Program-made: the position numbers and the translations under genes | Source of the DNA: an uncultured bacterium | Lineage (GTDB): Bacteria; Oederibacteriota; PGYV01; Palsa-1178 | Direction of reading: 5' to 3' | DNA: 64,000 nucleotides | NCBI GenBank assembly: GCA_937889595.1 | Contig: CALAOR010000088.1 | Coordinates: 1-64,000 of the forward strand | Shown: piece by piece, positions 1 through 64,000 of the stretch | Numbering within the stretch: position 1 is the stretch's first letter | Layout of the letters: every line of letters starts with the position of its first letter | The notes under the pieces: generated by a model | Told to the model about the DNA's origin: nothing | Databases searched by the model: none | What the model saw: the letters and a program-made list of their open reading frames with translations, nothing else

Positions 1-812
1 ATCTCAGCCGCGGAAAATCCCGCCTTTTTCAGGCTGCGAGTGACTCTTTCCGCGCATTTTTTGGTGCGTGTAAATATCAGCACAGAACCCGGATACTGCG
101 CAAGCAGTTCCGCAAGGATAACGCTTTTCATATCCTCCTTTACAACAAATATTTCCTGCGATACAAGTTCCGCAGCCGTGCCCGGCAACGCAACCTCGAT
201 ACTGATAGGCTGACGCATATGTGTTGAAGCTATCTTTACTATGTCAGACGGCATGGTTGCGGAAAAAAGAAGGGTCTGCCTGTCTTTGGGCACTGACCTT
301 AGTATCTCGGATATTTCAATTGAGAATCCCAAATCAAGCATGCGGTCAGCCTCGTCAAGCACGAGAAAACGGACAGTGTCGAGTTTGACGGTGCCCCTGT
401 CCATGTGGTCTAAAAGCCTGCCTGGTGTGGCAATGATTATATTGGGATTGGCGCTTAAGGATTCTATCTGCGGCGGCATAGGCACCCCGCCTATTAAAAC
501 CACACTTTTCATTTTGAAAGCGCGCGCGAGCAGAGCCATGGTTTCATTAACCTGCAAAGCCAGTTCCCGCGTTGGCAAAACTATAAGCCCGCTGCCTTTG
601 TTCAGCGCAAGACGCTGGACCATGGGGATGCCGAAAGCAAGTGTTTTCCCTGTCCCGGTCTGCGCAATGCCGATAACATCCGTGCCTTCAACAGCGACAG
701 GTATGGCCCTGGCCTGTATAGGCGTAGGCACTGTAAAATGTAGTTTTTCAATAACGTCCATAAGGCCCGGGACTATCCCCAGCCCGGAGAATAAATTATT
801 TTTATTTGTCAT
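1..812 (-). CDS. DEAD-box ATP-dependent RNA helicase (3' end cut by the window edge)
   Basis: Minus-strand reading from an ATG at 812 gives an RNA helicase whose end lies outside the window. In order: Q-motif region (PTPIQARAIP), Walker A motif I AQTGTGKT, motif Ia PTRELALQ, motif Ib TPGRLLD, motif II DEAD within LVLDEADR, motif III SAT, then the start of the second RecA domain (VLIFTRTKK). This is the RhlE-like core layout for ATP-dependent RNA unwinding in the cytoplasm, typically ribosome assembly or cold/RNA-decay functions. About 270 residues are present of a usual 400 or more. Exact subfamily cannot be told without the C-terminus. The family assignment is secure; a specific role is not. 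Confidence 0.95.
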   Translation of the reverse strand, partial: MTNKNNLFSGLGIVPGLMDVIEKLHFTVPTPIQARAIPVAVEGTDVIGIAQTGTGKTLAFGIPMVQRLALNKGSGLIVLPTRELALQVNETMALLARAFKMKSVVLIGGVPMPPQIESLSANPNIIIATPGRLLDHMDRGTVKLDTVRFLVLDEADRMLDLGFSIEISEILRSVPKDRQTLLFSATMPSDIVKIASTHMRQPISIEVALPGTAAELVSQEIFVVKEDMKSVILAELLAQYPGSVLIFTRTKKCAERVTRSLKKAGFSAAE

Positions 813-957
813 ATTGTGGATTATATCACGATAACAGCGGCAGGTCAAACATGACCACAAACACCGTCGCGTAGAGCGGCTGTTGAAACATGAGCTTGTC
901 GAATGTTGCTGCCGCTCATCGTAGGCAGTTTAAATCAAAAACAACAAATGCCCGTTC

Positions 958-1431
958 CTACGCAGGCTTTATGAACTCATCCTTTAACAGCCACAGCTCC
1001 TCCATCCTGTACATGTGCGACCCGTCGTGGAATAATATATGGCGCACCATTGTCTCAAAATTATACTCGCTGTATTGCGGATGTTGTGCTGTTTTGCCCC
1101 ATACATCGTCCGCACATCCTTCGAGCAAAACAACCTGTTTTGCGCGCAGTTTTGAAAAATCTTCCAGCAGTTTTGTAATAGTCCGCATCTTTTTGATTAC
1201 GGGTTTATCAGCCGGGTTATAAGGTTTAACCACAGGTTTTTCTTCCTGTATGAAGTTTTCTATCCTTCCGCAAAGCATCGCCTGCGCCGAGGCAAGGTGG
1301 TCCAGGTGTTCATAGATTGTCCAAAAATCCTTCCGCCTTTTCATCATAGCTTCTTCAGGTATGGATTTGATAAACCCGCTTAGTACCTCTGCGTTCAGCT
1401 TTAAAGCCTCCACTATCATTTCATTTTTCAC
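958..1431 (-). CDS. DinB-family four-helix protein
   Basis: A 157-residue protein with the DinB/YfiT-like four-helix pattern: a helix with H-x2-H (YEHLDHLA, about residues 41-48) and a C-terminal helix H-x3-H-x3-H-x-Y (HILFHDGSHMYRMEEL, about 131-146). These histidines are the usual metal-binding triad of the superfamily. Members are cytoplasmic metal-dependent enzymes, often thiol transferases or hydrolases, but the substrate cannot be predicted here. The ATG at 1431 is preceded by an AAGGAGT-like ribosome site. The GNAT gene lies 32 bp upstream on the same strand, so the two may be co-transcribed. Confidence 0.8.
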   Translation of the reverse strand: MKNEMIVEALKLNAEVLSGFIKSIPEEAMMKRRKDFWTIYEHLDHLASAQAMLCGRIENFIQEEKPVVKPYNPADKPVIKKMRTITKLLEDFSKLRAKQVVLLEGCADDVWGKTAQHPQYSEYNFETMVRHILFHDGSHMYRMEELWLLKDEFIKPA

Positions 1432-1463
1432 TTTATTACTCCTTTTATTATTTTATCCAAATA

Positions 1464-1928
1464 TTAACAGCCTTTCGCTTTCAAACCCTGCGACAACCGC
1501 ATCTCAAATCCTTTTTTCGAATTCCCATTAAACCCAATTTTTTCATAAAAAATATGCGACCCGGTTCTTTTCAGGCTGCTCAGCAGCAGGATTTTATAAC
1601 AATCCTTTTTTCTCGCATAATCAATTGCCATTCCCACGACAGCTTTTCCCAGCCCTTTCTTCCTGTACGCAATGTCGGTCCCCACATTTTCTATCACGCC
1701 AAAAGAACGGCCCTGCCTTGTAAGATTCGGGATGATCGAGATATTGCAGGTTGAGACAACTTTGCCATTGTCAACAGCCACAAAATATTTGTACCCTGGA
1801 TTTGCCTCTATCTTTTTCCATATTTCCCCGGCCTTATCGGGAGACAACTGTTTTTCTTCCGGGTTTATCTGTGAATATACATTCAAAATGCCTTTTAGAT
1901 CGGAAACTGAAGCCTCGCGGTATTCCAT
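1464..1928 (-). CDS. GNAT-family N-acetyltransferase
   Basis: A 154-residue protein with the GNAT fold: beta4 segment ending in IENVGTDIAYRKKGLGKAV, which contains the acetyl-CoA pyrophosphate loop (R-K-K-G-L-G-K), followed by a helix (GMAIDYARKK) and the late FYEKIGF motif typical of motif B. It should transfer an acetyl group from acetyl-CoA to an amine; the acceptor is unknown. I chose the ATG at 1928 because GGAGGA sits 5 nt before it; an in-frame TTG 15 bp upstream would put that ribosome site inside the gene. Confidence 0.85.
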   Translation of the reverse strand: MEYREASVSDLKGILNVYSQINPEEKQLSPDKAGEIWKKIEANPGYKYFVAVDNGKVVSTCNISIIPNLTRQGRSFGVIENVGTDIAYRKKGLGKAVVGMAIDYARKKDCYKILLLSSLKRTGSHIFYEKIGFNGNSKKGFEMRLSQGLKAKGC

Positions 1929-2061
1929 TTTTCCTCCGGACAATTAATCTTTGGTTTTGTTTGTTATTCTTATGATTTTTTGCGTTCCACGGCGGGCGGG
2001 CACATAGGCTAAACCCTACAGATACAAATCCGGTTCACAAACAAAAATAAATGGATTTCCT

Positions 2062-2208
2062 TTACAACAGCATCTTTATCATTAAAAACGGCACTGCCCC
2101 GGATATTGCTACCCCGTATACCAGGTCGATCCAGAAAACAGAACCTGCGGCACCCAGGTATATAAGCCCGATTATGAGGATGCCTGCAGACGCTTCATAA
2201 AGGCGCTT
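2062..2208 (-). pseudogene. Remnant of a membrane protein (C-terminal fragment)
   Basis: An open stretch of about 48 codons on the minus strand, ending in TAA at 2062, encodes two strongly hydrophobic segments separated by a short polar turn (a Lys-Arg start, then ASAGILIIGLIYLGAAG and VYGVAISGAVPFLMI). It begins after a stop codon and has no ATG/GTG/TTG with a ribosome site at its head. Composition is that of a real transmembrane C-terminus, so I read it as the tail of a decayed transporter or membrane protein. The family is not recognised. It could be chance. Confidence 0.3.
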
Positions 2209-2323
2209 TATTATTCAGCTTAGAACGCAAATCCCAGTTAGTGCATCCGTATTATACATAATTTCCCAAAAGAATACTACGCCTCGCACCGCTTCATTTT
2301 CACATGGTAAAACTGCAATTTTG

Positions 2324-2356
2324 CCTAAAAAAACAACCGGGAAAAGTTACCCGGTT
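2324..2356 (-). terminator. Rho-independent terminator
   Basis: Stem AACCGGG (2335-2341) with CCCGGTT (2350-2356), eight-base loop, followed on the minus strand by a run of seven T. It lies just past the stop of the secreted protein gene ending at 2375. Confidence 0.75.
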
Positions 2357-2374
2357 ATTTTTCCGTTCCAGTGT

Positions 2375-2800
2375 TTATTTTACCGGGTCCTTCATGGCCT
2401 CATGATTTTGAATCGAGACAATGGAAAGCTCTCCGTTTACTTCGCTTGCAGTGATTGTTACCGTCAATTCGCCGTATTTCTTTTTCAGTACATTTTTCTT
2501 TTTCAGGAATGTGACTATTTTCTTGTTGCCGGCCTTGTCAAAAGGCATTAGTTTCCCGTCAGGCAGGTAAAGGGAGTAACCGCTGGCCACGCAGTTCGGC
2601 ATCAGGGCGCATTTTTTTTTGTGAGTCTTTACAAACTCGCCAAGATTTGCTTTGTTCGTTGTAGCGCACAGATTGTCGATTATTGTTCCCATATAAGTCA
2701 TGACCATTGCGCCTTCCGCCGGCTTTGCCGCCTGTTCAACTGAGAAAACGATTCCCGCCAGCAGCATAACCGCTATGGCTGTGAAAAATATCTTTTTCAT
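2375..2800 (-). CDS. Secreted protein of unknown function with conserved cysteines
   Basis: A 141-residue protein: signal peptide (MKKIFFTAIAVMLLAGIVFS, residues 1-20), then a domain with a Cys near DNLCATTNKA, a Lys-rich KKKCALMPNCVASGYSLY segment and a late beta-rich part (ELTVTITASEV). I recognise the C...C-x5-C-x2-SGY pattern from uncharacterised periplasmic proteins of anaerobes; no function is known to me. The ATG at 2800 has AGGAGG 8 nt upstream; an upstream in-frame start would have a poor site. It sits at the downstream end of the copper cluster, which suggests but does not prove a metal-related role. Confidence 0.7.
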   Translation of the reverse strand: MKKIFFTAIAVMLLAGIVFSVEQAAKPAEGAMVMTYMGTIIDNLCATTNKANLGEFVKTHKKKCALMPNCVASGYSLYLPDGKLMPFDKAGNKKIVTFLKKKNVLKKKYGELTVTITASEVNGELSIVSIQNHEAMKDPVK

Positions 2801-2848
2801 GATGTTTGCCTCCTTTCCTGTAAGATATATAGGGCCGTAAGAATACAA

Positions 2849-2977
2849 CTACTTGCTTATACCCTTAATAATCGCGATGACCAGCACTATCACCACCAAA
2901 ACACCTACCACCGTCCAAAGCTGCGTTCCTGCGTTGTTCGACATGCCGTTCATCCATCCGTGAATATAATCCATCAT
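2849..2977 (-). CDS. Small single-pass membrane protein (42 aa)
   Basis: A 42-residue ORF starting with two Met codons (ATGATG at 2977) behind AAAGGAAC. The N-terminal half is polar with a His and three Met (HGWMNGMSNN), the C-terminal half is one transmembrane helix (VVGVLVVIVLVIAII) followed by KGISK. It lies between the DUF3347 lipoprotein gene and the secreted Cys protein, all on the minus strand with short gaps. The Met/His-bearing head in a copper cluster suggests a small accessory protein for metal handling, but that is inference. Its size, ribosome site and clean topology support a real gene. Confidence 0.6.
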   Translation of the reverse strand: MMDYIHGWMNGMSNNAGTQLWTVVGVLVVIVLVIAIIKGISK

Positions 2978-3054
2978 AAAAGTTCCTTTCCCGGGCCGTA
3001 ACAGGCCCGCCACCCGGTAATCCGGATTGGCTCAGATTTTATTGCTTAAAAATT

Positions 3055-3663
3055 TTACAATTCTTCTTTTATTTCCCCGCATTTTGGCATTTTCTTCCCC
3101 AAATAGGGATTTTGTATTTCTTTATTCCCGGTTATCCAGTAAGCGCCTTTCCCATCAAATGCCATAGGGCAAAACACGGCGTATAGGCCGCCTTTTTTCA
3201 ATCCGAAACTTTTAATCGTACAATACATGATCTCTGAGATATGGCTGAAATACGACCTTTTATTGTCCAGGCCCTTGATTTGCCGCATCTCTTTCAGCTT
3301 TGTTTCATACAACGCCTGATGATTTTTCCAGGCTTCAAGGCCTTTGTCTTTCAGCTGTCCCGGGTTAACAGCAGCTGTTTTTTGAGCCAATAAACCGGCC
3401 GCTTTATCCGCAGCATTTTCATCATCCATAACCAGAGCGTCCTTTAACTGTAAGTAGGCATTTATTACACCTTCCATCTCCGTTGCGGCGGACCCACTTA
3501 ATTGATATGGGGCATTAAGGATAATAATATCCCTGTGCGCAAAATTATCTGCAAGGCTGTTGTGCTGATCGCTATTTCCCCCGCAGGACGCCAGTACAAA
3601 AATAATCGGGAGTAATGCCGGAAAATATATTTTTTTTAATCCCATGACGGATCTATTTTTCAT
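3055..3663 (-). CDS. DUF3347-type lipoprotein, likely copper-related
   Basis: A 202-residue lipoprotein: signal peptide with lipobox LASC (Cys27), helical middle region, then the DUF3347 C-terminal signature YAVFCPMAFDGKGAYW...NPYLGKKMPKCGEI, whose Cys residues are the hallmark. The same domain is found alone or fused to CusB-like adaptors and CopZ-type copper proteins; it is thought to be periplasmic and copper-associated. The start codon overlaps the last 11 bp of the CPx-ATPase gene, so it is translationally coupled to copper export. A second in-frame ATG 18 bp downstream is possible. Confidence 0.85.
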   Translation of the reverse strand: MKNRSVMGLKKIYFPALLPIIFVLASCGGNSDQHNSLADNFAHRDIIILNAPYQLSGSAATEMEGVINAYLQLKDALVMDDENAADKAAGLLAQKTAAVNPGQLKDKGLEAWKNHQALYETKLKEMRQIKGLDNKRSYFSHISEIMYCTIKSFGLKKGGLYAVFCPMAFDGKGAYWITGNKEIQNPYLGKKMPKCGEIKEEL

Positions 3664-5893
3664 GATTATGCCCTTTCATCGCTGCTTCCGCTGTTTTTTG
3701 AACATGATTTTCATGCTGTTTCGTATTACCCAAAATCTTTTGTTCTTGTTGTTCATCTGCCCGGCCATTTTTCAGCCTCAATAATTGCGCATTGACGGCC
3801 ACAATAACTGTGCTCGCCGACATCAAAACCGCGCCCATCGCCGGAGTTAGCAGAATTCCCCATGCGTAAAGCGCCCCGGCGGCCAGCGGAATTGCGAAGG
3901 CATTGTAGCCCGTGGCCCATATAAGGTTCTGTACCATTTTTCTGTAAGTGGCGCGGGAAAGCTTCACGATCGCCACAACATCCAGTGGATTACTCCGCAC
4001 CAGGATCACATCGGCGGTTTCCACCGCCACATCCGAGCCCGCTCCTATGGCTATGCCAAGGTCCGCCTGCGCCAGCGCCGGCGCATCGTTCACCCCGTCG
4101 CCTGTCATGGCCACCAACACGCCGCGTGATTGAACTTCTTTGACTTTGGCAGCCTTGTCCTGCGGCAGAACTTCGGCAAAGTATTCATCAAGCCCGACCT
4201 GGTCAGAAACCCATTTGGCCGTCGCTTTGTTATCACCGGTGAGCATCATGCAGCGGATGTTTAAAGCCTTAAGGGCGTCAATAGCCTGCTTTGCCTCGGG
4301 CCTGACAATATCGGCCAGGGCTATAGCGCCCTTCAAATTTCCATCTATAAGGACAAACACTACCGTCTTACCCTGTGCCTGTAGTCCATCAATACGCTTA
4401 TCGGTGAAAGTAATATTTTGTTCACGAAGGAAACCCGGGCTGACCACCCTGACTTCTTTGCCATCAACCCTGCCTTCGGCCCCTTTGCCCGGGATGCTTT
4501 TAAAATTTTCAACCGCAAGTTTCTTTTCCGAAGAAGCGGATATGGCCCTGGCTATAGGATGTTCGGAATTTACGTCCACAGAGGCCGCATATTTGCGGAG
4601 CGTTTCTTCGTCGATGTCCTGCGAAAGGATCAGCGTGTCAGTCACGCCAAAACGGCCCTCAGTCAGCGTGCCGGTTTTGTCAAAAATGACGGCCCCCAGT
4701 TTTCGCGCGCCTTCGAATGAAACGCGGTCACGGATTAGCAGGCCATTTTTCGCGGCCAATGCCGTGGATACGGCAACGACAAGCGGCACGGCAAGACCGA
4801 GCGCGTGAGGACAGGCGATTATCATAACTGTAACAGCGCGTTCTATGGCAAAGGCAAACTCGTGTTTCATGAAAACCAGCCAGATAATCAGTGTGAGAAC
4901 CCCGCTTGCAAGCGCAATTATGGTGAGCCACATCGCGGCTGTGTCTGCGAGTTTCTGGGTCTTTGATTTACTTTCCTGGGCTTGTTTGACCAGGCCGATA
5001 ACCTGCGACAGGAACGAATCCCTGCCTGTGCCTTTGACCCCGATAGTAAGCGAACCTTCACCGTTGATGGAGCCGCCTATTACCTTTCCGCCGGCCTTTT
5101 TGGCAACCGGAGTCGATTCCCCGGTGAGCATTGCTTCATTGACCGAACTTATCCCGTCAACAATAACGCCGTCAGCGGGAATTTTTTCTCCCGGTTTTAT
5201 GAGTACTTTGTCATCCAACACAAGTTCGCCAAGCGGCACATCCTTTACACTGCCGTCGGGCATGAGCTTATGGGCATCCGAGGGCATGAGTTTTGCCAGT
5301 TCCTCCAGGGCCCTTGAAGCGCCCATTATAGACTTCATCTCTATCCAGTGCCCCAGCAGCATTATGTCAACAAGCGTTGCCAGTTCCCAAAAGAACATCA
5401 TACCGGACAGGCCGAACACAACAGCGCTGCTGTAAAAATACGCCGTCGTAATGGCGATACAGATAAGCGTCATCATCCCGGGCCTGCGGGATTTAAGTTC
5501 CTCAACAAATCCTTTAAGGAACGGCCAGCCGCCGTACCAGAAGACAGCGGAAGAAAATCCGAACAGGACATATATGTCGCCTGGAAAACGAATGATGTCA
5601 CGCAATCCCACAAGCGTCTGGAGTATAGGTGAAAGTACAAGTACAGGCAGGGTCAATATCAGGGATATCCAGAAACGTTTTTGAAAATCTTCAGCCATGT
5701 GGGCATGGTGGCCTGCCCCGGCATGTTCGTCCTGCATTGTTTTGGACTCAGAACCTTTAGATTGGTTGTGATTATGTTCCATATGCCCGGTTCCTTTTAA
5801 AGGAATAAGTACCATGCCGCATTTCGGGCAATTACCCGGTTTGCTTTCCCTTATTTCACTGTGCATGGAGCATGTGTAATAAATTTCAACCAT
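3653..5893 (-). CDS. copB: Copper-translocating P1B-type ATPase, CopB-like (CPH)
   Basis: A 746-residue inner-membrane pump. N-terminal heavy-metal-binding domain of the Y-T-C-x-M-H type (residues 5-31, two further Cys at 22 and 25), then a His-rich linker (HMEHNHN, HAGAGHHAHM). Core: actuator TGES (about 258), the metal-binding transmembrane motif C361-P-H, phosphorylation loop DKTGTLT with Asp405, the SEHPIA nucleotide-binding HP motif, MLTGDN and the hinge TGDGVNDAP. CPH rather than CPC is typical of the P1B-3/CopB class that exports copper or silver. A second His-rich tail ends the protein (GHNHEK). It is followed by the overlapping DUF3347 gene. Upstream is a perfect dyad (5935-5970) that may be its operator. 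Confidence 0.95.
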   Translation of the reverse strand: MVEIYYTCSMHSEIRESKPGNCPKCGMVLIPLKGTGHMEHNHNQSKGSESKTMQDEHAGAGHHAHMAEDFQKRFWISLILTLPVLVLSPILQTLVGLRDIIRFPGDIYVLFGFSSAVFWYGGWPFLKGFVEELKSRRPGMMTLICIAITTAYFYSSAVVFGLSGMMFFWELATLVDIMLLGHWIEMKSIMGASRALEELAKLMPSDAHKLMPDGSVKDVPLGELVLDDKVLIKPGEKIPADGVIVDGISSVNEAMLTGESTPVAKKAGGKVIGGSINGEGSLTIGVKGTGRDSFLSQVIGLVKQAQESKSKTQKLADTAAMWLTIIALASGVLTLIIWLVFMKHEFAFAIERAVTVMIIACPHALGLAVPLVVAVSTALAAKNGLLIRDRVSFEGARKLGAVIFDKTGTLTEGRFGVTDTLILSQDIDEETLRKYAASVDVNSEHPIARAISASSEKKLAVENFKSIPGKGAEGRVDGKEVRVVSPGFLREQNITFTDKRIDGLQAQGKTVVFVLIDGNLKGAIALADIVRPEAKQAIDALKALNIRCMMLTGDNKATAKWVSDQVGLDEYFAEVLPQDKAAKVKEVQSRGVLVAMTGDGVNDAPALAQADLGIAIGAGSDVAVETADVILVRSNPLDVVAIVKLSRATYRKMVQNLIWATGYNAFAIPLAAGALYAWGILLTPAMGAVLMSASTVIVAVNAQLLRLKNGRADEQQEQKILGNTKQHENHVQKTAEAAMKGHNHEK

Positions 5894-5934
5894 TTTGTCA
5901 CCCTTTGTCCGGCCGAAAACCCGGCCAAACTCCG

Positions 5935-5970
5935 CTGTTCTATACGTATGTTAACATCCGGATAGAACAG
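5935..5970. promoter_or_regulatory. Candidate operator upstream of copB
   Basis: Perfect 9-bp inverted repeat CTGTTCTAT (5935-5943) and ATAGAACAG (5962-5970) separated by 18 bp, 42 bp before the copB start. It occupies the only intergenic space from which copB could be transcribed. The length and spacing fit a dimeric or tetrameric repressor/activator, but it matches no box I know well. Confidence 0.5.
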
Positions 5971-6091
5971 GTAACACCGCATTTTTCTTTATCTTTTAGA
6001 CTTTTTTCCACTGAGCCGGAGTTTCCTGTATTTCCGCTATATAATATTATCCCTCCAGCAAAGCTGGATACAAAGGTAAAAACGCAAAATG

Positions 6092-7075
6092 TTAATTGGT
6101 CCTCGCAAAGCGGAAGCCGTAGTTGATGTCCGTGATATATGGATAATCGTAGCCACGGTAACCAAGCTCCAGGCTGTACGCGCCAAAGTCATAGCTCCCG
6201 CCCCGTAACACGCGGCTGGAGCCGCTCGCAGGTCCTGTATAGTCTGCAGATGCTGTAGTCGGATAAGTTCCATACCAGTCCCAACACCATTCCCACACAT
6301 TGCCCGACATATCATAGATTCCAAGCGCATTTGCGGCTAAACTACCTACAGCGTTTGTGCCTCCTCCTCCTCCTGAATTTACAGTATCCCATCCTACAAG
6401 ATCCGTTGCCGCTTCATAGATATAGGCTGCTGTGGCTCCACTGGCATAGTTATACGGCGTCCAGGCTGTTCCGTCGTTATAGCTTGACGCATATTGATAT
6501 TCGCCTTCTGTTGGTAGCCTGTATCCGTTTGTATTCCAGTTCACATGCGGATTATCAAAACTTCCTGCCGTTGTATTTATACTGCTTCCATACGACCCAT
6601 TTGCAGAACTCTTAATCGCTGTGTTAAACCCTGCATCCGAACAATAAACAGGAGTCAACCCGGTTTTCTGGCTATATGCATTGCACCACACTATTGCGTC
6701 GCGCCAGTTTATAGTTGTTACAGGCTGGCTCATAGTGCCCGGTGTAGCGCCCGCCGTTCCGTTAGAACCCTCTGCACCCGCGTTTTGAAATGTATAACCG
6801 TTGGCAATGGCCCACAGATAAACCTTGTACCATAAATCATAGGTCACTTGATATTTACCCATCTTAAAAGCAGAAATTATGTGGCTGAAACTGTTTGTTC
6901 CGTCAGTCTGTGTAAATGTCCCTATTGGTACTGATACAAAATCAGTGTAAGAAGCTATAGGCGTCGGAACGTTTGTCGCAGCCGGGGCTGCCGGTGATGA
7001 AAGCTTTTTACATCCTGTAATAACACTAAATGCAACGACTACTGCTAAAATAAAAAATATAACCGACTTTTTCAT
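6092..7075 (-). CDS. Lipoprotein with formylglycine-generating-enzyme-like (SUMF1) domain
   Basis: A 327-residue protein. Signal peptide with a Cys at 21 (VITGCKK) marks it as a lipoprotein; a Pro/Ala linker follows. The rest is a full SUMF1/FGE-sulfatase fold: start VPIGTFTQTDG, F-K-M-G-K-Y-Q-V-T motif, VTTINWRDAIVWCNAYS, GYRLPTEGEYQYA, then DMSGNVWEWCWDWYG and SSRVLRGGSYDF, ending GFRFARTN. Such extracytoplasmic copies usually act as ligand-binding or structural modules rather than true formylglycine oxidases; copper-binding cysteines of active FGE are not obvious in the usual place. It lies between copB and the YHS lipoprotein on the same strand but 200 bp from copB. Confidence 0.9.
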   Translation of the reverse strand: MKKSVIFFILAVVVAFSVITGCKKLSSPAAPAATNVPTPIASYTDFVSVPIGTFTQTDGTNSFSHIISAFKMGKYQVTYDLWYKVYLWAIANGYTFQNAGAEGSNGTAGATPGTMSQPVTTINWRDAIVWCNAYSQKTGLTPVYCSDAGFNTAIKSSANGSYGSSINTTAGSFDNPHVNWNTNGYRLPTEGEYQYASSYNDGTAWTPYNYASGATAAYIYEAATDLVGWDTVNSGGGGGTNAVGSLAANALGIYDMSGNVWEWCWDWYGTYPTTASADYTGPASGSSRVLRGGSYDFGAYSLELGYRGYDYPYITDINYGFRFARTN

Positions 7076-7126
7076 TGCTGTTTCCTCCTTAAAAATAATG
7101 TTGGAAAAAATAAGAATACTCTTGGT

Positions 7127-7474
7127 TTAATGACAACTACCGCCGGAACTGCCGTGGCTGCTTTTACTTTCATGTTTTGGCGCTTCATTTTCCACAATCA
7201 GGTATTTTCCGGTATTTTCCCTGAAAATATTCTCACATTTGGCGCAGCAGAAGTAATAGGTCTTCACCCCATATTCCGCTGCCGTGGAATTTGCATCTGG
7301 TGTAAAAAGCTCATCTTTCACCGTACAGAAATGCTTTTTGGACGATTCATAGCCTGACATGGACCTGTATTTGACCTGTTCCGTTCCGCACCCGCTCACA
7401 AAAACGGATATTGCGGCAACTATACACAGCGCCATTCCTTTAAGAACCGGATTAAATCCTCCTGATTTACCCAT
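7127..7474 (-). CDS. YHS-domain lipoprotein
   Basis: A 115-residue lipoprotein: lipobox VSGC at about residue 29, then a YHS-type metal-binding domain with FCTVKDELFTP and the closing YYFCCAKCENIFRENTGKY, and a His/Ser-rich tail ending GGSCH. YHS domains bind soft metals and are common in copper and mercury clusters. The gene begins 22 bp after the stop of a P-type ATPase fragment (7496-7558), which suggests that it was once the downstream partner of a second, now deleted, copper pump. Confidence 0.85.
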   Translation of the reverse strand: MGKSGGFNPVLKGMALCIVAAISVFVSGCGTEQVKYRSMSGYESSKKHFCTVKDELFTPDANSTAAEYGVKTYYFCCAKCENIFRENTGKYLIVENEAPKHESKSSHGSSGGSCH

Positions 7475-7495
7475 GAATTTATTTTCTCCTTCGTT

Positions 7496-7558
7496 TTATA
7501 TTTTCAGCATACTGGCGTTTATAGCCACTATCACCGTACTCAAAGACATAAGTACCGC
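7496..7558 (-). pseudogene. C-terminal remnant of a P1B-type ATPase
   Basis: Twenty codons ending in TAA at 7496 read AVLMSLSTVIVAINASMLKI. The intact copB in this window has AVLMSASTVIVAVNAQLLRL at its C-terminal helix, so about 14 of 20 residues agree. Upstream the frame is closed by a TGA and the sequence no longer resembles an ATPase. A short ORF in another frame (TTG at 7641 behind GGAGGTG, stop at 7540, 33 residues, signal-peptide-like) runs into the remnant, as expected of a deletion that joined the head of one gene to the tail of another. Confidence 0.7.
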
Positions 7559-7641
7559 TCTTCAGCGCCATTTCCCGCAAATAACGACGCCAAAATAACA
7601 ATCACCGCCATTGACATACAAACTGCCTTTCCAGAACTCAA
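7540..7641 (-). CDS. Short chimeric ORF at the ATPase deletion scar
   Basis: A 33-codon ORF with a TTG start 4 nt after a good GGAGGTG ribosome site. It encodes a hydrophobic stretch (MSMAVIVILASLFAGNG) resembling a signal peptide, then six residues read out of frame through the ATPase remnant. Probably the surviving head of a deleted secreted-protein gene; translation may occur but a function is doubtful. Confidence 0.3.
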   Translation of the reverse strand: MSSGKAVCMSMAVIVILASLFAGNGAEERYLCL

Positions 7642-7653
7642 AATTCACCTCCA

Positions 7654-7713
7654 AAAAAAAAGGCGGGCGGCAATAAGGGGTTTGGGAGGGGTAAAAAGCT
7701 TGCCGCCCGCCGG
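7654..7713 (-). terminator. Terminator hairpin with conserved C-rich loop (possible 3'-UTR small RNA)
   Basis: Two bases or so after the stop of the zinc-ribbon gene, an 11-bp perfect stem (7662-7672 with 7701-7711) closes a 28-nt loop, followed on the minus strand by nine T: a classic terminator but with a very large loop. The loop contains ACCCCTCCCAAACCCCTTAT, matched almost base for base in the loop of another hairpin at 40473-40534 whose stem is unrelated. The CCUCC core is complementary to Shine-Dalgarno sequence, so the released 3' end could work as a small RNA. Confidence 0.75.
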
Positions 7714-7716
7714 TTA

Positions 7717-7923
7717 TTATTCCTGTTTTTCTTCCTGCCCTGCATCGGGGCGTTTGGGAACATATTTTTGGACAGCTGTAAACCTTGTCAGGGACTGCAT
7801 TGCCCTGCTGTGAAATTGTATATTGTTGTACGTTCCCGAGCAGGATACCTCACATGCATCCGCCCCTTTTTTCGCTGTATACCGCATTCCGCATATTCCG
7901 CAAACGTAAGTTTGTTTAGCCAT
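7717..7923 (-). CDS. Small zinc-ribbon-like protein
   Basis: A 68-residue cytoplasmic protein with a C-x2-C knuckle at the head (YVCGICGMRY) and a second pair C-x4-C (ACEVSCSG), the arrangement of a small zinc ribbon or rubredoxin-like fold; the remainder is basic and polar with a Glu-rich end. I do not recognise the family. The ATG at 7923 follows GGAGA; an upstream in-frame start has no ribosome site. An ECF-type promoter (7970-7998) that matches the one in front of the anti-sigma gene lies directly upstream, so it is probably a member of the metal-stress regulon. Its transcript ends in the C-rich-loop terminator. Confidence 0.7.
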   Translation of the reverse strand: MAKQTYVCGICGMRYTAKKGADACEVSCSGTYNNIQFHSRAMQSLTRFTAVQKYVPKRPDAGQEEKQE

Positions 7924-7969
7924 TGCTCTCCAATATTTCAAGTGGTTCCATATTTGTAATACTTTATAT

Positions 7970-7998
7970 TAAACGAAAAAGCGCGCGAAAACTTGCGG
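7970..7998 (-). promoter_or_regulatory. ECF-type promoter (copy 1)
   Basis: On the minus strand CCGCAAGTTTT (7998-7988), 12 nt, CGTTTA (7975-7970). The copy at 17511-17539 has identical elements at identical spacing in front of the anti-sigma gene. The TSS would fall about 40 bp before the zinc-ribbon start. Confidence 0.6.
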
Positions 7999-8085
7999 TG
8001 TATTTTAATGTTTTTCGTTTTTAAGCGGATTTTGGAAATTGGCTTTATACGGCAAACGGATTTCTATCGCCCCGACAGAAATTTC

Positions 8086-9336
8086 TTATATAAATTTTAA
8101 CCTTGCAAAAATATAGTACCCCAAGGGATTATTTCCATAAACAGAGCTTATACTTTCAGGAACAAAATTAACATCCATTGTGCCTCCAAGCCCACACTGC
8201 ACATGGCCCAATGAAGGGAATTCGTATATATATCCGAACGTAAATTTTTTGAGATCATAAACACTTTCATGCCTCGGATCGCCTTCAGGGAAAAGTGCGT
8301 CTTTTGCAACGCTTTCAGCTCTCGCCATGACGGTATGGGTGTTGCTAAATTTAAGTTCGGATTCCACCAGATAACCGTCAGTTACGCTTCCTCCGATATT
8401 ATTATTTCTTCCCCACGAACCCATTGTCTGCCAATTAGTATTTTCAAAAGAAACATTATAGCTTATAGAAGCGGTCGTTCTCCTTACATCGGTTTCCGGA
8501 TTTAACTGTTCAGGGCTTCTTATGTATCCATAGCTGGTCTGCATGGAAAGCCCGTTTAAAGGGTTGAAAGTTATCCGGCCGGAGGCAGAATCAAGCGCCC
8601 CTGTTTCCAAGTTCCACCTGTACTGGTCCGGTTCCCTTCCGCGGAAAGCCGAGGCGTCCACTTTCAGCCTATCCCATACATATCCAAAAGTTACAACTCC
8701 GAAAGCCACGTGCGTCGAATCCAGCCAGTGATGTGTTATCGATGCCGTGGGAAAATCCATACCGGACGCGCGGTGCATAAAAGCAGGGGGCCCGAGCGCA
8801 GGCTCTCCCGGCAGGCCCGCATATATAAATACAGAACTGTCGCTTAATATCGGGAAACTGTAAGTTGCCGCTAATTCCATGAGAAGATCGTGCGGGTGCT
8901 GCCTGTCAACAAGTTCTGTTTTTCCATCCGCTGTCTCTCCTGTCTGAAATATGAGAGGATATCCAGTCGGGCCCATTAAAGGGTCAAGTGAGAACATACT
9001 CCGGAACCCGAAAGTTCCGGACAATACCGGAACCTGTGCCATGAACATGAACATGCTCGTACTGAAAATTTCTGCTCCACCCCTGTTTCCCTGCTGAAAA
9101 TCGTAAATCCCGTTTACTCGGGCTTCGCCCATAAGCATCCAGTCGCCCTGCATGACAGCAATTGCTTCGAACGGGCTCTCCTCAGGCTGCCACGACGTTC
9201 CTGAAGACTCGCGCGTTATAGTATACTGCCCGTACATGCCGTTCATAACCATGTTTTCCACGGCAATTACGCCGGGATCAATGATCAAAAAAGCAGCCGC
9301 GAAAATTAAAATAACCGTCCAAAGCTTTGATTTCAT
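8086..9336 (-). CDS. Outer-membrane beta-barrel protein of metal-resistance clusters
   Basis: A 416-residue exported protein: signal peptide (residues 1-25), a Met-rich early part (MVMNGMYGQY, VMQGDWMLMGEARV, STSMFMFMAQVPV), then alternating hydrophobic strands and a final aromatic-ended strand (YYIFARLKFI) as expected for a beta-barrel. Blocks such as DRQHPHDLLMELAATY and PPAFMHRASGMDFP...THHWLDSTH are familiar from uncharacterised outer-membrane proteins beside copper efflux genes of proteobacteria. Role unknown: possibly metal passage or sensing at the surface. It is separated from the cus operon by that operon's terminator, so it has its own promoter, which I could not define. Confidence 0.75.
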   Translation of the reverse strand: MKSKLWTVILIFAAAFLIIDPGVIAVENMVMNGMYGQYTITRESSGTSWQPEESPFEAIAVMQGDWMLMGEARVNGIYDFQQGNRGGAEIFSTSMFMFMAQVPVLSGTFGFRSMFSLDPLMGPTGYPLIFQTGETADGKTELVDRQHPHDLLMELAATYSFPILSDSSVFIYAGLPGEPALGPPAFMHRASGMDFPTASITHHWLDSTHVAFGVVTFGYVWDRLKVDASAFRGREPDQYRWNLETGALDSASGRITFNPLNGLSMQTSYGYIRSPEQLNPETDVRRTTASISYNVSFENTNWQTMGSWGRNNNIGGSVTDGYLVESELKFSNTHTVMARAESVAKDALFPEGDPRHESVYDLKKFTFGYIYEFPSLGHVQCGLGGTMDVNFVPESISSVYGNNPLGYYIFARLKFI

Positions 9337-9412
9337 TCCTCACCTTTTATGTTCCATTTGCGGCATAAAATAAATCTTTACAAAAATTTTCCACATATGA
9401 AGCGGAAAAAAT

Positions 9413-9438
9413 GGGGCGGGTAAAATACCACCCGCCCC
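9413..9438 (-). terminator. Terminator of the efflux operon
   Basis: Stem GGGGCGGGT (9413-9421) with ACCCGCCCC (9430-9438), flanked by A-run on one side and T-run on the other, so it can act in both directions. It directly follows the stop of the membrane protein at 9449. Confidence 0.8.
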
Positions 9439-9448
9439 GATTTTTGTT

Positions 9449-9835
9449 TTATCCTTTTTTGATCATTGCCGAATATAGCGTTAATACCCATGCCGCGATC
9501 ATACTTAATCCGCCCAACGGGGCTATAAACTCAAACTTCATACTGATCCCGTCCAAAAACAAGCCTAACGGAAATACCAATACCCCGACTACAGCCAAAA
9601 TACTTCCAATTTGCATTGCTTTGCCGTCCAATTTTAAATTGATGATCAGCAGGCCAATGATGATATTTAGCACGCCAAACAAAGTGCCGTGCGCGTGAGC
9701 CAATGACCACATGCCTCGTGTCATGCCGCCAACCCATTTTGTCAAATGGTTCATTTCAAGAAAAGCGCCAAGGCACATAAATACGATGACGCAGGCCATC
9801 CCTACAATCAAGTTCTTTCGTTCCAAGTTGTCCAC
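9449..9835 (-). CDS. Four-helix membrane protein with HAH motif
   Basis: A 128-residue integral membrane protein with four predicted transmembrane helices (about residues 9-27, 44-66, 77-97, 103-124). The segment SLAHAHGTLFGVLNIIIGLLI carries two His at the start of helix 2. A related pattern (AHAHTHILGMTGMFFTLGIVF) occurs in the protein at 35661-36170, so both may be members of one heme- or metal-binding membrane family. It is the last gene of the TolC/CusBA operon, 35 bp after the Met-rich YHS protein. Function unknown. Confidence 0.65.
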   Translation of the reverse strand: MDNLERKNLIVGMACVIVFMCLGAFLEMNHLTKWVGGMTRGMWSLAHAHGTLFGVLNIIIGLLIINLKLDGKAMQIGSILAVVGVLVFPLGLFLDGISMKFEFIAPLGGLSMIAAWVLTLYSAMIKKG

Positions 9836-9870
9836 CTCCTTTCGCTCATAACTTCAGTTTGACTTTATAT

Positions 9871-10398
9871 TTACTTCGTGTATTTTTCCGGGTCGCTTAA
9901 AAAAGGCATTTCGCATTTGCTGCAGCAAAAGTAATACTTTTTTCCTTTGTATTCATAAACCTTAAACGCATTTTTCTTCTTTATCTTTTCCTTTGTGACC
10001 GGGCACTGTACTATTTCCTCGGGGTCCCCGTCCATTGTCGTTTCTTTTGCGTCCGACGAAACTACTGCCGCAGAACCCGTTTTTTCCATTCCCCCGGCCA
10101 TAGTGCAGGTTGAGGCAAATTTGGCGCCCTTTTCCTGTATAGCTTTGGCCGTGTCTTTGTTTGCCGATGTTACCAGCACCTGTATGCCGTCTTTGGTGTT
10201 CACGACCTTTACAACGGCGCCCTTGACGCAAAACGGACAGTTTGCCTCGTCCATCATTTTACACGAGCCCATTTTCATGCCTTTCATGTCCATACCTTTC
10301 ATGTCCATACCCTGCATGTTTCCCATGCAATCCGCGTACAATGCAAATGCTGCTGTAAAAAACACGAACAATACTGCCAATGCCGTAAATTTTCTCAT
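9871..10398 (-). CDS. Periplasmic Met-rich copper-binding protein with YHS domain
   Basis: A 175-residue exported protein. Signal peptide (1-22), then a Met-rich stretch with repeated GMDMK and CKMM (residues 25-50), a typical Cu(I) chelating region; a middle domain with CPFC; and a C-terminal YHS domain (CPVTKEKIKKKNAFKVYEY...YYFCCSKCEMPFLSDPEKY). It resembles a fusion of a CusF-like metal buffer and a YHS module. Located 41 bp after cusA in the same direction, it is well placed to pass copper to the RND pump in the periplasm. Confidence 0.85.
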   Translation of the reverse strand: MRKFTALAVLFVFFTAAFALYADCMGNMQGMDMKGMDMKGMKMGSCKMMDEANCPFCVKGAVVKVVNTKDGIQVLVTSANKDTAKAIQEKGAKFASTCTMAGGMEKTGSAAVVSSDAKETTMDGDPEEIVQCPVTKEKIKKKNAFKVYEYKGKKYYFCCSKCEMPFLSDPEKYTK

Positions 10399-10439
10399 CG
10401 TCTTCCTCCTGTTTTTTTATATTTCATCAATCATTTCGT

Positions 10440-13400
10440 TTACTTTTGTTTATTGTCTTGTGCCTTAACAACTTTCCCCGTAATTGAATTCATCTCCCGC
10501 GACTTCCATATAAGGTATATTGCCGGGTATACCAGCAGTTCCATGATAAACGATGTGAGTATCCCGCCAACCATTGGCGCGGCTATCCTTTTCATCACGT
10601 CAGCTCCGGCCTCTGACGACTGCGCCCACATGATGGGCAAAAGTCCCATGAACATGGTCATGACCGTCATCATTTTCGGCCTGACCCTTTTTACGGCCCC
10701 GTGATGTATGGCGTCTTTTAAGTTCTTTACTGTTTTCATCGCGCCTTTGTCTTTGGCCTCATTATAGGCCAGGTCAAGGTACAGCAGCATGAATATGCCG
10801 GTCTCCGCGTCCACTCCAAGCAGGGCGATTATGCCGCACCATACCCCAATCGACATATTATATCCTAGTATGTGAAGCGCCCAGACAGCGCCGACCAAAG
10901 AAAAAGGCACTGCAAGCAGTATTATGAAGGTCTTGATGTAGGACTTTGTATTAATGTATATAAGGATAAAAACTATGAACAGTGTAAGCGGAAGTACCAG
11001 GCCCATCCTCTGCTTAACCCTCTCCATGAACTCGTACTGGCCCGAGAACGTCAGCGAATATCCCGTGGGCATGCTGAGCTTTTCAGCAAGCAATTTTTTC
11101 GCTTCTTCCACATAACCGCCTATGTCCCGGCCCGCTACATCCACATACACGTATCCGCACACCCTGCCGTTCTCGTCCCTTATCATACCCGGCCCCGTGG
11201 CAAGGCTTATCTCCGCAACCTGGGAAATGGGTATCTGCTTCCCCATCATTGTGGGTATGTAGGTTTTTTTCAGCTTTTCAATGTCATCGCGCAGGTCGCG
11301 CGGGTAACGAACATTGATTGGGAAGCGTTCCCTGCCTTCTATGGTCTGGGTTATATTTTCCCCTCCTATGGCCGACATGACCGCTTCCTGCACGTCGTCC
11401 ACGGACAAACCGTATTTCGCGATCTCTTTTCTCAGAATATTGAAATTGACAAAATATCCTCCGGCTGTCCTTTCCGCAAAAACGCTCCTTGTACCTCTTA
11501 AACCGGTTAAGTGCATTTCTATCTGCTTGCCTATTTTTTCTATTTCCCCAAGGCTGTCCCCGTATATTTTTATGCCGACCGGCGTGCGCACGCCCGTTGT
11601 CAGCATGTCTATCCTGCCTTTTATCGGCATGGTCCATGCATTGACCTGGCCGGGGATCTTTAACGCCGCATCCATTTCCGTTATCAGTTCGTCCCAGGTT
11701 TTGTGTTCGGGCCAGAAGGTCTCAAACGGGCTCTTTAAGAACCCGGGAACTATTCTTGAGTACCATCTGTCCCTCTTCCTCCACTCAGCCTGCGGTTTTA
11801 AAAGCACCGTGGTTTCCATCATGGAGTACGGCGCCGGGTCCGTTGATGTGGCAGCCCTGCCTGTTTTCCCGAAAACGCTGGTTACCTCGGGAAACGACTT
11901 TATTATCTTGTCCTGCAGCTGCAGAAGCTTTGACGCTTCGGTGACCGATATTCCCGGCAGGGTCGACGGCATATAAAGGATGGAGCCTTCGTTTAGCATT
12001 GGCATGAATTCCTTGCCCAGGGTGAAAAAGAAAGGCAGAGTGATTATCATGATCAAAACCGCGCCCGCTATTATTTGTTTCGGGTATTTCAGGACAAAAT
12101 CAACGGCAGGGCCGTAATATTTGAACAAGAATTTAGACACGGGGTGTTTTTCTTCGGTATGTATTTCCCCGACAAAAACCGCGTTGATGAATTTTCCGAT
12201 GCGCGAACCTTTAAAATCAAAATTTTTAACGCGTATAAATGTGGTTATCAGCGCGGGTGCGAGCGTGATGGCAAGGATAGCCGCGAAGAACATGGCGAAG
12301 TTTTTTGTATAAGCCAGCGGCTTAAAAAGCCTGCCTTCCACAGCTTCGAGGGTGAATATAGGTATGAAGGAAACCGCTATGACAAGAAGCGAAAAAAACG
12401 ATGGCCCTCCGACTTCCTTTATAGCCTCGAGCATTACAACTTTGTAATCGCCCTTGCTTCCGTCTTCCCGCCAGTGCGCGAGTTTTTTATGCGTATTTTC
12501 CACCACCACTATGGCGGCGTCCACCATGGCCCCTATGGCTATGGCTATACCGCCCAATGACATAATATTTGTGGTCAGCCCCATGTAATGCATCGGAATA
12601 AATGATATCAGCACGGCTATCGGAAGCAGAAGTATCGGGATCATTGCCGAAGGGATATGCGTCAGGAATATGATAATGACAAGCGACACGACTATCATTT
12701 CTTCTATCAGTTTGCTCTTTAATGTATCAACCGACCTTTTTATCAATTCGGAACGGTCATAAGTCGTGACTATCTTTACGCCTTCAGGCAATTGGATCTC
12801 TTTCAGTTTCTTTTTCACGGCCTCGATCACGTTATAAGCGTTTTCCTTATACCTCATTATTACTATGCCGCCGACTGTCTCGCCTATGCCGTTGAATTCC
12901 GCCACCCCGCGCCTGATGTCGGGTCCGAGCTGTACCTTTGCCACGTCTTTTATTGTAACCGGCACGCCCTGGTCCGTAACTTTTAACACTATGTCTTCGA
13001 TATCCGCTTTATTTTTTATATAACCGCTGGCTGTTACCATGTACTCTGCGCCTGAAAACTCAAGAAGCCTGGCTCCTATTGATTGGTTGGCGCTTTTGAC
13101 CGCCATCACAACCTGTGATATGGGGATATTGTACGCAAGCAAAGTGTTCGGGTTTACCACAACCTGATATTGTTTTGTGAACCCTCCGACTGACGCAACT
13201 TCAGCCACGCCTTTTACAGACTGCAGGGCGTATTTCAAATGCCAGTCCTGAAAAGTTTTCAGGTCTTCCTGCGAGTTCTTTCCCGAATAATCCACAAGCG
13301 CGTACTCATAAACCCATCCCACGCCTGTCGCGTCTGGCCCGAGTTCGGTCTTAACACCCTGCGGCAGCTGGTTCTGTATCTTTGATAAATACTCAAGCAC

Positions 13401-13724
13401 GCGCGAGCGCGCCCAGTAAACATCAGTGCCGTCCTCAAATATCACATATACATATGAAAACCCGTAATCGGAAAACGCCCTGACATCTTTTACATTAGGC
13501 GCGCCAAGCAGGGCGGAAACTATGGGAAAGGTCACCTGGTCCTCTATTATCTGCGGCGGCCTGTCCCAGGTTGAATAAACTATAACCTGCGTATCTGACA
13601 AATCAGGTATGGCGTCCAAAGGAACATTCTGTATGGACCATATCCCCCAGATAACGGCAAACGCCGCGCCAAGGAATACAAAGACCCGGTTCTTTGCAGA
13701 CCATTCTATAATTTTATTAATCAT
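10440..13724 (-). CDS. cusA: Heavy-metal efflux RND transporter, CusA/CzcA family
   Basis: A 1094-residue inner-membrane proton antiporter, full length for the family. Typical N-terminus (PLDAIPDLSDTQVIVYSTW), EDGTDVYWARSRVLEYL, the helix-4 proton-relay region MVDAAIVVVENTHKKL, and GVDAETGIFMLLYLDLA near the end. Three Met that line the CusA periplasmic copper path have counterparts here: LYMPSTLPGIS, PYSMMETTVLLKP and GRIDMLTTGVRTPVG. That favours Cu(I)/Ag(I) over Zn/Co/Cd. The ATG is preceded by GGAGT. The adaptor lies upstream, separated by a 233-bp stretch with an inverted repeat. Confidence 0.96.
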   Translation of the reverse strand: MINKIIEWSAKNRVFVFLGAAFAVIWGIWSIQNVPLDAIPDLSDTQVIVYSTWDRPPQIIEDQVTFPIVSALLGAPNVKDVRAFSDYGFSYVYVIFEDGTDVYWARSRVLEYLSKIQNQLPQGVKTELGPDATGVGWVYEYALVDYSGKNSQEDLKTFQDWHLKYALQSVKGVAEVASVGGFTKQYQVVVNPNTLLAYNIPISQVVMAVKSANQSIGARLLEFSGAEYMVTASGYIKNKADIEDIVLKVTDQGVPVTIKDVAKVQLGPDIRRGVAEFNGIGETVGGIVIMRYKENAYNVIEAVKKKLKEIQLPEGVKIVTTYDRSELIKRSVDTLKSKLIEEMIVVSLVIIIFLTHIPSAMIPILLLPIAVLISFIPMHYMGLTTNIMSLGGIAIAIGAMVDAAIVVVENTHKKLAHWREDGSKGDYKVVMLEAIKEVGGPSFFSLLVIAVSFIPIFTLEAVEGRLFKPLAYTKNFAMFFAAILAITLAPALITTFIRVKNFDFKGSRIGKFINAVFVGEIHTEEKHPVSKFLFKYYGPAVDFVLKYPKQIIAGAVLIMIITLPFFFTLGKEFMPMLNEGSILYMPSTLPGISVTEASKLLQLQDKIIKSFPEVTSVFGKTGRAATSTDPAPYSMMETTVLLKPQAEWRKRDRWYSRIVPGFLKSPFETFWPEHKTWDELITEMDAALKIPGQVNAWTMPIKGRIDMLTTGVRTPVGIKIYGDSLGEIEKIGKQIEMHLTGLRGTRSVFAERTAGGYFVNFNILRKEIAKYGLSVDDVQEAVMSAIGGENITQTIEGRERFPINVRYPRDLRDDIEKLKKTYIPTMMGKQIPISQVAEISLATGPGMIRDENGRVCGYVYVDVAGRDIGGYVEEAKKLLAEKLSMPTGYSLTFSGQYEFMERVKQRMGLVLPLTLFIVFILIYINTKSYIKTFIILLAVPFSLVGAVWALHILGYNMSIGVWCGIIALLGVDAETGIFMLLYLDLAYNEAKDKGAMKTVKNLKDAIHHGAVKRVRPKMMTVMTMFMGLLPIMWAQSSEAGADVMKRIAAPMVGGILTSFIMELLVYPAIYLIWKSREMNSITGKVVKAQDNKQK

Positions 13725-13768
13725 GGTTACTCCTTTTATTAATCGTGCTACGAATTTCTATCAGCTCG

Positions 13769-13904
13769 TGTAGGCGCAACCTTTAGGTTGCGGCCTTTGT
13801 TCCATCGTTGTTTTTAATTTTATCTTTTGTGTTCCGAACCTGTATTTTAAAACCCGAAACATCACGTTTCCTTCAAATTCCGCAACCTGAAGGTTGCGCC
13901 TACA
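13769..13904. repeat. Inverted repeat inserted between cusB and cusA
   Basis: Arms TGTAGGCGCAACCTTTAGG... (13769-13793) and its complement (13880-13904), 25 bp with one mismatch, enclose 86 bp. Each arm is itself a small hairpin (CGCAACCT/AGGTTGCG). This is a dispersed, non-coding, MITE- or REP-like element. It sits inside an operon, so it may act on transcript stability or set the level of cusA. The nearby stretch of repeated CCGAACT is low-complexity. Confidence 0.75.
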
Positions 13905-13957
13905 AAATCTAATTCCGAACTCCGAACTCCGAATTTCCATGGACTTTGGGCTATAAC

Positions 13958-15082
13958 TTAATGTTTATGCCCCTGGCTCATCTGCCCTATCGCGGCTTTC
14001 AGCTGGCTTTCCGAATCTATCAGAAAATTCGCATTGGTCACAACTTTCTCGCCTTCGGCCAGTCCGAGCTGCACAACGTAAAAACCGCCGATCTTTGCAC
14101 CTAAGACCACATACCTTGGTTCAAAGTATCCGTCGCCTTTGTCAACAAACGCTATCTGCCTTGACCCTGTGTCCATTACAGCCTCTTCCGGCACTGAAAG
14201 GAAGCTTCCGGTCGCTGATTTGATGCTCACGTTCACGTACATCTCGGGCTTGAAAGCGCCTTCAGTGTTTTTCACAAGTATCCTGACGCGCACGCTCCTT
14301 GTCTCGGGGTTGAGCGCCGGGTCTATGGCCACCACTTTGCCTTCATAAACCGTATTTGGCGCGGACGAAAGCGTAACCTCAGCCTCTGCGCCGCGGTGCA
14401 CATATTTCAGGTCGTCCTGGTATACCTGGGCGTAAACCCATGCGGAGTCGCCATTGCCGGATATGAGAAGGGACTTGTCAGGCTCGGCTTTTGTCTTAAG
14501 TTCGCTTATCTGCTGGTCGGAAAGCCCCATGACTTTCAACCTGGTTTCCGCGGAACTTAAATTTTCTTTTGCTGAAGCAGTCCCGCTGTCATCCCCGGTT
14601 GCTTGGGCCTGCCGTAAGCTCAGCAAAGCGGAAATAAACTGCTGCTGCGTGTAATAAAGTTCGGGGTCATACGCGACAACAGCCGTCGCAAACACGGTAT
14701 TACCGAGGCTTCGTTTTGTCACAATATCAGTCCTTACATTTATCAATTGCTGTTTTTCCGGGTCAATCTTAACCACAACCCTGTCGGCCGGTATTGCCGA
14801 TTTTTGCACAACTGCGCCTTTCATACCGGGCATACCGGGCATATCAGCAGACATGTTTTCATCCGCTTGCCCGCCCGCCGGGGCCTTAGATAAGGCGGGT
14901 TCCACTTTCACAAGTTTCATTCCGCAGATAGGACAGTCGCCGGGCTTATCCGATATATAATAAGGATGCATTGGGCAGGTCCAGAGCTGTTTCTCCCCGG
15001 ATTTTTTGGAACATGATATGAACAAAGCTCCGGCGATCAAGGCCAGTACAGCCAATAATATGATTGCTTTTTTATTTTTCAT
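13958..15082 (-). CDS. cusB: RND efflux periplasmic adaptor with heavy-metal-binding domain, CusB-like
   Basis: A 374-residue lipoprotein (lipobox FISC, Cys24). First an HMBD zinc-ribbon-like module (WTCPMHPYYI...CPICGMKL, residues 34-58), then a Met-rich linker (MSADMPGMPGMKG), then the adaptor: barrel-sandwich half, helical hairpin (QQFISALLSLRQAQ...AETRLKVMGLS), second half-lipoyl and beta-barrel domains (RGAEAEVTLSS, GKVVAIDPALNPETRSVRVRI) and a membrane-proximal domain. It ends in a His tail (GHKH). It links CusA with the TolC-like channel encoded two genes upstream. Confidence 0.94.
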   Translation of the reverse strand: MKNKKAIILLAVLALIAGALFISCSKKSGEKQLWTCPMHPYYISDKPGDCPICGMKLVKVEPALSKAPAGGQADENMSADMPGMPGMKGAVVQKSAIPADRVVVKIDPEKQQLINVRTDIVTKRSLGNTVFATAVVAYDPELYYTQQQFISALLSLRQAQATGDDSGTASAKENLSSAETRLKVMGLSDQQISELKTKAEPDKSLLISGNGDSAWVYAQVYQDDLKYVHRGAEAEVTLSSAPNTVYEGKVVAIDPALNPETRSVRVRILVKNTEGAFKPEMYVNVSIKSATGSFLSVPEEAVMDTGSRQIAFVDKGDGYFEPRYVVLGAKIGGFYVVQLGLAEGEKVVTNANFLIDSESQLKAAIGQMSQGHKH

Positions 15083-15123
15083 TTTAATTCTCCTTTTTCC
15101 TTTCGTTTATAAGTGCCGTGTTT

Positions 15124-15167
15124 GAGAGGGGGCCTCCTTCGACAAGCTCGGATTTCATCCCCCTCTC
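15124..15167. repeat. Hairpin between the HMBD lipoprotein and cusB
   Basis: GAGAGGGGG (15124-15132) pairs with CCCCCTCTC (15159-15167) around a loop holding TCGACAAGCTCGG, a short word that also occurs near 892. No T-run, so a processing or attenuation hairpin or a dispersed repeat is more likely than a strong terminator. Confidence 0.5.
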
Positions 15168-15188
15168 TACGCGTTTCATTCGGATTCT

Positions 15189-15410
15189 TTACGACTTTTT
15201 CACAACAAGTGTCATGCCGCATTTCGGGCATTTGCCGGGCTTATCTGAAATAATTTCAGGATGCATGGGGCAGGTGTACTGAACCGACTGCACTGCCGCG
15301 CCTGTCGTCTCCGCCTTTGCCGCTGGTTTTGCGTTTGAACATCCAGCCATTACTGCTGCCACGCTTAAAACCACAGCCAACATTAACACAAATACTGTTA
15401 AATTTTTCAT
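15189..15410 (-). CDS. Small HMBD lipoprotein
   Basis: A 73-residue lipoprotein (lipobox MAGC at about 23) that consists of one heavy-metal-binding domain: [24 protein letters not shown]. The same module heads CopB and CusB in this window, so this is a free-standing metal buffer of the periplasm. The ATG at 15410 has GGAGGAG 5 nt upstream; an earlier in-frame ATG contains that ribosome site and is not the start. It lies 22 bp after the TolC-like gene. Confidence 0.85.
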
Positions 15411-15432
15411 TTTTACTCCTCCTTTCAAATTT

Positions 15433-16683
15433 TTAATTGGTAATCGGTGATTTTCCGGTAAGTTCCTCGAGCATCCTGAGATGCATCAGGTATTCCGTGA
15501 GCCTCATATAGTAATCCTTTTTCATATCAAGCAGCATCCTTTCACTGTCTAACAATGTCATGAACTCTATTTTCTTGCTTTGATATGAGGCAAGCGCAGA
15601 TTTTAAGCCAGCTTCCGCCTGGGGTATCAGCTTGCTTTTATACAGGTCTATGAGCCTGTAATCCGATTTGATGGTTTCAAAATGGTCCTTTGCCTCGAAA
15701 ACCACCCTGTTCTTTTCGTCTTCAAGTTCACTGCCTTTTGACGCTGCCATTTCCCACTTCTCGCCTATGTCGGCCTGCTGGTTGTTCAAAAACCACAGCG
15801 GTACCTCCGCTTCCACCATGAACTCGTAATTCGTGCTGCCCGGGTCGATTGATTTCTTGTAGGTTAAGTTAAAGTCGGGCAAATAGTCCGCGATCGCCAT
15901 GTTGCGCATATTATCAGCCGTATCCCTGCCGGCCCCGGCGGCTTTTATCGACGGTGCTTCTTTTAAGGCGCTCGCCTTTATTTCTTCAAAGGTGGTTTTC
16001 AATTCCGGCACCTGCGGGTCTTCCAGGCTGTACGCGGTGCTGGTCAATAAGGAATCATCGGCTGTGATCTGCCTTAGACGCTGAAGGTCGGATTCCCTCT
16101 GCCTGTTCAGCGTAAGGAGTTCGTTGTCAAGAAGGGCTGTTTCAAGGTCGGATTTGAACACATCCTGCTGGGAAACCATTCCCTGGTTATACCTGGCGAA
16201 CGCGATATTGGAAATCTGTTTTAACACGGCGGAAGCCCCGTTGGTTATCTCTATGTATTTTATTGTCTTGTACAGTTCATAGTAAGCCGACCTGACATTG
16301 TTTACGGTTTCAAGCCTTTTCATTTCATACATATACCTGTAAAGATCGGATTCGGCGACCGCGCCTGAGGCTTTCCATATATATTTCAGGGGGAAGGGTA
16401 TTTTCTGCGTGATCATCACATACTTCTGCATGGATGAATTTATATCAAGCGTATTATCTTTGACGCCCATGACGTCAAATCCGAGCATCGGGTTTTCCAG
16501 GAAAAACTGTTTGTGGCTTTTTGCGTCAAACGAACGCGCCATCTTTTCAGCCGCAATAAGCCCGGGATTGTTTTTAAGCGCCGCGTCAACAACCGCATTT
16601 TCGGTTATAATCCGGGACTCGGCGGCAAGCATTCCGCCGAAAGCGGCCGTTAAAAGCCACACGATAGCAATTGTTTTTTTCAC
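15433..16683 (-). CDS. TolC-family outer-membrane efflux channel, CusC-like
   Basis: A 416-residue exported protein with the duplicated outer-membrane-efflux-protein pattern: signal peptide, [26 protein letters not shown], long alpha-hairpins ([21 protein letters not shown]) and the second repeat ([13 protein letters not shown]...[19 protein letters not shown]). It forms the outer-membrane duct of the CusCBA-type exporter. It begins 1 bp after the stop of the small membrane protein at 16685, so both are one operon with the anti-sigma gene. Confidence 0.92.
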
Positions 16684-16684
16684 G

Positions 16685-16951
16685 TTATTTTACCGTCATG
16701 CTCTGTATCATCCTGATAAATTCCGGACCCTTGAATATAAGTAAAAGCGTAATGACCACTATGTACAAAAATCCGAGTATTATGCCCGCGTATGCCAGGT
16801 TTCTTCCGGTTTTACCTTCCAAATCTATTTCTTTAAGCGCCAGCCATCCTGCCGTTATCGCGAATGCGGCCTTTTCTATGCCGAGCAGATTTAAAAAACA
16901 GGCTATTCCCCCGACCAATGCTAAAACCGCTGCCTTGCTTTTATTTCCCAT
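16685..16951 (-). CDS. DUF4190-like two-helix membrane protein
   Basis: An 88-residue membrane protein with hydrophobic helices at about 5-30 and 50-75 and a middle loop ALKEIDLEGKTGRNLAYAGIILG; the G-R-x-L-A-x-A-G-I-x-L-G signature is that of DUF4190. Function unknown. The ATG at 16951 follows GGAGGT and overlaps the end of the anti-sigma gene by 11 bp, so it is translationally coupled to it. A longer ORF start lies inside the anti-sigma gene and is rejected. Confidence 0.75.
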   Translation of the reverse strand: MGNKSKAAVLALVGGIACFLNLLGIEKAAFAITAGWLALKEIDLEGKTGRNLAYAGIILGFLYIVVITLLLIFKGPEFIRMIQSMTVK

Positions 16952-17471
16952 GTTTGTGACCTCCACATTGACATATATGATTTGGATCTTTTGCCATGCA
17001 GCTTTTACACATGTTTTCACTGCATTTGCCGCATAATGCCGCATAAGCGGCCGGTGCGAATACAGAAGACGTCATGCAGGTTATAACGGCTGACTTGACT
17101 GAATCCGCAGCCTGCTTTGAGGCATCCTGTCCGTCCCCGGCATATATATAAGGAGAAACTATCATTAAGGCCGAAGCAAACAGCACAAAAACCGCAAGCA
17201 CAGCGCTTGCCGGTATTAACTTTAGTATGTTAAATTCAAAACGCCTTTCCTTGTTTTCATTAAGTTTTCTCACGATGTTTTCCCTGAAATACGCAGGCGG
17301 GCTTATTTCCCCGGCATTTTTCAGGTATGAATCCACGCCTGATAACGCCTCGAATTCTTCCAGGCACTGCGGGCATGACGCTATATGCTGCGCAATCTCG
17401 TCTTTTAAATCGGATTTTACTTCCCCATCCATAAAAGCCATTATTTTCCCCTTAATTTCCTCATGTTTCAT
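16941..17471 (-). CDS. Anti-sigma factor with zinc-finger head and Cys/His-rich periplasmic tail
   Basis: A 176-residue single-pass membrane protein. Residues 1-40 are a zf-HC2 anti-sigma domain with H29-x3-C33-x2-C36 in MDGEV...HIASCPQC. One transmembrane helix spans about 84-110. The periplasmic part ends with a dense metal-binding tail: C147, C150, C155, C158, H165, C167, C169, H172, H174. The head should hold the ECF sigma factor encoded 198 bp upstream; the tail is a plausible copper sensor that would release sigma when loaded. That role is inference from layout. An ECF-type promoter precedes it. Confidence 0.85.
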   Translation of the reverse strand: MKHEEIKGKIMAFMDGEVKSDLKDEIAQHIASCPQCLEEFEALSGVDSYLKNAGEISPPAYFRENIVRKLNENKERRFEFNILKLIPASAVLAVFVLFASALMIVSPYIYAGDGQDASKQAADSVKSAVITCMTSSVFAPAAYAALCGKCSENMCKSCMAKDPNHICQCGGHKHGK

Positions 17472-17510
17472 GATAAACCTCCTTTATTTAAGATATTGTT
17501 CACATAGATA

Positions 17511-17539
17511 TAAACGCAGGCGCAGCCAAAAACTTGCGG
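17511..17539 (-). promoter_or_regulatory. ECF-type promoter (copy 2) before the anti-sigma/efflux operon
   Basis: CCGCAAGTTTT (17539-17529), 12 nt, CGTTTA (17516-17511) on the minus strand, same elements and spacing as at 7970-7998. It lies in the unusually long gap between sigma and anti-sigma genes and would make the anti-sigma-TolC-CusBA transcript dependent on that sigma factor. Confidence 0.65.
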
Positions 17540-17669
17540 TAAAAAATACGGAATTAACAAAGCAATTTTATATATTATACTGAAATATGGCGGTTTTTTT
17601 TAATACTTATTTCCCCTTTTTATCGACGTGTTTTTCCCTTAAGCATTTGCGTTTTTCTGCAGCTATCTT

Positions 17670-18236
17670 CTATCTTTTTATCCTGTCCTTTAAAGCCTGC
17701 CTGGCCCTGAAAATCAGCGACTCAACAGCCGGAACAGATACGCCCATGACCGCTGCTATTTCAGCATAGGACTTTTCCTCATATATTTTCAGGACTATTG
17801 CCGCACGTTGGTTTTCAGGCAGGGACAACAGCGCTTTTTGTATTTCCATATCTTTTTCTGCTTTTTCCGCTGTTTCAAGCGCGTTGCGTATATTCTTATC
17901 CGCTATCTGTTCCTTGAACTTTCCATCCCCTGTTTCAAATTCCTCATCCAGGCTTGTTGGATTGCCCGAAGCCTTTCTCCTGCGCAGATAGTCTATGCTT
18001 ATATTGGACGCTATGCGGTACAGCCATGTGGTAAATTTTGCGGATGCTGTGTAGTTTGGCGCGGCATTATAGACTTTTATGAAAGTATCCTGGGCCAGGT
18101 CTTTCGCGTCTTCCTTTGAACCCGTGAACCTGTATATATAATTTATTATCGGCTTCCCGTATTTTTCGAGAAGCAGGTTAAATGCTGTATTATTGCCTGC
18201 TTTAAGGTCAAGCATCAGCTTTATGTCTTCGTCCAA
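17670..18236 (-). CDS. ECF RNA polymerase sigma factor (metal island)
   Basis: A 188-residue sigma70-family ECF protein. Region 2 is DTFIKVYNAAPNYTASAKFTTWLYRIASNISIDYLRRRK with the usual DLAQDTF core; region 4 is LLSLPENQRAAIVLKIYEEKSYAEIAAVMGVSVPAVESLIFRARQALKD, a helix-turn-helix. The start is a TTG at 18236 behind a weak GGGGTG. It is probably the partner of the zf-HC2 anti-sigma factor and drives the two promoters with CCGCAAGTTTT-N12-CGTTTA. Confidence 0.93.
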   Translation of the reverse strand: MDEDIKLMLDLKAGNNTAFNLLLEKYGKPIINYIYRFTGSKEDAKDLAQDTFIKVYNAAPNYTASAKFTTWLYRIASNISIDYLRRRKASGNPTSLDEEFETGDGKFKEQIADKNIRNALETAEKAEKDMEIQKALLSLPENQRAAIVLKIYEEKSYAEIAAVMGVSVPAVESLIFRARQALKDRIKR

Positions 18237-18292
18237 TTAGCACACCCCGGTTTTTGCGATTTAATTATAAATCAAAACATAAGCGCCCCGCT

Positions 18293-18318
18293 GGTGGCGG
18301 CATAATATACCGCCACTA
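18293..18318. repeat. Dispersed hairpin repeat, copy A
   Basis: GGTGGCGG-CATAATATA-CCGCCACTA. A near-identical hairpin (GGTGGCGG-AATAATATT-CCGCCACTA) lies at 59977-60002 within a longer inverted repeat. Non-coding in both places, hence a small dispersed family. Confidence 0.6.
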
Positions 18319-18340
18319 CACGGCAAAACAGGCATGAAAT

Positions 18341-18577
18341 TTAACCCTTTTGCTTTTGGAACCACGCTTCAATATCCGCAACCTTATCCCCCTGTATTTC
18401 AATTCTCCCGTTTTTTACAGTGCCTCCCGTGGCACATATGCCTTTTAATGTCCTTGCGATATCATTTAAACGGAATTCCCCATAAGTAACCAGCCCTGAA
18501 ATTACAGTCACCTTTTTTCCGCTCCTGTTTTCCAGACGGATTTCCGGTTTGGGTGATTGCGGATTGTTTTTTTTCAT
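18341..18577 (-). CDS. SUI1/eIF1-domain translation factor (YciH family)
   Basis: A 78-residue protein with the SUI1 fold: [43 protein letters not shown], where [12 protein letters not shown] is the family signature. Bacterial YciH is a ribosome-binding relative of eIF1. Three codons upstream of the chosen ATG an in-frame TTG is possible; neither has a strong ribosome site. Confidence 0.9.
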
Positions 18578-18607
18578 TATAAACAATTTCTTTTCGTCAA
18601 ATTTGAA

Positions 18608-18940
18608 TTATTCAACCACCACCGCCGTGCCGTAACAAAGCACCTCTGTCGCGCCTGCCGCGACTTCTGACGCGTCATAATGTATCCCGATTATCGCGTT
18701 CGCTCCCATTTCCCGGGCATGGTCTATCATCAGGTCATAAGCCTGCTGCCGCGCCTGTTCGCACATTTCAGTATAAGCCCCTATTGTACCGCCGAGTATG
18801 GATTTTAAACCGCCGAAGATGCCCTGGATAATGGTCGGTGAGCGTACTATGATGCCCCTTACAATACCCCTGTATTCCTTCACCGCGTGTCCCGTAATTT
18901 CAAAAGTTGTTGAAACAATAATATCGGTTCTTTTCTGCAT
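18608..18940 (-). CDS. YbjQ/UPF0145 family protein
   Basis: A 110-residue cytoplasmic protein of the YbjQ family: an N-terminal ISTTFEITG-like strand, a Gly-rich GIFGGLKSILGGTIGAYTEMCEQARQQAYD helix region and ANAIIGIHYDASEV. It is described as a putative heavy-metal-binding, probably pentameric protein; its role is not settled. GGAGG precedes the ATG. Confidence 0.9.
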   Translation of the reverse strand: MQKRTDIIVSTTFEITGHAVKEYRGIVRGIIVRSPTIIQGIFGGLKSILGGTIGAYTEMCEQARQQAYDLMIDHAREMGANAIIGIHYDASEVAAGATEVLCYGTAVVVE

Positions 18941-18976
18941 ATAAACCTCCTTATATGATTTCCGGCAATAAATATT

Positions 18977-19975
18977 TCACGCTACATTTACGGAAAACGG
19001 CAGTGGTTCAACCTCAACCACCGAGCCTAAGCGTACAAGCTTCGCATCTCCGGGCAGCACCGAGTAATTCAATTCCTGTTCCTTGTCTTTCTTGCAGTAA
19101 TGCGCGATTATCCCGAGCGCCTTTTGTATGTTTTCTTCATTTACATCCCCGCGGCCTATTGCGGTCGGGCCTTTTGATGAAGGGATTATGAGCAGGTCCC
19201 CCGGTGAGGCGAAATTCATCACTATTTTATTCTCGGCTTCGTCGCGGCCTACCGCCATTTTAAACTTATCAGTTACCGCAAAATACCTTCCGTATACAAA
19301 AAGCCTGGCGTTATTCAGGTTCAGCATGTCCGACTTTCGCAGATCCTTTATTTTCATGCTGAAATTCTTGTCCGTAAGCAGGCATCCGCCTGCCGGGCAG
19401 GCGTGATTTTCTATCTTGAATTCATCAACCAGGTCAAGCTGCTTTTCCCTGCTCCTGCCTTCTATGGACATAAGCTTGCTTCTGTCTATCCAACCTTTTT
19501 CTTCGGGTATGGACGGTTTCATATGCCCGGCGCATAAAGGCCGGACTATAAGCCCGTCAAGCCCGCTGTCCTTTTCTATAATGTCCATTGCGCGCCTATT
19601 CTGGCTCATAGGCCGCTGCCCCACAACCTCGCCGGTTATTATGAAAGAAGCCCCTATTTCTTCCATGTATTTTTTAGCGGTTTTAAATTTCAGTATCCTG
19701 CAGTCTATACATGGATTGGCTCCACTGCCGTAACCGTATTTGGGATGTTTTATTATTTCTATGAATTCCGCCGAGTTGTTCAGCATCTTTAATTCAACGC
19801 CCAGCTGTTCAGCCATTTCCTGCGCCTTATGCTTGCAGCCGTCCTTATGTTTGCCCCCGCACTGGCAAAAAGGCGAAGTAAAGTTAAGGGCTATAACTTC
19901 AATGCCCATGTCCTTTATTATTTTCGTCGCGAGCGTGCTGTCAAGCCCGCCTGATAAGAGGGATACTGCTTTCAA
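18977..19975 (-). CDS. PP-loop tRNA-thiolation-like protein
   Basis: A 332-residue protein with a PP-loop ATP pyrophosphatase motif at the very start (LLSGGLDSTLA, residues 6-16), a Cys/His group (CQCGGKHKDGCKHK, about 38-50), NPCIDCR and a HACPAGGCLL motif. It resembles the ThiI/MnmA-related 'thiouridylase' proteins of anaerobes, which activate tRNA uridine and accept sulfur on conserved Cys; the precise nucleotide is not known. The C-terminal 100 residues resemble the small NFACT-R/DUF814-like domain often joined to it. The start is a TTG behind AAAGGAAACA. Confidence 0.85.
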   Translation of the reverse strand: MKAVSLLSGGLDSTLATKIIKDMGIEVIALNFTSPFCQCGGKHKDGCKHKAQEMAEQLGVELKMLNNSAEFIEIIKHPKYGYGSGANPCIDCRILKFKTAKKYMEEIGASFIITGEVVGQRPMSQNRRAMDIIEKDSGLDGLIVRPLCAGHMKPSIPEEKGWIDRSKLMSIEGRSREKQLDLVDEFKIENHACPAGGCLLTDKNFSMKIKDLRKSDMLNLNNARLFVYGRYFAVTDKFKMAVGRDEAENKIVMNFASPGDLLIIPSSKGPTAIGRGDVNEENIQKALGIIAHYCKKDKEQELNYSVLPGDAKLVRLGSVVEVEPLPFSVNVA

Positions 19976-20153
19976 TTTTGTTTCCTTTCATGGCGCCGGT
20001 TAATTTGTTTAACGCGTATACTATAGCATACTTGCCCCGTAAATAATTACCCATAATGGTTTTTAATACAGGCTGGGGGTCACTTATTATTTGAATTTTG
20101 GGATTGGAACTGCATGGGTTTGTTATTGCGCAAATCCCGCCGTGTTTCCTGAT

Positions 20154-20597
20154 CTAGACTTTGCTTTTTTTAACTTTGGGCTTTAACTTCAGGTTCTGCC
20201 TTTCCAGCATATCGGCAAGCGTGATTGAATTCATGAACTCCAGAGTGCGCAGTTTAAGCTCCGACCACACGTCGCGCCAGGCGCAGGTTCTGCTGCGGGT
20301 GCAGCCGGCCGGGTCGCTGACACAGAATACAGGGTCTATGGAGCCTTCGGCTACGGTTACTATCTCGCTTAAAGTTATTCCCTCGGGGGCCTTTGCCAGC
20401 ACAAATCCGCCGTTCTTTCCCTTGGTGCTGCTGACCAGACCCACGCCAACAAGCAGGCGCATTATGTTTTCAAGGTATTTAACCGATATTTCCTGGTCCA
20501 ATGAAATTACTTTCAAGGATACGGGCCCCTTGCCATATTTTGCCGCGAGGTGTAAAAGCGCCCTTGAAGCATATCTGCCTCTGGTTGAAATTCTCAT
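20154..20597 (-). CDS. Rrf2-family transcriptional regulator with three Cys (copy 1)
   Basis: A 147-residue winged-helix regulator: MRISTRGRYASRALLHLA opening, recognition helix ISVKYLENIMRLLVGVGLV, wing GKNGGFVLAKAPEGITL, and the iron-sulfur-type cluster region FCVSDPAGCTRSRTC with three Cys as in IscR/NsrR. It probably senses redox, NO or cluster status. The ATG at 20597 has AAGGAG; an upstream in-frame ATG includes that site. A strong sigma70 promoter followed by a palindrome (20634-20653) just upstream suggests autoregulation. Confidence 0.92.
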   Translation of the reverse strand: MRISTRGRYASRALLHLAAKYGKGPVSLKVISLDQEISVKYLENIMRLLVGVGLVSSTKGKNGGFVLAKAPEGITLSEIVTVAEGSIDPVFCVSDPAGCTRSRTCAWRDVWSELKLRTLEFMNSITLADMLERQNLKLKPKVKKSKV

Positions 20598-20633
20598 TGC
20601 ATTCTCCTTCAATATTCCGCATTTTTTAGGCTA

Positions 20634-20683
20634 AATATCATTAATACGATATTATTATAACCTAATCAACGCAGTAAGTCAAA
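20634..20683 (-). promoter_or_regulatory. sigma70 promoter and palindromic operator of Rrf2 copy 1
   Basis: TTGACT (20683-20678), 18 nt, TATAAT (20659-20654), then AATATC-N8-GATATT (20634-20653) immediately downstream, where a repressor would block initiation. Confidence 0.7.
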
Positions 20684-20744
20684 AAAAATTTTTCATGTGC
20701 TTTTTCCGTTTTTCGCATATATTTGTAATTTATCCAAATAATTA

Positions 20745-20772
20745 TTGAAAGTTTTAATATTTATGCTATCAT
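20745..20772 (+). promoter_or_regulatory. sigma70 promoter of the flavin-fold gene
   Basis: TTGAAA (20745-20750), 16 nt, TATCAT (20767-20772), with the start codon at 20831. It is divergent from the Rrf2 copy-1 promoter about 60 bp away, so one regulator could act on both. Confidence 0.5.
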
Positions 20773-20830
20773 ACAGCAATGAAATATGGCATTGCCGACT
20801 ACAAGTCAAAAAAAAAAGGAGCATACTAAA

Positions 20831-21301
20831 ATGGCTGCACCAAAATACAACGCTTCATTCATCTCAACAATTCTTAAGAGGTCTATTTACACGTCTTTTA
20901 TTACCATAACCAACGGAATTATAAACTCAAGAATAATGGTCTTTGCCGCAGACCCTGATTTAAAGAACTTTTACTGCGTAACAAATAAGACAAGTGAAAA
21001 GATAGCCGAACTCGGCAGGAATCCTGTCACAAATCTTTTGATACTGGGTACAAGCGATACGCTTGACGGATTATCCGAAACCCAGGTTCGCGGCACCTCG
21101 CAAATATTCTCCAAAATTTCCGACTCCGAAGCAAAACACGGGCTTGACCTGCTCTCTGAAAAAGCCTCGATTATAAACACGCTTAAAAACAGCGGTTCTC
21201 TCGGCGATTTTTGTATACTAAAGATCAAAACTTCCGAGATCAGCTTCAGGATATTTAAAGACGTGCTGCAAAACATCCCAAAAACAATCCTCAACTTCTG
21301 A
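20831..21301 (+). CDS. Pyridoxamine-5'-phosphate-oxidase-like flavin-binding protein
   Basis: A 156-residue split-barrel protein of the PNPOx-like family: FAADPDLKNFYCVTNKTSEKIAELGRNPVTNLLI matches the first strands (including the K-x-x-x-I-x-x-N-P signature), with later GTSQIFSKISD. Such proteins bind FMN or F420 and act as small reductases or redox sensors. The ATG at 20831 is preceded by AAAGGAG. It is bracketed by two Rrf2 regulator genes facing it from both sides, so it is likely a target of one of them. Confidence 0.8.
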   Translation: MAAPKYNASFISTILKRSIYTSFITITNGIINSRIMVFAADPDLKNFYCVTNKTSEKIAELGRNPVTNLLILGTSDTLDGLSETQVRGTSQIFSKISDSEAKHGLDLLSEKASIINTLKNSGSLGDFCILKIKTSEISFRIFKDVLQNIPKTILNF

Positions 21302-21313
21302 CATAACCGGCTA

Positions 21314-21760
21314 TTACGTTCCTGTATCGGGAATTTCCTTAAGAAGTTTATCCGGCATTTTCTGGCCCGATATTGCTTCAAGACTGATTGATTCAAGATA
21401 TTTTACGGTTACTTCCCTCAGATCCTGCCACATTTTCATGGACTTACAGCTTTCCTTAAGCGCGCATATCCCGGGATTATCCAGACAGGGAACCGGCGAC
21501 AGGGTTCCTTCAGACGTCCTTAATATGTCTGCCATTGTTATTTCTTTCGGGCTTTTAGACAGTATAAAACCGCCGCTTTTACCCTTTGCACTGATTACAA
21601 ACCCCGCGGTAGCAAAAGTTCTCATAATAGTTTCAAGATATTTTAAGGATATTTCCTGTTTTTCTGATATTGCGCGTATGGTAACCGGCCCGGCCCCGTA
21701 ATGCTCGGCGAGCATTATCATGGCGCGTAAAGCATACCTGCCTCTTGTTGAAAATTTCAT
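21314..21760 (-). CDS. Rrf2-family transcriptional regulator with three Cys (copy 2)
   Basis: A 148-residue Rrf2 protein: MKFSTRGRYALRAMIMLAEHYG, recognition helix ISLKYLETIMRTFATAGFV, wing GKSGGFILSKSPKEITM, and a PCLDNPGICALKESC cluster motif with Cys at about 92, 100 and 106. It should bind an Fe-S cluster and sense NO, oxygen or redox state. Its own promoter (21818-21862) carries a C-TAC/GTAG-type site shared with four other places in the window, which makes it the leading candidate for the regulator of that set. Confidence 0.92.
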   Translation of the reverse strand: MKFSTRGRYALRAMIMLAEHYGAGPVTIRAISEKQEISLKYLETIMRTFATAGFVISAKGKSGGFILSKSPKEITMADILRTSEGTLSPVPCLDNPGICALKESCKSMKMWQDLREVTVKYLESISLEAISGQKMPDKLLKEIPDTGT

Positions 21761-21817
21761 GTTTTAACACCTCGCCCATACTTTCATCCGGCTCAAATAC
21801 GTGACTCGATTTTAATT

Positions 21818-21862
21818 GCTACCGTTATGGTGGTATTATACACTAAAAAAAACTTTTTTCAA
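21818..21862 (-). promoter_or_regulatory. Promoter with CTAC-N7-GTGG operator (site A)
   Basis: TTGAAA (21862-21857), 16 nt, TATAAT (21840-21835); directly downstream lies, on the plus strand, CTACCGTTATGGTGG (21819-21833). It is the variant copy of the 15-bp C[T/C]ACY-N5-NGTRG site also found at 32722, 33572, 36276 and 40592. Position over +1 fits repression. Confidence 0.6.
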
Positions 21863-21951
21863 CCTTTTTCTAGGCAAACTTGCCGTAAGTTTTACCCTGG
21901 AAAGACCGGAACAACTTACTTGAATTTTTCCTGTTTCATGTATTCAGGCTG

Positions 21952-22950
21952 TTACTTTGCTTTAACAATTGTCGTAGACCCGGCAAGCCCTTCGGAATAA
22001 TATATTTTCTGGTCCTCTGTCACCACTACGGCCTCAAAATACCCGAGTTTTTTCGCCAGCGCAAAGCCTTTGTCCTTGCCAAGGATAAATACGGTCGCAG
22101 ACAATCCGTCCGCCATCGCGGGGTCGGAACAAAATATAGTCGAACTTGACAGCCCTCTTGCCGGGTATCCTGTAAAAGGGTCCATGATATGGTGGTACCT
22201 TACGCCATCCTTCATAAAAAACCTCTCATAATCGCCCGAAGAGACAACGAGCATGTCCGAAACGTCAAGTCCGCCTATTACGCCGTCGCCCCTGGGATCC
22301 CTTATTCCCACTCTCCATGGTTTCCCATACAATGTGCCTATGGCATAAATATCGCCGCCCGCATCCATAAGCGCGGATTTAATGCCTTCTTTTTTCAGAA
22401 CTTTTGCTCCTTCTTCCACAACATAAAGTTTGGCTATCCCGCCTATATCGACGCCCACCCCTTTTTTTAATTTTGTCATTTTCCCGTCTTTTATGACAAG
22501 ATATTTATAGCCCACAATTTTTAAAGTTTCCCTGATTTCCTCTTTTGTCGGCAAATGCTTGGTTGCATAAAATCCCCACAGCTTCATCAGCGGGTAAACC
22601 GTAACATCGAATTTTCCGCCGCTCAATTCACTCACCCGGATCGCCCGCTGCATGACTTTTATTATTTCCGGGTCAGTAACAGGCGTTCCCTCATTGTTAA
22701 ATTTATAAATTATGCTGCCGGGGTCCAGTATGGAAAATTTCTTGTCAACTTCCTCCATCCTGTCCATTGCCTTTTCAATCGCAGGCAGGACACTGCGGCC
22801 GCCGGGCACCTGGATCGTAACGAGCGTATCCATCATGAACCGTGTTTGCTTTTGCACTTGCGGCCTGATGAATTTCCTTATTAGAAACGCACAAACCGTC
22901 ACGACAGCTGCCGTTATAAAAAAAATCAAAAGCAGTTTCTTTATTTTCAT
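21952..22950 (-). CDS. apbE: FAD:protein FMN transferase (ApbE)
   Basis: A 332-residue membrane-anchored enzyme that covalently attaches FMN to Thr/Ser of exported proteins. N-terminal anchor helix (about 4-22), then ApbE motifs: MDTLVTIQV, SGGKFDVTVYPLMKLWGF, GVDIGGIAKLYVVEEG, SALMDAGGDIYAIG, WRVGIRDPR and the late S-SGDYERFF...HIMDPFTGYPA, with the Asp residues that bind Mg. Its substrates in this window are the three proteins with SGAT[I/V]SS motifs. The ATG at 22950 follows AAAGGG; the GTG three codons earlier is less likely. It is the third gene of an operon with the Gx/EcfT fusion and the NusG-II protein. Confidence 0.95.
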   Translation of the reverse strand: MKIKKLLLIFFITAAVVTVCAFLIRKFIRPQVQKQTRFMMDTLVTIQVPGGRSVLPAIEKAMDRMEEVDKKFSILDPGSIIYKFNNEGTPVTDPEIIKVMQRAIRVSELSGGKFDVTVYPLMKLWGFYATKHLPTKEEIRETLKIVGYKYLVIKDGKMTKLKKGVGVDIGGIAKLYVVEEGAKVLKKEGIKSALMDAGGDIYAIGTLYGKPWRVGIRDPRGDGVIGGLDVSDMLVVSSGDYERFFMKDGVRYHHIMDPFTGYPARGLSSSTIFCSDPAMADGLSATVFILGKDKGFALAKKLGYFEAVVVTEDQKIYYSEGLAGSTTIVKAK

Positions 22951-22971
22951 ATTGCACACCCTTTCATTTTT

Positions 22972-24186
22972 TTATATCAAATCCAGCGTATCGTCTTCTG
23001 ATTTCATATACAGCATGACAATCAGGCTTGACAGCGCAAGTATCAGCCCTTTTACCTTCTTCTTCCCTATTTTATAATTTTTTATGAACGCGTGGGCATT
23101 TTCCCATAAAACCGGGATTGCTAAGAGCGAGGAAGTCACTATCCTGGAAACCCTGTCACCGGATATACCCGTGAATTTAAACGGCCTTAAAAGCGATTTT
23201 ATGCCTGACGCAAGTTCCTGAGGGCTTGTGGTCCGTATCAAGACAGCCGCTCCGATCATCAGCAGTATGAGCCTGAAAGCAAACAAGGAGCCGTGATAAA
23301 GCCCGTCCTGCGTTATCCTTAATATGCCAAAGTTCATTACAATTACCCCGCCGTAGGAAAAGAACATTGGGATTGCAAATGAGAACGCGATAAACAAATA
23401 CAGCCTTTTTACCCCGTCAAAAAACCTCATTACCGGTATCTTAGTCATGGCTATAACCAGAATAAGCATTGCCAGAACAATAAAATACTCGTAAAAGCCT
23501 TCCGAGATAACCACGATTATTGCCAGCACTATTATGGCAAGTATCTTTATTTCCGGCGACAACGAATGCAAATGTGAATCTTTGCTGATATACCTTCCAA
23601 TGTTAAATTTAGGGGCTACAAACGGCCCTTTTTTGCTATACGCGGCCGGGACCTTAAAACCGCCTTTTGTCCTGTTTCGTTCCAACCTTGAACATACCTG
23701 GGAAGCAACCACGCCTGTTACCCATCCCGTAATTACCGAGCTGATGCCGAGCCATGGAAGCAGCATGAAAACACCGGTGTTTTTAATCAGCAGCAGGTAA
23801 ACAATGCTTATTTGGGTTAAGTTATGCGCCATTGCGCCAATTATGCTTATGCCTATGAGGCTGAATAATGGTTTACCGCCGCCTGATAAAAGTTTATAGA
23901 CAAGTCCCATGGCAAGTGTGCTTGTGATAGCGGATGAAAAACTCAGGATGAAACTCGGTGACAAAAAAGTTCCAAGTATGAGAGAACTAATGACAGTCCT
24001 CATAACTGCGATTTCAATAGCTGACCGGAACCCCATATCGACAAGCGCTATCAAAACTATCATGTTGGCCAGCCCGAGCTTCACTCCCGGCACCACCTGC
24101 GGAAAAAAAGACTCCGCAACCTGGAGTATCGTTGCGCAGGACACAAGCAGCGCTATTTTTTTCAGCTTTTTGTCTTCATCCGGCAT
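22972..24186 (-). CDS. Fusion of Gx-type transporter (Hpre_diP_synt_I) and EcfT-like protein
   Basis: A 404-residue polytopic membrane protein with two modules. Residues about 8-165 match the family misnamed 'heptaprenyl diphosphate synthase component I' (ATILQVAESFFPQVVPGVKLGLANMIVLIAL), a substrate-binding ECF-like S component. Residues about 190-404 match the EcfT/CbiQ transmembrane component (DSHLHSLSPEIKILAI...TTSPQELASGIKSLLRPFK) but lack the Ala-Arg-Ser/Gly coupling motifs. Flavin-based extracellular electron-transfer loci carry the same parts as separate genes next to ApbE. The ATG at 24186 follows AAGGTGG. No ECF ATPase gene is in the window, so it may not be an ATP-driven importer. 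Confidence 0.85.
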   Translation of the reverse strand: MPDEDKKLKKIALLVSCATILQVAESFFPQVVPGVKLGLANMIVLIALVDMGFRSAIEIAVMRTVISSLILGTFLSPSFILSFSSAITSTLAMGLVYKLLSGGGKPLFSLIGISIIGAMAHNLTQISIVYLLLIKNTGVFMLLPWLGISSVITGWVTGVVASQVCSRLERNRTKGGFKVPAAYSKKGPFVAPKFNIGRYISKDSHLHSLSPEIKILAIIVLAIIVVISEGFYEYFIVLAMLILVIAMTKIPVMRFFDGVKRLYLFIAFSFAIPMFFSYGGVIVMNFGILRITQDGLYHGSLFAFRLILLMIGAAVLIRTTSPQELASGIKSLLRPFKFTGISGDRVSRIVTSSLLAIPVLWENAHAFIKNYKIGKKKVKGLILALSSLIVMLYMKSEDDTLDLI

Positions 24187-24196
24187 GGAAACCACC

Positions 24197-24577
24197 TTAA
24201 TAACTGACGGCATCATACTGACCCGCGCCGCCGCCTGGGATCTCGACAAGCACTTTATTTGGAACACAGACAATGGTCTGCGCCGGGCTGGATATCCAGC
24301 CGGTATTCACGCATACCTGCCTCGCGCAATCTGATTTGGCTATCCTTATCCTGTGCCGGTTTACTTCTACTTCCATATTTTTGAATTTATAAACCGAATC
24401 CTGCCCCAAAGCGACCTGTTTTACCAGTTTATTGTCCTGATAAATATTCGCTATATTGGCTGCGGCTGATTTTTGCCGTGTGAAAGAGTACAACAGGGGC
24501 GTGATAGACACGGTTATTACAATAGCGGCAATTACTATATCCGCGGTGTTTAGCCTATATAACCCGTTCCTTTTCAT
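24197..24577 (-). CDS. NusG domain II-like membrane-anchored protein
   Basis: A 126-residue protein: one N-terminal transmembrane helix (IVIAAIVITVSITPLLYSF), then a small beta domain with the pattern of NusG domain II/DUF1312: EVNRHRIRIAKSDCARQVCVNTGWISSPAQTIVCVPNKVLVEI. Cys residues in C-x3-C-V-N-T-G-W are a family hallmark. It is exported and tethered. In Gram-positive flavin-based electron transfer loci the EetA protein has this domain and sits beside a Gx-type EetB, the same order as here. First gene of the operon behind a CRP/FNR-type promoter. Confidence 0.85.
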   Translation of the reverse strand: MKRNGLYRLNTADIVIAAIVITVSITPLLYSFTRQKSAAANIANIYQDNKLVKQVALGQDSVYKFKNMEVEVNRHRIRIAKSDCARQVCVNTGWISSPAQTIVCVPNKVLVEIPGGGAGQYDAVSY

Positions 24578-24681
24578 AACGCCCTCCTAAAAAGTCATTT
24601 CTTCCCACAGATCAAAACTGTCCTGCCGGGACGTTGCTATTATCGCTTATTAGTATATGACACCATTTTACTAGTATTATA

Positions 24682-24724
24682 GTTATAGACCCACATTGCC
24701 TGTTTGTCAAGTGATTGTTTTCAC
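24682..24724 (-). promoter_or_regulatory. CRP/FNR-dependent promoter of the flavinylation operon
   Basis: GTGA-N6-TCAC box (24711-24724) directly abuts TTGACA (24710-24705); 17 nt further is TATAAC (24687-24682), with an alternative TATAAT at 24681-24676. A box centred near -42 is the class II activator position used by CRP and FNR. The molybdoenzyme promoter at 32776 has the same layout. Confidence 0.75.
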
Positions 24725-24861
24725 TTGTTTTTTTCATTTATCATTCATTATCTTTAATTTATAGACATTTCAAAATATCGATGTGCTTGATTTCACTTAA
24801 AAACGGGAAACCGCTATTAAACCGCTTGACGCATTCCACAGGCCCCGGGCGCATAAAAAGC

Positions 24862-24891
24862 AAAAGAGGAAGGTTTTACCCTTCCTCTTTT
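24862..24891 (-). terminator. Bidirectional-looking terminator
   Basis: AAAAGAGGAAGG and its complement CCTTCCTCTTTT around a short loop; ends the FMN-binding-protein transcript that stops at 24931. Confidence 0.75.
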
Positions 24892-24930
24892 AGCATATGA
24901 ACAAAGCATTTTTGATTATTGTGTTAATCT

Positions 24931-25461
24931 TTACTTTTTCTTTGGATTTTTTGAGAATAAATCATATATCATAAGCGCCCTTTTTACCGCGACGCATACT
25001 GCTTTGGAAGATATTGTCGCGCCTGATATCCCTTTTATATCCTCTCCAACTTTGCACGCATCAGTCAAGCTTTTATCTTTAAACTGATTTTTAAAATACC
25101 CTTCCTTGACTTTAACGCCTCTTTTTTCGACCATATCAATAAACCCGATATCCACGGCTTTTTTTGTCTCGGTATTTATCAGGATTGCCATGTAAATTAT
25201 GCCCCATTTTCCCATCTGCTCTTCAACAACAACAGCTTCTTTTCCGGTAACATAAATCTGGTATGTATCCCGGACCGGCTTATCGCTGTCAAGCACCTTC
25301 TGCACGCTTGCTATGTCAGCTGCGGTAAGACTGTAAACCTGCGGCTTCAAATCCGTAGCCGGCATCAATTCTTTTACGATCTTGTCCTGATTTTCGGCCC
25401 TGGTTGCCATAACAGCCGATACAAATAACACCGCCAAAACAATCATTAAGATTTTTTTCAT
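24931..25461 (-). CDS. Exported FMN-binding-domain protein (flavinylated), copy 1
   Basis: A 176-residue protein with a cleavable signal peptide (MKKILMIVLAVLFVSAVMATRA) and one FMN_bind domain. The flavinylation motif is DIKGISGATISS (about 145-156), in which the Thr would carry FMN attached by ApbE. KGVKVKEGYFKNQFKDKS matches the conserved region ahead of it. It is a periplasmic electron carrier. The ATG at 25461 follows AAGGAGAAGG; the longer ORF lacks a ribosome site. Close paralogues lie at 32935 and 33727. Confidence 0.9.
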   Translation of the reverse strand: MKKILMIVLAVLFVSAVMATRAENQDKIVKELMPATDLKPQVYSLTAADIASVQKVLDSDKPVRDTYQIYVTGKEAVVVEEQMGKWGIIYMAILINTETKKAVDIGFIDMVEKRGVKVKEGYFKNQFKDKSLTDACKVGEDIKGISGATISSKAVCVAVKRALMIYDLFSKNPKKK

Positions 25462-25668
25462 TTTCCTTCTCCTTATTATTTTTAGTACTTTCTGCAGCTC
25501 TGCAACTATATAACTCACCGCTCCCAATTAAAACCCCTTTTTTTGTTTTAAATCCGATTTTATCAGCCTGCCACCTCCTAAAATTATAATCATTAATAGC
25601 GCATGTTATTTCAACTTAAATCATTGAAAAACTTTCCTAAACAGATAATCCTGCCTTAATTGCAACTT

Positions 25669-25682
25669 GTGAATATTTTCAC
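25669..25682. promoter_or_regulatory. CRP/FNR-type box
   Basis: GTGAATATTTTCAC, a GTGA-N6-TCAC palindrome. It lies about 50 bp downstream of the -10 of the promoter at 25730-25758, so it either represses that promoter or serves a second one not recognised here. Confidence 0.55.
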
Positions 25683-25729
25683 TTATTAAGGCGTAAAAAA
25701 AACTGCTACTGCTACTTAAACTCGTTAAG

Positions 25730-25758
25730 ACTATACATATTGCTTTACTGTTTGTCAA
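25730..25758 (-). promoter_or_regulatory. sigma70 promoter of FMN-binding copy 1
   Basis: TTGACA (25758-25753), 17 nt, TATAGT (25735-25730). Immediately downstream is the inverted repeat CTTAA-CGAGT-TTAAG and then GTAGCAGTAGC, related in part to the operator family but not a clean match. The -35 word TTGACAAACAG is identical to that of the promoter at 24705. Confidence 0.65.
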
Positions 25759-25845
25759 GGTTTAATTTAAAATCGAGTGCCGGCCTGAAAATAAGTTTGC
25801 GGTTTTGATTTTACGCGCATATGGCGGCATAAGCAAACAGCCATT

Positions 25846-26613
25846 TTAAATTTTATTATTATGCTTTTTCCTTGTTTTCGTAACTGCGGGCAAGCGTGAT
25901 GTTCCTGTTTTTCCCTGCTTTTCCTTATAAACAAACCGGGAAAAGAATACGCTTATTTCAAATAATAAATAAGTCGACATAGCCATCATAAACTGTGAAA
26001 AAACATCCGGCGTAAATATCGCGCCCAAAACGAAAACCCCCACCAACACATATTTCCTGCTTTTTGCCAGGCCTTTTGGCGAAACTATGCCCATCTTTGC
26101 GAGAACCAGGATAACCAGCGGCAATTGAAAAATCAACCCGAACGCAAATATAAATATCATTAAAAAATCTATATATGAAGAGACCGATATCAAAGGCTGG
26201 ATATTTTGCGTGCCCATGCCTAAAAGGAATTTAACGCCCACAGGCAGCACAAAATAAAATGCAAAAGCCGCGCCTGCCAGGAACAGAACATAGGAAAATA
26301 TCATGGCAAAAGAAAGGTATACCTTCTCCATTTTAAACAAACCCGGATTGACAAACTTCCACACCTGATAAAGAATTACAGGCAGTGATATAAGCCCTCC
26401 GGCCAGCATTGAAATTTTTAAACGGGCAAAAAAAGCCTCGGCGGGCTTTATAAAAATCATCTTCCCGCCCGGGGCTGTCAGGATTCCCAGGATTTTATCA
26501 ATGAATAAATAAGCGATCAGGCTGCATAAAACAACGGCAATCAGAATGATAATTATTCTCGTCCTTAATTCTTTCAGGTGTTCCGTCAGGGTATATCTTT
26601 CTGAAGAACTCAT
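25846..26613 (-). CDS. tatC: Twin-arginine translocase subunit TatC
   Basis: A 255-residue six-helix membrane protein: cytoplasmic N-terminus LTEHLKELRTRIIIILIAVV (the TatC signature with conserved Glu and Arg), FIKPAEAFFARLKISMLAG, YQVWKFVNPGLFKMEK and a C-terminal KR-rich tail. It is the Tat receptor for RR signal peptides. The start overlaps the tatA stop by 4 bp (ATGA). It ends the molybdoenzyme operon, whose FeS and catalytic subunits both carry Tat signals. Confidence 0.96.
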   Translation of the reverse strand: MSSSERYTLTEHLKELRTRIIIILIAVVLCSLIAYLFIDKILGILTAPGGKMIFIKPAEAFFARLKISMLAGGLISLPVILYQVWKFVNPGLFKMEKVYLSFAMIFSYVLFLAGAAFAFYFVLPVGVKFLLGMGTQNIQPLISVSSYIDFLMIFIFAFGLIFQLPLVILVLAKMGIVSPKGLAKSRKYVLVGVFVLGAIFTPDVFSQFMMAMSTYLLFEISVFFSRFVYKEKQGKTGTSRLPAVTKTRKKHNNKI

Positions 26614-26834
26614 TTTTTTCCCTTTTTTCCTTTTTTAACCTTTATTTCTTTTTCATCATCTTCCGTTTCTTTTCCTATCTTTTTGATCTCCTGTTCGGTT
26701 TCCTTTAACCCGTCCTTGAAAGCATGGACGCTTTTACCTATGCCCTTTGCTATGTCAGGCAGCCTGTCCGCACCAAAAACAAGTAAAGCCAGGACAAGCA
26801 CTACCAGCAGTTCCGGTAATCCCAGACCAAACAT
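26610..26834 (-). CDS. tatA: Twin-arginine translocase subunit TatA/E (copy 1)
   Basis: A 74-residue TatA/B-type protein: short transmembrane helix MFGLGLPELLVVLVLALLVF, the FGADRLPDIAKGIG hinge, amphipathic helix and a Lys-rich tail. AAGGAGGTG precedes the ATG. Overlaps tatC. Confidence 0.93.
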   Translation of the reverse strand: MFGLGLPELLVVLVLALLVFGADRLPDIAKGIGKSVHAFKDGLKETEQEIKKIGKETEDDEKEIKVKKGKKGKK

Positions 26835-26855
26835 ATATACACCTCCTTGATTTTC

Positions 26856-27080
26856 TTAAAGAACCGATTTTTTTCTTTTTTTAACTTTTTTTTCTTTTTC
26901 CACGTCTTTGGTTTCTTTTCCCGTGCTTTTAATTTCCTGCTCGGTTTCATTTAACCCGTTCTTGAAAGCATGGACGCTTTTACCTATACCCTTTGCTATA
27001 TCAGGCAGCCTGTCCGCCCCAAAAACAAGTAAAGCCAGGGCAAGCACTACCAGCAGTTCCGGCAATTCCAGACCAAACAT
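26856..27080 (-). CDS. tatA: Twin-arginine translocase subunit TatA/E (copy 2)
   Basis: A 74-residue near-duplicate of the neighbouring TatA: the first 55 residues differ at only a handful of positions, and the upstream ribosome-site region (TATATATGTTTGG..., AAGGAGGT) is also duplicated. The tails diverge (KKRKKSVL here). A recent tandem duplication; one copy may be taking a TatB-like role, but neither shows the longer TatB tail. Confidence 0.93.
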   Translation of the reverse strand: MFGLELPELLVVLALALLVFGADRLPDIAKGIGKSVHAFKNGLNETEQEIKSTGKETKDVEKEKKVKKRKKSVL

Positions 27081-27154
27081 ATATATACCTCCTTGATTTT
27101 TAGGATTTAATTTTAATTCTTCATTCAGTCAGTATTGTACATAACAACCGGACA

Positions 27155-27811
27155 TTATTCAACTTCTTTCTCTTCAAATTCAATAAATCTCTCCGTCAAT
27201 CCTGCCATTTCCCTGTAAAACGGGCTTTTGGTTTCTTTTTTGACTGTTTCACAGAATTTCCGGACCCAATTAAACATATATTCATTTAAAAAACGTTTTT
27301 CGTATTCCGCGCAGCTTGACGCTGTTTTGTTATCCCCGGTTGCCAGTGCCGAGGTTTCTTTTTCAACCAGTTTTTTCATGAATTCAAACAAAACTCCGAT
27401 ATGATCCGGGAGCCCGTCCCAGTTGTCCTTGTAACTCAAGCCAACCGACTCTATAATTTTTTTTATTCCCGAGGTCGTTTCTCCCCAGAGTATTTTATCT
27501 TTATCCAGCCAGACTGAAGCGTACATCGAAATATGGACAGGGGGGATAATAAATAATCTGTTGTATTCCGCCGCCAATTGTCCGGACAGGACGTTTTCGC
27601 CGGTATTCAAAAATTTTTTATCGGGATTAAATCCCATTCCTTTAAGATTATTCAGCACTTCGGGTTTTTTAAATGATTTTATGGACTCAGCGCTTAATTC
27701 CTTCAAATAAATAATCGCTAAAAACCCGTAAATGCCGCTTCTAAGTTGCGCTGTTTTAATGGCGTCATTGCCGTATTTTTTAACTTTTTTCACTTCTTTC
27801 CGCCTGTCCAT
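27155..27811 (-). CDS. TorD/NarJ-family molybdoenzyme chaperone
   Basis: A 218-residue all-helical protein with the TorD/DmsD layout: RSGIYGFLAIIYL at the start, LAAEYNRLFIIPPVHISMYASVWLD (the Y-x-R-L-F motif), GLPDHIGVLFEFMKKLVEKE (the D-H-I/L-x-x-x-L-E-F signature), and a late WVRKFCETV. It binds the Tat leader and apo-form of the oxidoreductase encoded just upstream, in the cytoplasm. The ATG at 27811 has a weak ribosome site; a GTG eight codons downstream behind GGCGGAAAG is an alternative. Confidence 0.9.
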   Translation of the reverse strand: MDRRKEVKKVKKYGNDAIKTAQLRSGIYGFLAIIYLKELSAESIKSFKKPEVLNNLKGMGFNPDKKFLNTGENVLSGQLAAEYNRLFIIPPVHISMYASVWLDKDKILWGETTSGIKKIIESVGLSYKDNWDGLPDHIGVLFEFMKKLVEKETSALATGDNKTASSCAEYEKRFLNEYMFNWVRKFCETVKKETKSPFYREMAGLTERFIEFEEKEVE

Positions 27812-27846
27812 AACTTCAAAAACTTACTTTTAGAAAGATTAACCGG

Positions 27847-30312
27847 CTAAGCCTTGGTTACGGTTACTACAGTATCCATAGAACGCTGCTGGCCCGCGAT
27901 AGGGTCGGGTGAATTGGGTACAACCCAGTTGGGATGAACGCCGGTTTCTTTCCACCATTTTGTATTGCTGTCGACATCGGCGACAAATACGGTGGATTTT
28001 TTACCCGACGCGAATTCACCGTATGCCCAGTGCCCGACGTATTGTGAAACCGCGACTATCCCCGGTACGACTCCGTTTGTCACCTTGGCTGTGGTAAGTA
28101 TTTCATCCACCCCGGACTTTATTTTTATCTTTTGCCCGGTCTTTATGCCAAGATCGCCGGCGGTTACCGGGTTGATCCATGCCGGATTATCATGATATAT
28201 CTCGCTTAACCACTTGCAGTTCTGTATTTCCGGGGTAGCCTGCACATTTACTTTATAAGTTGTGAGCACAAGCTCCTTGTCTTTCATTTTTTTATGCTCA
28301 GGTATCGGCATGTAGGAAGGCATGGGCTCAAAATTTCTCGCTTTTAACAGCCCCGAATAGATCTCAAATTTACCGGATTTGTTCACCCTGTCCGGCGCGA
28401 ATCCTCTATAAACTAAACCGCCTATTTTCTGCCCTTTATAGCCTTTATAGGCATTTTTTGTGTCCGTGTAACCCGAAGCTGCGGCCTCCTCGGCTGTTTT
28501 CGCGTCTGATTTTTTCCAGTCCCAGTACACGCCTGTGCCGGCGTCATAAATAACCGTTTCACCGCCGTAATTCGCCTGCTTTGCGTAACCTTTATACAAC
28601 GGCTTTGCCGACGGATCCGCGTATATGCCGTGTTCCTTCAAATATTCAAACGAAACTTTGGTCATTGCGCAGGACTGTTTTATAAAATCAAGGGTCGAAT
28701 CGTACCCGAGATTGATACCGAGCCTTTTTGACAGTTCAATTGTTACATCCTGGAACTGCCTTGCCTCCCCGAGCGGTTTGATTATAGGCTGACGCAGTGA
28801 AAATTCCGGTATCATTGCATAAGACATAGTATCCTCTAAAGACCATCTTTCAAGGTACGTAACGTCAGGGAGGATCAGATCGGCAAGCACGGCTGTCTCT
28901 GTCATGGCAAAATCAACCGCCACAAGATATGGAATGAGCTTCTCATCCTTTAGAATTTCAATATTTTCCGCGCATTCCCCGTTCACATACGCAGGGTTAT
29001 AAAGGTATGTCATGTAAATCGCAGGCCTTCCGGCTTTTCCGCTCTTGATCATTTTTAAGACCTGATTATTGACGTTATGCGTCGGAAAGGCCGCGGTTCC
29101 CTTGAACCCGTCAAGAATATCCAGCTGTTTTACGCGGCCGTTTATCTCCGGGAATTTCCATTCAGGCATTACGGCGTGGTTTGTACCGCCCTTTACATCT
29201 ATGTTGCCGCAGATAGCATCTAGGGTCTTTATAGCCCTCTCATTTTGCACTCCGTTGTAATGCGCGACAGCGCCCCTGTAGGACACGATGGTCCCGGGTT
29301 TTGCCTTCGCGAACGCGATCGCAAGTTCTTTGATCTTATTCGCAGGCACGCCGCTTATTTGTTCCGCCCATTTTGGGGTATATTGCGACATGTGTTTTTT
29401 CAGCTGTTCCAGGGTAACATTTGTCCACGTTTTGATAAATCCGTCATCCTGAAGATTATTATCCAGGATAACATTGCACATCGCGAGCGCTATTGCCCCG
29501 TCTGTTCCCGGCTTGACCGGTATCCACTCTGTGGACCTTGCGGCGGTATTTGACAGCCTGACGTCAAAGGTGTACAGCTTAACCCCTCTTGACATCGCCT
29601 CCACTGTCCTTTGCGCGAGCTGGATGTGGGAAGTATGGTCCTCAAAAAAATTACTGCCAAAATTCAGTATCATATTCGTATTTTCTGTGTCATTCACATC
29701 GTAATATTTACCCCAGGTAAGTTCCTGCGCCGTCCATTTACCGCTTTCTCCGGTCGATGTGTTGTTCCCCACCGTTCCTGTGCCGTAACCCGTAAGGAAA
29801 TTATTTATTATCTTCTCGTCCGAACCATCAACTCTCCCGTGATGAAGCATGAACTTCTCGGGCGTGCCCGCGTCTTTCAGTTTCTTAAGCGCGGCTGTCA
29901 GCTCATTTAAGGCCTCGTCCCATGTTATCCTTTTATACTGGCCGTCTCCGCGCTTGCCGATCCTCTTTAAAGGGTAAAGCAGCCTGTCGGGATTATAAAC
30001 CTGGTTCACTCCCGACTGTCCCTTTGAGCAGATTTTCCCGCGGTTCCTGTTTGACTCGACATTTCCTTCTATTTTCACAAGGCGTTCGCCTTCAGTGTAG
30101 CACGTTAAAGCGTCCCGTGACGGGCACTGCCAGCAGGTGGAAGGAATTGACTTGCGTTTATCCTGGGTAATAGGGGAATAATCCTTCCCGCCCAAACCTA
30201 ATTTCACCTCGTCATCAAGCGCGAAAAGCTTGTCCGCCCTGCCTATTCCCGCCAGAAAAGCTATTCCCGCAGCACCAAGCTTAACAAAACTCCTGCGATT
30301 TAATTTAGCCAT
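27847..30312 (-). CDS. Tat-exported molybdopterin oxidoreductase, catalytic subunit (DMSO reductase family)
   Basis: An 821-residue periplasmic enzyme. Tat signal NRRSFVKLGAAGIAFLAG (residues 5-22); Fe-S segment CWQCPSRDALTC with C60, C63, C71 and then C95 in GKICSKGQSGV; Mo-bisMGD domains (YNPDRLLYPLKRIGKRG, WDEALNEL); late cofactor-binding domain (NPAWINPVTAGDLGIKTGQKIKI). It resembles the PsrA/PhsA/complex-iron-sulfur-molybdoenzyme group. The segment where a Cys, Ser or Asp ligand for Mo is expected reads GNNTSTGESGKW (about 182-192), with no Cys, so the substrate (sulfur oxyanion, nitrogen oxide, other) cannot be called. AGGAGG precedes the ATG. Confidence 0.93.
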   Translation of the reverse strand: MAKLNRRSFVKLGAAGIAFLAGIGRADKLFALDDEVKLGLGGKDYSPITQDKRKSIPSTCWQCPSRDALTCYTEGERLVKIEGNVESNRNRGKICSKGQSGVNQVYNPDRLLYPLKRIGKRGDGQYKRITWDEALNELTAALKKLKDAGTPEKFMLHHGRVDGSDEKIINNFLTGYGTGTVGNNTSTGESGKWTAQELTWGKYYDVNDTENTNMILNFGSNFFEDHTSHIQLAQRTVEAMSRGVKLYTFDVRLSNTAARSTEWIPVKPGTDGAIALAMCNVILDNNLQDDGFIKTWTNVTLEQLKKHMSQYTPKWAEQISGVPANKIKELAIAFAKAKPGTIVSYRGAVAHYNGVQNERAIKTLDAICGNIDVKGGTNHAVMPEWKFPEINGRVKQLDILDGFKGTAAFPTHNVNNQVLKMIKSGKAGRPAIYMTYLYNPAYVNGECAENIEILKDEKLIPYLVAVDFAMTETAVLADLILPDVTYLERWSLEDTMSYAMIPEFSLRQPIIKPLGEARQFQDVTIELSKRLGINLGYDSTLDFIKQSCAMTKVSFEYLKEHGIYADPSAKPLYKGYAKQANYGGETVIYDAGTGVYWDWKKSDAKTAEEAAASGYTDTKNAYKGYKGQKIGGLVYRGFAPDRVNKSGKFEIYSGLLKARNFEPMPSYMPIPEHKKMKDKELVLTTYKVNVQATPEIQNCKWLSEIYHDNPAWINPVTAGDLGIKTGQKIKIKSGVDEILTTAKVTNGVVPGIVAVSQYVGHWAYGEFASGKKSTVFVADVDSNTKWWKETGVHPNWVVPNSPDPIAGQQRSMDTVVTVTKA

Positions 30313-30360
30313 TTAAGAATCGACCTCCTGTTTATATTCCATAATTAGATATTCTTACAC

Positions 30361-30468
30361 CTATTTTTTAACAACCCACCATATGGTCAAAGCACAAATG
30401 ACTGTAAGAATTACCGCGCACGCGATAATTGTAATACCGCCCGTTCCCGATGTGTAAAAGAAATTCAT
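30361..30468 (-). CDS. Small single-helix membrane protein in the molybdoenzyme operon (35 aa)
   Basis: An ORF of 35 residues with ATG at 30468, behind GGAAG. It has a short Gly/Ser head (MNFFYTSGTGG), one transmembrane helix (ITIIACAVILTVICALTIWW) and a VVKK end, i.e. tail inside. It lies between nrfD (stop 30499) and the catalytic gene (start 30312), with short gaps and in the same direction. Such mini-subunits stabilise other respiratory complexes (CydX, KdpF); whether this one does is inference. Too short for usual gene callers. Confidence 0.6.
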   Translation of the reverse strand: MNFFYTSGTGGITIIACAVILTVICALTIWWVVKK

Positions 30469-30498
30469 TTTTTCTTCCGCCTTTCACTAATGTTTTTT

Positions 30499-31833
30499 CT
30501 ATTCCTCGTCATGCAAATATGATTTGATTTTTTCCATTGCCGTCGGCACAGCTTCCCTTGCTTCCCTTAACTCAAGGATTGAAATGACCGGGAATAATTT
30601 CACAAAGATAAAGTAGCATAATATAAACCCCGCCAAAAGAGCGGTCGTTATAAATATCTCCGAAAATGAGACGTGATAAATACCGCCTTTGTGCCCTTCC
30701 GATAACGGCTGCGTCAAGGCAGGCACGATGATAAGGAACCTTTCAAGCCAGACCGCGATCGTGATAAATACTGCCGCGATAACGGTCCTTGCGATCGGGT
30801 TGATCTTTTTTATGATAAGCACCACAAAGGAAGCCGCAACGCAGAATATCATGCCCCAGAACGGGATTGCAAAATCCCCGTATAGTTTTGAGGTAATAAC
30901 GTACATTTCGTCCAGATGCCCCGCGAAAGCGGATGTGAGAAACTCCGCAAAGGTGAAATAAAGCCACAAAGCCGACATGATGGCAAGCAGTTTTCCCAGA
31001 TTGGAAAAATGCGCCGGCTTCAGGTAATTTTCCAGCTTAAATACTTTCCTCAATACGGCCAGCGCCACTGAAATAACGGCTAATCCCGAAAAAAGCGCGG
31101 TAACAACAAAATACGGCCCTAAGATCGTGGAATGCCAGCCCGGCCTGATCGTCACCCCGAAAATAAACGCCGTTACAGTGTGCACCATTATGGCCACCGG
31201 CATTATCAGGACAACTATGATACTGACTGCTTTTTTATATTTTCTTTTTTGTTCAGCCGTGTCTTCCCATCCCAGCGCCAAAATTTTATATAATATGCCC
31301 CGCCAGCTTTTTGCCGGGAACACATCCCTCATTATGGCAAGGTCCGGTATCATGGATAGATAAAGATAAAACGCGCTGCTGATCAAATACATGGTAACAA
31401 TAAAAATATCCCATATCATAGGCGACCCGGCAGGGCCGAAAAGAAATAAATTCAAAAACCTCTCGGGATGTCCTATGTCAACAAGAATTGATATCATGGC
31501 AAAGATCAGAGCAAAAACCGTAACAGCTTCAGCCGCCCGCGTAATGGGCCTGCGCCATTCGGCATGCGTAATATGCAGCACGGCTGAGATAAGAGTCCCG
31601 GCAAGGCTGATGCCGATAAAAAAAACAAAATTAGTTATATAAACGCCCCAGGCGACTGAATTGCTCATGCCCGTGACGTCCAATCCCTTCATTACCTGGT
31701 TGATCCAGACAATAAGCCCGAAAAATGCGATCGCAGCCAGAACCGCAACTGCGGCATAATAACGCGGCCCGGTAACAGTCAATACCCGCACAACATCCTT
31801 GACTAATTTATCATTATTATTGGGCACAGCCAT
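30499..31833 (-). CDS. NrfD/PsrC-family quinol-interacting membrane subunit
   Basis: A 444-residue protein with about ten transmembrane helices. Conserved features are SVAWGVYITNFVFFIGISLAGTL (NrfD helix), GHPERFLNLFLFG, and ALWLYFTFAEFLTSAF. The longer ten-helix form is like that of alternative complex III and DsrP/HmeB-type proteins, which exchange electrons between menaquinol and an Fe-S subunit. Second gene of the operon, 78 bp after the ferredoxin gene, good AGGAGG. Confidence 0.93.
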   Translation of the reverse strand: MAVPNNNDKLVKDVVRVLTVTGPRYYAAVAVLAAIAFFGLIVWINQVMKGLDVTGMSNSVAWGVYITNFVFFIGISLAGTLISAVLHITHAEWRRPITRAAEAVTVFALIFAMISILVDIGHPERFLNLFLFGPAGSPMIWDIFIVTMYLISSAFYLYLSMIPDLAIMRDVFPAKSWRGILYKILALGWEDTAEQKRKYKKAVSIIVVLIMPVAIMVHTVTAFIFGVTIRPGWHSTILGPYFVVTALFSGLAVISVALAVLRKVFKLENYLKPAHFSNLGKLLAIMSALWLYFTFAEFLTSAFAGHLDEMYVITSKLYGDFAIPFWGMIFCVAASFVVLIIKKINPIARTVIAAVFITIAVWLERFLIIVPALTQPLSEGHKGGIYHVSFSEIFITTALLAGFILCYFIFVKLFPVISILELREAREAVPTAMEKIKSYLHDEE

Positions 31834-31911
31834 GTCAAACCTCCTGAAATTTATATCCGGCTCCGGTGCTTACCCGGATCCGCAAAACCGTTAAATCAAA
31901 ACCCGGAAGTT

Positions 31912-32700
31912 TTAAATCTCCGTGGGAGTCTGCCTTGTTCCGACTTCAATCGCTTTTTCAGCCGTATCCCAGTCAAGCCCGATATAATAAACATGCGGGT
32001 CAGTTCCCAAGTCCGGCAGCAGGCGCTGTGTCGGGTTCTCATCGATGAGTTTATATACTTCGCTGTTCTTATCTTTTATGTTGCCTATTATCCTTGCTTT
32101 TGCGGGGCAGGTATTCACGCATGACGGCACCATGCCATTTTCAAGGCGGTGAAAACAAAAATCACATTTGTCGGCCACTCCGTACCTTCTTGCCGGATAA
32201 TCCTCTTTGCCTTTGTCGTAACCCCTGCGCCATCCGAAAGAACGCATCCCGAACGGGCACGCGTTCACGCAGTACCGGCAGCCGATGCAGATGCTTTTAT
32301 CGATCTCGACTATTCCGTCAGGACGCTTGTATGTGGCCGTTGTCGGGCAGACCCTCACGCAGGCGGGGTTCTCGCACTGGTTGCAAAGGCGCGGTAAAAA
32401 ATCCCTTTCAGCTAACGGATATTGCCCTTTTTCCACCTGGACCACCCAGGACCTGAAATTCCCAATTTGCACATTGTTCCCGCTTTTGCACGCAGCGGAA
32501 CAGGAATGGCACCCATAGCACTTTCTCAGGTCAATAACCATTGCCCAGCGTGTTGGGGAAGCTTCGGGTTCTTCCGCAAAAACTTTTTCCGTAATTGCGG
32601 CAGCGGTTACTGCAACCGCACCCAGGCCGGCGAGTTTTATAATATCCCTCCGCCCGTATTTTTTTTCATCTTTTTCCTTTTTAACGTCAGGCGTTTTCAT
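31912..32700 (-). CDS. Tat-exported four-cluster ferredoxin subunit (PsrB/DmsB-like)
   Basis: A 262-residue electron-transfer protein. Tat signal GRRDIIKLAGLGAVAVTAAA (about 16-35), then 16 Cys in four groups: CYGCHSCSAAC, CNQCENPACVRVCP, CIGCRYCVNACP and CDFC...CVNTCP, for four [4Fe-4S] clusters. It passes electrons between NrfD and the molybdenum subunit on the outside of the membrane. First gene of the operon. The catalytic subunit has its own Tat signal as well, which is unusual since partners often travel together. Confidence 0.95.
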   Translation of the reverse strand: MKTPDVKKEKDEKKYGRRDIIKLAGLGAVAVTAAAITEKVFAEEPEASPTRWAMVIDLRKCYGCHSCSAACKSGNNVQIGNFRSWVVQVEKGQYPLAERDFLPRLCNQCENPACVRVCPTTATYKRPDGIVEIDKSICIGCRYCVNACPFGMRSFGWRRGYDKGKEDYPARRYGVADKCDFCFHRLENGMVPSCVNTCPAKARIIGNIKDKNSEVYKLIDENPTQRLLPDLGTDPHVYYIGLDWDTAEKAIEVGTRQTPTEI

Positions 32701-32721
32701 TGAAAATTAACCTCCTAATTG

Positions 32722-32737
32722 CTACCGATTAAGTAGC
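32722..32737. promoter_or_regulatory. CTAC/GTAG operator in the leader of the molybdoenzyme operon (site C)
   Basis: GCTACCGATTAAGTAGC on the plus strand (32721-32737), an inverted repeat GCTAC-N7-GTAGC, followed by ATTATC. It sits in the 5' leader about 40 nt after the predicted TSS and just before the ribosome site, unlike the other copies, which abut a -10 box. Confidence 0.6.
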
Positions 32738-32775
32738 ATTATCTGAGAAAAAAATTTTCCACCGTAGTGTTTCGA

Positions 32776-32833
32776 ATTATAGCCACGAATTATTCGTTTG
32801 TCAAGTGATTATTTTCACAGTGATTATTTTCAC
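32776..32833 (-). promoter_or_regulatory. Tandem CRP/FNR boxes and promoter of the molybdoenzyme operon
   Basis: Two identical GTGATTATTTTCAC palindromes (32805-32818 and 32820-32833), one base apart. The near one abuts TTGACA (32804-32799); TATAAT is 17 nt further (32781-32776). The box centre near -42 fits class II activation by a CRP/FNR-family protein, expected under anoxia or with an electron acceptor. Confidence 0.8.
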
Positions 32834-32934
32834 TTAATTACCGTGTCTTATCACAGGTCTTTTAACCTCATTATCCACGCCTTAAACACAGGCAAACAAC
32901 ACAAAAACCACATCAATTAATTTATTTACAACTT

Positions 32935-33462
32935 CTATTTTAAATGTTTCGACAGGAAAATATCATAAAGAACCAGCGCTCTTTTTACTGTAATTGTCAC
33001 CGCCCTGGACGAAACCGTGGCGCCGGAAATTGCCTTTATATCCGAGCCTAACGCGATCGGATCCAGCAATGACTTGCCAATATACTGTTTTAGAAAAATA
33101 GGCTTCACAATACCTCTTCCCCTGCGTTCTTTCATTGATATGATAATAATATCCTTGATCTTCTTTGTGGCGGCGTCAATAAGTATCGCCATTTCTATCA
33201 TCCCGTGTTTTCCCTGCTCTTCATCAAGTATAACAGCCCCGGTTTTTGAAGGATATATGATATATACCCCTTTTACAGCTACCAGTTCCCCGACAATTTT
33301 ATTGACTTGTTCAATATCCGCGTCTGCCAGGATCAAGGATCTGGCCTTTAAATCAGAGTCCGGCAGCAGTTGTTTTACGATGTCGTCGGTTGATGAAAAT
33401 GCCGGCGTTGCAAGGAAAACAACCGTCAAAACAGCCATAATCAAAAAAAGCGTTTTTTTCAT
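32935..33462 (-). CDS. Exported FMN-binding-domain protein (flavinylated), copy 2
   Basis: A 175-residue protein: signal peptide (MKKTLFLIMAVLTVVFLATPAFS), single FMN_bind domain with flavinylation motif DIKAISGATVSS (about 143-154). Paralogue of the copies at 24931 and 33727; the domain order and ending (VKRALVLYDIF) are shared. Probably a soluble periplasmic flavoprotein in electron transfer to or from the quinone pool. AAGGAGG precedes the ATG. Its promoter carries operator site D. Confidence 0.9.
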   Translation of the reverse strand: MKKTLFLIMAVLTVVFLATPAFSSTDDIVKQLLPDSDLKARSLILADADIEQVNKIVGELVAVKGVYIIYPSKTGAVILDEEQGKHGMIEMAILIDAATKKIKDIIIISMKERRGRGIVKPIFLKQYIGKSLLDPIALGSDIKAISGATVSSRAVTITVKRALVLYDIFLSKHLK

Positions 33463-33571
33463 AGTTCATTTCCTCCTTGAATATTTTTTCACTGAATACT
33501 TTACAACTGCAGCTTTAAAATTGCTTCTTTACCTCTTTAAATTAGCGCCGGTAAATCCCGCATTTTATATC

Positions 33572-33616
33572 CTACTATTCTTGTAGCATTATACTTCACA
33601 GCATCCATATAGTCAA
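33572..33616 (-). promoter_or_regulatory. Promoter with CTACT-N5-TGTAG operator (site D)
   Basis: TTGACT (33616-33611), 17 nt, TATAAT (33593-33588), then CTACTATTCTTGTAG (33572-33586 on the plus strand) covering +1. Drives FMN-binding copy 2. Confidence 0.75.
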
Positions 33617-33640
33617 ATTATTTTGTGGATGTTTCACAGT

Positions 33641-33707
33641 AAAAAAAGCTGAAAGGGAGGAGAAAAAACACTTTGGAGGGCATTTTTCATCCTCCTCCGC
33701 TGTCAGC
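33641..33707 (-). terminator. Terminator of FMN-binding copy 3
   Basis: Two stacked pairings, CTCCTCC/GGAGGAG and TCAGC/GCTGA, around a loop of about 30 nt, followed on the minus strand by seven T. Again a terminator with an unusually large loop, as at 7654-7713. Confidence 0.65.
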
Positions 33708-33726
33708 CTTTTGCATCTTGTTTTTC

Positions 33727-34239
33727 TTATTTTCCGGCAGGTATTGCCTCGCCATATACAAGCAAAGCCCTTTTTACGGCCGTACATACCGCCTTGGAAC
33801 TAACCGTGGCTCCGCTTACTGCTTTTATATCTTTGCCTACTTCCACGGCATCAGCCGTGCATTTGCCGGTGTATTGCCCCAAAAAAACGGGGAGTTTTAC
33901 CGCAACTCCTCTTTTTTCCTGCATTGCAAATATTTCTATTCCTTTTACTTTTCTATCCGCCTTGCTTATGGCTATCGCGAATTTTATCGGACCCCATTTG
34001 CCCATCTGTTCTTCTATTACCACTGTCTCTGTCTTGCCTACATAGAACGTATAAGCTGTTTTTACCGGCTGTTTTGTTCCCATGCCGGCCTGTATCTTTG
34101 CCGTCTGCGCAGCCGTCAGCGTTACCGCGGTTGGTTTTAATCCCTCTTCCTGTGTAAGGTTCTTTACTGCATCTGTTTCTGACGCCAAAAGTGCTGCTGA
34201 AAAAACCACTGCTAAAACAGTAACCAAAAACTTTTTCAT
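33727..34239 (-). CDS. Exported FMN-binding-domain protein (flavinylated), copy 3
   Basis: A 170-residue protein with signal peptide (MKKFLVTVLAVVFSAALLAS) and one FMN_bind domain; motif DIKAVSGATVSS (about 137-148) for covalent FMN by ApbE. Most similar to copy 1 at the protein level (VVIEEQMGKWGPIKFAIAI against VVVEEQMGKWGIIYMAILI). AAGGAG precedes the ATG. It follows the porin and HxHxH membrane protein genes on the same strand and may be read from their promoter. Confidence 0.9.
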   Translation of the reverse strand: MKKFLVTVLAVVFSAALLASETDAVKNLTQEEGLKPTAVTLTAAQTAKIQAGMGTKQPVKTAYTFYVGKTETVVIEEQMGKWGPIKFAIAISKADRKVKGIEIFAMQEKRGVAVKLPVFLGQYTGKCTADAVEVGKDIKAVSGATVSSKAVCTAVKRALLVYGEAIPAGK

Positions 34240-34312
34240 GACGCATCTCCTTATATTTTAACATTTTTATTTCTATAAGTCCGTATTACATCATACGAAA
34301 CATAAAGGGGGT

Positions 34313-34336
34313 GGGGCGCCTTTTTCAAGGCGCCCC
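34313..34336. terminator. GC-rich hairpin after the porin gene
   Basis: GGGGCGCC (34313-34320), eight-base loop, GGCGCCCC (34329-34336). On the minus strand it lacks a strong T-run, so it may only partly end the porin transcript before FMN-binding copy 3. Confidence 0.55.
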
Positions 34337-34401
34337 GGCCCTTTTTGTCACCGGCACGGGTTGGCTTACACCACTACCCTGCGGGGTTATATTTCCTTAA
34401 C

Positions 34402-35571
34402 TTAGAAAGAACTTCTGACAGCTATATTCGGCCTTGTGAAAACAATCGATTTCGCTCCGTCTGACTGTCTCCAGTCCCCAATATCGCAGTTAACCTGCAA
34501 TATAGTGCTGTCGGACAGGGATATTTCCGAACCAATCGTATTTGTGAGATAATTAACAGATAACGACCTGGTCGCCACGCTTGCGCCTGCATATTCAACA
34601 GCGTGATCGTGGTGTATCATGAACTGCAGCCACGGCAGCACCCTGTAGAATAATTTTACATAGTAGCCCGTGTCTGTCTTGTCGACGCCTTTGACTTTTA
34701 CGTTCTCTATTTTGTCCGTTGCTATTTCGCTCCTCAGCGTAAGTCCGCCCAGGCTTACATTGATACCCGCAAGCAGCTTCTGCTTTGCGTAAAGTTCCTT
34801 ATCGTCCCAGCGGGAAGCGAAAGCTGATAAGTAAAGCTCAACTGGACCGTAATGCGGTTCAACATGCAGCATGACGCCCGGCTGATTGTTGTTTTCAAAT
34901 ACAAAATCCCCGTCCGCCCCGCTAAGGACATAAAGATTTACAGGCAGTGACAAGTCGCCGAACGTAAAACTTTTTGCGACTCCGAAACCGTAATCTTCAA
35001 GTACCATGATGTCATGCGTTGCTTTTCCTGTCGTCATTTCCTCGTCAAAAAACAGTTCTTCGCCGTAATCCATGGAAAAATGCGGCCTTAGCGCTCCTAC
35101 CTCAAGAGTAATGTCATGCGGCAGGTTTAAGATCATTTCAGCTACTCCGTGCCCCCAGTTGCTCGCCGCTATGGCAGTTTGGGTAATTCCGTTCGGGATG
35201 GCCGGTTTGGCCGTTGGGAGGGATACCTGCCCCAGTTTTGGCGTCGCGCCCGTGCTTGCCGACCAATTTGGTTCTAACAAAAAGCTAACCAAATCATTAC
35301 ATTTTACGTTGAGAATCAGATCGAATTCGCTAAAAGACACGCCGTAGCTCTTTGTTATATCCGCTTGTTTTACAGGGGCGCCAACATCTCTTCCTATTCC
35401 TGCCGGGCGGTCAAATATCCACATTTTTAACCAACCACCGACCCTTACTGAAGGGCCCGATTCATCTGCTGCAGTTGTTGAGGCAACTGCCGTGTCCGCT
35501 GCGAAAACTATTGCCGAAATTCCGGCCATAAGAACAAGCACTACTGTAAGAACAAAAAATTTCTTTGCCAT
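34402..35571 (-). CDS. Porin-like outer-membrane protein
   Basis: A 389-residue exported protein: signal peptide (1-24), then VRVGGWLKMWIFDRP, alternating beta strands, and a C-terminal strand ending in Phe (FTRPNIAVRSSF) as in outer-membrane barrels. No Cys-rich or heme motif. It is reminiscent of phosphate-selective or general porins found beside respiratory genes. Substrate unknown. GGAGGAAG precedes the ATG. Encoded 90 bp after the HxHxH membrane protein, in the same operon behind promoter E. Confidence 0.75.
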   Translation of the reverse strand: MAKKFFVLTVVLVLMAGISAIVFAADTAVASTTAADESGPSVRVGGWLKMWIFDRPAGIGRDVGAPVKQADITKSYGVSFSEFDLILNVKCNDLVSFLLEPNWSASTGATPKLGQVSLPTAKPAIPNGITQTAIAASNWGHGVAEMILNLPHDITLEVGALRPHFSMDYGEELFFDEEMTTGKATHDIMVLEDYGFGVAKSFTFGDLSLPVNLYVLSGADGDFVFENNNQPGVMLHVEPHYGPVELYLSAFASRWDDKELYAKQKLLAGINVSLGGLTLRSEIATDKIENVKVKGVDKTDTGYYVKLFYRVLPWLQFMIHHDHAVEYAGASVATRSLSVNYLTNTIGSEISLSDSTILQVNCDIGDWRQSDGAKSIVFTRPNIAVRSSF

Positions 35572-35660
35572 GACTTCCTCCTAACATTTTTTTCAGCGGG
35601 CTCATGTCCGCTGTTGTGCGGGTTTTTTTCGCCTGCACCTCCCTGGTGTTATTTTTTTTT

Positions 35661-36170
35661 TTACTTTTTAATCCTTCTGAGCCACATTTCTTTGATCCAC
35701 ATCTCGTAGAAAGGCACTGCTATTTCTATCAGCGCGCATATCCCTATGGTCATCCCGGCCAGCAGGATCGTTATTGCAAACTGCGGCAGCACAAACCTGA
35801 CCAGGAACATGGATGATATGTCCAGAAGTATGGCAAGGAACGATATGGCAGGAACTACCGCTTTATAAACAGCAGGCACACCGGTGAGCATGAACACGAT
35901 GCCGAGGGTGAAAAACATTCCTGTCATCCCCAAAATATGGGTATGGGCGTGCGCAACCAGTTCGTTAAAATCCGGCGCGACAATCATGTTTGCTTCGTTG
36001 CCCCTGTAATGGTCAACTATGGAATTGTAGTTTAATCCCACATTGCTCAGCACATTCAAAATAGCCATAAGGTAGCCGCAGCCGATACAGACCAAGAACA
36101 TGGATATAAATACCTTTCCGTAGAAAGGCAACTTTTCCAGTCCTATTTCAGCAAAAATCGATTTTTCCAC
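35661..36170 (-). CDS. Four-helix membrane protein with HAHTH motif
   Basis: A 169-residue inner-membrane protein with four or five predicted helices (about 15-35, 70-92, 95-115, 122-145). The key segment NELVAHAHTHILGMTGMFFTLGIVF has three closely spaced His at the start of a helix, a pattern found in uncharacterised membrane proteins of respiratory clusters and possibly heme-binding. A smaller relative is at 9449-9835. The start is GTG at 36170 behind AGGAGG. First gene behind promoter E. Confidence 0.75.
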   Translation of the reverse strand: MEKSIFAEIGLEKLPFYGKVFISMFLVCIGCGYLMAILNVLSNVGLNYNSIVDHYRGNEANMIVAPDFNELVAHAHTHILGMTGMFFTLGIVFMLTGVPAVYKAVVPAISFLAILLDISSMFLVRFVLPQFAITILLAGMTIGICALIEIAVPFYEMWIKEMWLRRIKK

Positions 36171-36275
36171 TTTATTTGCCTCCTTTCTTTTTTTTATGCC
36201 ATGGCGCCCGGCAAACAGGCTTTTGAGCCATTTTTCTATTTATGATACCCCGTTTCACTTTCAACTGCCGTAATC

Positions 36276-36319
36276 CTACTCCTTCAGTAGCAATATAGCA
36301 TAATAATTTGTATTGTCAA
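36276..36319 (-). promoter_or_regulatory. Promoter with CTACT-N5-AGTAG operator (site E)
   Basis: TTGACA (36319-36314), 16 nt, TATATT (36297-36292), then the perfect palindrome CTACTCCTTCAGTAG (36276-36290) over +1. Best copy of the operator family. Drives the HAHTH protein and porin. Confidence 0.8.
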
Positions 36320-36387
36320 CTATAATAGTGGTATTAAAACAGCATTATAAGCCAATGTTTATGCTTGTTTTTAAAAAAGGCATAATG

Positions 36388-36594
36388 TATGTGAAAGTTT
36401 TCTTGCTTGTTGCGTATATTTGAATGGTTTTTATGCAGCATGATATTACTAATAGTGTGGGTGTGAAATACTTCATTTGAGCCCAGTTTGAGAATTCACC
36501 GCCTATGTGAAAGTTTTCTTTTTTATAGCGCCTGCAGCAGTATTTTACAGCGGAATAAAATTATTATAGTGGCGGGCGTGAAATATTTCATTTG
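36388..36594. repeat. Two copies of a 90-bp block with conserved ends
   Basis: TATGTGAAAGTTTTCTT (36388-36404 and 36504-36520) is followed 75 and 74 bp later by GTGAAATA[C/T]TTCATTTG (36463-36479 and 36578-36594). The insides have diverged. The right end contains the palindrome TGAAATATTTCA, so these may be paired protein-binding sites rather than decayed mobile DNA. Confidence 0.6.
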
Positions 36595-36650
36595 GATTTA
36601 ATTTCATATGATACTGTGGGGGAACCTCATAAAACCATGAAATTTTTTAT

Positions 36651-36855
36651 CGTGTCCGGCACGGATGAAATTTTTCTGTGGCCTGTGCGCCACTAAAACC
36701 TTTAATATGTTTTGCGACCGGTCAGAGAGCATATGAAAATCAAGGATTTATCTACCTCTCATATCAAGCTCCGCTTATAATACAAGCGCACAAACTTGTC
36801 CGCCGAAGCTTTGCGGAGGCGGATCCATAGAAAAATTTCATCCGTGCCGGACACG
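36651..36855. mobile_element. MITE-like element, 205 bp, 31-bp terminal inverted repeats
   Basis: Left end CGTGTCCGGCACGGATGAAA... (36651-36681) is the complement of the right end (36825-36855) with one mismatch in 31. No ORF inside. An inner hairpin (TCCGCC...GGCGGA, about 36799-36823) is present. The right end and the bases after it recur at 40138-40190. No clear target duplication was seen. Confidence 0.65.
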
Positions 36856-36942
36856 ACCTATCATTAAGGCCATGTACCATTCGCAGTAACTCAGGTACAT
36901 GGCATGCTTTTCCGCCACCATCCATATTATATCAACAGTGAA

Positions 36943-37251
36943 TTATCCCTTGATCATTGTCAGAAGCATTTTGAATTTAACGTCCGCTTTTACAGCATGT
37001 GAAATATTCGCCGGCATTATGATAAGTTCTCCTTCTTTTACTTCATTTGCCTCTCCTCCAATTATTATTGCAGCGGTTCCCTCTGTCACCTGAGCCATGG
37101 CGTCAAAAGGCGCCGTGTGTTCTGAAAGCGACTGGCCCTTGTCAAAAGCAAATAATGTGACTGTGCCTGTTTTTTTGTTCAGGATCTGCTTTGAAACTAT
37201 AGAACCTTTGGAATACTCAACCCCTGTCTTCAATGAAATTTTCTCAGCCAT
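36943..37251 (-). CDS. Small cupin-domain protein
   Basis: A 102-residue single-domain cupin: QSLSEHTAPFDAMAQVTEGTAAIIIGG (motif 1, with one His) and EGELIIMPANISHAVKA (motif 2, His). A metal-binding barrel; the stripped-down first motif has fewer His than usual. Such small cupins often accompany hemerythrin and hcp genes in anaerobes. Last gene of the operon that begins at 40037. The ATG at 37251 follows GGAGGATG. Confidence 0.85.
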   Translation of the reverse strand: MAEKISLKTGVEYSKGSIVSKQILNKKTGTVTLFAFDKGQSLSEHTAPFDAMAQVTEGTAAIIIGGEANEVKEGELIIMPANISHAVKADVKFKMLLTMIKG

Positions 37252-37321
37252 GATCATCCTCCATTTTGGTTTTGTGCTTCATCCGCAAATCCGCATTCCG
37301 CAATCTCCGATCCGCAATGAC

Positions 37322-37708
37322 CTAAAGTCTCTTCTCCCCCTGCAGTTTTGTGATCTTTGTAACATCCTGTGTCATTTCAAGACATCCCAGGTATTTGCCC
37401 TGCGTGTCCTTTACCGGGAAATAACTTATCATTACCTTTTTCCCCAGAAAATCTATCCAGAATTCCGACTCCTTTAAAGTACCGCTTTTAAAGCCGTCCA
37501 GAATTGTGTTAACCTTATCCAGGCTCTTTGGCGGATGGCAATTCTGCACCTTCCGTCCCAGATCCATTTTCGTACGCGGAAAAATCCTTCCCCCCCCGGG
37601 CGTATTAAAAAATTTGACAGTGTCATTTGCGTCCACAAACGACACATCAACGGGCAGCGCGTCCATGACAGCTTCAATTGTTTCTATTGAAAGTTCTTTT
37701 AGATTCAT
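37322..37708 (-). CDS. Stand-alone PAS domain of DUF438 type
   Basis: A 128-residue PAS domain: EAVMDALPVDVSFVDANDTVKFFN start, then FPRTKMDLGRKVQNCHPPKSLDKVNTILDGFKSGT and ISYFPVKDTQGKYLGCLEMTQDVT. The NCHPPKS motif marks the PAS that normally forms the C-terminus of DUF438-hemerythrin proteins and can bind heme. Here it is a separate gene 43 bp after the DUF438/hemerythrin gene, so the usual single protein is split in two. Confidence 0.88.
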   Translation of the reverse strand: MNLKELSIETIEAVMDALPVDVSFVDANDTVKFFNTPGGGRIFPRTKMDLGRKVQNCHPPKSLDKVNTILDGFKSGTLKESEFWIDFLGKKVMISYFPVKDTQGKYLGCLEMTQDVTKITKLQGEKRL

Positions 37709-37751
37709 TGTTCTTCTCCCCCTCTTGAACTTTTGGATTTTGGGTCCTGGC

Positions 37752-38519
37752 TTACAAACCCGGTTTAAAGTACCCTAAATTATCGCACTCTTCCTTAATA
37801 TCCTTCCACTCATCATCGGTTATGACTTTCATTGCCGTCACATACAGTATGTTTTCTTCTTTCTGGGTATGGGAACCGAATTTTTCAAGCAGAAGCATCG
37901 CTATCTGCGCAAGACGCCCGAGAAAATCCGTGAAATTTTCCGCGTTCACGGCTTTAGCGAGCTTTATTATGGCTTTTTTCAGTTCTTTCATTTCAGTATG
38001 GTCGTGCCACATTATTGCCGGCGGCTGTTCTATGCCGTGTTTTTCAAGTACGGGGAAAAGAGTGTTTTCCTGCCTTACATTATGGTTCTCCGCTTCCATG
38101 ATTTTGTCCGCGAGTTTTCCTATCATTTTTACCTCAGTGACGGCATCTTCATAGTTTCCTATTTTCTTTGCTTCCTTGATCTCGTCTATAAGTTTTTCCA
38201 TAACGGAAAGTATGTTTTTATGGTCCTCCTGAAATGACGCTATTGGGTGCCCCTCGGGCACTTTTAAGTTCGGGTTCCTTATCACATCCCTGAACATTTC
38301 CAGGTGCACGTCGCAGGCTTTCATGAGGTCGTCTATGGTCGATCCCTCTTTCATAAGTTCGGCTTCCGCGGCCGCGATTATAAGCGGATTGGCATCCTTT
38401 ATGGTTTCCTTGAAATCCTTCTTAATAATCGCCATTTCCTCGGGGCTTGTTTTTTCCGATACCTTTTTCAGGAGTTCCTTTATCTTTTGCTTTGATTCAT
38501 CAAATTTCGCGTCGCCCAT
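37752..38519 (-). CDS. DUF438 and hemerythrin-domain protein
   Basis: A 255-residue protein. Residues about 5-95 are DUF438 (KELLKKVSEKTSPEEMAIIKKDFKE, ACDVHLEMFRDVI). The rest is an HHE hemerythrin domain with di-iron ligands in QEDHKNILSVMEKL, AENHNVRQENTLFPVLEKHG, WHDHTEMKELKK and SHTQKEENILY. It should bind O2 or NO at a di-iron centre in the cytoplasm. The matching PAS is encoded separately just downstream. AAAGGAG precedes the ATG. Confidence 0.92.
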   Translation of the reverse strand: MGDAKFDESKQKIKELLKKVSEKTSPEEMAIIKKDFKETIKDANPLIIAAAEAELMKEGSTIDDLMKACDVHLEMFRDVIRNPNLKVPEGHPIASFQEDHKNILSVMEKLIDEIKEAKKIGNYEDAVTEVKMIGKLADKIMEAENHNVRQENTLFPVLEKHGIEQPPAIMWHDHTEMKELKKAIIKLAKAVNAENFTDFLGRLAQIAMLLLEKFGSHTQKEENILYVTAMKVITDDEWKDIKEECDNLGYFKPGL

Positions 38520-38534
38520 GATTTACAACTCCTT

Positions 38535-39107
38535 TTACTTTTTATGAAAATAAACCCTTACTTCATCTTCTGTTTTTTTGTCCACATATGATTCAAACCC
38601 CTGTGTCTGCAGATAATTTATTATAGGCGCGGGTTCAAATTTCTGTATGAGAACGAATCCGTTGCCCTGCTTTATGCTTCCAGCCTTATCCATTATGAAA
38701 GTAAAGGGCTCACCGTCAACCTTTCTGGCGTCAAACTCCTCAAACGCACTGCTTTGCCCCATCCATTCTGGCTTTTCTGCGCCCTTTTCCGCGCTGCCTG
38801 TTCCAAACTGTTTTTTCAGGAACTCTTCCTGCATTTTCGGTATCTGGCTTTTAAAAAAATTCAGGAATTCCCCGCCCTTGCCTATCGCCTCATTGAGTTC
38901 GTAAAGCATTTCCTTTATGTAAATATTCCCGATCTTTGAGGCTTTGCCAAGCGATGTTATCTTGGCAACCGTATTAAACATCACAGGATTCTGCAGGTTC
39001 TTGAATTTAGGAGATATCCTGATGAGTACCTCCTTAAGTCCGGGATATTTTGTCAGGACGTCATATACCGTATCTTCCTCTGTAATGATCCCTTCGGGTT
39101 TTTCCAT
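38535..39107 (-). CDS. DUF1858-DUF2249 protein
   Basis: A 190-residue protein with an N-terminal DUF1858 domain (EEDTVYDVLTKYPGLKEVLIRISPKFKNLQNPVM...KITSLGKAS) and a C-terminal DUF2249/TusA-like domain (FEEFDARKVDGEPFTFIMDKAGSIKQGNGFVLIQKFEPAPIINYLQTQGFES). This pairing is typical beside hemerythrin genes and is suspected to act in iron-sulfur repair or NO stress, without proof. Ends 15 bp before the hemerythrin gene. Confidence 0.88.
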   Translation of the reverse strand: MEKPEGIITEEDTVYDVLTKYPGLKEVLIRISPKFKNLQNPVMFNTVAKITSLGKASKIGNIYIKEMLYELNEAIGKGGEFLNFFKSQIPKMQEEFLKKQFGTGSAEKGAEKPEWMGQSSAFEEFDARKVDGEPFTFIMDKAGSIKQGNGFVLIQKFEPAPIINYLQTQGFESYVDKKTEDEVRVYFHKK

Positions 39108-39179
39108 ATTCTTCTCCTAATTTGGTTTATTTCAGCCTTATAACTGATTTCCCAATCCGCAATCGCCAACCCGCGATCA

Positions 39180-40037
39180 TCAGGCCCATTGTTCACTTAA
39201 AACATCGCCCTTTAATCCGATCACTATCACTTTTATGGGCACTTTTCTTTTGGAAAGCGACACAGCCTGCTTTGCCGCTCCTAACAAACCACCGCAGCAG
39301 GGAACTTCCATTATCATAACGGTTATTGTATTTACCATGGCGTCATCGATCATTGAAGTAAGTTTTTCCACATAAATATCCATACCTTCATCAAGCTTAG
39401 GGCAGGCAATAGCCAGTGATTTACCCTTCAGATAATCCTTGTGGAAATTTCCCATGGAAAAAGCCACACAGTCAGCAGCCAATAAAAGGTCTTTCTTCTG
39501 AAAGTAAGGCGCATTTGGCGACACTAAATGCAGTTGTATTGGCCACTGTTTCAGTTCTGACGGCTGTTTTCCCGTATTATCGTTACCGCCATTATCATCT
39601 TTGTCCGAAGAAAAATCAAGCGTTCTTGAACCCGGGCATCCTCCTCCTGCGTGAGCATGCCCCGCTTGATGCCTGGGTTTATCAAGGTCAGGGACGCGCA
39701 TATTATTCTTTTTTAGATAAACAACTGCTTCATTATAATAGACCGTTTCCCCATGATCTTTTAAGTGTTTTAAATGGGCAATTATTGTATTTTCACCCTG
39801 TTTTGAGATATTTGCCATGACTTTGTTTTCTTCGTATTTTACCGCTTCCCGTTTTTCAACTGTGATCGCGTCAACCGGGCATTCCCCTATGCAGGCCCCC
39901 AGTCCGTCGCATAGTAAATCAGAGACCAGTCTTGCCTTTCCATCTATTATTTGCAGGGCTCCTTCAGGGCATCCCGGTACGCAGTTCCCGCATCCATTGC
40001 ATTTATCATCATCTATTACCACGATTTCCCTGAGCAT
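39180..40037 (-). CDS. 2[4Fe-4S] ferredoxin-domain protein of hcp-type clusters
   Basis: A 285-residue protein: N-terminal two-cluster ferredoxin (CNGCGNCVPGCPEGAL, CDGLGACIGECPVDAI; residues 13-58), a linker with HQAGHAHAGGGCPGSRT, and a C-terminal domain with DCVAFSMGNFH, LAIACPKLD and EVPCCGGLLG. I know this arrangement from anaerobes, where it lies next to hybrid-cluster protein and is induced by nitrosative stress; no hcp is in this window. First gene of the five-gene operon behind the TATCAC/GTGATA promoter. AAAGGAG precedes the ATG. Confidence 0.88.
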   Translation of the reverse strand: MLREIVVIDDDKCNGCGNCVPGCPEGALQIIDGKARLVSDLLCDGLGACIGECPVDAITVEKREAVKYEENKVMANISKQGENTIIAHLKHLKDHGETVYYNEAVVYLKKNNMRVPDLDKPRHQAGHAHAGGGCPGSRTLDFSSDKDDNGGNDNTGKQPSELKQWPIQLHLVSPNAPYFQKKDLLLAADCVAFSMGNFHKDYLKGKSLAIACPKLDEGMDIYVEKLTSMIDDAMVNTITVMIMEVPCCGGLLGAAKQAVSLSKRKVPIKVIVIGLKGDVLSEQWA

Positions 40038-40062
40038 TCCTGTTCTCCTTTGTTTTGTAGTA

Positions 40063-40109
40063 TATCACCTTCATTGTGATATTCTACAAGACAAAGGAGA
40101 TTTTGTCAA
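40063..40109 (-). promoter_or_regulatory. Promoter with TATCAC-N7-GTGATA operator (ferredoxin operon)
   Basis: TTGACA (40109-40104), 17 nt, TAGAAT (40086-40081), directly followed by TATCACCTTCATTGTGATA (40063-40081). The same 19-bp operator in the same position is at 49121-49139 before the IscR-like gene. The outer bases GTAG/CTAC extend the dyad here. Confidence 0.8.
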
Positions 40110-40137
40110 TATGTTTTTTAATGGCTTAATTTTGTCA

Positions 40138-40190
40138 CCTGTGCCGGATACGACCTGTCATAAGGACTTTTCCGCCAGCACCATAAGGCG
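40138..40190. repeat. Partial copy of the repeat at 36840-36915
   Basis: CTGTGCCGGATACGACCT, then GTCATAAGG and CTTTTCCGCCAGCACCAT resemble 36842-36871 and 36906-36921, but the 30-bp hairpin present there is missing. Supports a dispersed family. Confidence 0.55.
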
Positions 40191-40201
40191 ATAATACTTT
40201 A

Positions 40202-40390
40202 CTTTGCTTGTATCCTATCCTTGACGCTTTATTATATATACCGCTTGTCCCGGCGCTTTAGCGCCGGGACTTGAGCGGGTATTTGTTTTGGACGTTAACC
40301 CCATGCTTTGCTTGTATCATGTCCTTGGCGCTTTATTATATATACCGCTTGTCCCGGCGCTGTAGCGCCGGGACTTGAGCGGGTATTTGT
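40202..40390. repeat. Tandem pair of 85-bp hairpin repeats
   Basis: Copies at 40202-40286 and 40306-40390 differ at only a few positions. Each ends in a strong hairpin centred on CCCGGCGCT/AGCGCCGGG with outer pairing ACCGCT/GAGCGGGT, preceded by the AT-rich TTTATTATATATACC. No coding capacity. Confidence 0.8.
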
Positions 40391-40437
40391 GGCTGTAAGC
40401 TTTTCGTCGCTCTAGCTCCTCAAAGCTAACAGCCACA
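40388..40437. repeat. Hairpin downstream of the candidate small RNA
   Basis: TGTGGCTGT (40388-40396) pairs with ACAGCCACA (40429-40437), and inside it TAGCTTTGAGGAGC pairs in part with AAAGCTTA. It adjoins the T-run of the small-RNA terminator. Confidence 0.55.
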
Positions 40438-40601
40438 AAAAAAAAGGCCCGCATTTCTGCGGGCCTTCTAAGATATGGGTGTAGGACGATATAAGGGGTT
40501 TTGGGAGGGGTTAGGGGGAAACCTACACCCATATTATCTTAGTTTATCTCTCATCTGTTTTGACTGCCTTGTTTAAAGAACGTCTTATATACCACTCTTT
40601 C
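40434..40601 (-). ncRNA. Candidate small RNA with C-rich loop
   Basis: From the promoter at 40592-40636 transcription would start near 40601 and run about 165 nt to a clean terminator (AAGGCCCGC/GCGGGCCTT, 40444-40467, then eight or more T). In between is a 13-bp perfect stem ATATGGGTGTAGG (40473-40485) with 40522-40534, closing a 36-nt loop that contains CCCCC, ACCCCTCCC and ACCCCTTAT. The last two blocks recur in the loop of the hairpin at 7662-7711. No ribosome site or credible ORF lies in the transcript. The C-rich loop could pair with Shine-Dalgarno regions. Confidence 0.6.
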
Positions 40602-40636
40602 AGTAGCATTATAACATAACAATTTCAAAAAGTCAA
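40592..40636 (-). promoter_or_regulatory. Promoter with CCACT-N5-AGTAG operator (site F)
   Basis: TTGACT (40636-40631), 17 nt, TATAAT (40613-40608), then CCACTCTTTCAGTAG (40592-40606). Same layout as sites D and E. The only thing downstream on the minus strand is the candidate small RNA. Confidence 0.75.
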
Positions 40637-40834
40637 GTTTCAGGGGTATGGTCCCAATTACGGATTTGTTCCTGCTACCGGGTTCCATACTTCCTGTTAG
40701 TTTTATTTTAGTCTTAAACCCGTTTCTTAATTACTCATTGTTTATATCAAATATGTTTTACTTTGTCAAGTTTCATAAAAAAATATCTTATTTGAAGCGG
40801 TCTTATGTGCCACACGCTGTATTGTAATATATTT

Positions 40835-41158
40835 TTACTTTTTAACTGTTTTTCCGTTCCTGAAATTGTCCACTTTTTTCACAGCACCGCTGTTGTCATA
40901 ATTAATCCATTGACCGTCTTTTAAACCGGCTTTATAATAACCTTTTGACTTAATGATCCCGCTGTCCATATCGTAAAATTCCGTGAATTCCCCATGCAGA
41001 ACACCCATTTCATAATTAGCTTCCACGTACAGGTTCGTATCAGGGTCAAAACTGACATATAACCCGTGGTATACCGCCTTTTCTCCGCCTGAGCAGCCGC
41101 CGCTGCACCCGCATTGCGCAGAACAGCCCTTTTCCTTTTCCTTTTTCTTTTTTGCCAT
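40835..41158 (-). CDS. MORN-variant repeat protein with Cys-rich head
   Basis: A 107-residue cytoplasmic protein. Lys-rich start, then a Cys cluster (CSAQCGCSGGCSGG, about 11-24), then repeats of the MORN-variant/YwqK type (VYHGLYVSFDPDTNLYVEANYEMGVLHGEFTEFYD...KSKGYYKAGLKDGQWINYDNSG). Such repeats form beta hairpins and mediate protein or membrane contact. The ATG at 41158 follows GGAGG. Paralogous to the next gene; the Cys cluster could bind a metal. Confidence 0.75.
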   Translation of the reverse strand: MAKKKKEKEKGCSAQCGCSGGCSGGEKAVYHGLYVSFDPDTNLYVEANYEMGVLHGEFTEFYDMDSGIIKSKGYYKAGLKDGQWINYDNSGAVKKVDNFRNGKTVKK

Positions 41159-41175
41159 AAAATCCTCCAAAAAAC

Positions 41176-41205
41176 AAAACCCCGGTTTTTAAAGACCGGG
41201 GTTTT
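41176..41205 (-). terminator. Terminator between the two MORN-like genes
   Basis: AAAACCCCGGT/ACCGGGGTTTT around a short loop, T-rich on the minus side; ends the transcript of the gene at 41230-41541. Confidence 0.85.
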
Positions 41206-41229
41206 ATATTGATAAAGGCTTGAATTATT

Positions 41230-41541
41230 TCAGCCTTTTTCTTCCTCGTCATCATACATAGTTCTCTCAAGCAGCTCGCCTTTGTTCCATATCTTTACGG
41301 CCTCTATAGAGCCTTTTTTGTCAAACTCCGACCAGACTCCCTGCTTCATTCCGCTTTCATAATGGCCTTCCATTTTCATCTGTTTCTTTTCTTCGTCATA
41401 ATACTCCTTATATAGGCCGTGCATTATGCCGTTTTCGAACTTCACCTGTTTGTGGATTTTTGTATAAGGGTCGTATGCGTCATAAATACCGTTTAAAGTA
41501 CTGACAATGAATTCATTCTGACTCTGTTTTTTTTCAGCCAC
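41230..41541 (-). CDS. MORN-variant repeat protein
   Basis: A 103-residue protein built of three YwqK-like repeats: HKQVKFENGIMHGLYKEYYDEE, MKMEGHYESGMKQGVWSEFDKKG and EAVKIWNKGELLE. No signal peptide. Function unknown. GGAGG precedes the ATG. Same fold as the following gene but without the Cys-rich head, so a duplication is likely. Confidence 0.75.
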   Translation of the reverse strand: MAEKKQSQNEFIVSTLNGIYDAYDPYTKIHKQVKFENGIMHGLYKEYYDEEKKQMKMEGHYESGMKQGVWSEFDKKGSIEAVKIWNKGELLERTMYDDEEEKG

Positions 41542-41667
41542 GGTAAATTACCTCCTGAAATTGAAATAATTTAACATCAATATTATTATACCAGTTCTAT
41601 TTGTCATTTTCAAGCATTTTTTGGATTTTCAGTGCTTTTTCAATATTTTCTTCCGGATTTCAATGGT

Positions 41668-42006
41668 TTAAAACGCCTTTACCGCGTCCGCTGTGCTTTT
41701 AAAATACTGGAATATGTTCGCAAAATCCAGAAGTTCAAATATCTCAAGCACTTCTTTTTTCATGTCCGTAATCTTTATGTCTCCTTTGTTCATCCTTGCC
41801 TCGTGCAGATATCCGACAAAGAGCCCCCATCCGGCGCTGCTCACATAATCAACCTTGCCAAGGTCCATTATGATCTTATAGGAACCGCCCTTAAGTAGGT
41901 CTTCTATGACGGTTTTAATCTGGCCGGAATTTTCTGAATCAACATATCCGGTGCATTTAACAACCTTTACCCCGTTTAAGTCCTCAACATTCACCGAGAG
42001 TGCCAT
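41668..42006 (-). CDS. STAS-domain protein (anti-sigma antagonist type), copy 1
   Basis: A 112-residue single STAS domain: LSVNVEDLNGVKVVKCTGYVDSENSGQIKTVIEDL, then MDLGKVDYVSSAGWGLFVGYLHEA with the conserved phospho-acceptor Ser in D-Y-V-S-S-A-G, and GDIKITDMKKEVLEIFELLDF. This is the SpoIIAA/RsbV type used in partner switching. The ATG at 42006 follows AAGGGGG; the longer ORF reads into the upstream gene's end. No kinase or phosphatase gene is beside it. Confidence 0.9.
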   Translation of the reverse strand: MALSVNVEDLNGVKVVKCTGYVDSENSGQIKTVIEDLLKGGSYKIIMDLGKVDYVSSAGWGLFVGYLHEARMNKGDIKITDMKKEVLEIFELLDFANIFQYFKSTADAVKAF

Positions 42007-42019
42007 AAATGCCCCCTTC

Positions 42020-42379
42020 TTATTTTCCCTTGCCCTTTTTAAACGACAATACCGCGCTTTCTGTATCCTTATAATACTCCAGTATGTGCGTAAAATCCAG
42101 CACCTCATATACTTCCAGTACTTCATTTTTCATATTTGCGAGTTTAATGTCGCCTTTGTTCTGCATCAGGGACTTCTTTATGCCCACAAAAATTCCCCAG
42201 CCGGCGCTGCTCACATAATCCGAGCCCTCAAGATCGAGAACCACTCTGTATTTTTTATCCTTCAAAGCAGCGTCAAAAATTTTTTCAAGCCCGCCTGCGG
42301 TAGTTGTATCTATGTAGCCTTCGGTCTTTACAATAAACACTCCGTCGCGGTCTTCGGTCTTAATATCAAGGCCATTCAT
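42020..42379 (-). CDS. STAS-domain protein (anti-sigma antagonist type), copy 2
   Basis: A 119-residue STAS domain close to its neighbour: VFIVKTEGYIDTTTAGGLEKIFD, LDLEGSDYVSSAGWGIFVGIKKSL with the phospho-acceptor Ser, and GDIKLANMKNEVLEVYEVLDFTHILEYY. Tandem duplication with copy 1 (13 bp between them). A pair of antagonists could respond to different kinases or form a heterodimer. GGGAG precedes the ATG. Confidence 0.9.
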   Translation of the reverse strand: MNGLDIKTEDRDGVFIVKTEGYIDTTTAGGLEKIFDAALKDKKYRVVLDLEGSDYVSSAGWGIFVGIKKSLMQNKGDIKLANMKNEVLEVYEVLDFTHILEYYKDTESAVLSFKKGKGK

Positions 42380-42407
42380 TGTTTGTTCTCCCGTAATAAG
42401 ATCCGTA

Positions 42408-42845
42408 TTAAAACAATTTCAGCATATTAATGCCCGTTTTTTCATCAATCTCTTTTCTTGCCTTTATGCCTGTCAGTTCAATTAGAAAAGCTTCTATAGT
42501 GATGAACACTTCCGCATTTTTTCTGACGCACCCTATAAGGGTTTTTGTTTTTTTTTCCATTGATGCATGCATATGTATCTGTGGAGAGCCTTTTCCTTCA
42601 AAAACCGAACCCGTACCGAAAACTTCCCAGCCATCCCTGAAAGAAACCCAGTTAGGTTCCGGGGGTATGACAGGTTTTTTCGGGCCGCAGACTATGTCGC
42701 CTTTTTTTAACCCACCCAGGAACATGAAAAAACCTGTTTTGACTTTCTCCTTCTTTATAAGTTTTTCCAATTCCATTATCAAATTATCATTGTTTTCGAA
42801 TTTAATGACAAAGGTCCTGTTAATTTTAGCGCTTGTATATATCAT
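42408..42845 (-). CDS. PPC-domain (DUF296) protein
   Basis: A 145-residue PPC domain: FVIKFENNDNLIMELEKLIKKEKVKTGFFMFLGGLKKGDIVCG, then GKGSPQIHMHASMEKKTKTLIGCVRKNAEVFITIEAFLIEL with the conserved H-x-H-A motif. Bacterial PPC proteins form trimers of unknown role, sometimes DNA-binding. Its start overlaps the stop of the upstream membrane-protein gene (ATGA). Confidence 0.88.
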   Translation of the reverse strand: MIYTSAKINRTFVIKFENNDNLIMELEKLIKKEKVKTGFFMFLGGLKKGDIVCGPKKPVIPPEPNWVSFRDGWEVFGTGSVFEGKGSPQIHMHASMEKKTKTLIGCVRKNAEVFITIEAFLIELTGIKARKEIDEKTGINMLKLF

Positions 42846-43078
42846 TTATTCTCCTGCGGTTTTCCAGCCGTATTTTCCGGGCGTTCATTAAGGCCCGCAC
42901 CGGCTGTGATATTTTCCGTTTTGGGCCGCATTAGAATCATAAAAACCAGTATGCCGGCAAGGCCGAAACCGCAGCCTGCGTAAAAATATAGATCCTGCCC
43001 CGAGCCTGACAGGGCAAAAGATATGAAAACAAGCAGGAACGGCACAATAAATGACAGTGCTTTTATTATAATTTGCAA
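42842..43078 (-). CDS. Two-helix membrane protein of unknown function
   Basis: A 78-residue protein with hydrophobic helices at about 3-22 and 33-52 and a polar, Pro/Asn-rich tail. I chose the TTG at 43078 because GGAGA lies 7 nt before it; a GTG at 43126 inside the preceding gene would add 16 residues but has no ribosome site. Overlaps the PPC gene by 4 bp, so it is in the same operon. Not recognised. Confidence 0.5.
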   Translation of the reverse strand: MQIIIKALSFIVPFLLVFISFALSGSGQDLYFYAGCGFGLAGILVFMILMRPKTENITAGAGLNERPENTAGKPQENK

Positions 43079-43109
43079 GAAAATTCTCCGGTAAGCCTGT
43101 AAGATCGTA

Positions 43110-43427
43110 TCAGCTTTCCACTTCACTCACTGACAGTTCCCTGGTTAAGAACATGCTTCCGTCATTGTCAGCGGTTTCCTGCCTCGGATTGATCTGCCCC
43201 TTAAAACGTATAATAACCCCGTCCCTTGACATAATTACAGCTTTTTCCAGGTCTGACATAAGTTTCCGGGCTTTTGCGGTGCTTAAGTATATGTTTGGAG
43301 TTTCCGGAAGGACCAAAACCGAGTTTGGTTTTAATACAAACATATTTACATCAAGGTCAATTATCTGCCTGTCAATTGTTTCCTGTTTTACGGCGTCCGT
43401 TCCGTTTTTCTTCTTCTTGTCTGCCAT
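43110..43427 (-). CDS. Small soluble protein of unknown function
   Basis: A 105-residue protein: Lys-rich head, then DLDVNMFVLKPNSVLVLPETPNIYLSTAKARKLMSDLEKAVIMSRDGVIIRFKGQI, an alpha/beta pattern without a recognised motif, and an acidic end. GGGGGC precedes the ATG. It heads the small operon with the two-helix protein, the PPC protein and perhaps the STAS pair. Confidence 0.6.
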   Translation of the reverse strand: MADKKKKNGTDAVKQETIDRQIIDLDVNMFVLKPNSVLVLPETPNIYLSTAKARKLMSDLEKAVIMSRDGVIIRFKGQINPRQETADNDGSMFLTRELSVSEVES

Positions 43428-43528
43428 TTTTAATGCCCCCGAAAGCTGGATTAATTCATATTCACATTATACCTGCTAAAAACCATATTTTCAATAAAAA
43501 AAGATTTCAGCCAATATTGCCGTGCGAT

Positions 43529-44785
43529 TCATCCGTGCTTCTCCGGGTTTTCTTTGAACTGTTCCCTGATAGCTTTAATGATGTCATATATTTCAAAGAA
43601 AGCTTCCACGACTTCCGGGTCAAAATGGGTTCCGGCACTTGCTTTCATGTATTCCAGTACATGGTCTTCATCCCACGCGTCCTTGTAAACCCTTTTTGAT
43701 ATGAGCGCGTCATATACGTCAGCGACTGCCACAATCCTGCCGGTAATGGGTATTTCCATATCTTTTTTCCCGGCGGCCGGCACTATACAGGATGACGTCA
43801 TCATGCCTTCCATTTTTCCGGGATATCCCGAACCGTCCCATTTTTCATGATGTGACAGGGCTATCTCCGCACACATGGCGTCAAGTTCCGATTCCTTTCC
43901 GGAAAAAAGCCTGTAACCAAAAACCGCGTGCATTTTCATTATATTAAATTCATCCTCGTCAAGCTTGCCCGGCTTTTTTAATATTTGGTCTGATATAGCT
44001 ATTTTCCCCGCGTCATGAAGCATGGCCGCGATTTTCAACTTGTCTTTAAACCTGCGTATGAGTTCAGCGGGAAAGCCGCGTTTTTCCGCCCATCTCTGGT
44101 ATATTTCCACTGCATAAGTTCCAATACGGTTTACATGCCCGCCTGTTTCCTTCGGATCGCGGTACTCCACCATCCTTAGCATGCGCAGTACCATGGCCCT
44201 GGTGGATTTTGCTTTTTCTATGGCTATTGTGGCGTCATTGGCAAAATATGATATGAACAGTTTATCCTGGTCTGTAAAATGCCCCACTTTCCCATTTTCG
44301 TCCTTTGCGTTTATTATCTGCATGACCCCTATGACCCTATTGCGCGCGCTTTTTAAAGGTATGGATATCATGGACTTGGTGCGGTATCCTGAATCTATGT
44401 CAAACTGCTTATTGAAACCGCAGGCGCAAGACGAGCCTAACTTGTAAACATCCTTAAACTCAAGCACATCCCCATTTATAGCTGTCGCGCCTGCAATTGA
44501 TTTTGGATCAAGCGGAATCTCCTTATTGAGATATTTGTACCTGTTTGCGGGATTTTCCTCGAAAAGAATATCATTTTGGGTATAACTCATGCGGAGTTTG
44601 TTATCTTCCACCATAAATATTGTTCCACCTTCAGCACTGGTAAAACGCCTGACTTCGTAAAGTATTTTATCAAGAAGAATGTCTATGTCCGATATATTAA
44701 GTATGTCCTCGGAAATTTTTAGAATCTCTCTTAGAATTTCCTTGTCTGTTTTCTTTTTTGACCTTTTGGCAAGGACTTTTTTCAT
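43529..44785 (-). CDS. GAF and HD-GYP domain protein
   Basis: A 418-residue cytoplasmic signalling protein. GAF domain about 30-185 (TSAEGGTIFMVEDNKLRMSYTQND...SMISIPLKSARNRVIGVMQIINAKDENG). HD-GYP domain about 205-400 with HDAGKIAISDQIL and HHEKWDGSGYPGKMEG, the signature of c-di-GMP phosphodiesterases. Cys-Ala-Cys within SSCACGFNK in the GAF may add a ligand. The ATG at 44785 follows GGGAG. Confidence 0.93.
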   Translation of the reverse strand: MKKVLAKRSKKKTDKEILREILKISEDILNISDIDILLDKILYEVRRFTSAEGGTIFMVEDNKLRMSYTQNDILFEENPANRYKYLNKEIPLDPKSIAGATAINGDVLEFKDVYKLGSSCACGFNKQFDIDSGYRTKSMISIPLKSARNRVIGVMQIINAKDENGKVGHFTDQDKLFISYFANDATIAIEKAKSTRAMVLRMLRMVEYRDPKETGGHVNRIGTYAVEIYQRWAEKRGFPAELIRRFKDKLKIAAMLHDAGKIAISDQILKKPGKLDEDEFNIMKMHAVFGYRLFSGKESELDAMCAEIALSHHEKWDGSGYPGKMEGMMTSSCIVPAAGKKDMEIPITGRIVAVADVYDALISKRVYKDAWDEDHVLEYMKASAGTHFDPEVVEAFFEIYDIIKAIREQFKENPEKHG

Positions 44786-44980
44786 CACAACTCCCGGTTA
44801 AATGGGCGTCTAAAAAACTGCAACCTTGTATATTTTTATATATACAATTGTGCATCACTAAATTATACCACATTTTCCAGCCATTTGTGAAACTTCTTTG
44901 TTTATGCCATACTACTGCATACGCTCACATTAATGAAGGGCTTCTCTTTATGCCCCTAAAAGCCGGGTATTGGCGCCGCA

Positions 44981-46027
44981 TTACTCTATAAACCCGGACC
45001 CTATGACCACATCCGCCTTATAGATCACTGCCAGCTGGCCTGGAGTCACGGCAAACTGGGGTTCTTTAAATGTTATTTCCGCCCTATCGCCTGCCTTCCT
45101 TATATAAGCTTCCGCCTTTTTCTGCTTATATCTTACTTTTACTTTGGCGTAAAATCCGGATTTTTTTTGAGGAACAAGCATGTTCAGCGAGGAAACCGTA
45201 AATCTCCGGGCGAACACTTCATTTTTATCGCCTACCACAACCCTTTTATTTTCAGCGTCAATTTTAACCACATAAACGGGCCTGCCCGCGCTTATGCCGA
45301 GGCCTTTGCGCTGCCCCAAAGTATAATTAAAGTACGCCGAGTCCTTTATGGCGGATATTTTCTCGCCGTTGCTTTTGTAAAAAGCGCCTTTATCTATCAT
45401 AGAAATATCCGAGTTCCTCTTTATGAATTCAAACGGCGTCTCGTTCCTGCGCATGAAGCACACTTCCTGGCTCTCGGGTTTTTCCACGTAGACACCGAAG
45501 TTTTTGGCGAGCTTTACAACTTCACTTTTTTTATAATCCCCAAGCGGAAAAATAATGCTTTTTATTTCTTCGGGAGCGATGCGGGCCAGAAAATATTCCT
45601 GGGTTTTTGTTTTATCCCTTGCTTCTTTAAGCAAAAATTTTTCGTTTTTTTTCACAATACGGGCATAGTGGCCCGTAGCCGCGTAATCAAAGTTGTTTTC
45701 TTTCATTTTTTGGATGAGGGCCTTGAACTTTATCTCCTCGTTGCATATCACGCACGGGTTCGGGGTCATTCCATTTATGTAACTTTTTATGAAGTAATCA
45801 ACCACGCTCTTTTTGAAGTCATCTTTCAGGTTTAAAACATAATGCTTTATGCCGAGCTTAAAACAAGCCTGCCTGGCATCCTGTATGTCCTCCAGATTGC
45901 AGCACCGCGAAGCTTCGTCCCATAATTTCAATGTAACCCCTACAACCTCATGACCTTCATCCTTTAAAAGCGCGGCTGCGACAGTTGAATCAACCCCGCC
46001 GCTCATACCGGCGAATATACGGGACAT
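44981..46027 (-). CDS. mnmA: tRNA-uridine 2-sulfurtransferase MnmA
   Basis: A 348-residue enzyme that makes 2-thiouridine at tRNA position 34. PP-loop SGGVDSTVAA (residues 9-18), catalytic Cys in NPCVICN (about 96) and the persulfide Cys in SQEVCFM (about 193), YTLGQRKGL and a C-terminal beta-barrel. An extra RCCNLEDIQDAR stretch near residue 41 replaces the usual NxxD-C-type loop. Last gene of the IscR-IscS-NadA-IscU-MnmA operon, so IscS can supply the sulfur. Confidence 0.96.
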   Translation of the reverse strand: MSRIFAGMSGGVDSTVAAALLKDEGHEVVGVTLKLWDEASRCCNLEDIQDARQACFKLGIKHYVLNLKDDFKKSVVDYFIKSYINGMTPNPCVICNEEIKFKALIQKMKENNFDYAATGHYARIVKKNEKFLLKEARDKTKTQEYFLARIAPEEIKSIIFPLGDYKKSEVVKLAKNFGVYVEKPESQEVCFMRRNETPFEFIKRNSDISMIDKGAFYKSNGEKISAIKDSAYFNYTLGQRKGLGISAGRPVYVVKIDAENKRVVVGDKNEVFARRFTVSSLNMLVPQKKSGFYAKVKVRYKQKKAEAYIRKAGDRAEITFKEPQFAVTPGQLAVIYKADVVIGSGFIE

Positions 46028-46044
46028 ATAAAAACTCCTTTAAA

Positions 46045-46488
46045 TTATACTTTCTCGTTGTCGTGATCATGCTCGTGTTCGTGGTCGTCTTCTTCTTTTT
46101 CAGGAAGCGGGGATAAACCCTGTTTCCTGCGGTTATAATCCTCTATGGCCCTTTTGATCCCGTCTTCAGCGAGCACCGAGCAGTGTAGTTTTTCAGGAGG
46201 AAGGCCATCCAGCATTTCCACTATGTTTTTATTGGTTATTTCAAGCGCCTCTTTCATGGTCTTTCCTATAACCAAATCAGTGGCAAGCGACGAAGTGGCG
46301 ATGGCGGCGACGCAGCCGAAAGTTTCAAACTTGCATTCCGTGATGATATCATTTTCAACTTTTATGTATATCCACATGACATCCCCGCATTTGGCGTTCC
46401 CTACCTTGCCTATGCCGTCTGCGTTCTCTATCCTGCCCATGTTCTTTGTGTTTTTAAACCTCTCCATTACCTTGTCGGAATATTTCAT
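46045..46488 (-). CDS. iscU: Iron-sulfur scaffold IscU/NifU-N with His-rich tail
   Basis: A 147-residue scaffold protein with the three cluster Cys and Asp: C34-G-D36, C59 (FGCVAA) and C103 (LHCSVL). The tail HEHEHDHDNE (about 134-143), alternating His and acidic residues, is not part of the usual IscU and could bind iron, zinc or nickel. Cytoplasmic; it accepts sulfur from IscS encoded two genes upstream. AAAGGAG precedes the ATG. Confidence 0.93.
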   Translation of the reverse strand: MKYSDKVMERFKNTKNMGRIENADGIGKVGNAKCGDVMWIYIKVENDIITECKFETFGCVAAIATSSLATDLVIGKTMKEALEITNKNIVEMLDGLPPEKLHCSVLAEDGIKRAIEDYNRRKQGLSPLPEKEEDDHEHEHDHDNEKV

Positions 46489-46500
46489 GACACTCTCCTT

Positions 46501-47409
46501 TTACAAAGCCACCATTTTTTCTATGGGCTTTATGGCGTTTTTTATTATGTAATCGTCCAATATTATTTCCGGGGTCTCGGTTTCCAGCGCTTTAAGCACG
46601 TCTTCCAGCCTTGTCTTTTTCATGTTAACGCATATTTTCGCGCTGCCCAGCGAGAAGAACTGCGCATCGGGCCTTTCTTTTTTAAGCCTGTGCAGGTGGC
46701 CCTCCTCGGTGCCTATGATGAATTTATTGTCCTTGCTTTCCTTGACAAACTTTATCATTCCTGCGGTTGACGCAACCGAGTCAGCCAGGTCGACCACTTC
46801 AGGCGGGCATTCGGGGTGCACTATTATTTTCACTCCAGGATGCGCCTGCCTTGACTTGATTACGTCTTCCTTTTTGAACATCTGGTGAACTATGCACGCG
46901 CCCTGATGGATTATTACTTCTTTTTCCGGCACATTTTTCTGCACCCAGTAACCGAGGTTCTTGTCAGGCAGAAAAACCACCCTTTTTGAAGGCAGTTTTC
47001 TTACTATGTCAATCGCATTTGCCGACGTGACACAGACGTCAAGCAGTACCTTTACTTCTGCGTTTGTATTCACATAACCCGCTATCATGGCGTCAGGATA
47101 CTTGGCCCTGTATTCCTTCACTTGTTCGGCTGTCACGCAGTCCGCGAGCGGGCATCCAGCGTCCATCCTCGGTATGACCACCTTTTTATGCGGGGAGAGT
47201 ATTTTTGCCGTCTCCGCCATGAATCGCACGCCGCAAAAAATTATGAGGTTTTCCTTTGCCGCAGCTGTTTTCCTGGCAAGTTCAAGCGAATCGCCGGAAA
47301 AATCAGCCAGGTCCTGTATTTCCGGGATCTGGTAATTATGCGCCACAATAACCGCGCCTTTTTGCGTCCTTAATTCCTTTATTTTTTTTATCATGCTTTC
47401 TTTGTCCAT
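46501..47409 (-). CDS. nadA: Quinolinate synthase NadA
   Basis: A 302-residue [4Fe-4S] enzyme that condenses iminoaspartate with DHAP to quinolinate in NAD synthesis. Signature stretches: AVIVAHNYQIPEIQDLADFSGDSLELAR, FCGVRFMAETAKIL, DAGCPLADCVTAEQ, HPECPPEVVDLAD, GTEEGHLHRLKKERPDAQF and KICVNMKKT. It shares an operon with the Fe-S assembly genes that mature it. No nadB or nadC nearby. Confidence 0.96.
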   Translation of the reverse strand: MDKESMIKKIKELRTQKGAVIVAHNYQIPEIQDLADFSGDSLELARKTAAAKENLIIFCGVRFMAETAKILSPHKKVVIPRMDAGCPLADCVTAEQVKEYRAKYPDAMIAGYVNTNAEVKVLLDVCVTSANAIDIVRKLPSKRVVFLPDKNLGYWVQKNVPEKEVIIHQGACIVHQMFKKEDVIKSRQAHPGVKIIVHPECPPEVVDLADSVASTAGMIKFVKESKDNKFIIGTEEGHLHRLKKERPDAQFFSLGSAKICVNMKKTRLEDVLKALETETPEIILDDYIIKNAIKPIEKMVAL

Positions 47410-47448
47410 ATGTGTCTCCTTTTAATCAAGATAAGTGCGGTTTCAAGT

Positions 47449-48627
47449 TTATTTGTTTTTCTCTTTCCAGAACGGCGACATACTCCTTAATTTTACAACA
47501 GCCGGAGGCAGAACCTCAAGCACTTTATTTACGTCTTCATCCGTGGTGTACTTGGAAAGCGAGAACCTGATCGAGCCATGCGCGGTGCCGTGGTCCAAAC
47601 CTATGGCCAGCAGCACGTGGGACGGGTCCAAGGACCCCGATGTGCATGCCGAACCCGATGAGGCGCATATACCCTCGAAATCCATGTGTATGAGCATTCC
47701 CTCGCCTTCTATATACCTGATGCTTACGTTTGAAGTATTATCCATCCTTTTATCCGGGTGCCCGTTTACGATCACTTCGGGTATTTTTTCTATTATACCT
47801 TTTTCAAGCCTGTCGCGCAGCGCTTTGATCCTCGCCATGTCCGGGGCGTCATCCAGGTGAGCGGACGCTATTTCGCATGCTTTTGCCATGCCTATAATAC
47901 CCGGCACATTTTCAGTGCCCGCACGCCTGTTATTTTCATGATGACCGCCCTGCGAAAGCGAATGTATCCTTACGCCTTTTTTCAGGTAAAAGATCCCCAC
48001 GCCTTTGGGTCCGTGGAATTTATGCGCCGACAAAGACATCATGTCAACATTGAGTTTTTTTACGTCAAGCTTGACTTTACCCGCTGCCTGCACCGCGTCA
48101 GTATGAAAATACACATTATTTTCGCGCGCGATTTTTCCGATTTCTTCTATGGGCTGTATGGTGCCTATTTCATTGTTGGCAAACATGACGGAAATCAGTA
48201 CAGTATCCTTTCTTATCGCCTTTTTTAATTCTTCCATATCAACTATGCCGTATTTGTCCACCGGAAGGTAGGTCACTTCCCAGCCGTGTTTTTCAAGGTA
48301 TTTGCATGTATTAATTATGGCATGATGCTCGATCTTAGTCGTAATAATATGCCTGCCCTTGTCGGTATTGGCGTATGCTGCGCCTTTAACAGCCATGTTG
48401 TCCGATTCCGTTCCGCCGCTTGTGAAGATAATTTCCTTTGGGTCGGCGTTTAAAAACTTTGCCGCAGTGGCGCGGGCGTTTTCCACGTCTTTTCTGGCGT
48501 CCTGCGCGGCCGAATAGACGCCGGAAGGATTAAAATAATTATCGGAAAAATAAGGCAGCATTGCCTTTACAACTTCGGGGTCTGTCTTTGTTGTTGCGTT
48601 ATTGTCCAGGTAATATACTTTGTCCAT
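47449..48627 (-). CDS. iscS: Cysteine desulfurase IscS/NifS
   Basis: A 392-residue PLP enzyme. YLDNNATTKTDPEVV start, GGTESDNMA, the TDAVQAAGK segment, PLP Lys in LSAHKFHGPKG (about 206), and the mobile catalytic Cys loop CASSGSACTSGSLDPSHVL (about 325). NifS/IscS group I by its loop. It feeds sulfur to IscU and MnmA. AAGGAG precedes the ATG. Confidence 0.96.
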   Translation of the reverse strand: MDKVYYLDNNATTKTDPEVVKAMLPYFSDNYFNPSGVYSAAQDARKDVENARATAAKFLNADPKEIIFTSGGTESDNMAVKGAAYANTDKGRHIITTKIEHHAIINTCKYLEKHGWEVTYLPVDKYGIVDMEELKKAIRKDTVLISVMFANNEIGTIQPIEEIGKIARENNVYFHTDAVQAAGKVKLDVKKLNVDMMSLSAHKFHGPKGVGIFYLKKGVRIHSLSQGGHHENNRRAGTENVPGIIGMAKACEIASAHLDDAPDMARIKALRDRLEKGIIEKIPEVIVNGHPDKRMDNTSNVSIRYIEGEGMLIHMDFEGICASSGSACTSGSLDPSHVLLAIGLDHGTAHGSIRFSLSKYTTDEDVNKVLEVLPPAVVKLRSMSPFWKEKNK

Positions 48628-48652
48628 AGGTCTTCTCCTTCATTAATTATTA

Positions 48653-49090
48653 TTATTGGGCTTTTTTGTTCATGGCAGTGTGTGAACCTGTCACTTCGCT
48701 CAGCGTTGTGTCCTTCAGGTATCCGCTTACCAGCTTGTCAAGCCTTACCCATACTTTCCTTATGCCGCATTTGGGGGCGTTGCCGCAGAAATCAAAATCA
48801 GCCGCACATTTTGTGGTGGCAGTGCCTTTTTCCACGGCCTGCAATATGTCAAATACAGTGATCTTATCCGGCGGGACCGCAAGCATAAAACCGCCTTTTT
48901 CCCCCTTTAGGCTTTTTACCAGATTTGCCTTCCTCATGGCGACGAATATATTCTCCAGGTACCTGTTTGAAATGTCCTCTTTGGAGGAAATTTCCTTGAT
49001 TGAAACAGGGGTGTTATTCTTCTCATCAAAAGATATGGCCAGATGGGTTAAAGCCCTCAAAGCGTATCTCCCTTTTGTGGAAACATTCAT
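48653..49090 (-). CDS. IscR-like Rrf2 regulator (copy 3)
   Basis: A 145-residue Rrf2 protein: MNVSTKGRYALRALTHLA, recognition helix ISNRYLENIFVAMRKANLV, wing GEKGGFMLAVPPDKITV, and Cys at CAADFDFCGNAPKC (C95, C102, C108 or so). Heads the iscS-nadA-iscU-mnmA operon like iscR of classic isc operons. A 19-bp operator right after its -10 box suggests autorepression. Confidence 0.93.
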   Translation of the reverse strand: MNVSTKGRYALRALTHLAISFDEKNNTPVSIKEISSKEDISNRYLENIFVAMRKANLVKSLKGEKGGFMLAVPPDKITVFDILQAVEKGTATTKCAADFDFCGNAPKCGIRKVWVRLDKLVSGYLKDTTLSEVTGSHTAMNKKAQ

Positions 49091-49120
49091 ATAACACCTC
49101 TTTTAAACGGTTTTGTACAA

Positions 49121-49168
49121 TATCACCTGTCGTGTGATAATTATAACAATTTTCAGCTCCGTTGTCAA
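49121..49168 (-). promoter_or_regulatory. Promoter with TATCAC-N7-GTGATA operator (isc operon)
   Basis: TTGACA (49168-49163), 17 nt, TATAAT (49145-49140), then TATCACCTGTCGTGTGATA (49121-49139). Identical layout and 15 of 19 matching bases to the site at 40063. Confidence 0.82.
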
Positions 49169-49232
49169 GCAGGTTGAAAAATAATCGCAAAAATGTTATA
49201 TTAAATTATAAAAAATACATGTGGGGTGAACC

Positions 49233-49526
49233 ATGAGATACATAACTACCGTGCTTTTGTTTTTACTGTTTAATACTTCCTGTGTTTCTACCGGCCCGTT
49301 TAAACAGGACTTAGGCGGCACAAGAGCCGTCATAACCGGTGTCGGAGGGGATCCTGTTATCATTGTCTGCCGCCAGATTGATCTAAACGCAAACTCCGCC
49401 GTGGGAACGCTTAAACCCGGGGACAGCGTAAAGGTATTAAAAAAGACAGCCACAGCCGCGCTCATACAGCTGGATAACGGTAATACGGGATGGATTGATA
49501 TAAAAGCGGTTAATAACAACGAATAG
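49233..49526 (+). CDS. SH3-like lipoprotein
   Basis: A 97-residue plus-strand protein: short signal peptide with lipobox NTSC (Cys17), then a bacterial SH3-like domain (CRQIDLNANSAVGTLKPGDSVKVLKKTATAALIQLDNGNTGWIDIKAV). The closing G-W-I/V is typical of SH3_3. Probably binds cell wall peptide or a partner. GGGGTG precedes the ATG. Convergent with the giant gene that follows. Confidence 0.8.
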   Translation: MRYITTVLLFLLFNTSCVSTGPFKQDLGGTRAVITGVGGDPVIIVCRQIDLNANSAVGTLKPGDSVKVLKKTATAALIQLDNGNTGWIDIKAVNNNE

Positions 49527-49665
49527 AGTTTGATGCGGGTGGTGCCCCGAGCCTGCAAACTGGTGTGCCACCCATGCACGATTTTGCCCTATCTACCTTC
49601 TACTTTCTGTATGTTTTGACCTTCTTCTACTATAACCTATATACTCTCTGAATGTTTTGACTATC

Positions 49666-49695
49666 AAAAAAACCGGGCTTTCACCCGGTCTTTTT
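49666..49695. terminator. Bidirectional terminator
   Basis: ACCGGG-CTTTCA-CCCGGT (49672-49689) with an A-run before and a T-run after; it separates the convergent lipoprotein gene and the giant surface-protein gene. Confidence 0.85.
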
Positions 49696-49740
49696 GCTTT
49701 TTATCTGAGCCTCAATTAATCCTGGTAATTTGTAATTGCC

Positions 49741-52700
49741 TTACCGTATTACCGCGACCTTTGCCTTTACCGTATAAGACGATGTCTGTATGGTTATTAT
49801 ATACGTGCCGCTTGCCACCACTTTGCCGCCCGCGTTGAAGCCGTCCCATATGGCCTCATCCTGATCCTTACCGCCGTCAACGGTCCCGTTAAAGAGTTCC
49901 TTTATGAGCGTTCCGTTTATATTGAACACTTTGATTTTAACCGTGCCTGCCCCGTGTATGTTGTAAACTATCCTTGTCCTCTCTCCTTTGCCGGGATCTA
50001 TGACGTTTTTATATATCCTGATTTCATTGTCGGGTATTTCCGCTTTCTTTTCGTACGTTCCGTTCGTTGTCCCTGAATTGCCGCAGACATCCGCATAGGC
50101 AACCTTGATCGTGTCTATATCCCCGTAACCAGTCTGCTTCGGATAAACAAACCTGTAAGTCCATGATGTTTGAGGCACTAAAACCGCCGTGAACAGCTGT
50201 GAGGGATGGGCGCTGTGCGGTTTTACGGATGCCACAGGATTAGAGACAAAAGGTATATTGCTGATAACATCTATTGTTACGCTGCCGTTTGGCCAGTGAT
50301 TATATGTTGCAAATACCTTTATCACAGGCGTCGCACCCGTGCATATGACTGTTCCTGTGCAGCAGGCCGTGAGGGTCGCAGTCAAAGTCACTGTTGGGGT
50401 GAATGATTGTGTTCCGGGAACCCCCAAAGTGCATGTCGGCGTGGGCGAAAATGTCTGCGTAAATGTTGCAGTTCCCGGAGGCGCAAACCCTGTCGGGGTT
50501 GCCGTTTGTGTCACTGTCTTTGTCGCTGAAGGAGTCAGTGTCAATACCGGCACGGTCAGTGTAAGAGTGGCGGTCGCCGTGAATTCCCACAGGCAGGCAT
50601 TGCCTGTCAGGTTGCCCGTGCTGTCAGATGCCCTGTTGCATATTGTCATCATGGTAGTGTCGGTTCCTATAACCTGCGCTGTAAACATGACATTGCCTGA
50701 ACCGCCCGGAGGTATGCTTCCGAGGTTCCATGTGTATACTGAACCGGTTGAAGAGGTCGGAGCCGGTAAAGATGACACAAATTGTATTTGTGTGCTTAAA
50801 ACTCCCGACAGGTTGTCAGTTATCGTATAGGCATTTACTGTCGCCCCTGAAGCGTTATTGTAGGAAAGCACATAGGAAAGGTTATCCCCGTTATTTGCGT
50901 ATGGGGGGTAGACTGATTTGCTAAGCGTCATCCCTGATGGCGTCAAATTTACTGTTATTGTTATTGTCATTGTCGGTGTCGGCGAGAATGTCTGTGTAAA
51001 TGTCCCGGTCCCGGAAAACAGCGTCATTGTCGGTGTAGGCGAGAATGTCTGCGTAAATGTCCCGGTCCCGAAAAACAGCGTCATAGTCGGCGTAGGAGAG
51101 AATGTCTGTGTAAATGTCCCAGTTCCGGAAAACGACGTCAGGGTCAATGTTAGTGTTACTGTACATGTCGGTGTTACTGTATATGTAGGTGTTACTGTGC
51201 GTGTTACTGTCGGCGTAAATGTCGCAGTCCCGAATAACAGCGTCATAGTCGGCGTAGGAGAGAATGTCTGTGTAAATGTCCCGGTTCCGGAAAACAGCGT
51301 CATTGTCGGTGTCGGCGAGAATGTCTGCGTAAATGTCCCGGTCCCGAAAAACAGCGTCATAGTCGGCGTAGGAGAGAATGTCTGTGTAAATGTCCCAGTT
51401 CCGGAAAACGACGTCAGGGTCAATGTTAGTGTTACTGTACATGTCGGTGTTACTGTATATGTAGGTGTTACTGTGCGTGTTACTGTCGGCGTAAATGTCC
51501 CGGTCCCGAAAAACAGCGTCATAGTCGGCGTAGGAGAGAATGTCTGTGTAAATGTCCCAGTTCCGGAAAACGGCGTCGGGGTCAGTGTTAGTGTTACTGT
51601 ATATGTCTTTGTTACTGTGACGGTTGTTGTCGGCGACCAGCACATCACATCCGCGGCCACCCAGTTTGAGGCGATTGGCGCGGAACCTGAGGCGTAAAAT
51701 ATCAGTGCCTGGTTTGATATGGTGGAATTGCAGGTATTTGCCGTACCCCACCAGGTGAACGAACCTGACTGAAGAGATACTGAGCCTATATCGCAGTTTA
51801 CTACTCCTCCGGTCTTTGTGCAGCCTCCGGCATTTCCAATATAATTCACTCCTGTGGGTACCGTGTCATAGATTGCCGTGCTCGCAGCCGTATTCCTTGG
51901 CGCGTAAACCGTGAAGTTATCGTATGAGTCCTGCACTCCGGCGCCGTCTCCGGTTTGCTGGCCGACTCCCGGCCTCCAACCGTCATTGGATATTGCTCCT
52001 GTTCCGTTGCAGTCCCAATTAGTATCTCCACCCGGGCCTATATTAGGCACTGTATAATCCAGATCCCACACAGCCGGTTCAGGATCGCCTCTCGCCCAGA
52101 CCTTTGCCTGTATGCGCTGGCCTGTCCCGGCGTTAGCCGCAAGAATCCTCATCCTGTACCATTTTTTTGGTGAAATCATTCCTATGCTCGGCGTATTTGT
52201 ATAAGACCCTGTAGCTCCCGAGATAATACTTCCGCATCCCAACATATTTCCCGTGCCGCACTGGGAAATAAATAAAACCGCCGGGTTGACATCTATTGAA
52301 GCCCATATACCTATGGATCTTCCCGCAGTTCCGGTCAAGTTATTTGACCTTATTATTATCGCCGCGTCAGCGCCGCTGTAAGCCGAGTCTTCTATATAAA
52401 AATCAGAAATAATCATGCCTGTGCAAAACGCGTCAATCGCGTTGCCGGAGATTCCGTCATCAAGCAACAAAGCCGGATATGTGGTCGCGGCACCGCTTCC
52501 TGTAATGTATGCTCCGCCTGTAGCGCACGGGTCCTTTACTGTCCACGTTCCCGGCCCTGTTCCATTGTAAGGAGAATACTGCCATCCCTGAGGAGGACCT
52601 GTGGAGGAATCATAAATTCCGGCCGGTATATTATCAAACGGTGCGAAATCCTTTAAGGCAAATCCGTTGATATCATATGAAAGCACGTAAGTTATGTTGC

Positions 52701-53718
52701 TGCCCGCCAGAAGCGAGGCCGCACTTTCTGTTTTTAATATTGATATTGCGGGAGCTCCGACCGTAACAGCCGCGGACGCCATAGCCGTTGTTACTCCTGG
52801 CTGGGTCGCTGTCGCAGTATTTGTATAAATTGTTCCAGTAGCACTTAATGTGTTCGATTTTAAAAGCATCCACACCGTGCCTGTTTGCATTCCCGCCATG
52901 CCGGCTCTATCAGGAAAGTTCCATACCCCTGTCCCTCCTGCCACAGGCGCCGTGACTGAACCTCCGGGTATGCTTGTGGGTCCGTATGATACGACAGTGA
53001 AATCTGTTCCACCAGGCACAGGATCGGTAATAGAAAACGCTCCGGGCCCGCCATAGCTGTAATCCATGGAAAATAATATTTCATCCCCTGCCGCGGCTAA
53101 CGAACCTTCATACCTATTTGTAATACTATTGGAAGCCGGCGGCACAACAATAGGAATCGGCACAGACACATATCCCTGGTCAGGGCTTGTGCAGCCAGGC
53201 GCAAGATTGGACCAGTCGCTGGCTCCCAGATTATTGCCTCTTTGCCCGACTATTAAATAAAAACTAGTGGGATTACAAACCGATGAAAAATAATCAGCTG
53301 TCGGCATATGGACAGTAAATACATACGACAGCGGCAAACCTGCTGCTACTGCGCAATCCAAGCATGTCAGGTTTGTGTATGGATATGGTTCGTTAATCGG
53401 GGTTTGCATAAGCCCTACTTGGGTTGGATCCGCGAAAGTAACGTCTTTCCTGTCTATACCATATCCGTCCACCACAAATACCTGCCCTGCAGTACCCACT
53501 GCTTCCGGGGCTGGCTGGGTTGATATTGCCGCAGACAGGAATGGTGTGTCATTGTTTGACGCGCACAAATTAACCGTAACCTGCACAAGGTCGCCATAGC
53601 CTGGGTTTGTAGGAACTATACTGACGGATGTTATTTTTGAAGCGCTGGCAAATAACTGCCCGTAAAACACAAACGCAGACAAAACAACCGCAAGCCTGAA
53701 CAGATTTATCTTTTTCAT
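49741..53718 (-). CDS. Giant secreted protein with DUF11-type domains, Thr/Pro repeat and FlgD-like C-terminus
   Basis: A 1325-residue exported protein. Signal peptide (1-25); N-terminal beta domain; DUF11-like units (AAGDEILFSMDYSYGGPGAFSITDPVPGG, GSNITYVLSYDINGF, GDNLSYVLSYNNASG); a central low-complexity Thr/Pro stretch of about 220 residues built from 19-residue units such as SGTGTFTQTFSPTPTMTL; and a final FlgD/CHU-C-like Ig fold (RIVYNIHGAGTVKIKVFNINGTLIKELF...AIWDGFNAGGKVVASGTYIITI). Such C-terminal domains are sorting signals in secretion linked to PorV-type proteins, and a PorV family gene is next. A surface adhesin or matrix protein is likely. Confidence 0.85.
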   Translation of the reverse strand: MKKINLFRLAVVLSAFVFYGQLFASASKITSVSIVPTNPGYGDLVQVTVNLCASNNDTPFLSAAISTQPAPEAVGTAGQVFVVDGYGIDRKDVTFADPTQVGLMQTPINEPYPYTNLTCLDCAVAAGLPLSYVFTVHMPTADYFSSVCNPTSFYLIVGQRGNNLGASDWSNLAPGCTSPDQGYVSVPIPIVVPPASNSITNRYEGSLAAAGDEILFSMDYSYGGPGAFSITDPVPGGTDFTVVSYGPTSIPGGSVTAPVAGGTGVWNFPDRAGMAGMQTGTVWMLLKSNTLSATGTIYTNTATATQPGVTTAMASAAVTVGAPAISILKTESAASLLAGSNITYVLSYDINGFALKDFAPFDNIPAGIYDSSTGPPQGWQYSPYNGTGPGTWTVKDPCATGGAYITGSGAATTYPALLLDDGISGNAIDAFCTGMIISDFYIEDSAYSGADAAIIIRSNNLTGTAGRSIGIWASIDVNPAVLFISQCGTGNMLGCGSIISGATGSYTNTPSIGMISPKKWYRMRILAANAGTGQRIQAKVWARGDPEPAVWDLDYTVPNIGPGGDTNWDCNGTGAISNDGWRPGVGQQTGDGAGVQDSYDNFTVYAPRNTAASTAIYDTVPTGVNYIGNAGGCTKTGGVVNCDIGSVSLQSGSFTWWGTANTCNSTISNQALIFYASGSAPIASNWVAADVMCWSPTTTVTVTKTYTVTLTLTPTPFSGTGTFTQTFSPTPTMTLFFGTGTFTPTVTRTVTPTYTVTPTCTVTLTLTLTSFSGTGTFTQTFSPTPTMTLFFGTGTFTQTFSPTPTMTLFSGTGTFTQTFSPTPTMTLLFGTATFTPTVTRTVTPTYTVTPTCTVTLTLTLTSFSGTGTFTQTFSPTPTMTLFFGTGTFTQTFSPTPTMTLFSGTGTFTQTFSPTPTMTITITVNLTPSGMTLSKSVYPPYANNGDNLSYVLSYNNASGATVNAYTITDNLSGVLSTQIQFVSSLPAPTSSTGSVYTWNLGSIPPGGSGNVMFTAQVIGTDTTMMTICNRASDSTGNLTGNACLWEFTATATLTLTVPVLTLTPSATKTVTQTATPTGFAPPGTATFTQTFSPTPTCTLGVPGTQSFTPTVTLTATLTACCTGTVICTGATPVIKVFATYNHWPNGSVTIDVISNIPFVSNPVASVKPHSAHPSQLFTAVLVPQTSWTYRFVYPKQTGYGDIDTIKVAYADVCGNSGTTNGTYEKKAEIPDNEIRIYKNVIDPGKGERTRIVYNIHGAGTVKIKVFNINGTLIKELFNGTVDGGKDQDEAIWDGFNAGGKVVASGTYIITIQTSSYTVKAKVAVIR
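50965..51600. repeat. Tandem 57-bp repeats with a 276-bp higher-order duplication
   Basis: Units of 57 bp (for example 50968-51024, 51025-51081) encode the 19-residue Thr/Pro repeat. A longer block (51082-51240) recurs at 51358-51516, i.e. a 276-bp period, nearly identical. Expect length variation between strains and assembly risk here. Confidence 0.9.
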
Positions 53719-53786
53719 TTCAGATCTCCTTTTTTAATCCCTCGCACTACATACGACAGAAACAGCCTTAAATAAGTTCCATATAT

Positions 53787-54740
53787 TTACTCTTTTTTCT
53801 TGTCCTGGGACCCATCAAACAAGGCCACGTCAAGACTTATCCTGTTGGTCGCGCCGAGCACGTCAAAAGGCTGGTATGAATATGAAAAAGTAACCCTGTC
53901 CAGCAGGATGCCTATTCCCATGGATACGCTGGATGCGTCATGCCTGAAGCCATATCCCGCGCGAAGGCATAACACTTCGAATAGATTAAGGTCCGCACCC
54001 AGGTCAAGGGTGGGCAGTTCGTCTTTGGAAACCAGTCGGTTTACATCGAGCCCCATGGTAAGTTTTGCCGCGTCCCCGATCTTTAGTTTCATACCCATGC
54101 CTGCCTTAAAATTCGTGGGCATGGGATCGACAACAGATATATAAGCCGACTGGCCTCCTATGTTTTGTATCACCAATCCCGCGTAAGTGTCGGGGTTCTT
54201 GGCAATGGCAAATAGAAGGCCCAAATCCGCGGCAAAACCGCTCTTGTTATAAATAAACAGCTTGCTGTAAAAATATTTAAGGTTGACCCCGGCGCTTAAC
54301 CATCCAAATACAGGATAGGCATATGAAACCGTGGCTATGACGTCAGAATTATCCACATTTCCCTTCTGGTCCCCGTAATCGTTATAATAAGGAAAATCAA
54401 ATGTATAATCCAAAACAACCCCCGCGCCTATGACCCCGTATTTACCATTTTCGATTGGGAACGCAGACGCGACATATTCGCAGTTAGTGTCCGCAAATGA
54501 GGAAAAATGCGTGAAAGAAACAACAATATTTTTTAATGAAGCAAGCCCTGAAGGGTTATAAATGATGGAATTGACATCGTCGGATATGCCGGCAAAAACA
54601 TCCCCCATGCCCGCTGTCCTTGCCGGAGGCGCCAGCCGTAAAAAATCCGCGCCCACCCCGCCTGAGGCCCGCAAACAAAAAGGAATTGACACGATTAAAC
54701 AAATAACCACAATTATCCCGCTTAACCTTTTATCCCGCAC
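53787..54740 (-). CDS. PorV/PorQ-family outer-membrane protein
   Basis: A 317-residue exported barrel protein: signal peptide, then FLRLAPPARTAGMGDVFAGISDDVNSIIYNPSGLASLKN, the PorV/UPF0164 opening, and about 14 strands with GLVIQNIGGQ and a TFSYSYQPFDVLGATNRISLDVAL end. In type IX-like secretion PorV-type proteins hand cargo to the surface. I chose the GTG at 54740 (behind GAGGGATG); the longer ORF starts inside simple-sequence DNA made of repeated GCGGATTG words and gives a Cys-rich, non-signal head. Confidence 0.85.
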   Translation of the reverse strand: MRDKRLSGIIVVICLIVSIPFCLRASGGVGADFLRLAPPARTAGMGDVFAGISDDVNSIIYNPSGLASLKNIVVSFTHFSSFADTNCEYVASAFPIENGKYGVIGAGVVLDYTFDFPYYNDYGDQKGNVDNSDVIATVSYAYPVFGWLSAGVNLKYFYSKLFIYNKSGFAADLGLLFAIAKNPDTYAGLVIQNIGGQSAYISVVDPMPTNFKAGMGMKLKIGDAAKLTMGLDVNRLVSKDELPTLDLGADLNLFEVLCLRAGYGFRHDASSVSMGIGILLDRVTFSYSYQPFDVLGATNRISLDVALFDGSQDKKKE

Positions 54741-54863
54741 ATCATCCCTCGCAAGTTGGAGTCTTAAATCACAAATCCCATTAGGCATCCGGCACTTGAC
54801 ATTCGGTGCCCACCCTTCAACAATCCGCAATCCACAATCCGCGCTCCGCAATTCACTTTATGC

Positions 54864-55853
54864 TCACTTCACCACCGCCGCCTTTATCCGCCTCTCTATC
54901 ATGTCCGTCTTTATATAAACTATGTACATATCCGCCGCGATCATGGACCCGCTGTCATTTGTCCCGTCCCAGCTGACTTCGTATATGCCGGGCTGCCTTG
55001 TTCCTTTAAAAATTGATTTTATTGATTCTCCCTTTTTATTGTAAACCTGCACTATAACCGGCGACTCTGTCTTTACCTGGTATTTCAGCGTCATTTTACC
55101 GCCCTGGGCCGGATTAAAGACATTGTTCCTTATTTCCACGGGGCCGCTCAGTACTTCTTCTTTTTTAAAAGTTTCCCCGGTATTTTTACTGATGCCGGCT
55201 TCTGTCACGCCTGAAGAAACAGGGGCGTTTTTTGCGGTCTGAGGCTCCGCGTTGGCCTTATTAAATTTCATTGAAAATATTTTTGGAGCTGTTGCGGGCC
55301 CTTTTCCCGGGGATGAAATTCCTCCGGTCTCCGCATCAATACTCCGGATCTCTCCGGACTTATTCACAGGAACGCTGTTTACGGCGACTTCCGAAGCCGG
55401 CGCTGTTCCTTTATTCACATTGGGTTCCGCGCCAGCGGGTTTCCGGATATGTTTTGCTGTCTTTGCGACAACTGTCTTAACCTGCGCCTGCGGGCTGACT
55501 GATGCCACGGTTTCGTTTTTTACAAATGAATTCCTGGCCATGACAACCATGAATATAATTGCCGCAAAAGCAGCCGCTGTTTTGAAAATAAAAGAGACCG
55601 TTGGCCGCGCCCCAAATATCCTGTCGAGTATCGACGGCGAAGGCCTGTTAATCTTTTCCCACACGCCCACGTTGAAATCCGCGGGTATCTCTGTTTTTTC
55701 CTTAAACGATAAAGCGTTCTTAAGGGCTTTTATCGCCTTGTACTCTTTCGCGCAGTCCGCGCATGACCCTATATGTGAAATGACGTCTTTGTCATCCATC
55801 GCGTTCCCGTCAAGAATTCCCTGTAAATACTTTTTGGCCTCTGCGCATTTCAT
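54864..55853 (-). CDS. Anti-sigma factor with FlgD-like periplasmic domain
   Basis: A 329-residue single-pass protein. zf-HC2 head with H27-x3-C31-x2-C34 (SHIGSCADC), a transmembrane helix at about 90-108, a long Pro/Ala/Lys linker, then an Ig-like FlgD-type domain (NVFNPAQGGKMTLKYQVKTESPVIVQVYNKKGESIKSIFKGTRQPGIYEVSWDGTNDSG). That outer domain resembles the C-terminal domain of the giant secreted protein. It should sequester the sigma factor whose gene overlaps it by 4 bp. The outside domain may monitor secretion; that is inference. Confidence 0.88.
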   Translation of the reverse strand: MKCAEAKKYLQGILDGNAMDDKDVISHIGSCADCAKEYKAIKALKNALSFKEKTEIPADFNVGVWEKINRPSPSILDRIFGARPTVSFIFKTAAAFAAIIFMVVMARNSFVKNETVASVSPQAQVKTVVAKTAKHIRKPAGAEPNVNKGTAPASEVAVNSVPVNKSGEIRSIDAETGGISSPGKGPATAPKIFSMKFNKANAEPQTAKNAPVSSGVTEAGISKNTGETFKKEEVLSGPVEIRNNVFNPAQGGKMTLKYQVKTESPVIVQVYNKKGESIKSIFKGTRQPGIYEVSWDGTNDSGSMIAADMYIVYIKTDMIERRIKAAVVK

Positions 55854-56434
55854 TCCAAGTCACCCGGCTTTCTTAAAAGCTTTTCTTTCAGTTTTTCCCT
55901 TGCCCTGTTGAGCTTTGACTTTACGCTTCCCAGCGGCATCTTTAAAACTTCGCTTATCTCGTCGTATTCAAGCCCCTGCATGTCCCGCAGTATTATCACG
56001 TTCCTTGATTCCGCGTCAAACCCGTCCAGCTCGTCCATGATCATCTTCCTTGTTTCTTTTGCCACAAGCAGGTCATCCGCGGCCATTTGCTTGTCTGCTA
56101 TCTGTATCTCCTGCCTGCCTTCTTCCTCATCGCCGTGTATTGAATCAGTATCAAAGTACTTCCTTCGCTTCAGCAAGTCCAGCCTGTTTATGCACAGGTT
56201 CACCGTCACCCTATAGAGCCATGTCGAGAACTTTGACTTGAACCTGAACTTATCCAGACCCGTATAAGCCGCGCAAAAAACTTCCTGGGCCATATCAAGC
56301 GCCTCTTCAGCATTCCGCATGTACCGCCTGCAAAGGTCCGTCACATGCCGGCTATTTGCGGTTATTATCGCATCAAAAGCGGCCTTATCGCCTTTTTGCG
56401 CTTTCCTTATCACATCAGATTCAGGTTCCTGCAT
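55850..56434 (-). CDS. ECF RNA polymerase sigma factor (surface cluster)
   Basis: A 194-residue ECF sigma factor. Region 2: CRRYMRNAEEALDMAQEVFCAAYTGLDKFRFKSKFSTWLYRVTVNLCINRLDLLKRRK; region 4: LDGFDAESRNVIILRDMQGLEYDEISEVLKMPLGSVKSKLNRAREKLKEKL. The ATG at 56434 follows GAGGGAG. Its stop overlaps the anti-sigma start, so they are made together. Likely controls the secreted-protein and PorV genes downstream. Confidence 0.94.
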   Translation of the reverse strand: MQEPESDVIRKAQKGDKAAFDAIITANSRHVTDLCRRYMRNAEEALDMAQEVFCAAYTGLDKFRFKSKFSTWLYRVTVNLCINRLDLLKRRKYFDTDSIHGDEEEGRQEIQIADKQMAADDLLVAKETRKMIMDELDGFDAESRNVIILRDMQGLEYDEISEVLKMPLGSVKSKLNRAREKLKEKLLRKPGDLE

Positions 56435-56588
56435 TTTCTCCCTCTCAAGTATAGGACATAATCCGGACAAAATAAGTTCCAACTTTTTGTATTTTTTAAC
56501 TCAAACCCATGGGCCGGACCAAAAGGTAAATACATTTGTACATCAGTCCCGTACAATGCGTATATTATAATAGGAAGGAACTATATTT

Positions 56589-57347
56589 TCAATTTGTATT
56601 TTCATTTTTTTCGCGTGCAACCGGCCTTATTCGTTTGGTTAGGCTTTTATAAATATTCTCAGGCTTCATCGTGCCGTCTTTGCCGTAATACAGGAACATA
56701 AAGTGCAGGTGCGTCGCTGACCTTCTTGGGAAAGCGCTTTTTCCTGTCCTGCCCACAGTACCGAGCTCCTGGCCCGGATTTACTATATCTCCGGTTTTAA
56801 CGGATATTTTATCCATATGCGCGTAGTAGTAGAGCCCTTTTACGCCGGGGTCATATACCCAGACAGTATTTCCTCCCCGTATTTCACTGCCCGGCTCCCA
56901 GCCGGTATTGACCGATACCACCACTCCGTCCGAAGCGGATAATACCCTCACGGGTTTTCCGGTGCGGTCATCCTTTAAATCATGATTCCTGTCCCTGATG
57001 AATATATCATGCGCGGGATGCCCGCTATGTTTGTTGCCTTCAAAAAAATCATATCTGCTCGCTATATACCCGCTGCCTTTTTTTCCGCCTATGGAGTCCG
57101 GCCCGTATCCCTCAACCGGAAATACAAATACAGCCGGCGTGGTATCACAGGCTGCGGCATAGTAATATGAATCAAGCAGGGGCCGCATTGCCTTTACAAA
57201 GGCTTTTGCCCGTGGTTTTTGTATGGTATTATCGCGTATCTTTTTTTCAAATTTATCCCAGTTTTGGGGGGCTGTACCGGCAAATACGCAGGCAGGCGCG
57301 GTAATAAAAACGCAGAATATAACAAACAGGGTAAATTTTTTCTTCAA
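56589..57347 (-). CDS. M23-family metallopeptidase (LytM-like)
   Basis: A 252-residue exported protein: signal peptide (LKKKFTLFVIFCVFITAPACVFA), then an M23 domain with Zn-site H and D in SGHPAHDIFIRD and H-x-H in SATHLHFMFLYY, plus GNTVWVYD...YAHMDKISVKTGDIVNPGQELGTVGRTG. A full set of catalytic residues suggests active peptidoglycan endopeptidase. The start is a TTG at 57347 behind AGGAGGGG; the ORF head upstream overlaps the secretin gene and lacks a signal peptide. Confidence 0.9.
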   Translation of the reverse strand: MKKKFTLFVIFCVFITAPACVFAGTAPQNWDKFEKKIRDNTIQKPRAKAFVKAMRPLLDSYYYAAACDTTPAVFVFPVEGYGPDSIGGKKGSGYIASRYDFFEGNKHSGHPAHDIFIRDRNHDLKDDRTGKPVRVLSASDGVVVSVNTGWEPGSEIRGGNTVWVYDPGVKGLYYYAHMDKISVKTGDIVNPGQELGTVGRTGKSAFPRRSATHLHFMFLYYGKDGTMKPENIYKSLTKRIRPVAREKNENTN

Positions 57348-57360
57348 ACGCCCCTCCTGA

Positions 57361-58755
57361 TTATTTACTCCCGCCGGCCGATTTTTCCAGCCTTGCCTTA
57401 TCCTCATCCGGCAGGTTCTTTCCAGCTTCCGCCAGTATTGTCGGCATTATCACTATTACTATGTCGTTAGAAACCGTTGTTTCCTTGTCGCTGGAGAAGA
57501 AGAAACCCAAAAGCGGGATATCGCCCAGGAACGGGACTTTGTCCGTACTTTTTACCAGCGTGTCTTTTTTCAGGCCGCCCATCACGAATGCTTCGCCATT
57601 CTTTATCGTTATCGTGGAGTTTGCCGAACGGTTTGTCACTATGGGGCTGCCAGTGGGGGACCAGCCCGCGAGGTTGTTTATCACGGCAACTATGTCCAGG
57701 GTCACGAGGTCGCTTGAGACTATGTGCGGGGTGACGTTTAAGTTTATTCCTGTGTTCACAATACCGTTGTTCATGTTTCTGATAAATGATGTCCCCAGAT
57801 TTTCATTTACGTTGATATTATCATTCGGGTTTATCACGGCAGGGGTCGGTGAATAATACACGTTTCCGTTCAAATATGTGTTCGCGTTCGAGCCTGTATT
57901 ACTGTACCGGGTGTCACTGCTGTAAAATATCTGGTCCCCTGTATTTATAAACGCCCATTTGTTGTTTGAGGCCACTATCCTGGGGCTGGCAAGGAGTTTT
58001 GCCTTGCCGTCCTTTTCAAGCACTCCGATTATGGAATCTATGCCGTTCATGCTGAATGTGGCCTTTCCCAGCCCTCCGCCCGCACCGGTCAATTTCAGGT
58101 TTGGCACAAGCCCGCCTATGACGGCAGTGTCGCCTATGGCCTGGGCAGACTGGAATATATAACGCCAGTCAACGCCTGTTTTGGCATCCCTGTCATTTTG
58201 TAGTTCTATTATTTTTGCCTCTATCATTACCTGCCTGGCCGGGATGTCGAGCAGCTTTATAAGCGCCCTGGCCTGGTCGATCTTACTTTTTACATCGGTA
58301 ATTACCAGCGCATTTAAGTCCGCATCAACCTTTATGGACGCGCCCGGGCTCAGTCTCGCTCCGAGCATTCCTGAAATATCCCCGGCCTGGACATTGTTCA
58401 CCTGCAGGACCACGGTCTCGGTCTTTAAAAAATTATTCAGCCCCTTCACATCGAGCTTTTTCGCGACCTTGATCAGGTCAGCCACCTTGTTTGCCATATC
58501 GGTTATGATAAGCATATTCAGCGTATCATTTACCTGTACTGTGCCGTATTTGGACAGCCTGAAAGTGATGAACGGTTCTATTTCCGAGGCGCTGATATTT
58601 TTCAGGATAACTGTATCAGTTACGGTGTCGGTGCCTCCCGGGTCCGTGAGCTCGAGATTTATGCTCATACTCCCTTTCTGCGGCGCTGTGGACGCGGCAA
58701 ACGAGGCGGAACAAACAAGGACAAGGGAAACAATAAAAGTTGTTGCTTTTTTCAT
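57361..58755 (-). CDS. Secretin-domain protein (GspD/PilQ-like)
   Basis: A 464-residue exported protein: signal peptide (1-20), secretin N-domains (LKNISASEIEPFITFRLSKYGTVQVNDTLNMLIITD; VVLQVNNVQAGDISGMLGARLSPGASIKVDADLNALVITD), then the secretin barrel with VMIEAKIIELQNDRDAKTGVDWRY, SPRIVASNNKWAFINTGDQI and the signature VPFLGDIPLLGFFF. It is short for a full GspD, closer to reduced secretins. It may export the surface proteins or be part of a pilus; no pilin or ATPase gene is next to it. Confidence 0.9.
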   Translation of the reverse strand: MKKATTFIVSLVLVCSASFAASTAPQKGSMSINLELTDPGGTDTVTDTVILKNISASEIEPFITFRLSKYGTVQVNDTLNMLIITDMANKVADLIKVAKKLDVKGLNNFLKTETVVLQVNNVQAGDISGMLGARLSPGASIKVDADLNALVITDVKSKIDQARALIKLLDIPARQVMIEAKIIELQNDRDAKTGVDWRYIFQSAQAIGDTAVIGGLVPNLKLTGAGGGLGKATFSMNGIDSIIGVLEKDGKAKLLASPRIVASNNKWAFINTGDQIFYSSDTRYSNTGSNANTYLNGNVYYSPTPAVINPNDNINVNENLGTSFIRNMNNGIVNTGINLNVTPHIVSSDLVTLDIVAVINNLAGWSPTGSPIVTNRSANSTITIKNGEAFVMGGLKKDTLVKSTDKVPFLGDIPLLGFFFSSDKETTVSNDIVIVIMPTILAEAGKNLPDEDKARLEKSAGGSK

Positions 58756-58791
58756 GTATTACCTCCGTTTATATTTAAAATATTTCTTCAA

Positions 58792-59895
58792 TCATTTACT
58801 TATTTTTATGACATTCATCCCGGATATAGATATATATTGCGCAGCCTGCATTTTTTGCTGCTGCTCAACATTGCTGATAAACTGCGCGGACATATCCACA
58901 ATAACCTCATGTTCTGAATTGATTGACAGCCCAAAGCTCTTTAGCATGGGTAAATCGCAGTTAATAGCCTTGAAACCGAGCGGGTTGCCGTAAATATTCA
59001 CATAGCAGTTCCAGTAAGGAGCCCTGTAAGCGCCGGAGTTAAAACTCTCCATTACCGGCGTAATGTCAGTTATTTTATTGTGTCCTAAGTCCAAGTTTTT
59101 AAGGCTTGCCCAGTTGGAAACAACGTTGATGTCGCTGATATTACAGAATGACGCGTAGAACTCAAGCATTACCCTGTTGTTTGAAAGCGGGCTTAAGTCG
59201 CTTAAATCCCTGTTGTTGTCTATTCCGCAAACAATAAGGTTATTCATACTTGAAACAACGCTTATATCCCTGACATTATTATTTGATATGAACAGGTGTA
59301 CAAGTTTTGTGCATGAGATGAGCCCTGATATATCGCTTATTTTATTGTTTTGCATATACAAAGCGTCAAGAGCAGGTTTGTTGGAAAAAACCGGTATATC
59401 AGTGATATTGTTGTTGCCCAGCCAAATCCTGACCAGCGCGGGCATGTCAGCGCCGGCTAATACAGAGATATCAGATATATTGTTTGACTCCAGGTCCAAG
59501 CCGGAAAGTTTTTTCAATTTGGTAACCGGCGTTAAATCCGTGAAACTGTTGTTTCTAGCAACGAGGACATTTAAGTTTTCCATGACATCAATGCCTTCAA
59601 GGCTGGATATTTGTTTTGAACTTATATCAAGATATCCTATGGAATCCAAGTCACTTTTCGTGATTGACGAGCCTTCAGGCTTGCCAAGCCATACAACAAC
59701 CGCTGCCTGCAGGTTTGGGTCCGGAAAGTAAACAGCAGTGTAATCTGTGCTGTTTTCCGCTGCCGGTGTTGCATATGACGTATAAACCGGGGTGGCATAA
59801 TAGTCCGGCACCTGCGGCGCTTTTTTCCTGCACGAACAGAACAAAGCTATAGCCGCAATTGTGAGTATAATTAAGTATCCCTTTTTAATTGTCAT
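58792..59895 (-). CDS. Leucine-rich-repeat lipoprotein (internalin-like)
   Basis: A 367-residue lipoprotein (lipobox LFCSC near 20). Residues about 75-280 are SDS22-type LRRs of 22 residues: LNVLVARNNSFTDLTPVTKLKKLSGLDLESNNISDISVLAG and so on, about eight units, then a capping region. It ends with a helical tail (QFISNVEQQQKMQAA). Surface or periplasmic protein-binding. The ATG at 59895 follows GGGGAGAC; the upstream in-frame start lacks a ribosome site. Confidence 0.88.
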   Translation of the reverse strand: MTIKKGYLIILTIAAIALFCSCRKKAPQVPDYYATPVYTSYATPAAENSTDYTAVYFPDPNLQAAVVVWLGKPEGSSITKSDLDSIGYLDISSKQISSLEGIDVMENLNVLVARNNSFTDLTPVTKLKKLSGLDLESNNISDISVLAGADMPALVRIWLGNNNITDIPVFSNKPALDALYMQNNKISDISGLISCTKLVHLFISNNNVRDISVVSSMNNLIVCGIDNNRDLSDLSPLSNNRVMLEFYASFCNISDINVVSNWASLKNLDLGHNKITDITPVMESFNSGAYRAPYWNCYVNIYGNPLGFKAINCDLPMLKSFGLSINSEHEVIVDMSAQFISNVEQQQKMQAAQYISISGMNVIKISK

Positions 59896-59950
59896 GTCTC
59901 CCCGTATAAAATAGTTGCTGATAAGCCATACTATCACGAATACATTATGG

Positions 59951-60027
59951 AAACAATATCAAAGTAACCTGCCGCAGGTGGCGGAATAATATTCCGCCAC
60001 TATCTACGTAACAAGCAGGTATTGTTT
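59951..60027. repeat. Dispersed hairpin repeat, copy B, in a longer inverted repeat
   Basis: AAACAATA...ACCTGC on the left and GCAGGTATTGTTT on the right enclose the hairpin GGTGGCGG-AATAATATT-CCGCCACTA, which is almost identical to 18293-18318. Lies in the divergent gap between the LRR gene and glgP. Confidence 0.65.
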
Positions 60028-60160
60028 CACATCATGATACCGCAGTGTAAATAACACTTCTATCACCTGTCCTTTTGTGATAAAATAATCCAATCTTTTT
60101 ACCCAAAAGATATTAGTCAATATACCCTAATATCATGCAGGCAATTTCAGGAGGATTTTA

Positions 60161-62722
60161 ATGAAATTCAGGGAAATAAACGTTGTACCCAATCTGCCGG
60201 AGATGCTAAAGCCGCTTTTAGGCCTGGCAAATAACATCTGGTGGGCATGGGATGCCGACGCTTTCAGCCTTTTCCGCGATATAGACCCCGACGCATGGTC
60301 AATGAGCGCGCACAATCCCGTAAAACTTTTGTATACGGTCTCACAGGAAAGGTTGAACCAGGTTGCCTCGGACGAGGGCTTCCTTTTCAGGATTGAAACA
60401 GTAACAAAACGCCACGACCAGTACATGTCCAGGCCTTCATGGTATGATAAAGTTAAAAACAGCATGCCAAATGATTTTCTCATAGCTTACTTTTCCGCCG
60501 AATACGGCCTCGCCGAATGCCTGCCCATATATTCGGGCGGGTTGGGGGTCCTCTCCGGCGACCATTTGAAATCAGCTTCAGACCTGGGGCTTCCCTTCAT
60601 AGCTGTCGGGCTTTTATACGGACGCGGATACTTTCACCAGTATCTCACAAACGAAGGCATGCAGCAGGAACGTTATGTGATCCATGATTATCACATAGCC
60701 CCTATTTCCATAGTAAAGGACAAAAACGAAAAACCTTTGCTTTTATCCGTAAAAATGCCGCACGCCGATGTCAAGTTCCACGTATGGCAGGTGACAGTCG
60801 GCCGTATTTCCCTTTACCTGATGGACACCAACATTACGGAAAATTCGACCGAGGACCGCGAAATAACCGACCTGCTCTATGGCGGCGACCACGACATGAG
60901 GATTATGCAGGAATATTTGCTCGGCATAGGCGGCATGATAGCCTTAACTGCCCTGGGTTTAAAACCGACGGTAACCCACATGAACGAGGGCCACTCCGCG
61001 TTTTTATCTTTGGAACGCGTAAGGATGTTAATGCAGAATAACGGTATGAACTTTGCCGAGGCCCGGGAAGCTGTGGCTGGTTCCTCCGTGTTTACCACGC
61101 ATACCCCCGTCCCTGCCGGCAATGACCGCTTCGGATATGACGTCATGGAAAGATTTTTCAGGGGATATGTGGAACAGAACTTAAAAATACCGTTTAATGA
61201 TTTTATCAGGCTCGGGCGCGTAAATCCCGACGATGAGAACGAAACATTCTGCGTCACGGTGCTTGCCCTTAGGATGTCTGATTTTAGCAACGGCGTGTCA
61301 AAACTTCACGGCTATGTTTCGCGCAACATGTGGAAAGACATATGGAAAGGCGTGCCTCTGGGTGAAGTGCCTATCGGGCATATTACAAACGGAATACACA
61401 TGAATTCCTGGATTTCCAAGGAAATTTCCGACCTTTTCTCAAGATATCTCGGCACGCGCTGGATTGACGCTCCGGATGATAACGCCATATGGCAGAGGAT
61501 CGGCGAGATACCCGATATCGAACTCTGGAGAACCCACGAGCGCAGGAAAGAACGGCTTGTCGCTTTTGTAAGAAGAAAACTGAAAAGATCCATAAGCGAA
61601 CGCGGCGGTTCCAAGGAAGAGCTCGACAGGGCCAATGAAGTCCTCTCCCCGGAAGCTTTGACCATAGGGTTTGCGCGCAGGTTCGCCACTTATAAACGCG
61701 GCACCCTTATTTTCAGGGAAATAGACCGAATAACAAAAATACTTACCAACACAAAAATGCCCGTGCAGATAATCTTTGCCGGCAAAGCGCACCCCAAGGA
61801 CAATGCGGGAAAGGAATTCATAAAGGAAGTTTTCCGCATAGCCCAGCATGACAACCTGCGCAACAACATTGTATTTCTGGAAGATTATGACCTGAACAGC
61901 GCCCATTACCTTGTTCAGGGAGTGGACGTATGGCTCAATAACCCTATCAGGCCGCTGGAAGCCTCGGGCACGTCCGGTATGAAGGTCAACTTCAACGGCG
62001 GATTGAACTGCTCGGTAATAGACGGATGGTGGGCCGAGAAATCAAACGATGACAACGGCTGGAACATAGGCCACGGCGAGGAATATGAGGACGCGGAATA
62101 CCGCGACAGCGTGGAAGCCGGACAGTTATATGACATACTTGAAAATGACATGATACCACTTTATTACAAACGCGGCAAAGACGGGCTCCCGCATGACTGG
62201 GTGAACAAAATGAAGATTTCCATGCAGACGCTGTGCCCGGTTTTCAACACAAACAGGATGGTCATGGAATACTGTGAAAAGGCCTACAAACCCGGAGGCC
62301 TGCAGTTTTTAAGCCTGTCTGCGGATAACTTTGCCAAGGCAAGGGCTCTGGCAAAATGGAAGGAAGAACTGCGCAAGAACTGGAACGGGGTAAAAGTAAA
62401 CCAGATAACAGCGGAAACATCCGGCGATATAAAGGTCGGCGGCACCATAAAGATACAGGCCATGATAGACGGCTCATGGCTAAAGCAGGAAGACCTTCTC
62501 GTCGAGATTTACTACGGCTACTCAAGGGGCAGAAAAGAACTTGAATCAACAGCCGCGGTAAAGATGGATTATAAGGGAAACAGGGACAAAGATTTCATTT
62601 TTGAAGGCGTAATAAAGACGGAAGCGTCCGGGACCGTGAGCTATACCGTGAGGGTGTTGCCGAAAAACCCGGACTTAAACGTAAAGTTCCAGCCGGGTTT
62701 GATAAAATGGAGCGAAGTGTAA
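60161..62722 (+). CDS. glgP: Alpha-glucan (glycogen/maltodextrin) phosphorylase, short GT35 form
   Basis: An 853-residue enzyme that releases glucose-1-phosphate from alpha-1,4-glucan. DUF3417 head (LANNIWWAWDADAFSLFRDIDPDAW), IAYFSAEYGLAECLPIYSGGLGVLSGDHLKSASDLGLP, THMNEGHSAFL, TTHTPVPAGNDRF, and the PLP pocket EASGTSGMKVNFNGGLNCSVIDGWW with the Schiff-base Lys. This is the thermophile/anaerobe-type archetype, with a C-terminal beta domain. AGGAGG precedes the ATG. Plus strand, unlike its neighbours. Confidence 0.96.
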   Translation: MKFREINVVPNLPEMLKPLLGLANNIWWAWDADAFSLFRDIDPDAWSMSAHNPVKLLYTVSQERLNQVASDEGFLFRIETVTKRHDQYMSRPSWYDKVKNSMPNDFLIAYFSAEYGLAECLPIYSGGLGVLSGDHLKSASDLGLPFIAVGLLYGRGYFHQYLTNEGMQQERYVIHDYHIAPISIVKDKNEKPLLLSVKMPHADVKFHVWQVTVGRISLYLMDTNITENSTEDREITDLLYGGDHDMRIMQEYLLGIGGMIALTALGLKPTVTHMNEGHSAFLSLERVRMLMQNNGMNFAEAREAVAGSSVFTTHTPVPAGNDRFGYDVMERFFRGYVEQNLKIPFNDFIRLGRVNPDDENETFCVTVLALRMSDFSNGVSKLHGYVSRNMWKDIWKGVPLGEVPIGHITNGIHMNSWISKEISDLFSRYLGTRWIDAPDDNAIWQRIGEIPDIELWRTHERRKERLVAFVRRKLKRSISERGGSKEELDRANEVLSPEALTIGFARRFATYKRGTLIFREIDRITKILTNTKMPVQIIFAGKAHPKDNAGKEFIKEVFRIAQHDNLRNNIVFLEDYDLNSAHYLVQGVDVWLNNPIRPLEASGTSGMKVNFNGGLNCSVIDGWWAEKSNDDNGWNIGHGEEYEDAEYRDSVEAGQLYDILENDMIPLYYKRGKDGLPHDWVNKMKISMQTLCPVFNTNRMVMEYCEKAYKPGGLQFLSLSADNFAKARALAKWKEELRKNWNGVKVNQITAETSGDIKVGGTIKIQAMIDGSWLKQEDLLVEIYYGYSRGRKELESTAAVKMDYKGNRDKDFIFEGVIKTEASGTVSYTVRVLPKNPDLNVKFQPGLIKWSEV

Positions 62723-62798
62723 ACATTAAGTCAAGTAGCAGGAGTTGTGGAACCAGGGTTTTTTATTGTCAATAAAAAAATGTCGGAGGGAAAAACTT

Positions 62799-63188
62799 AT
62801 GGCAATGCGCACGCCAAAAGAAATGAAACTGCATGAGACCATCATCAGGTCTGTCGCAGGGATCTATGACAGCCGGAAAATCGCCCACCAGCAGATCTTA
62901 ACCAACCTGGAAAGACCGGACGCTGTTTTAAAGGGCATCACAGTGGACATAATCGTAAAAAACCCGATCACCCTGATCTTTAAAGTTGAAACAGAGACGT
63001 CAGTAACCGAGGGGGAAGCCATAGCCTGGAAAGCCATATCAGAACAGTTAGGCACTTTCTTTTTGCTTATACCCCACCCGCTGAAAGCCGATGCCATGAA
63101 AATAATCGCAAAGACAGGATTAAAGAACGTCCGCCTTTGCTACTACATGATAATGGACAACAAATTAAAGTTTATGTCGCTGCCGTAA
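62799..63188 (+). CDS. Small protein of unknown function, possibly nuclease-like fold
   Basis: A 129-residue cytoplasmic protein. The stretch GITVDIIVKNPITLIFKVETET, D then E-x-E on adjacent strands, followed by a helix and a further strand (GTFFLLIPHPLKADAMKIIAKTG), resembles the core of PD-(D/E)XK-like folds, but the Lys that would complete the active site is displaced. Not recognised otherwise. The ATG at 62799 follows GGAGGG; an upstream in-frame ATG is unlikely. Probably co-transcribed with glgP. Confidence 0.6.
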   Translation: MAMRTPKEMKLHETIIRSVAGIYDSRKIAHQQILTNLERPDAVLKGITVDIIVKNPITLIFKVETETSVTEGEAIAWKAISEQLGTFFLLIPHPLKADAMKIIAKTGLKNVRLCYYMIMDNKLKFMSLP

Positions 63189-63288
63189 AAAAATCAAATA
63201 TGAATTACAGAGTTTGTCTTGATTGGTAATTAGTCATTTGTAATTAGTAATTAGCAGTTAACCCTTAACGCTTAATAACGGGTGTTTA

Positions 63289-64000
63289 TCACGACACCAG
63301 TTCCGTTATTTCTTTCCTCGTGGCGTAATCAAACTCGATCCTGTTCGGCAGGGGCTTATATATTTTTTTGTACTTTGCGGCGAGCTTCCTCATTATGTCC
63401 TGCGGAACAGCTTCATCCCATGTCATAGCCAGCCTGCTTTCCTTAACCGCAATCTCGTATAATTTCAGTTTGCGGCCCATTACCTTTAATTCCGCTACAT
63501 ATAATATGTTCTTCACTTCTTCAGGCATGGTGCCCCAGGCGTCCCTTAAATATTTTTCTATTTCTTTAATGTCTTCGTTGGACCTTGCGGCAAAAAGCCT
63601 CCTGTACACCCTGATCTTTTCACCTGAATCCCATATGTAGTCCTCGGGTATGAAAGCCTTGAAATCAACTTTTATCTTTGTATCCACTTCCTCTTCATAG
63701 TGCCCGTTCGAGAGTCTGGCCACCGCTTCTTCAAGCATTTTACAGTACAGTTCAAACCCGATTTTTTCCATGTTGCCGTGCTGCTTCGTGCCAAGCAGGT
63801 TTCCCGCGCCCCGAAGTTCCATGTCCTTCATGGCTATACGGAACCCGGCCCCGGGATCCACATAGCTTTCTATGGTCTTTAACCTTTCTTTCGCTATGCC
63901 TGTCAGGAATTTGGCGTCTTTGACCAGAAGGTAGGCGTATGCCTGTTTGTCGCGCCTGCCTACCCTGCCCCTGAGCTGGTACAGCTGCGACAGTCCGAAC
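63289..64000 (-). CDS. mfd: Transcription-repair coupling factor Mfd (C-terminal part, 5' end beyond window)
   Basis: About 237 residues of a minus-strand protein that begins outside the window: FGLSQLYQLRGRVGRRDKQAYAYLL (helicase motif VI), GFRIAMKDMELRGAGNLLGTKQHG, then the TRCF domain (FKAFIPEDYIWDSGEKIRVYRRLFAA...AWGTMPEEVKNILYVAELKVMGRKL). The RGAGNLLG motif and the TRCF tail identify Mfd, which removes stalled RNA polymerase and recruits UvrA. Confidence 0.95.
   Translation of the reverse strand, partial: FGLSQLYQLRGRVGRRDKQAYAYLLVKDAKFLTGIAKERLKTIESYVDPGAGFRIAMKDMELRGAGNLLGTKQHGNMEKIGFELYCKMLEEAVARLSNGHYEEEVDTKIKVDFKAFIPEDYIWDSGEKIRVYRRLFAARSNEDIKEIEKYLRDAWGTMPEEVKNILYVAELKVMGRKLKLYEIAVKESRLAMTWDEAVPQDIMRKLAAKYKKIYKPLPNRIEFDYATRKEITELVS

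Follow-up and report, generated by a model that had tools for sequence, protein, structure and literature searches.

What is encoded by an intergenic stretch that has its own promoter and terminator and, between them, a hairpin with a large C-rich loop? The question arises on the minus strand of the window, the 64,000-nucleotide stretch of DNA analysed here. Promoter P2 (TTGACT-17-TATAAT; 40608-40636) agrees with the consensus at 11 of 12 positions, has a TG preceding its -10 element, and points at a predicted RNA of approximately 165-168 nt (40601 to 40434). This RNA would contain a 13-bp perfect stem (arms 40534-40522 and 40485-40473; whole hairpin 40473-40534) enclosing a C-rich, nearly G-free loop of 36 nt, TTTCCCCCTAACCCCTCCCAAAACCCCTTATATCGT, and would end at an intrinsic terminator of 12 pairs and a T run (40442-40469). 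Within the loop lies the conserved core ACCCCTCCCAAAACCCCTTA (40492-40511), and the leader carries a boxA-like motif, GTTCTTTAA (40573-40581), a candidate Nus-factor site. Promoter, stem-loop and terminator were all located where the initial annotation had placed them, and sequence and structure prediction together describe a free-standing RNA with an accessible C-rich region. The fold is far more stable than expected from composition, both for the whole RNA (z -4.43) and for the hairpin alone (z -4.94), with 0 of 200 shuffles as good in either case. The annotation had also described the region as free of open reading frames, which is only partly correct: a 71-aa ATG frame exists on the minus strand (40532-40317), starting inside the hairpin and reading through the terminator, but it is not conserved as coding sequence. 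A conserved peptide was rejected, given that stop codons within the loop interrupt the frame in the orthologous hairpins from genomes G002 and G003. Further upstream, a second minus-strand promoter, P1 (TTGACA-17-TATAAA; 40741-40769), is followed directly by a 44-nt hairpin, CGGGTTTAAGAC..GGAACCCG (40679-40722, minus strand); both are kept in all four genomes of the bacterial family. The latter hairpin has no match in Rfam, and in G002 it is followed by a T run of its own.

The RNA of the window belongs to an undescribed family, defined by a conserved C-rich loop on a hairpin, in an order of uncultured Goldiibacteriota, and we are all but certain that the region is a conserved structured RNA. 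The family core, ACCCCTCCCAAA(A)CCCCTTA, is carried on differing stems and occurs in at least 13 of the 14 genomes of the order, usually in one to five copies per genome, while the 31 genomes searched outside the order in the same phylum gave a single weak match. A strict pattern likewise matched 6 of 59 genomes in a set of relatives, all from the same order (one match for the reversed control). In the 3.42-Mb genome of the window the loop core occurs three times, always on the same contig and strand (7674, 40492 and 105025). The second copy of the loop that had been noted earlier is therefore real (minus strand, 7714-7659; a stem followed by nine T and GGAGG), and a third lies at contig position 105060-105013. 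At 7711-7640 the T run abuts GGAGG, and this segment looks like an attenuator or terminator beside a ribosome-binding site. A mechanical scan across GTDB contigs yielded ten stretches, of which those with the stem come mostly from FCPU426/Goldiibacteriota metagenome-assembled genomes. The stem was also seen in two such records titled Spirochaetia (L032) and Oligoflexia (L031); the titles are probably wrong, since the hairpin of the Spirochaetia-titled record is that of G002, a member of the window's own bacterial family. Pattern matches outside the order (Howlettbacteria, Phycisphaerales and Akkermansia) lack the long stem and were set aside as chance.

Evidence for function at the RNA level comes from the stem. 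Because MAFFT misaligned the stems across copies, we used covariance-model alignments instead, with a model built from seven hairpins and later widened to 31. In the seven-sequence alignment (A3), which was not fitted to the structure, both partners have changed in 6 of 13 pairs, and pairing is retained in 94% of cells. In the 31 distinct model-aligned sequences, where the alignment was fitted to the structure, all 13 stem pairs show compensatory changes (107 cells; 0 of 500 shuffles), and the covariation score is 0.65, as compared to 0.08-0.22 for slid partners. The hairpin downstream of mnmA is identical over approximately 60 nt in G006, G011 and G012, although its flanks are unalike and the MnmA proteins are ~78% identical. 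Stem covariation and this identity amid diverged flanks point to strong purifying selection on the RNA, and compensation in every stem pair, along with conservation across the order, bears out the proposal of a free-standing structured RNA. The aligned loops of the family contain on average 44% C and 3% G. In the 2.33 Mb of G005, loops on long stems hold 4 of 55 G-free strings with triple C-runs, relative to 5 of the 3680 strings with A-runs and 8 of the 5963 with T-runs. Rfam searches at gathering and permissive thresholds assigned the RNA to no family and yielded only sub-threshold, terminator-like matches.

Sibling hairpins reside in untranslated regions near mnmA, rrf2, ogg, rpmH and a putative sodB. 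Copies in 3' UTRs follow mnmA, rrf2 and the sodB-like gene (identified by eye rather than by profile), and others follow ArsR-type genes, one of which adjoins rrf2; copies in 5' UTRs precede ogg (Pfam PF22175) and a gene for a small membrane protein, and rpmH is adjoined by a copy in two bacterial families. The leader of f3, a 140-aa response-regulator-like gene of G005 and its relatives, carries a tandem pair of hairpins. A boxA-like motif lies between the two (L118 1811-2102; G005:C6:162310-162601), and a sigma-54-like promoter (TGGCAC-N5-TTGCT) is found upstream of this leader.

When would such an RNA be produced? Two related Rrf2-type operators can be distinguished in the window: type I (TATCAC-N7-GTGATA) and type II (TGCTAC-N7-GTAGCA). 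The site at the sRNA promoter, TGCTAC-TGAAAGA-GTGGTA (40590-40608), is of type II with two mismatches and overlaps the last T of the -10 element. Five type II sites with at most two mismatches are present in the window, while other spacings give zero to three, and each of the five lies directly 3' of a -10-like hexamer. Thus, the site at the sRNA promoter recurs at four other promoters: upstream of an Rrf2-family gene (operator at 21817; gene 21314-21760, minus strand, Pfam PF02082), of a 4Fe-4S gene (perfect, 32720-32738; gene 31912-32700), of an FMN-binding-like gene (one mismatch, 33570-33588; gene 32935-33462), and of the gene at 35661-36170 (one mismatch, 36274-36292). The genes behind the sites at 32720 and 33570 are of respiratory type. 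Perfect type I operators precede a second 4Fe-4S gene (40063-40081; gene 39180-40037) and the Rrf2/IscR-type regulator that opens an isc-type operon (operator at 49121; gene 48653-49090, minus strand, Pfam PF02082). The former is also found near the 4Fe-4S gene in relatives, in some with one mismatch, and the latter in G003, G013 and G010. The Rrf2-type operator proposed by the initial annotation is thus genuine as a site and is shared with a set of redox and Fe-S genes; a palindromic operator is common to the sRNA promoter and the regulator's own promoter, as expected for an Rrf2/IscR regulon.

Operator and hairpin, whose joint occurrence in relatives had been put forward as a check, occur together in G001, G005, G013 and G010. 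G002 and G003 have the hairpin without a recognisable operator at the sRNA, and there the conserved promoter P1 further upstream may serve instead. P2 itself is conserved in G001, and its counterpart in G005, G013 and G010, which belong to a related genus, is TTGACT-17/16-TATAAT with a perfect type I operator. In G001 the site at the sRNA is a hybrid of types I and II, which suggests that the operator may have been rewired between Rrf2 paralogues. Three such paralogues lie inside a 30-kb part of the window (20154-20612, 21314-21760 and 48653-49090), alongside the two related 6-N7-6 operator types. The gene at 21314-21760 is a candidate controller of the sRNA in the window's genus. Judged as sequence, Rrf2 control of the sRNA is well founded, and its promoter looks to be under the control of an iron-sulphur or redox repressor.

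By analogy to RoxS, IsrR and 6C, the locus most likely encodes a stress-induced, C-rich sRNA, and we assign a probability of roughly 45% to the whole mechanism: a free sRNA repressed by an Rrf2 protein whose C-rich loop pairs in trans with G-rich mRNA stretches. An Rrf2-family repressor, sensing Fe-S clusters or NO/redox state, would sit across the end of the -10 element and block the promoter, and a shortage of Fe-S clusters or damage to them would switch the RNA on. Its rigid stem would then display the almost G-free, 36-nt loop in single-stranded form, allowing it to pair with G-rich stretches of several mRNAs, mainly near their ribosome-binding sites. Pairing would lower translation of the bound mRNAs and might do so without Hfq, as for RoxS, FsrA, IsrR and 6C, while UTR siblings at other Fe-S, sulphur and oxidative-stress genes could supply additional copies of the same loop. 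Hfq was found in 0 of the 14 genomes of the order, and its absence suits GC-rich seeds.

This mechanism has precedents. C-rich sRNAs are known to target G-rich ribosome-binding sites under the control of NO or iron (PMC8216469, PMC9410917): RoxS is induced by NO (PMC8216469), and IsrR contains C-rich regions and is controlled by Fur (PMC9410917). Like the RNA of the window, RoxS/RsaE, FsrA and IsrR of Bacillus and Staphylococcus have single-stranded C-rich loop regions, their own promoters and terminators, redox/NO or iron control, and no expected dependence on Hfq (PMC8216469, PMC9410917). In contrast to these sRNAs, the RNA of the window presents a single long loop closed by a 13-bp stem, belongs to another phylum, has siblings in UTRs and carries an Rrf2 operator, rather than sites for ResD or Fur; the Rfam searches gave no match that would indicate homology. 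For 6C RNA (RF01066) of Actinobacteria, C-rich hairpin loops and the possibility of several copies per genome, both as seen here, are described in PMC9569102, and a title cited there has the loops acting independently of chaperones. However, the RNA of the window fails the RF01066 model at any reported threshold, its stem and loop are unrelated in sequence, and the phylum differs; in addition, 6C has two hairpins with C-rich loops, whereas the RNA of the window has one and only the f3 leader (G005:C6) has a tandem pair. The RNA resembles known C-rich sRNAs in its mode, yet is not a member of any family tested.

That the sRNA controls translation, as the initial annotation had suggested, has so far not been borne out by the target searches. 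In G000, 55 of 60 composition-matched shuffled loops bind ribosome-binding sites equally well or better, and in G005 the loop is approximately one standard deviation better than shuffled loops; generic tuning against Shine-Dalgarno sequences finds no support in these comparisons. Extended complementarity revealed no conserved mRNA target in the order: the matches were opposite strands of the hairpins, stretches of coding sequence, or single sites lacking conservation. Two individual leads were dropped: AAGGGGTTTTAATTGGGAGCGG, which precedes the FMN-binding gene at 25539, has no counterpart at the related genes inspected, and GGGGTTTTG..GGAGG, located ahead of the MORN gene at 41183, is absent in G003. 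Further points count against the proposed mechanism: the 20-nt core is stricter than generic G-rich pairing needs, siblings in mRNA UTRs fit a role in cis or in protein binding equally well, one half-site of the window's operator is degenerate, and no operator is recognisable in G002 and G003. We nevertheless keep the antisense sRNA first, because pairing through C-rich composition alone would be invisible to both the shuffle and the extended-target tests. If correct, it would be a case of Rrf2/IscR-type Fe-S sensors, rather than Fur, controlling a C-rich sRNA. The family itself would be a small-RNA family backed by covariation in a candidate phylum; among the papers searched in full text, none joined Goldbacteria with small RNA. 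It gives concrete, testable predictions on RNA-level stress responses in bacteria without Hfq.

The main rival to an antisense sRNA is a role in protein binding or as a decoy, which we regard as possible though rather unlikely. The loop would be the recognition site of an RNA-binding protein (KhpA/KhpB or Rho/Nus being candidates), with UTR hairpins marking mRNAs and the free RNA titrating the protein. The presence of one loop in 5' UTRs, 3' UTRs and free RNA speaks for this reading, as does a core that is conserved but not optimised for pairing with ribosome-binding sites, and KhpA/B-type KH proteins (KH_KhpA-B) are encoded in 14 of 14 genomes, as compared to none for Hfq. C-rich, G-poor loops resemble the ligands of KH proteins or Rho, and in decoys such as CsrB/RsmZ and EutX/Rli55 the same hairpin occurs in free RNA and in mRNA leaders. 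The family shares this distribution, although it lacks both the GGA motif of CsrA and the dual hairpin of ANTAR systems. The proximity of one copy to khpB is explained by the neighbouring rpmH-yidC-khpB region. It counts against this reading that the boxA-like motif occurs in a minority of copies: it is over-represented, with 7 of 40 having it within 160 nt upstream (0.43 expected), but a single locus accounts, through its orthologues, for four of the seven. In CcsR/CcaF1 of Rhodobacter, too, sibling RNAs of the stress response are linked to an RNA-binding protein (PMC10253847); our family shares the sibling RNAs, while its copies are dispersed and Rrf2-type sites are in control. A more specific version, and a less probable one, is that in this Hfq-less order one protein, possibly KhpA/KhpB, binds the C-rich loop, shown on exchangeable stems, in UTR hairpins of Fe-S, sulphur and stress genes and is titrated by the Rrf2-controlled free copy; such a post-transcriptional network would link Fe-S cluster status to many mRNAs.

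It is considerably less likely that the hairpins act in cis as terminators or attenuators whose loop is oversized and that the copy at 40492 is merely a leader or terminator relic. Stems directly before T runs (7711, 105025, G007 and G001_C138), some of them just upstream of a Shine-Dalgarno sequence, agree with this possibility, but long T runs at the hairpin end are limited to a minority of copies, the window copy possesses a promoter of its own and a terminator apart from the hairpin, and a conserved 20-nt loop would be superfluous for a plain terminator. The T-run copies look like RepG of Helicobacter pylori, in which the C/U-rich loop of the terminator base-pairs with a G-repeat (PMC8295292), in contrast to the window copy with its separate terminator, and no G-repeat target was found for the family.

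A dispersed mobile repeat of the REP or MITE type, inserting between genes, is improbable. Several copies can occur in one genome, and three lie in tandem near a cysK-like gene in G004 (C54, L063 1071-1560; same orientation, ~200-230 nt spacing), yet a strict scan of G005 found four copies only, the mnmA, rpmH and rrf2/isc positions are kept between genera, and the stems differ among loci while covarying. Few copies per genome is the pattern of sibling RNAs, unlike that of an abundant interspersed repeat. Least probable of all is a function of the DNA itself, as a plus-strand G-quadruplex or minus-strand i-motif: the four plus-strand G-runs at 40495 are present as annotated and are the sole such match in the window, but four C-runs occur in just 23 of 36 aligned loops (three in 11, fewer in two), stem compensation indicates constraint on RNA, and promoter, operator and terminator consistently fix the C-rich orientation (G000, G001, G005, G013 and G010), so that the RNA carries the C-rich strand.

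Two minor features adjoin the sRNA gene. At 40386-40439 lies an interspersed hairpin with GAGGAGCTNGAGCGACGAAAAGC in its loop region, of a kind also present at L003, L005 and L016 and positioned directly after terminators at several places in the genome. Beyond it, 40189-40390 comprises a 98-nt duplication, its copies 90% identical at a spacing of 104, that contains GTCCCGGCGCTNTAGCGCCGGGAC palindromes.
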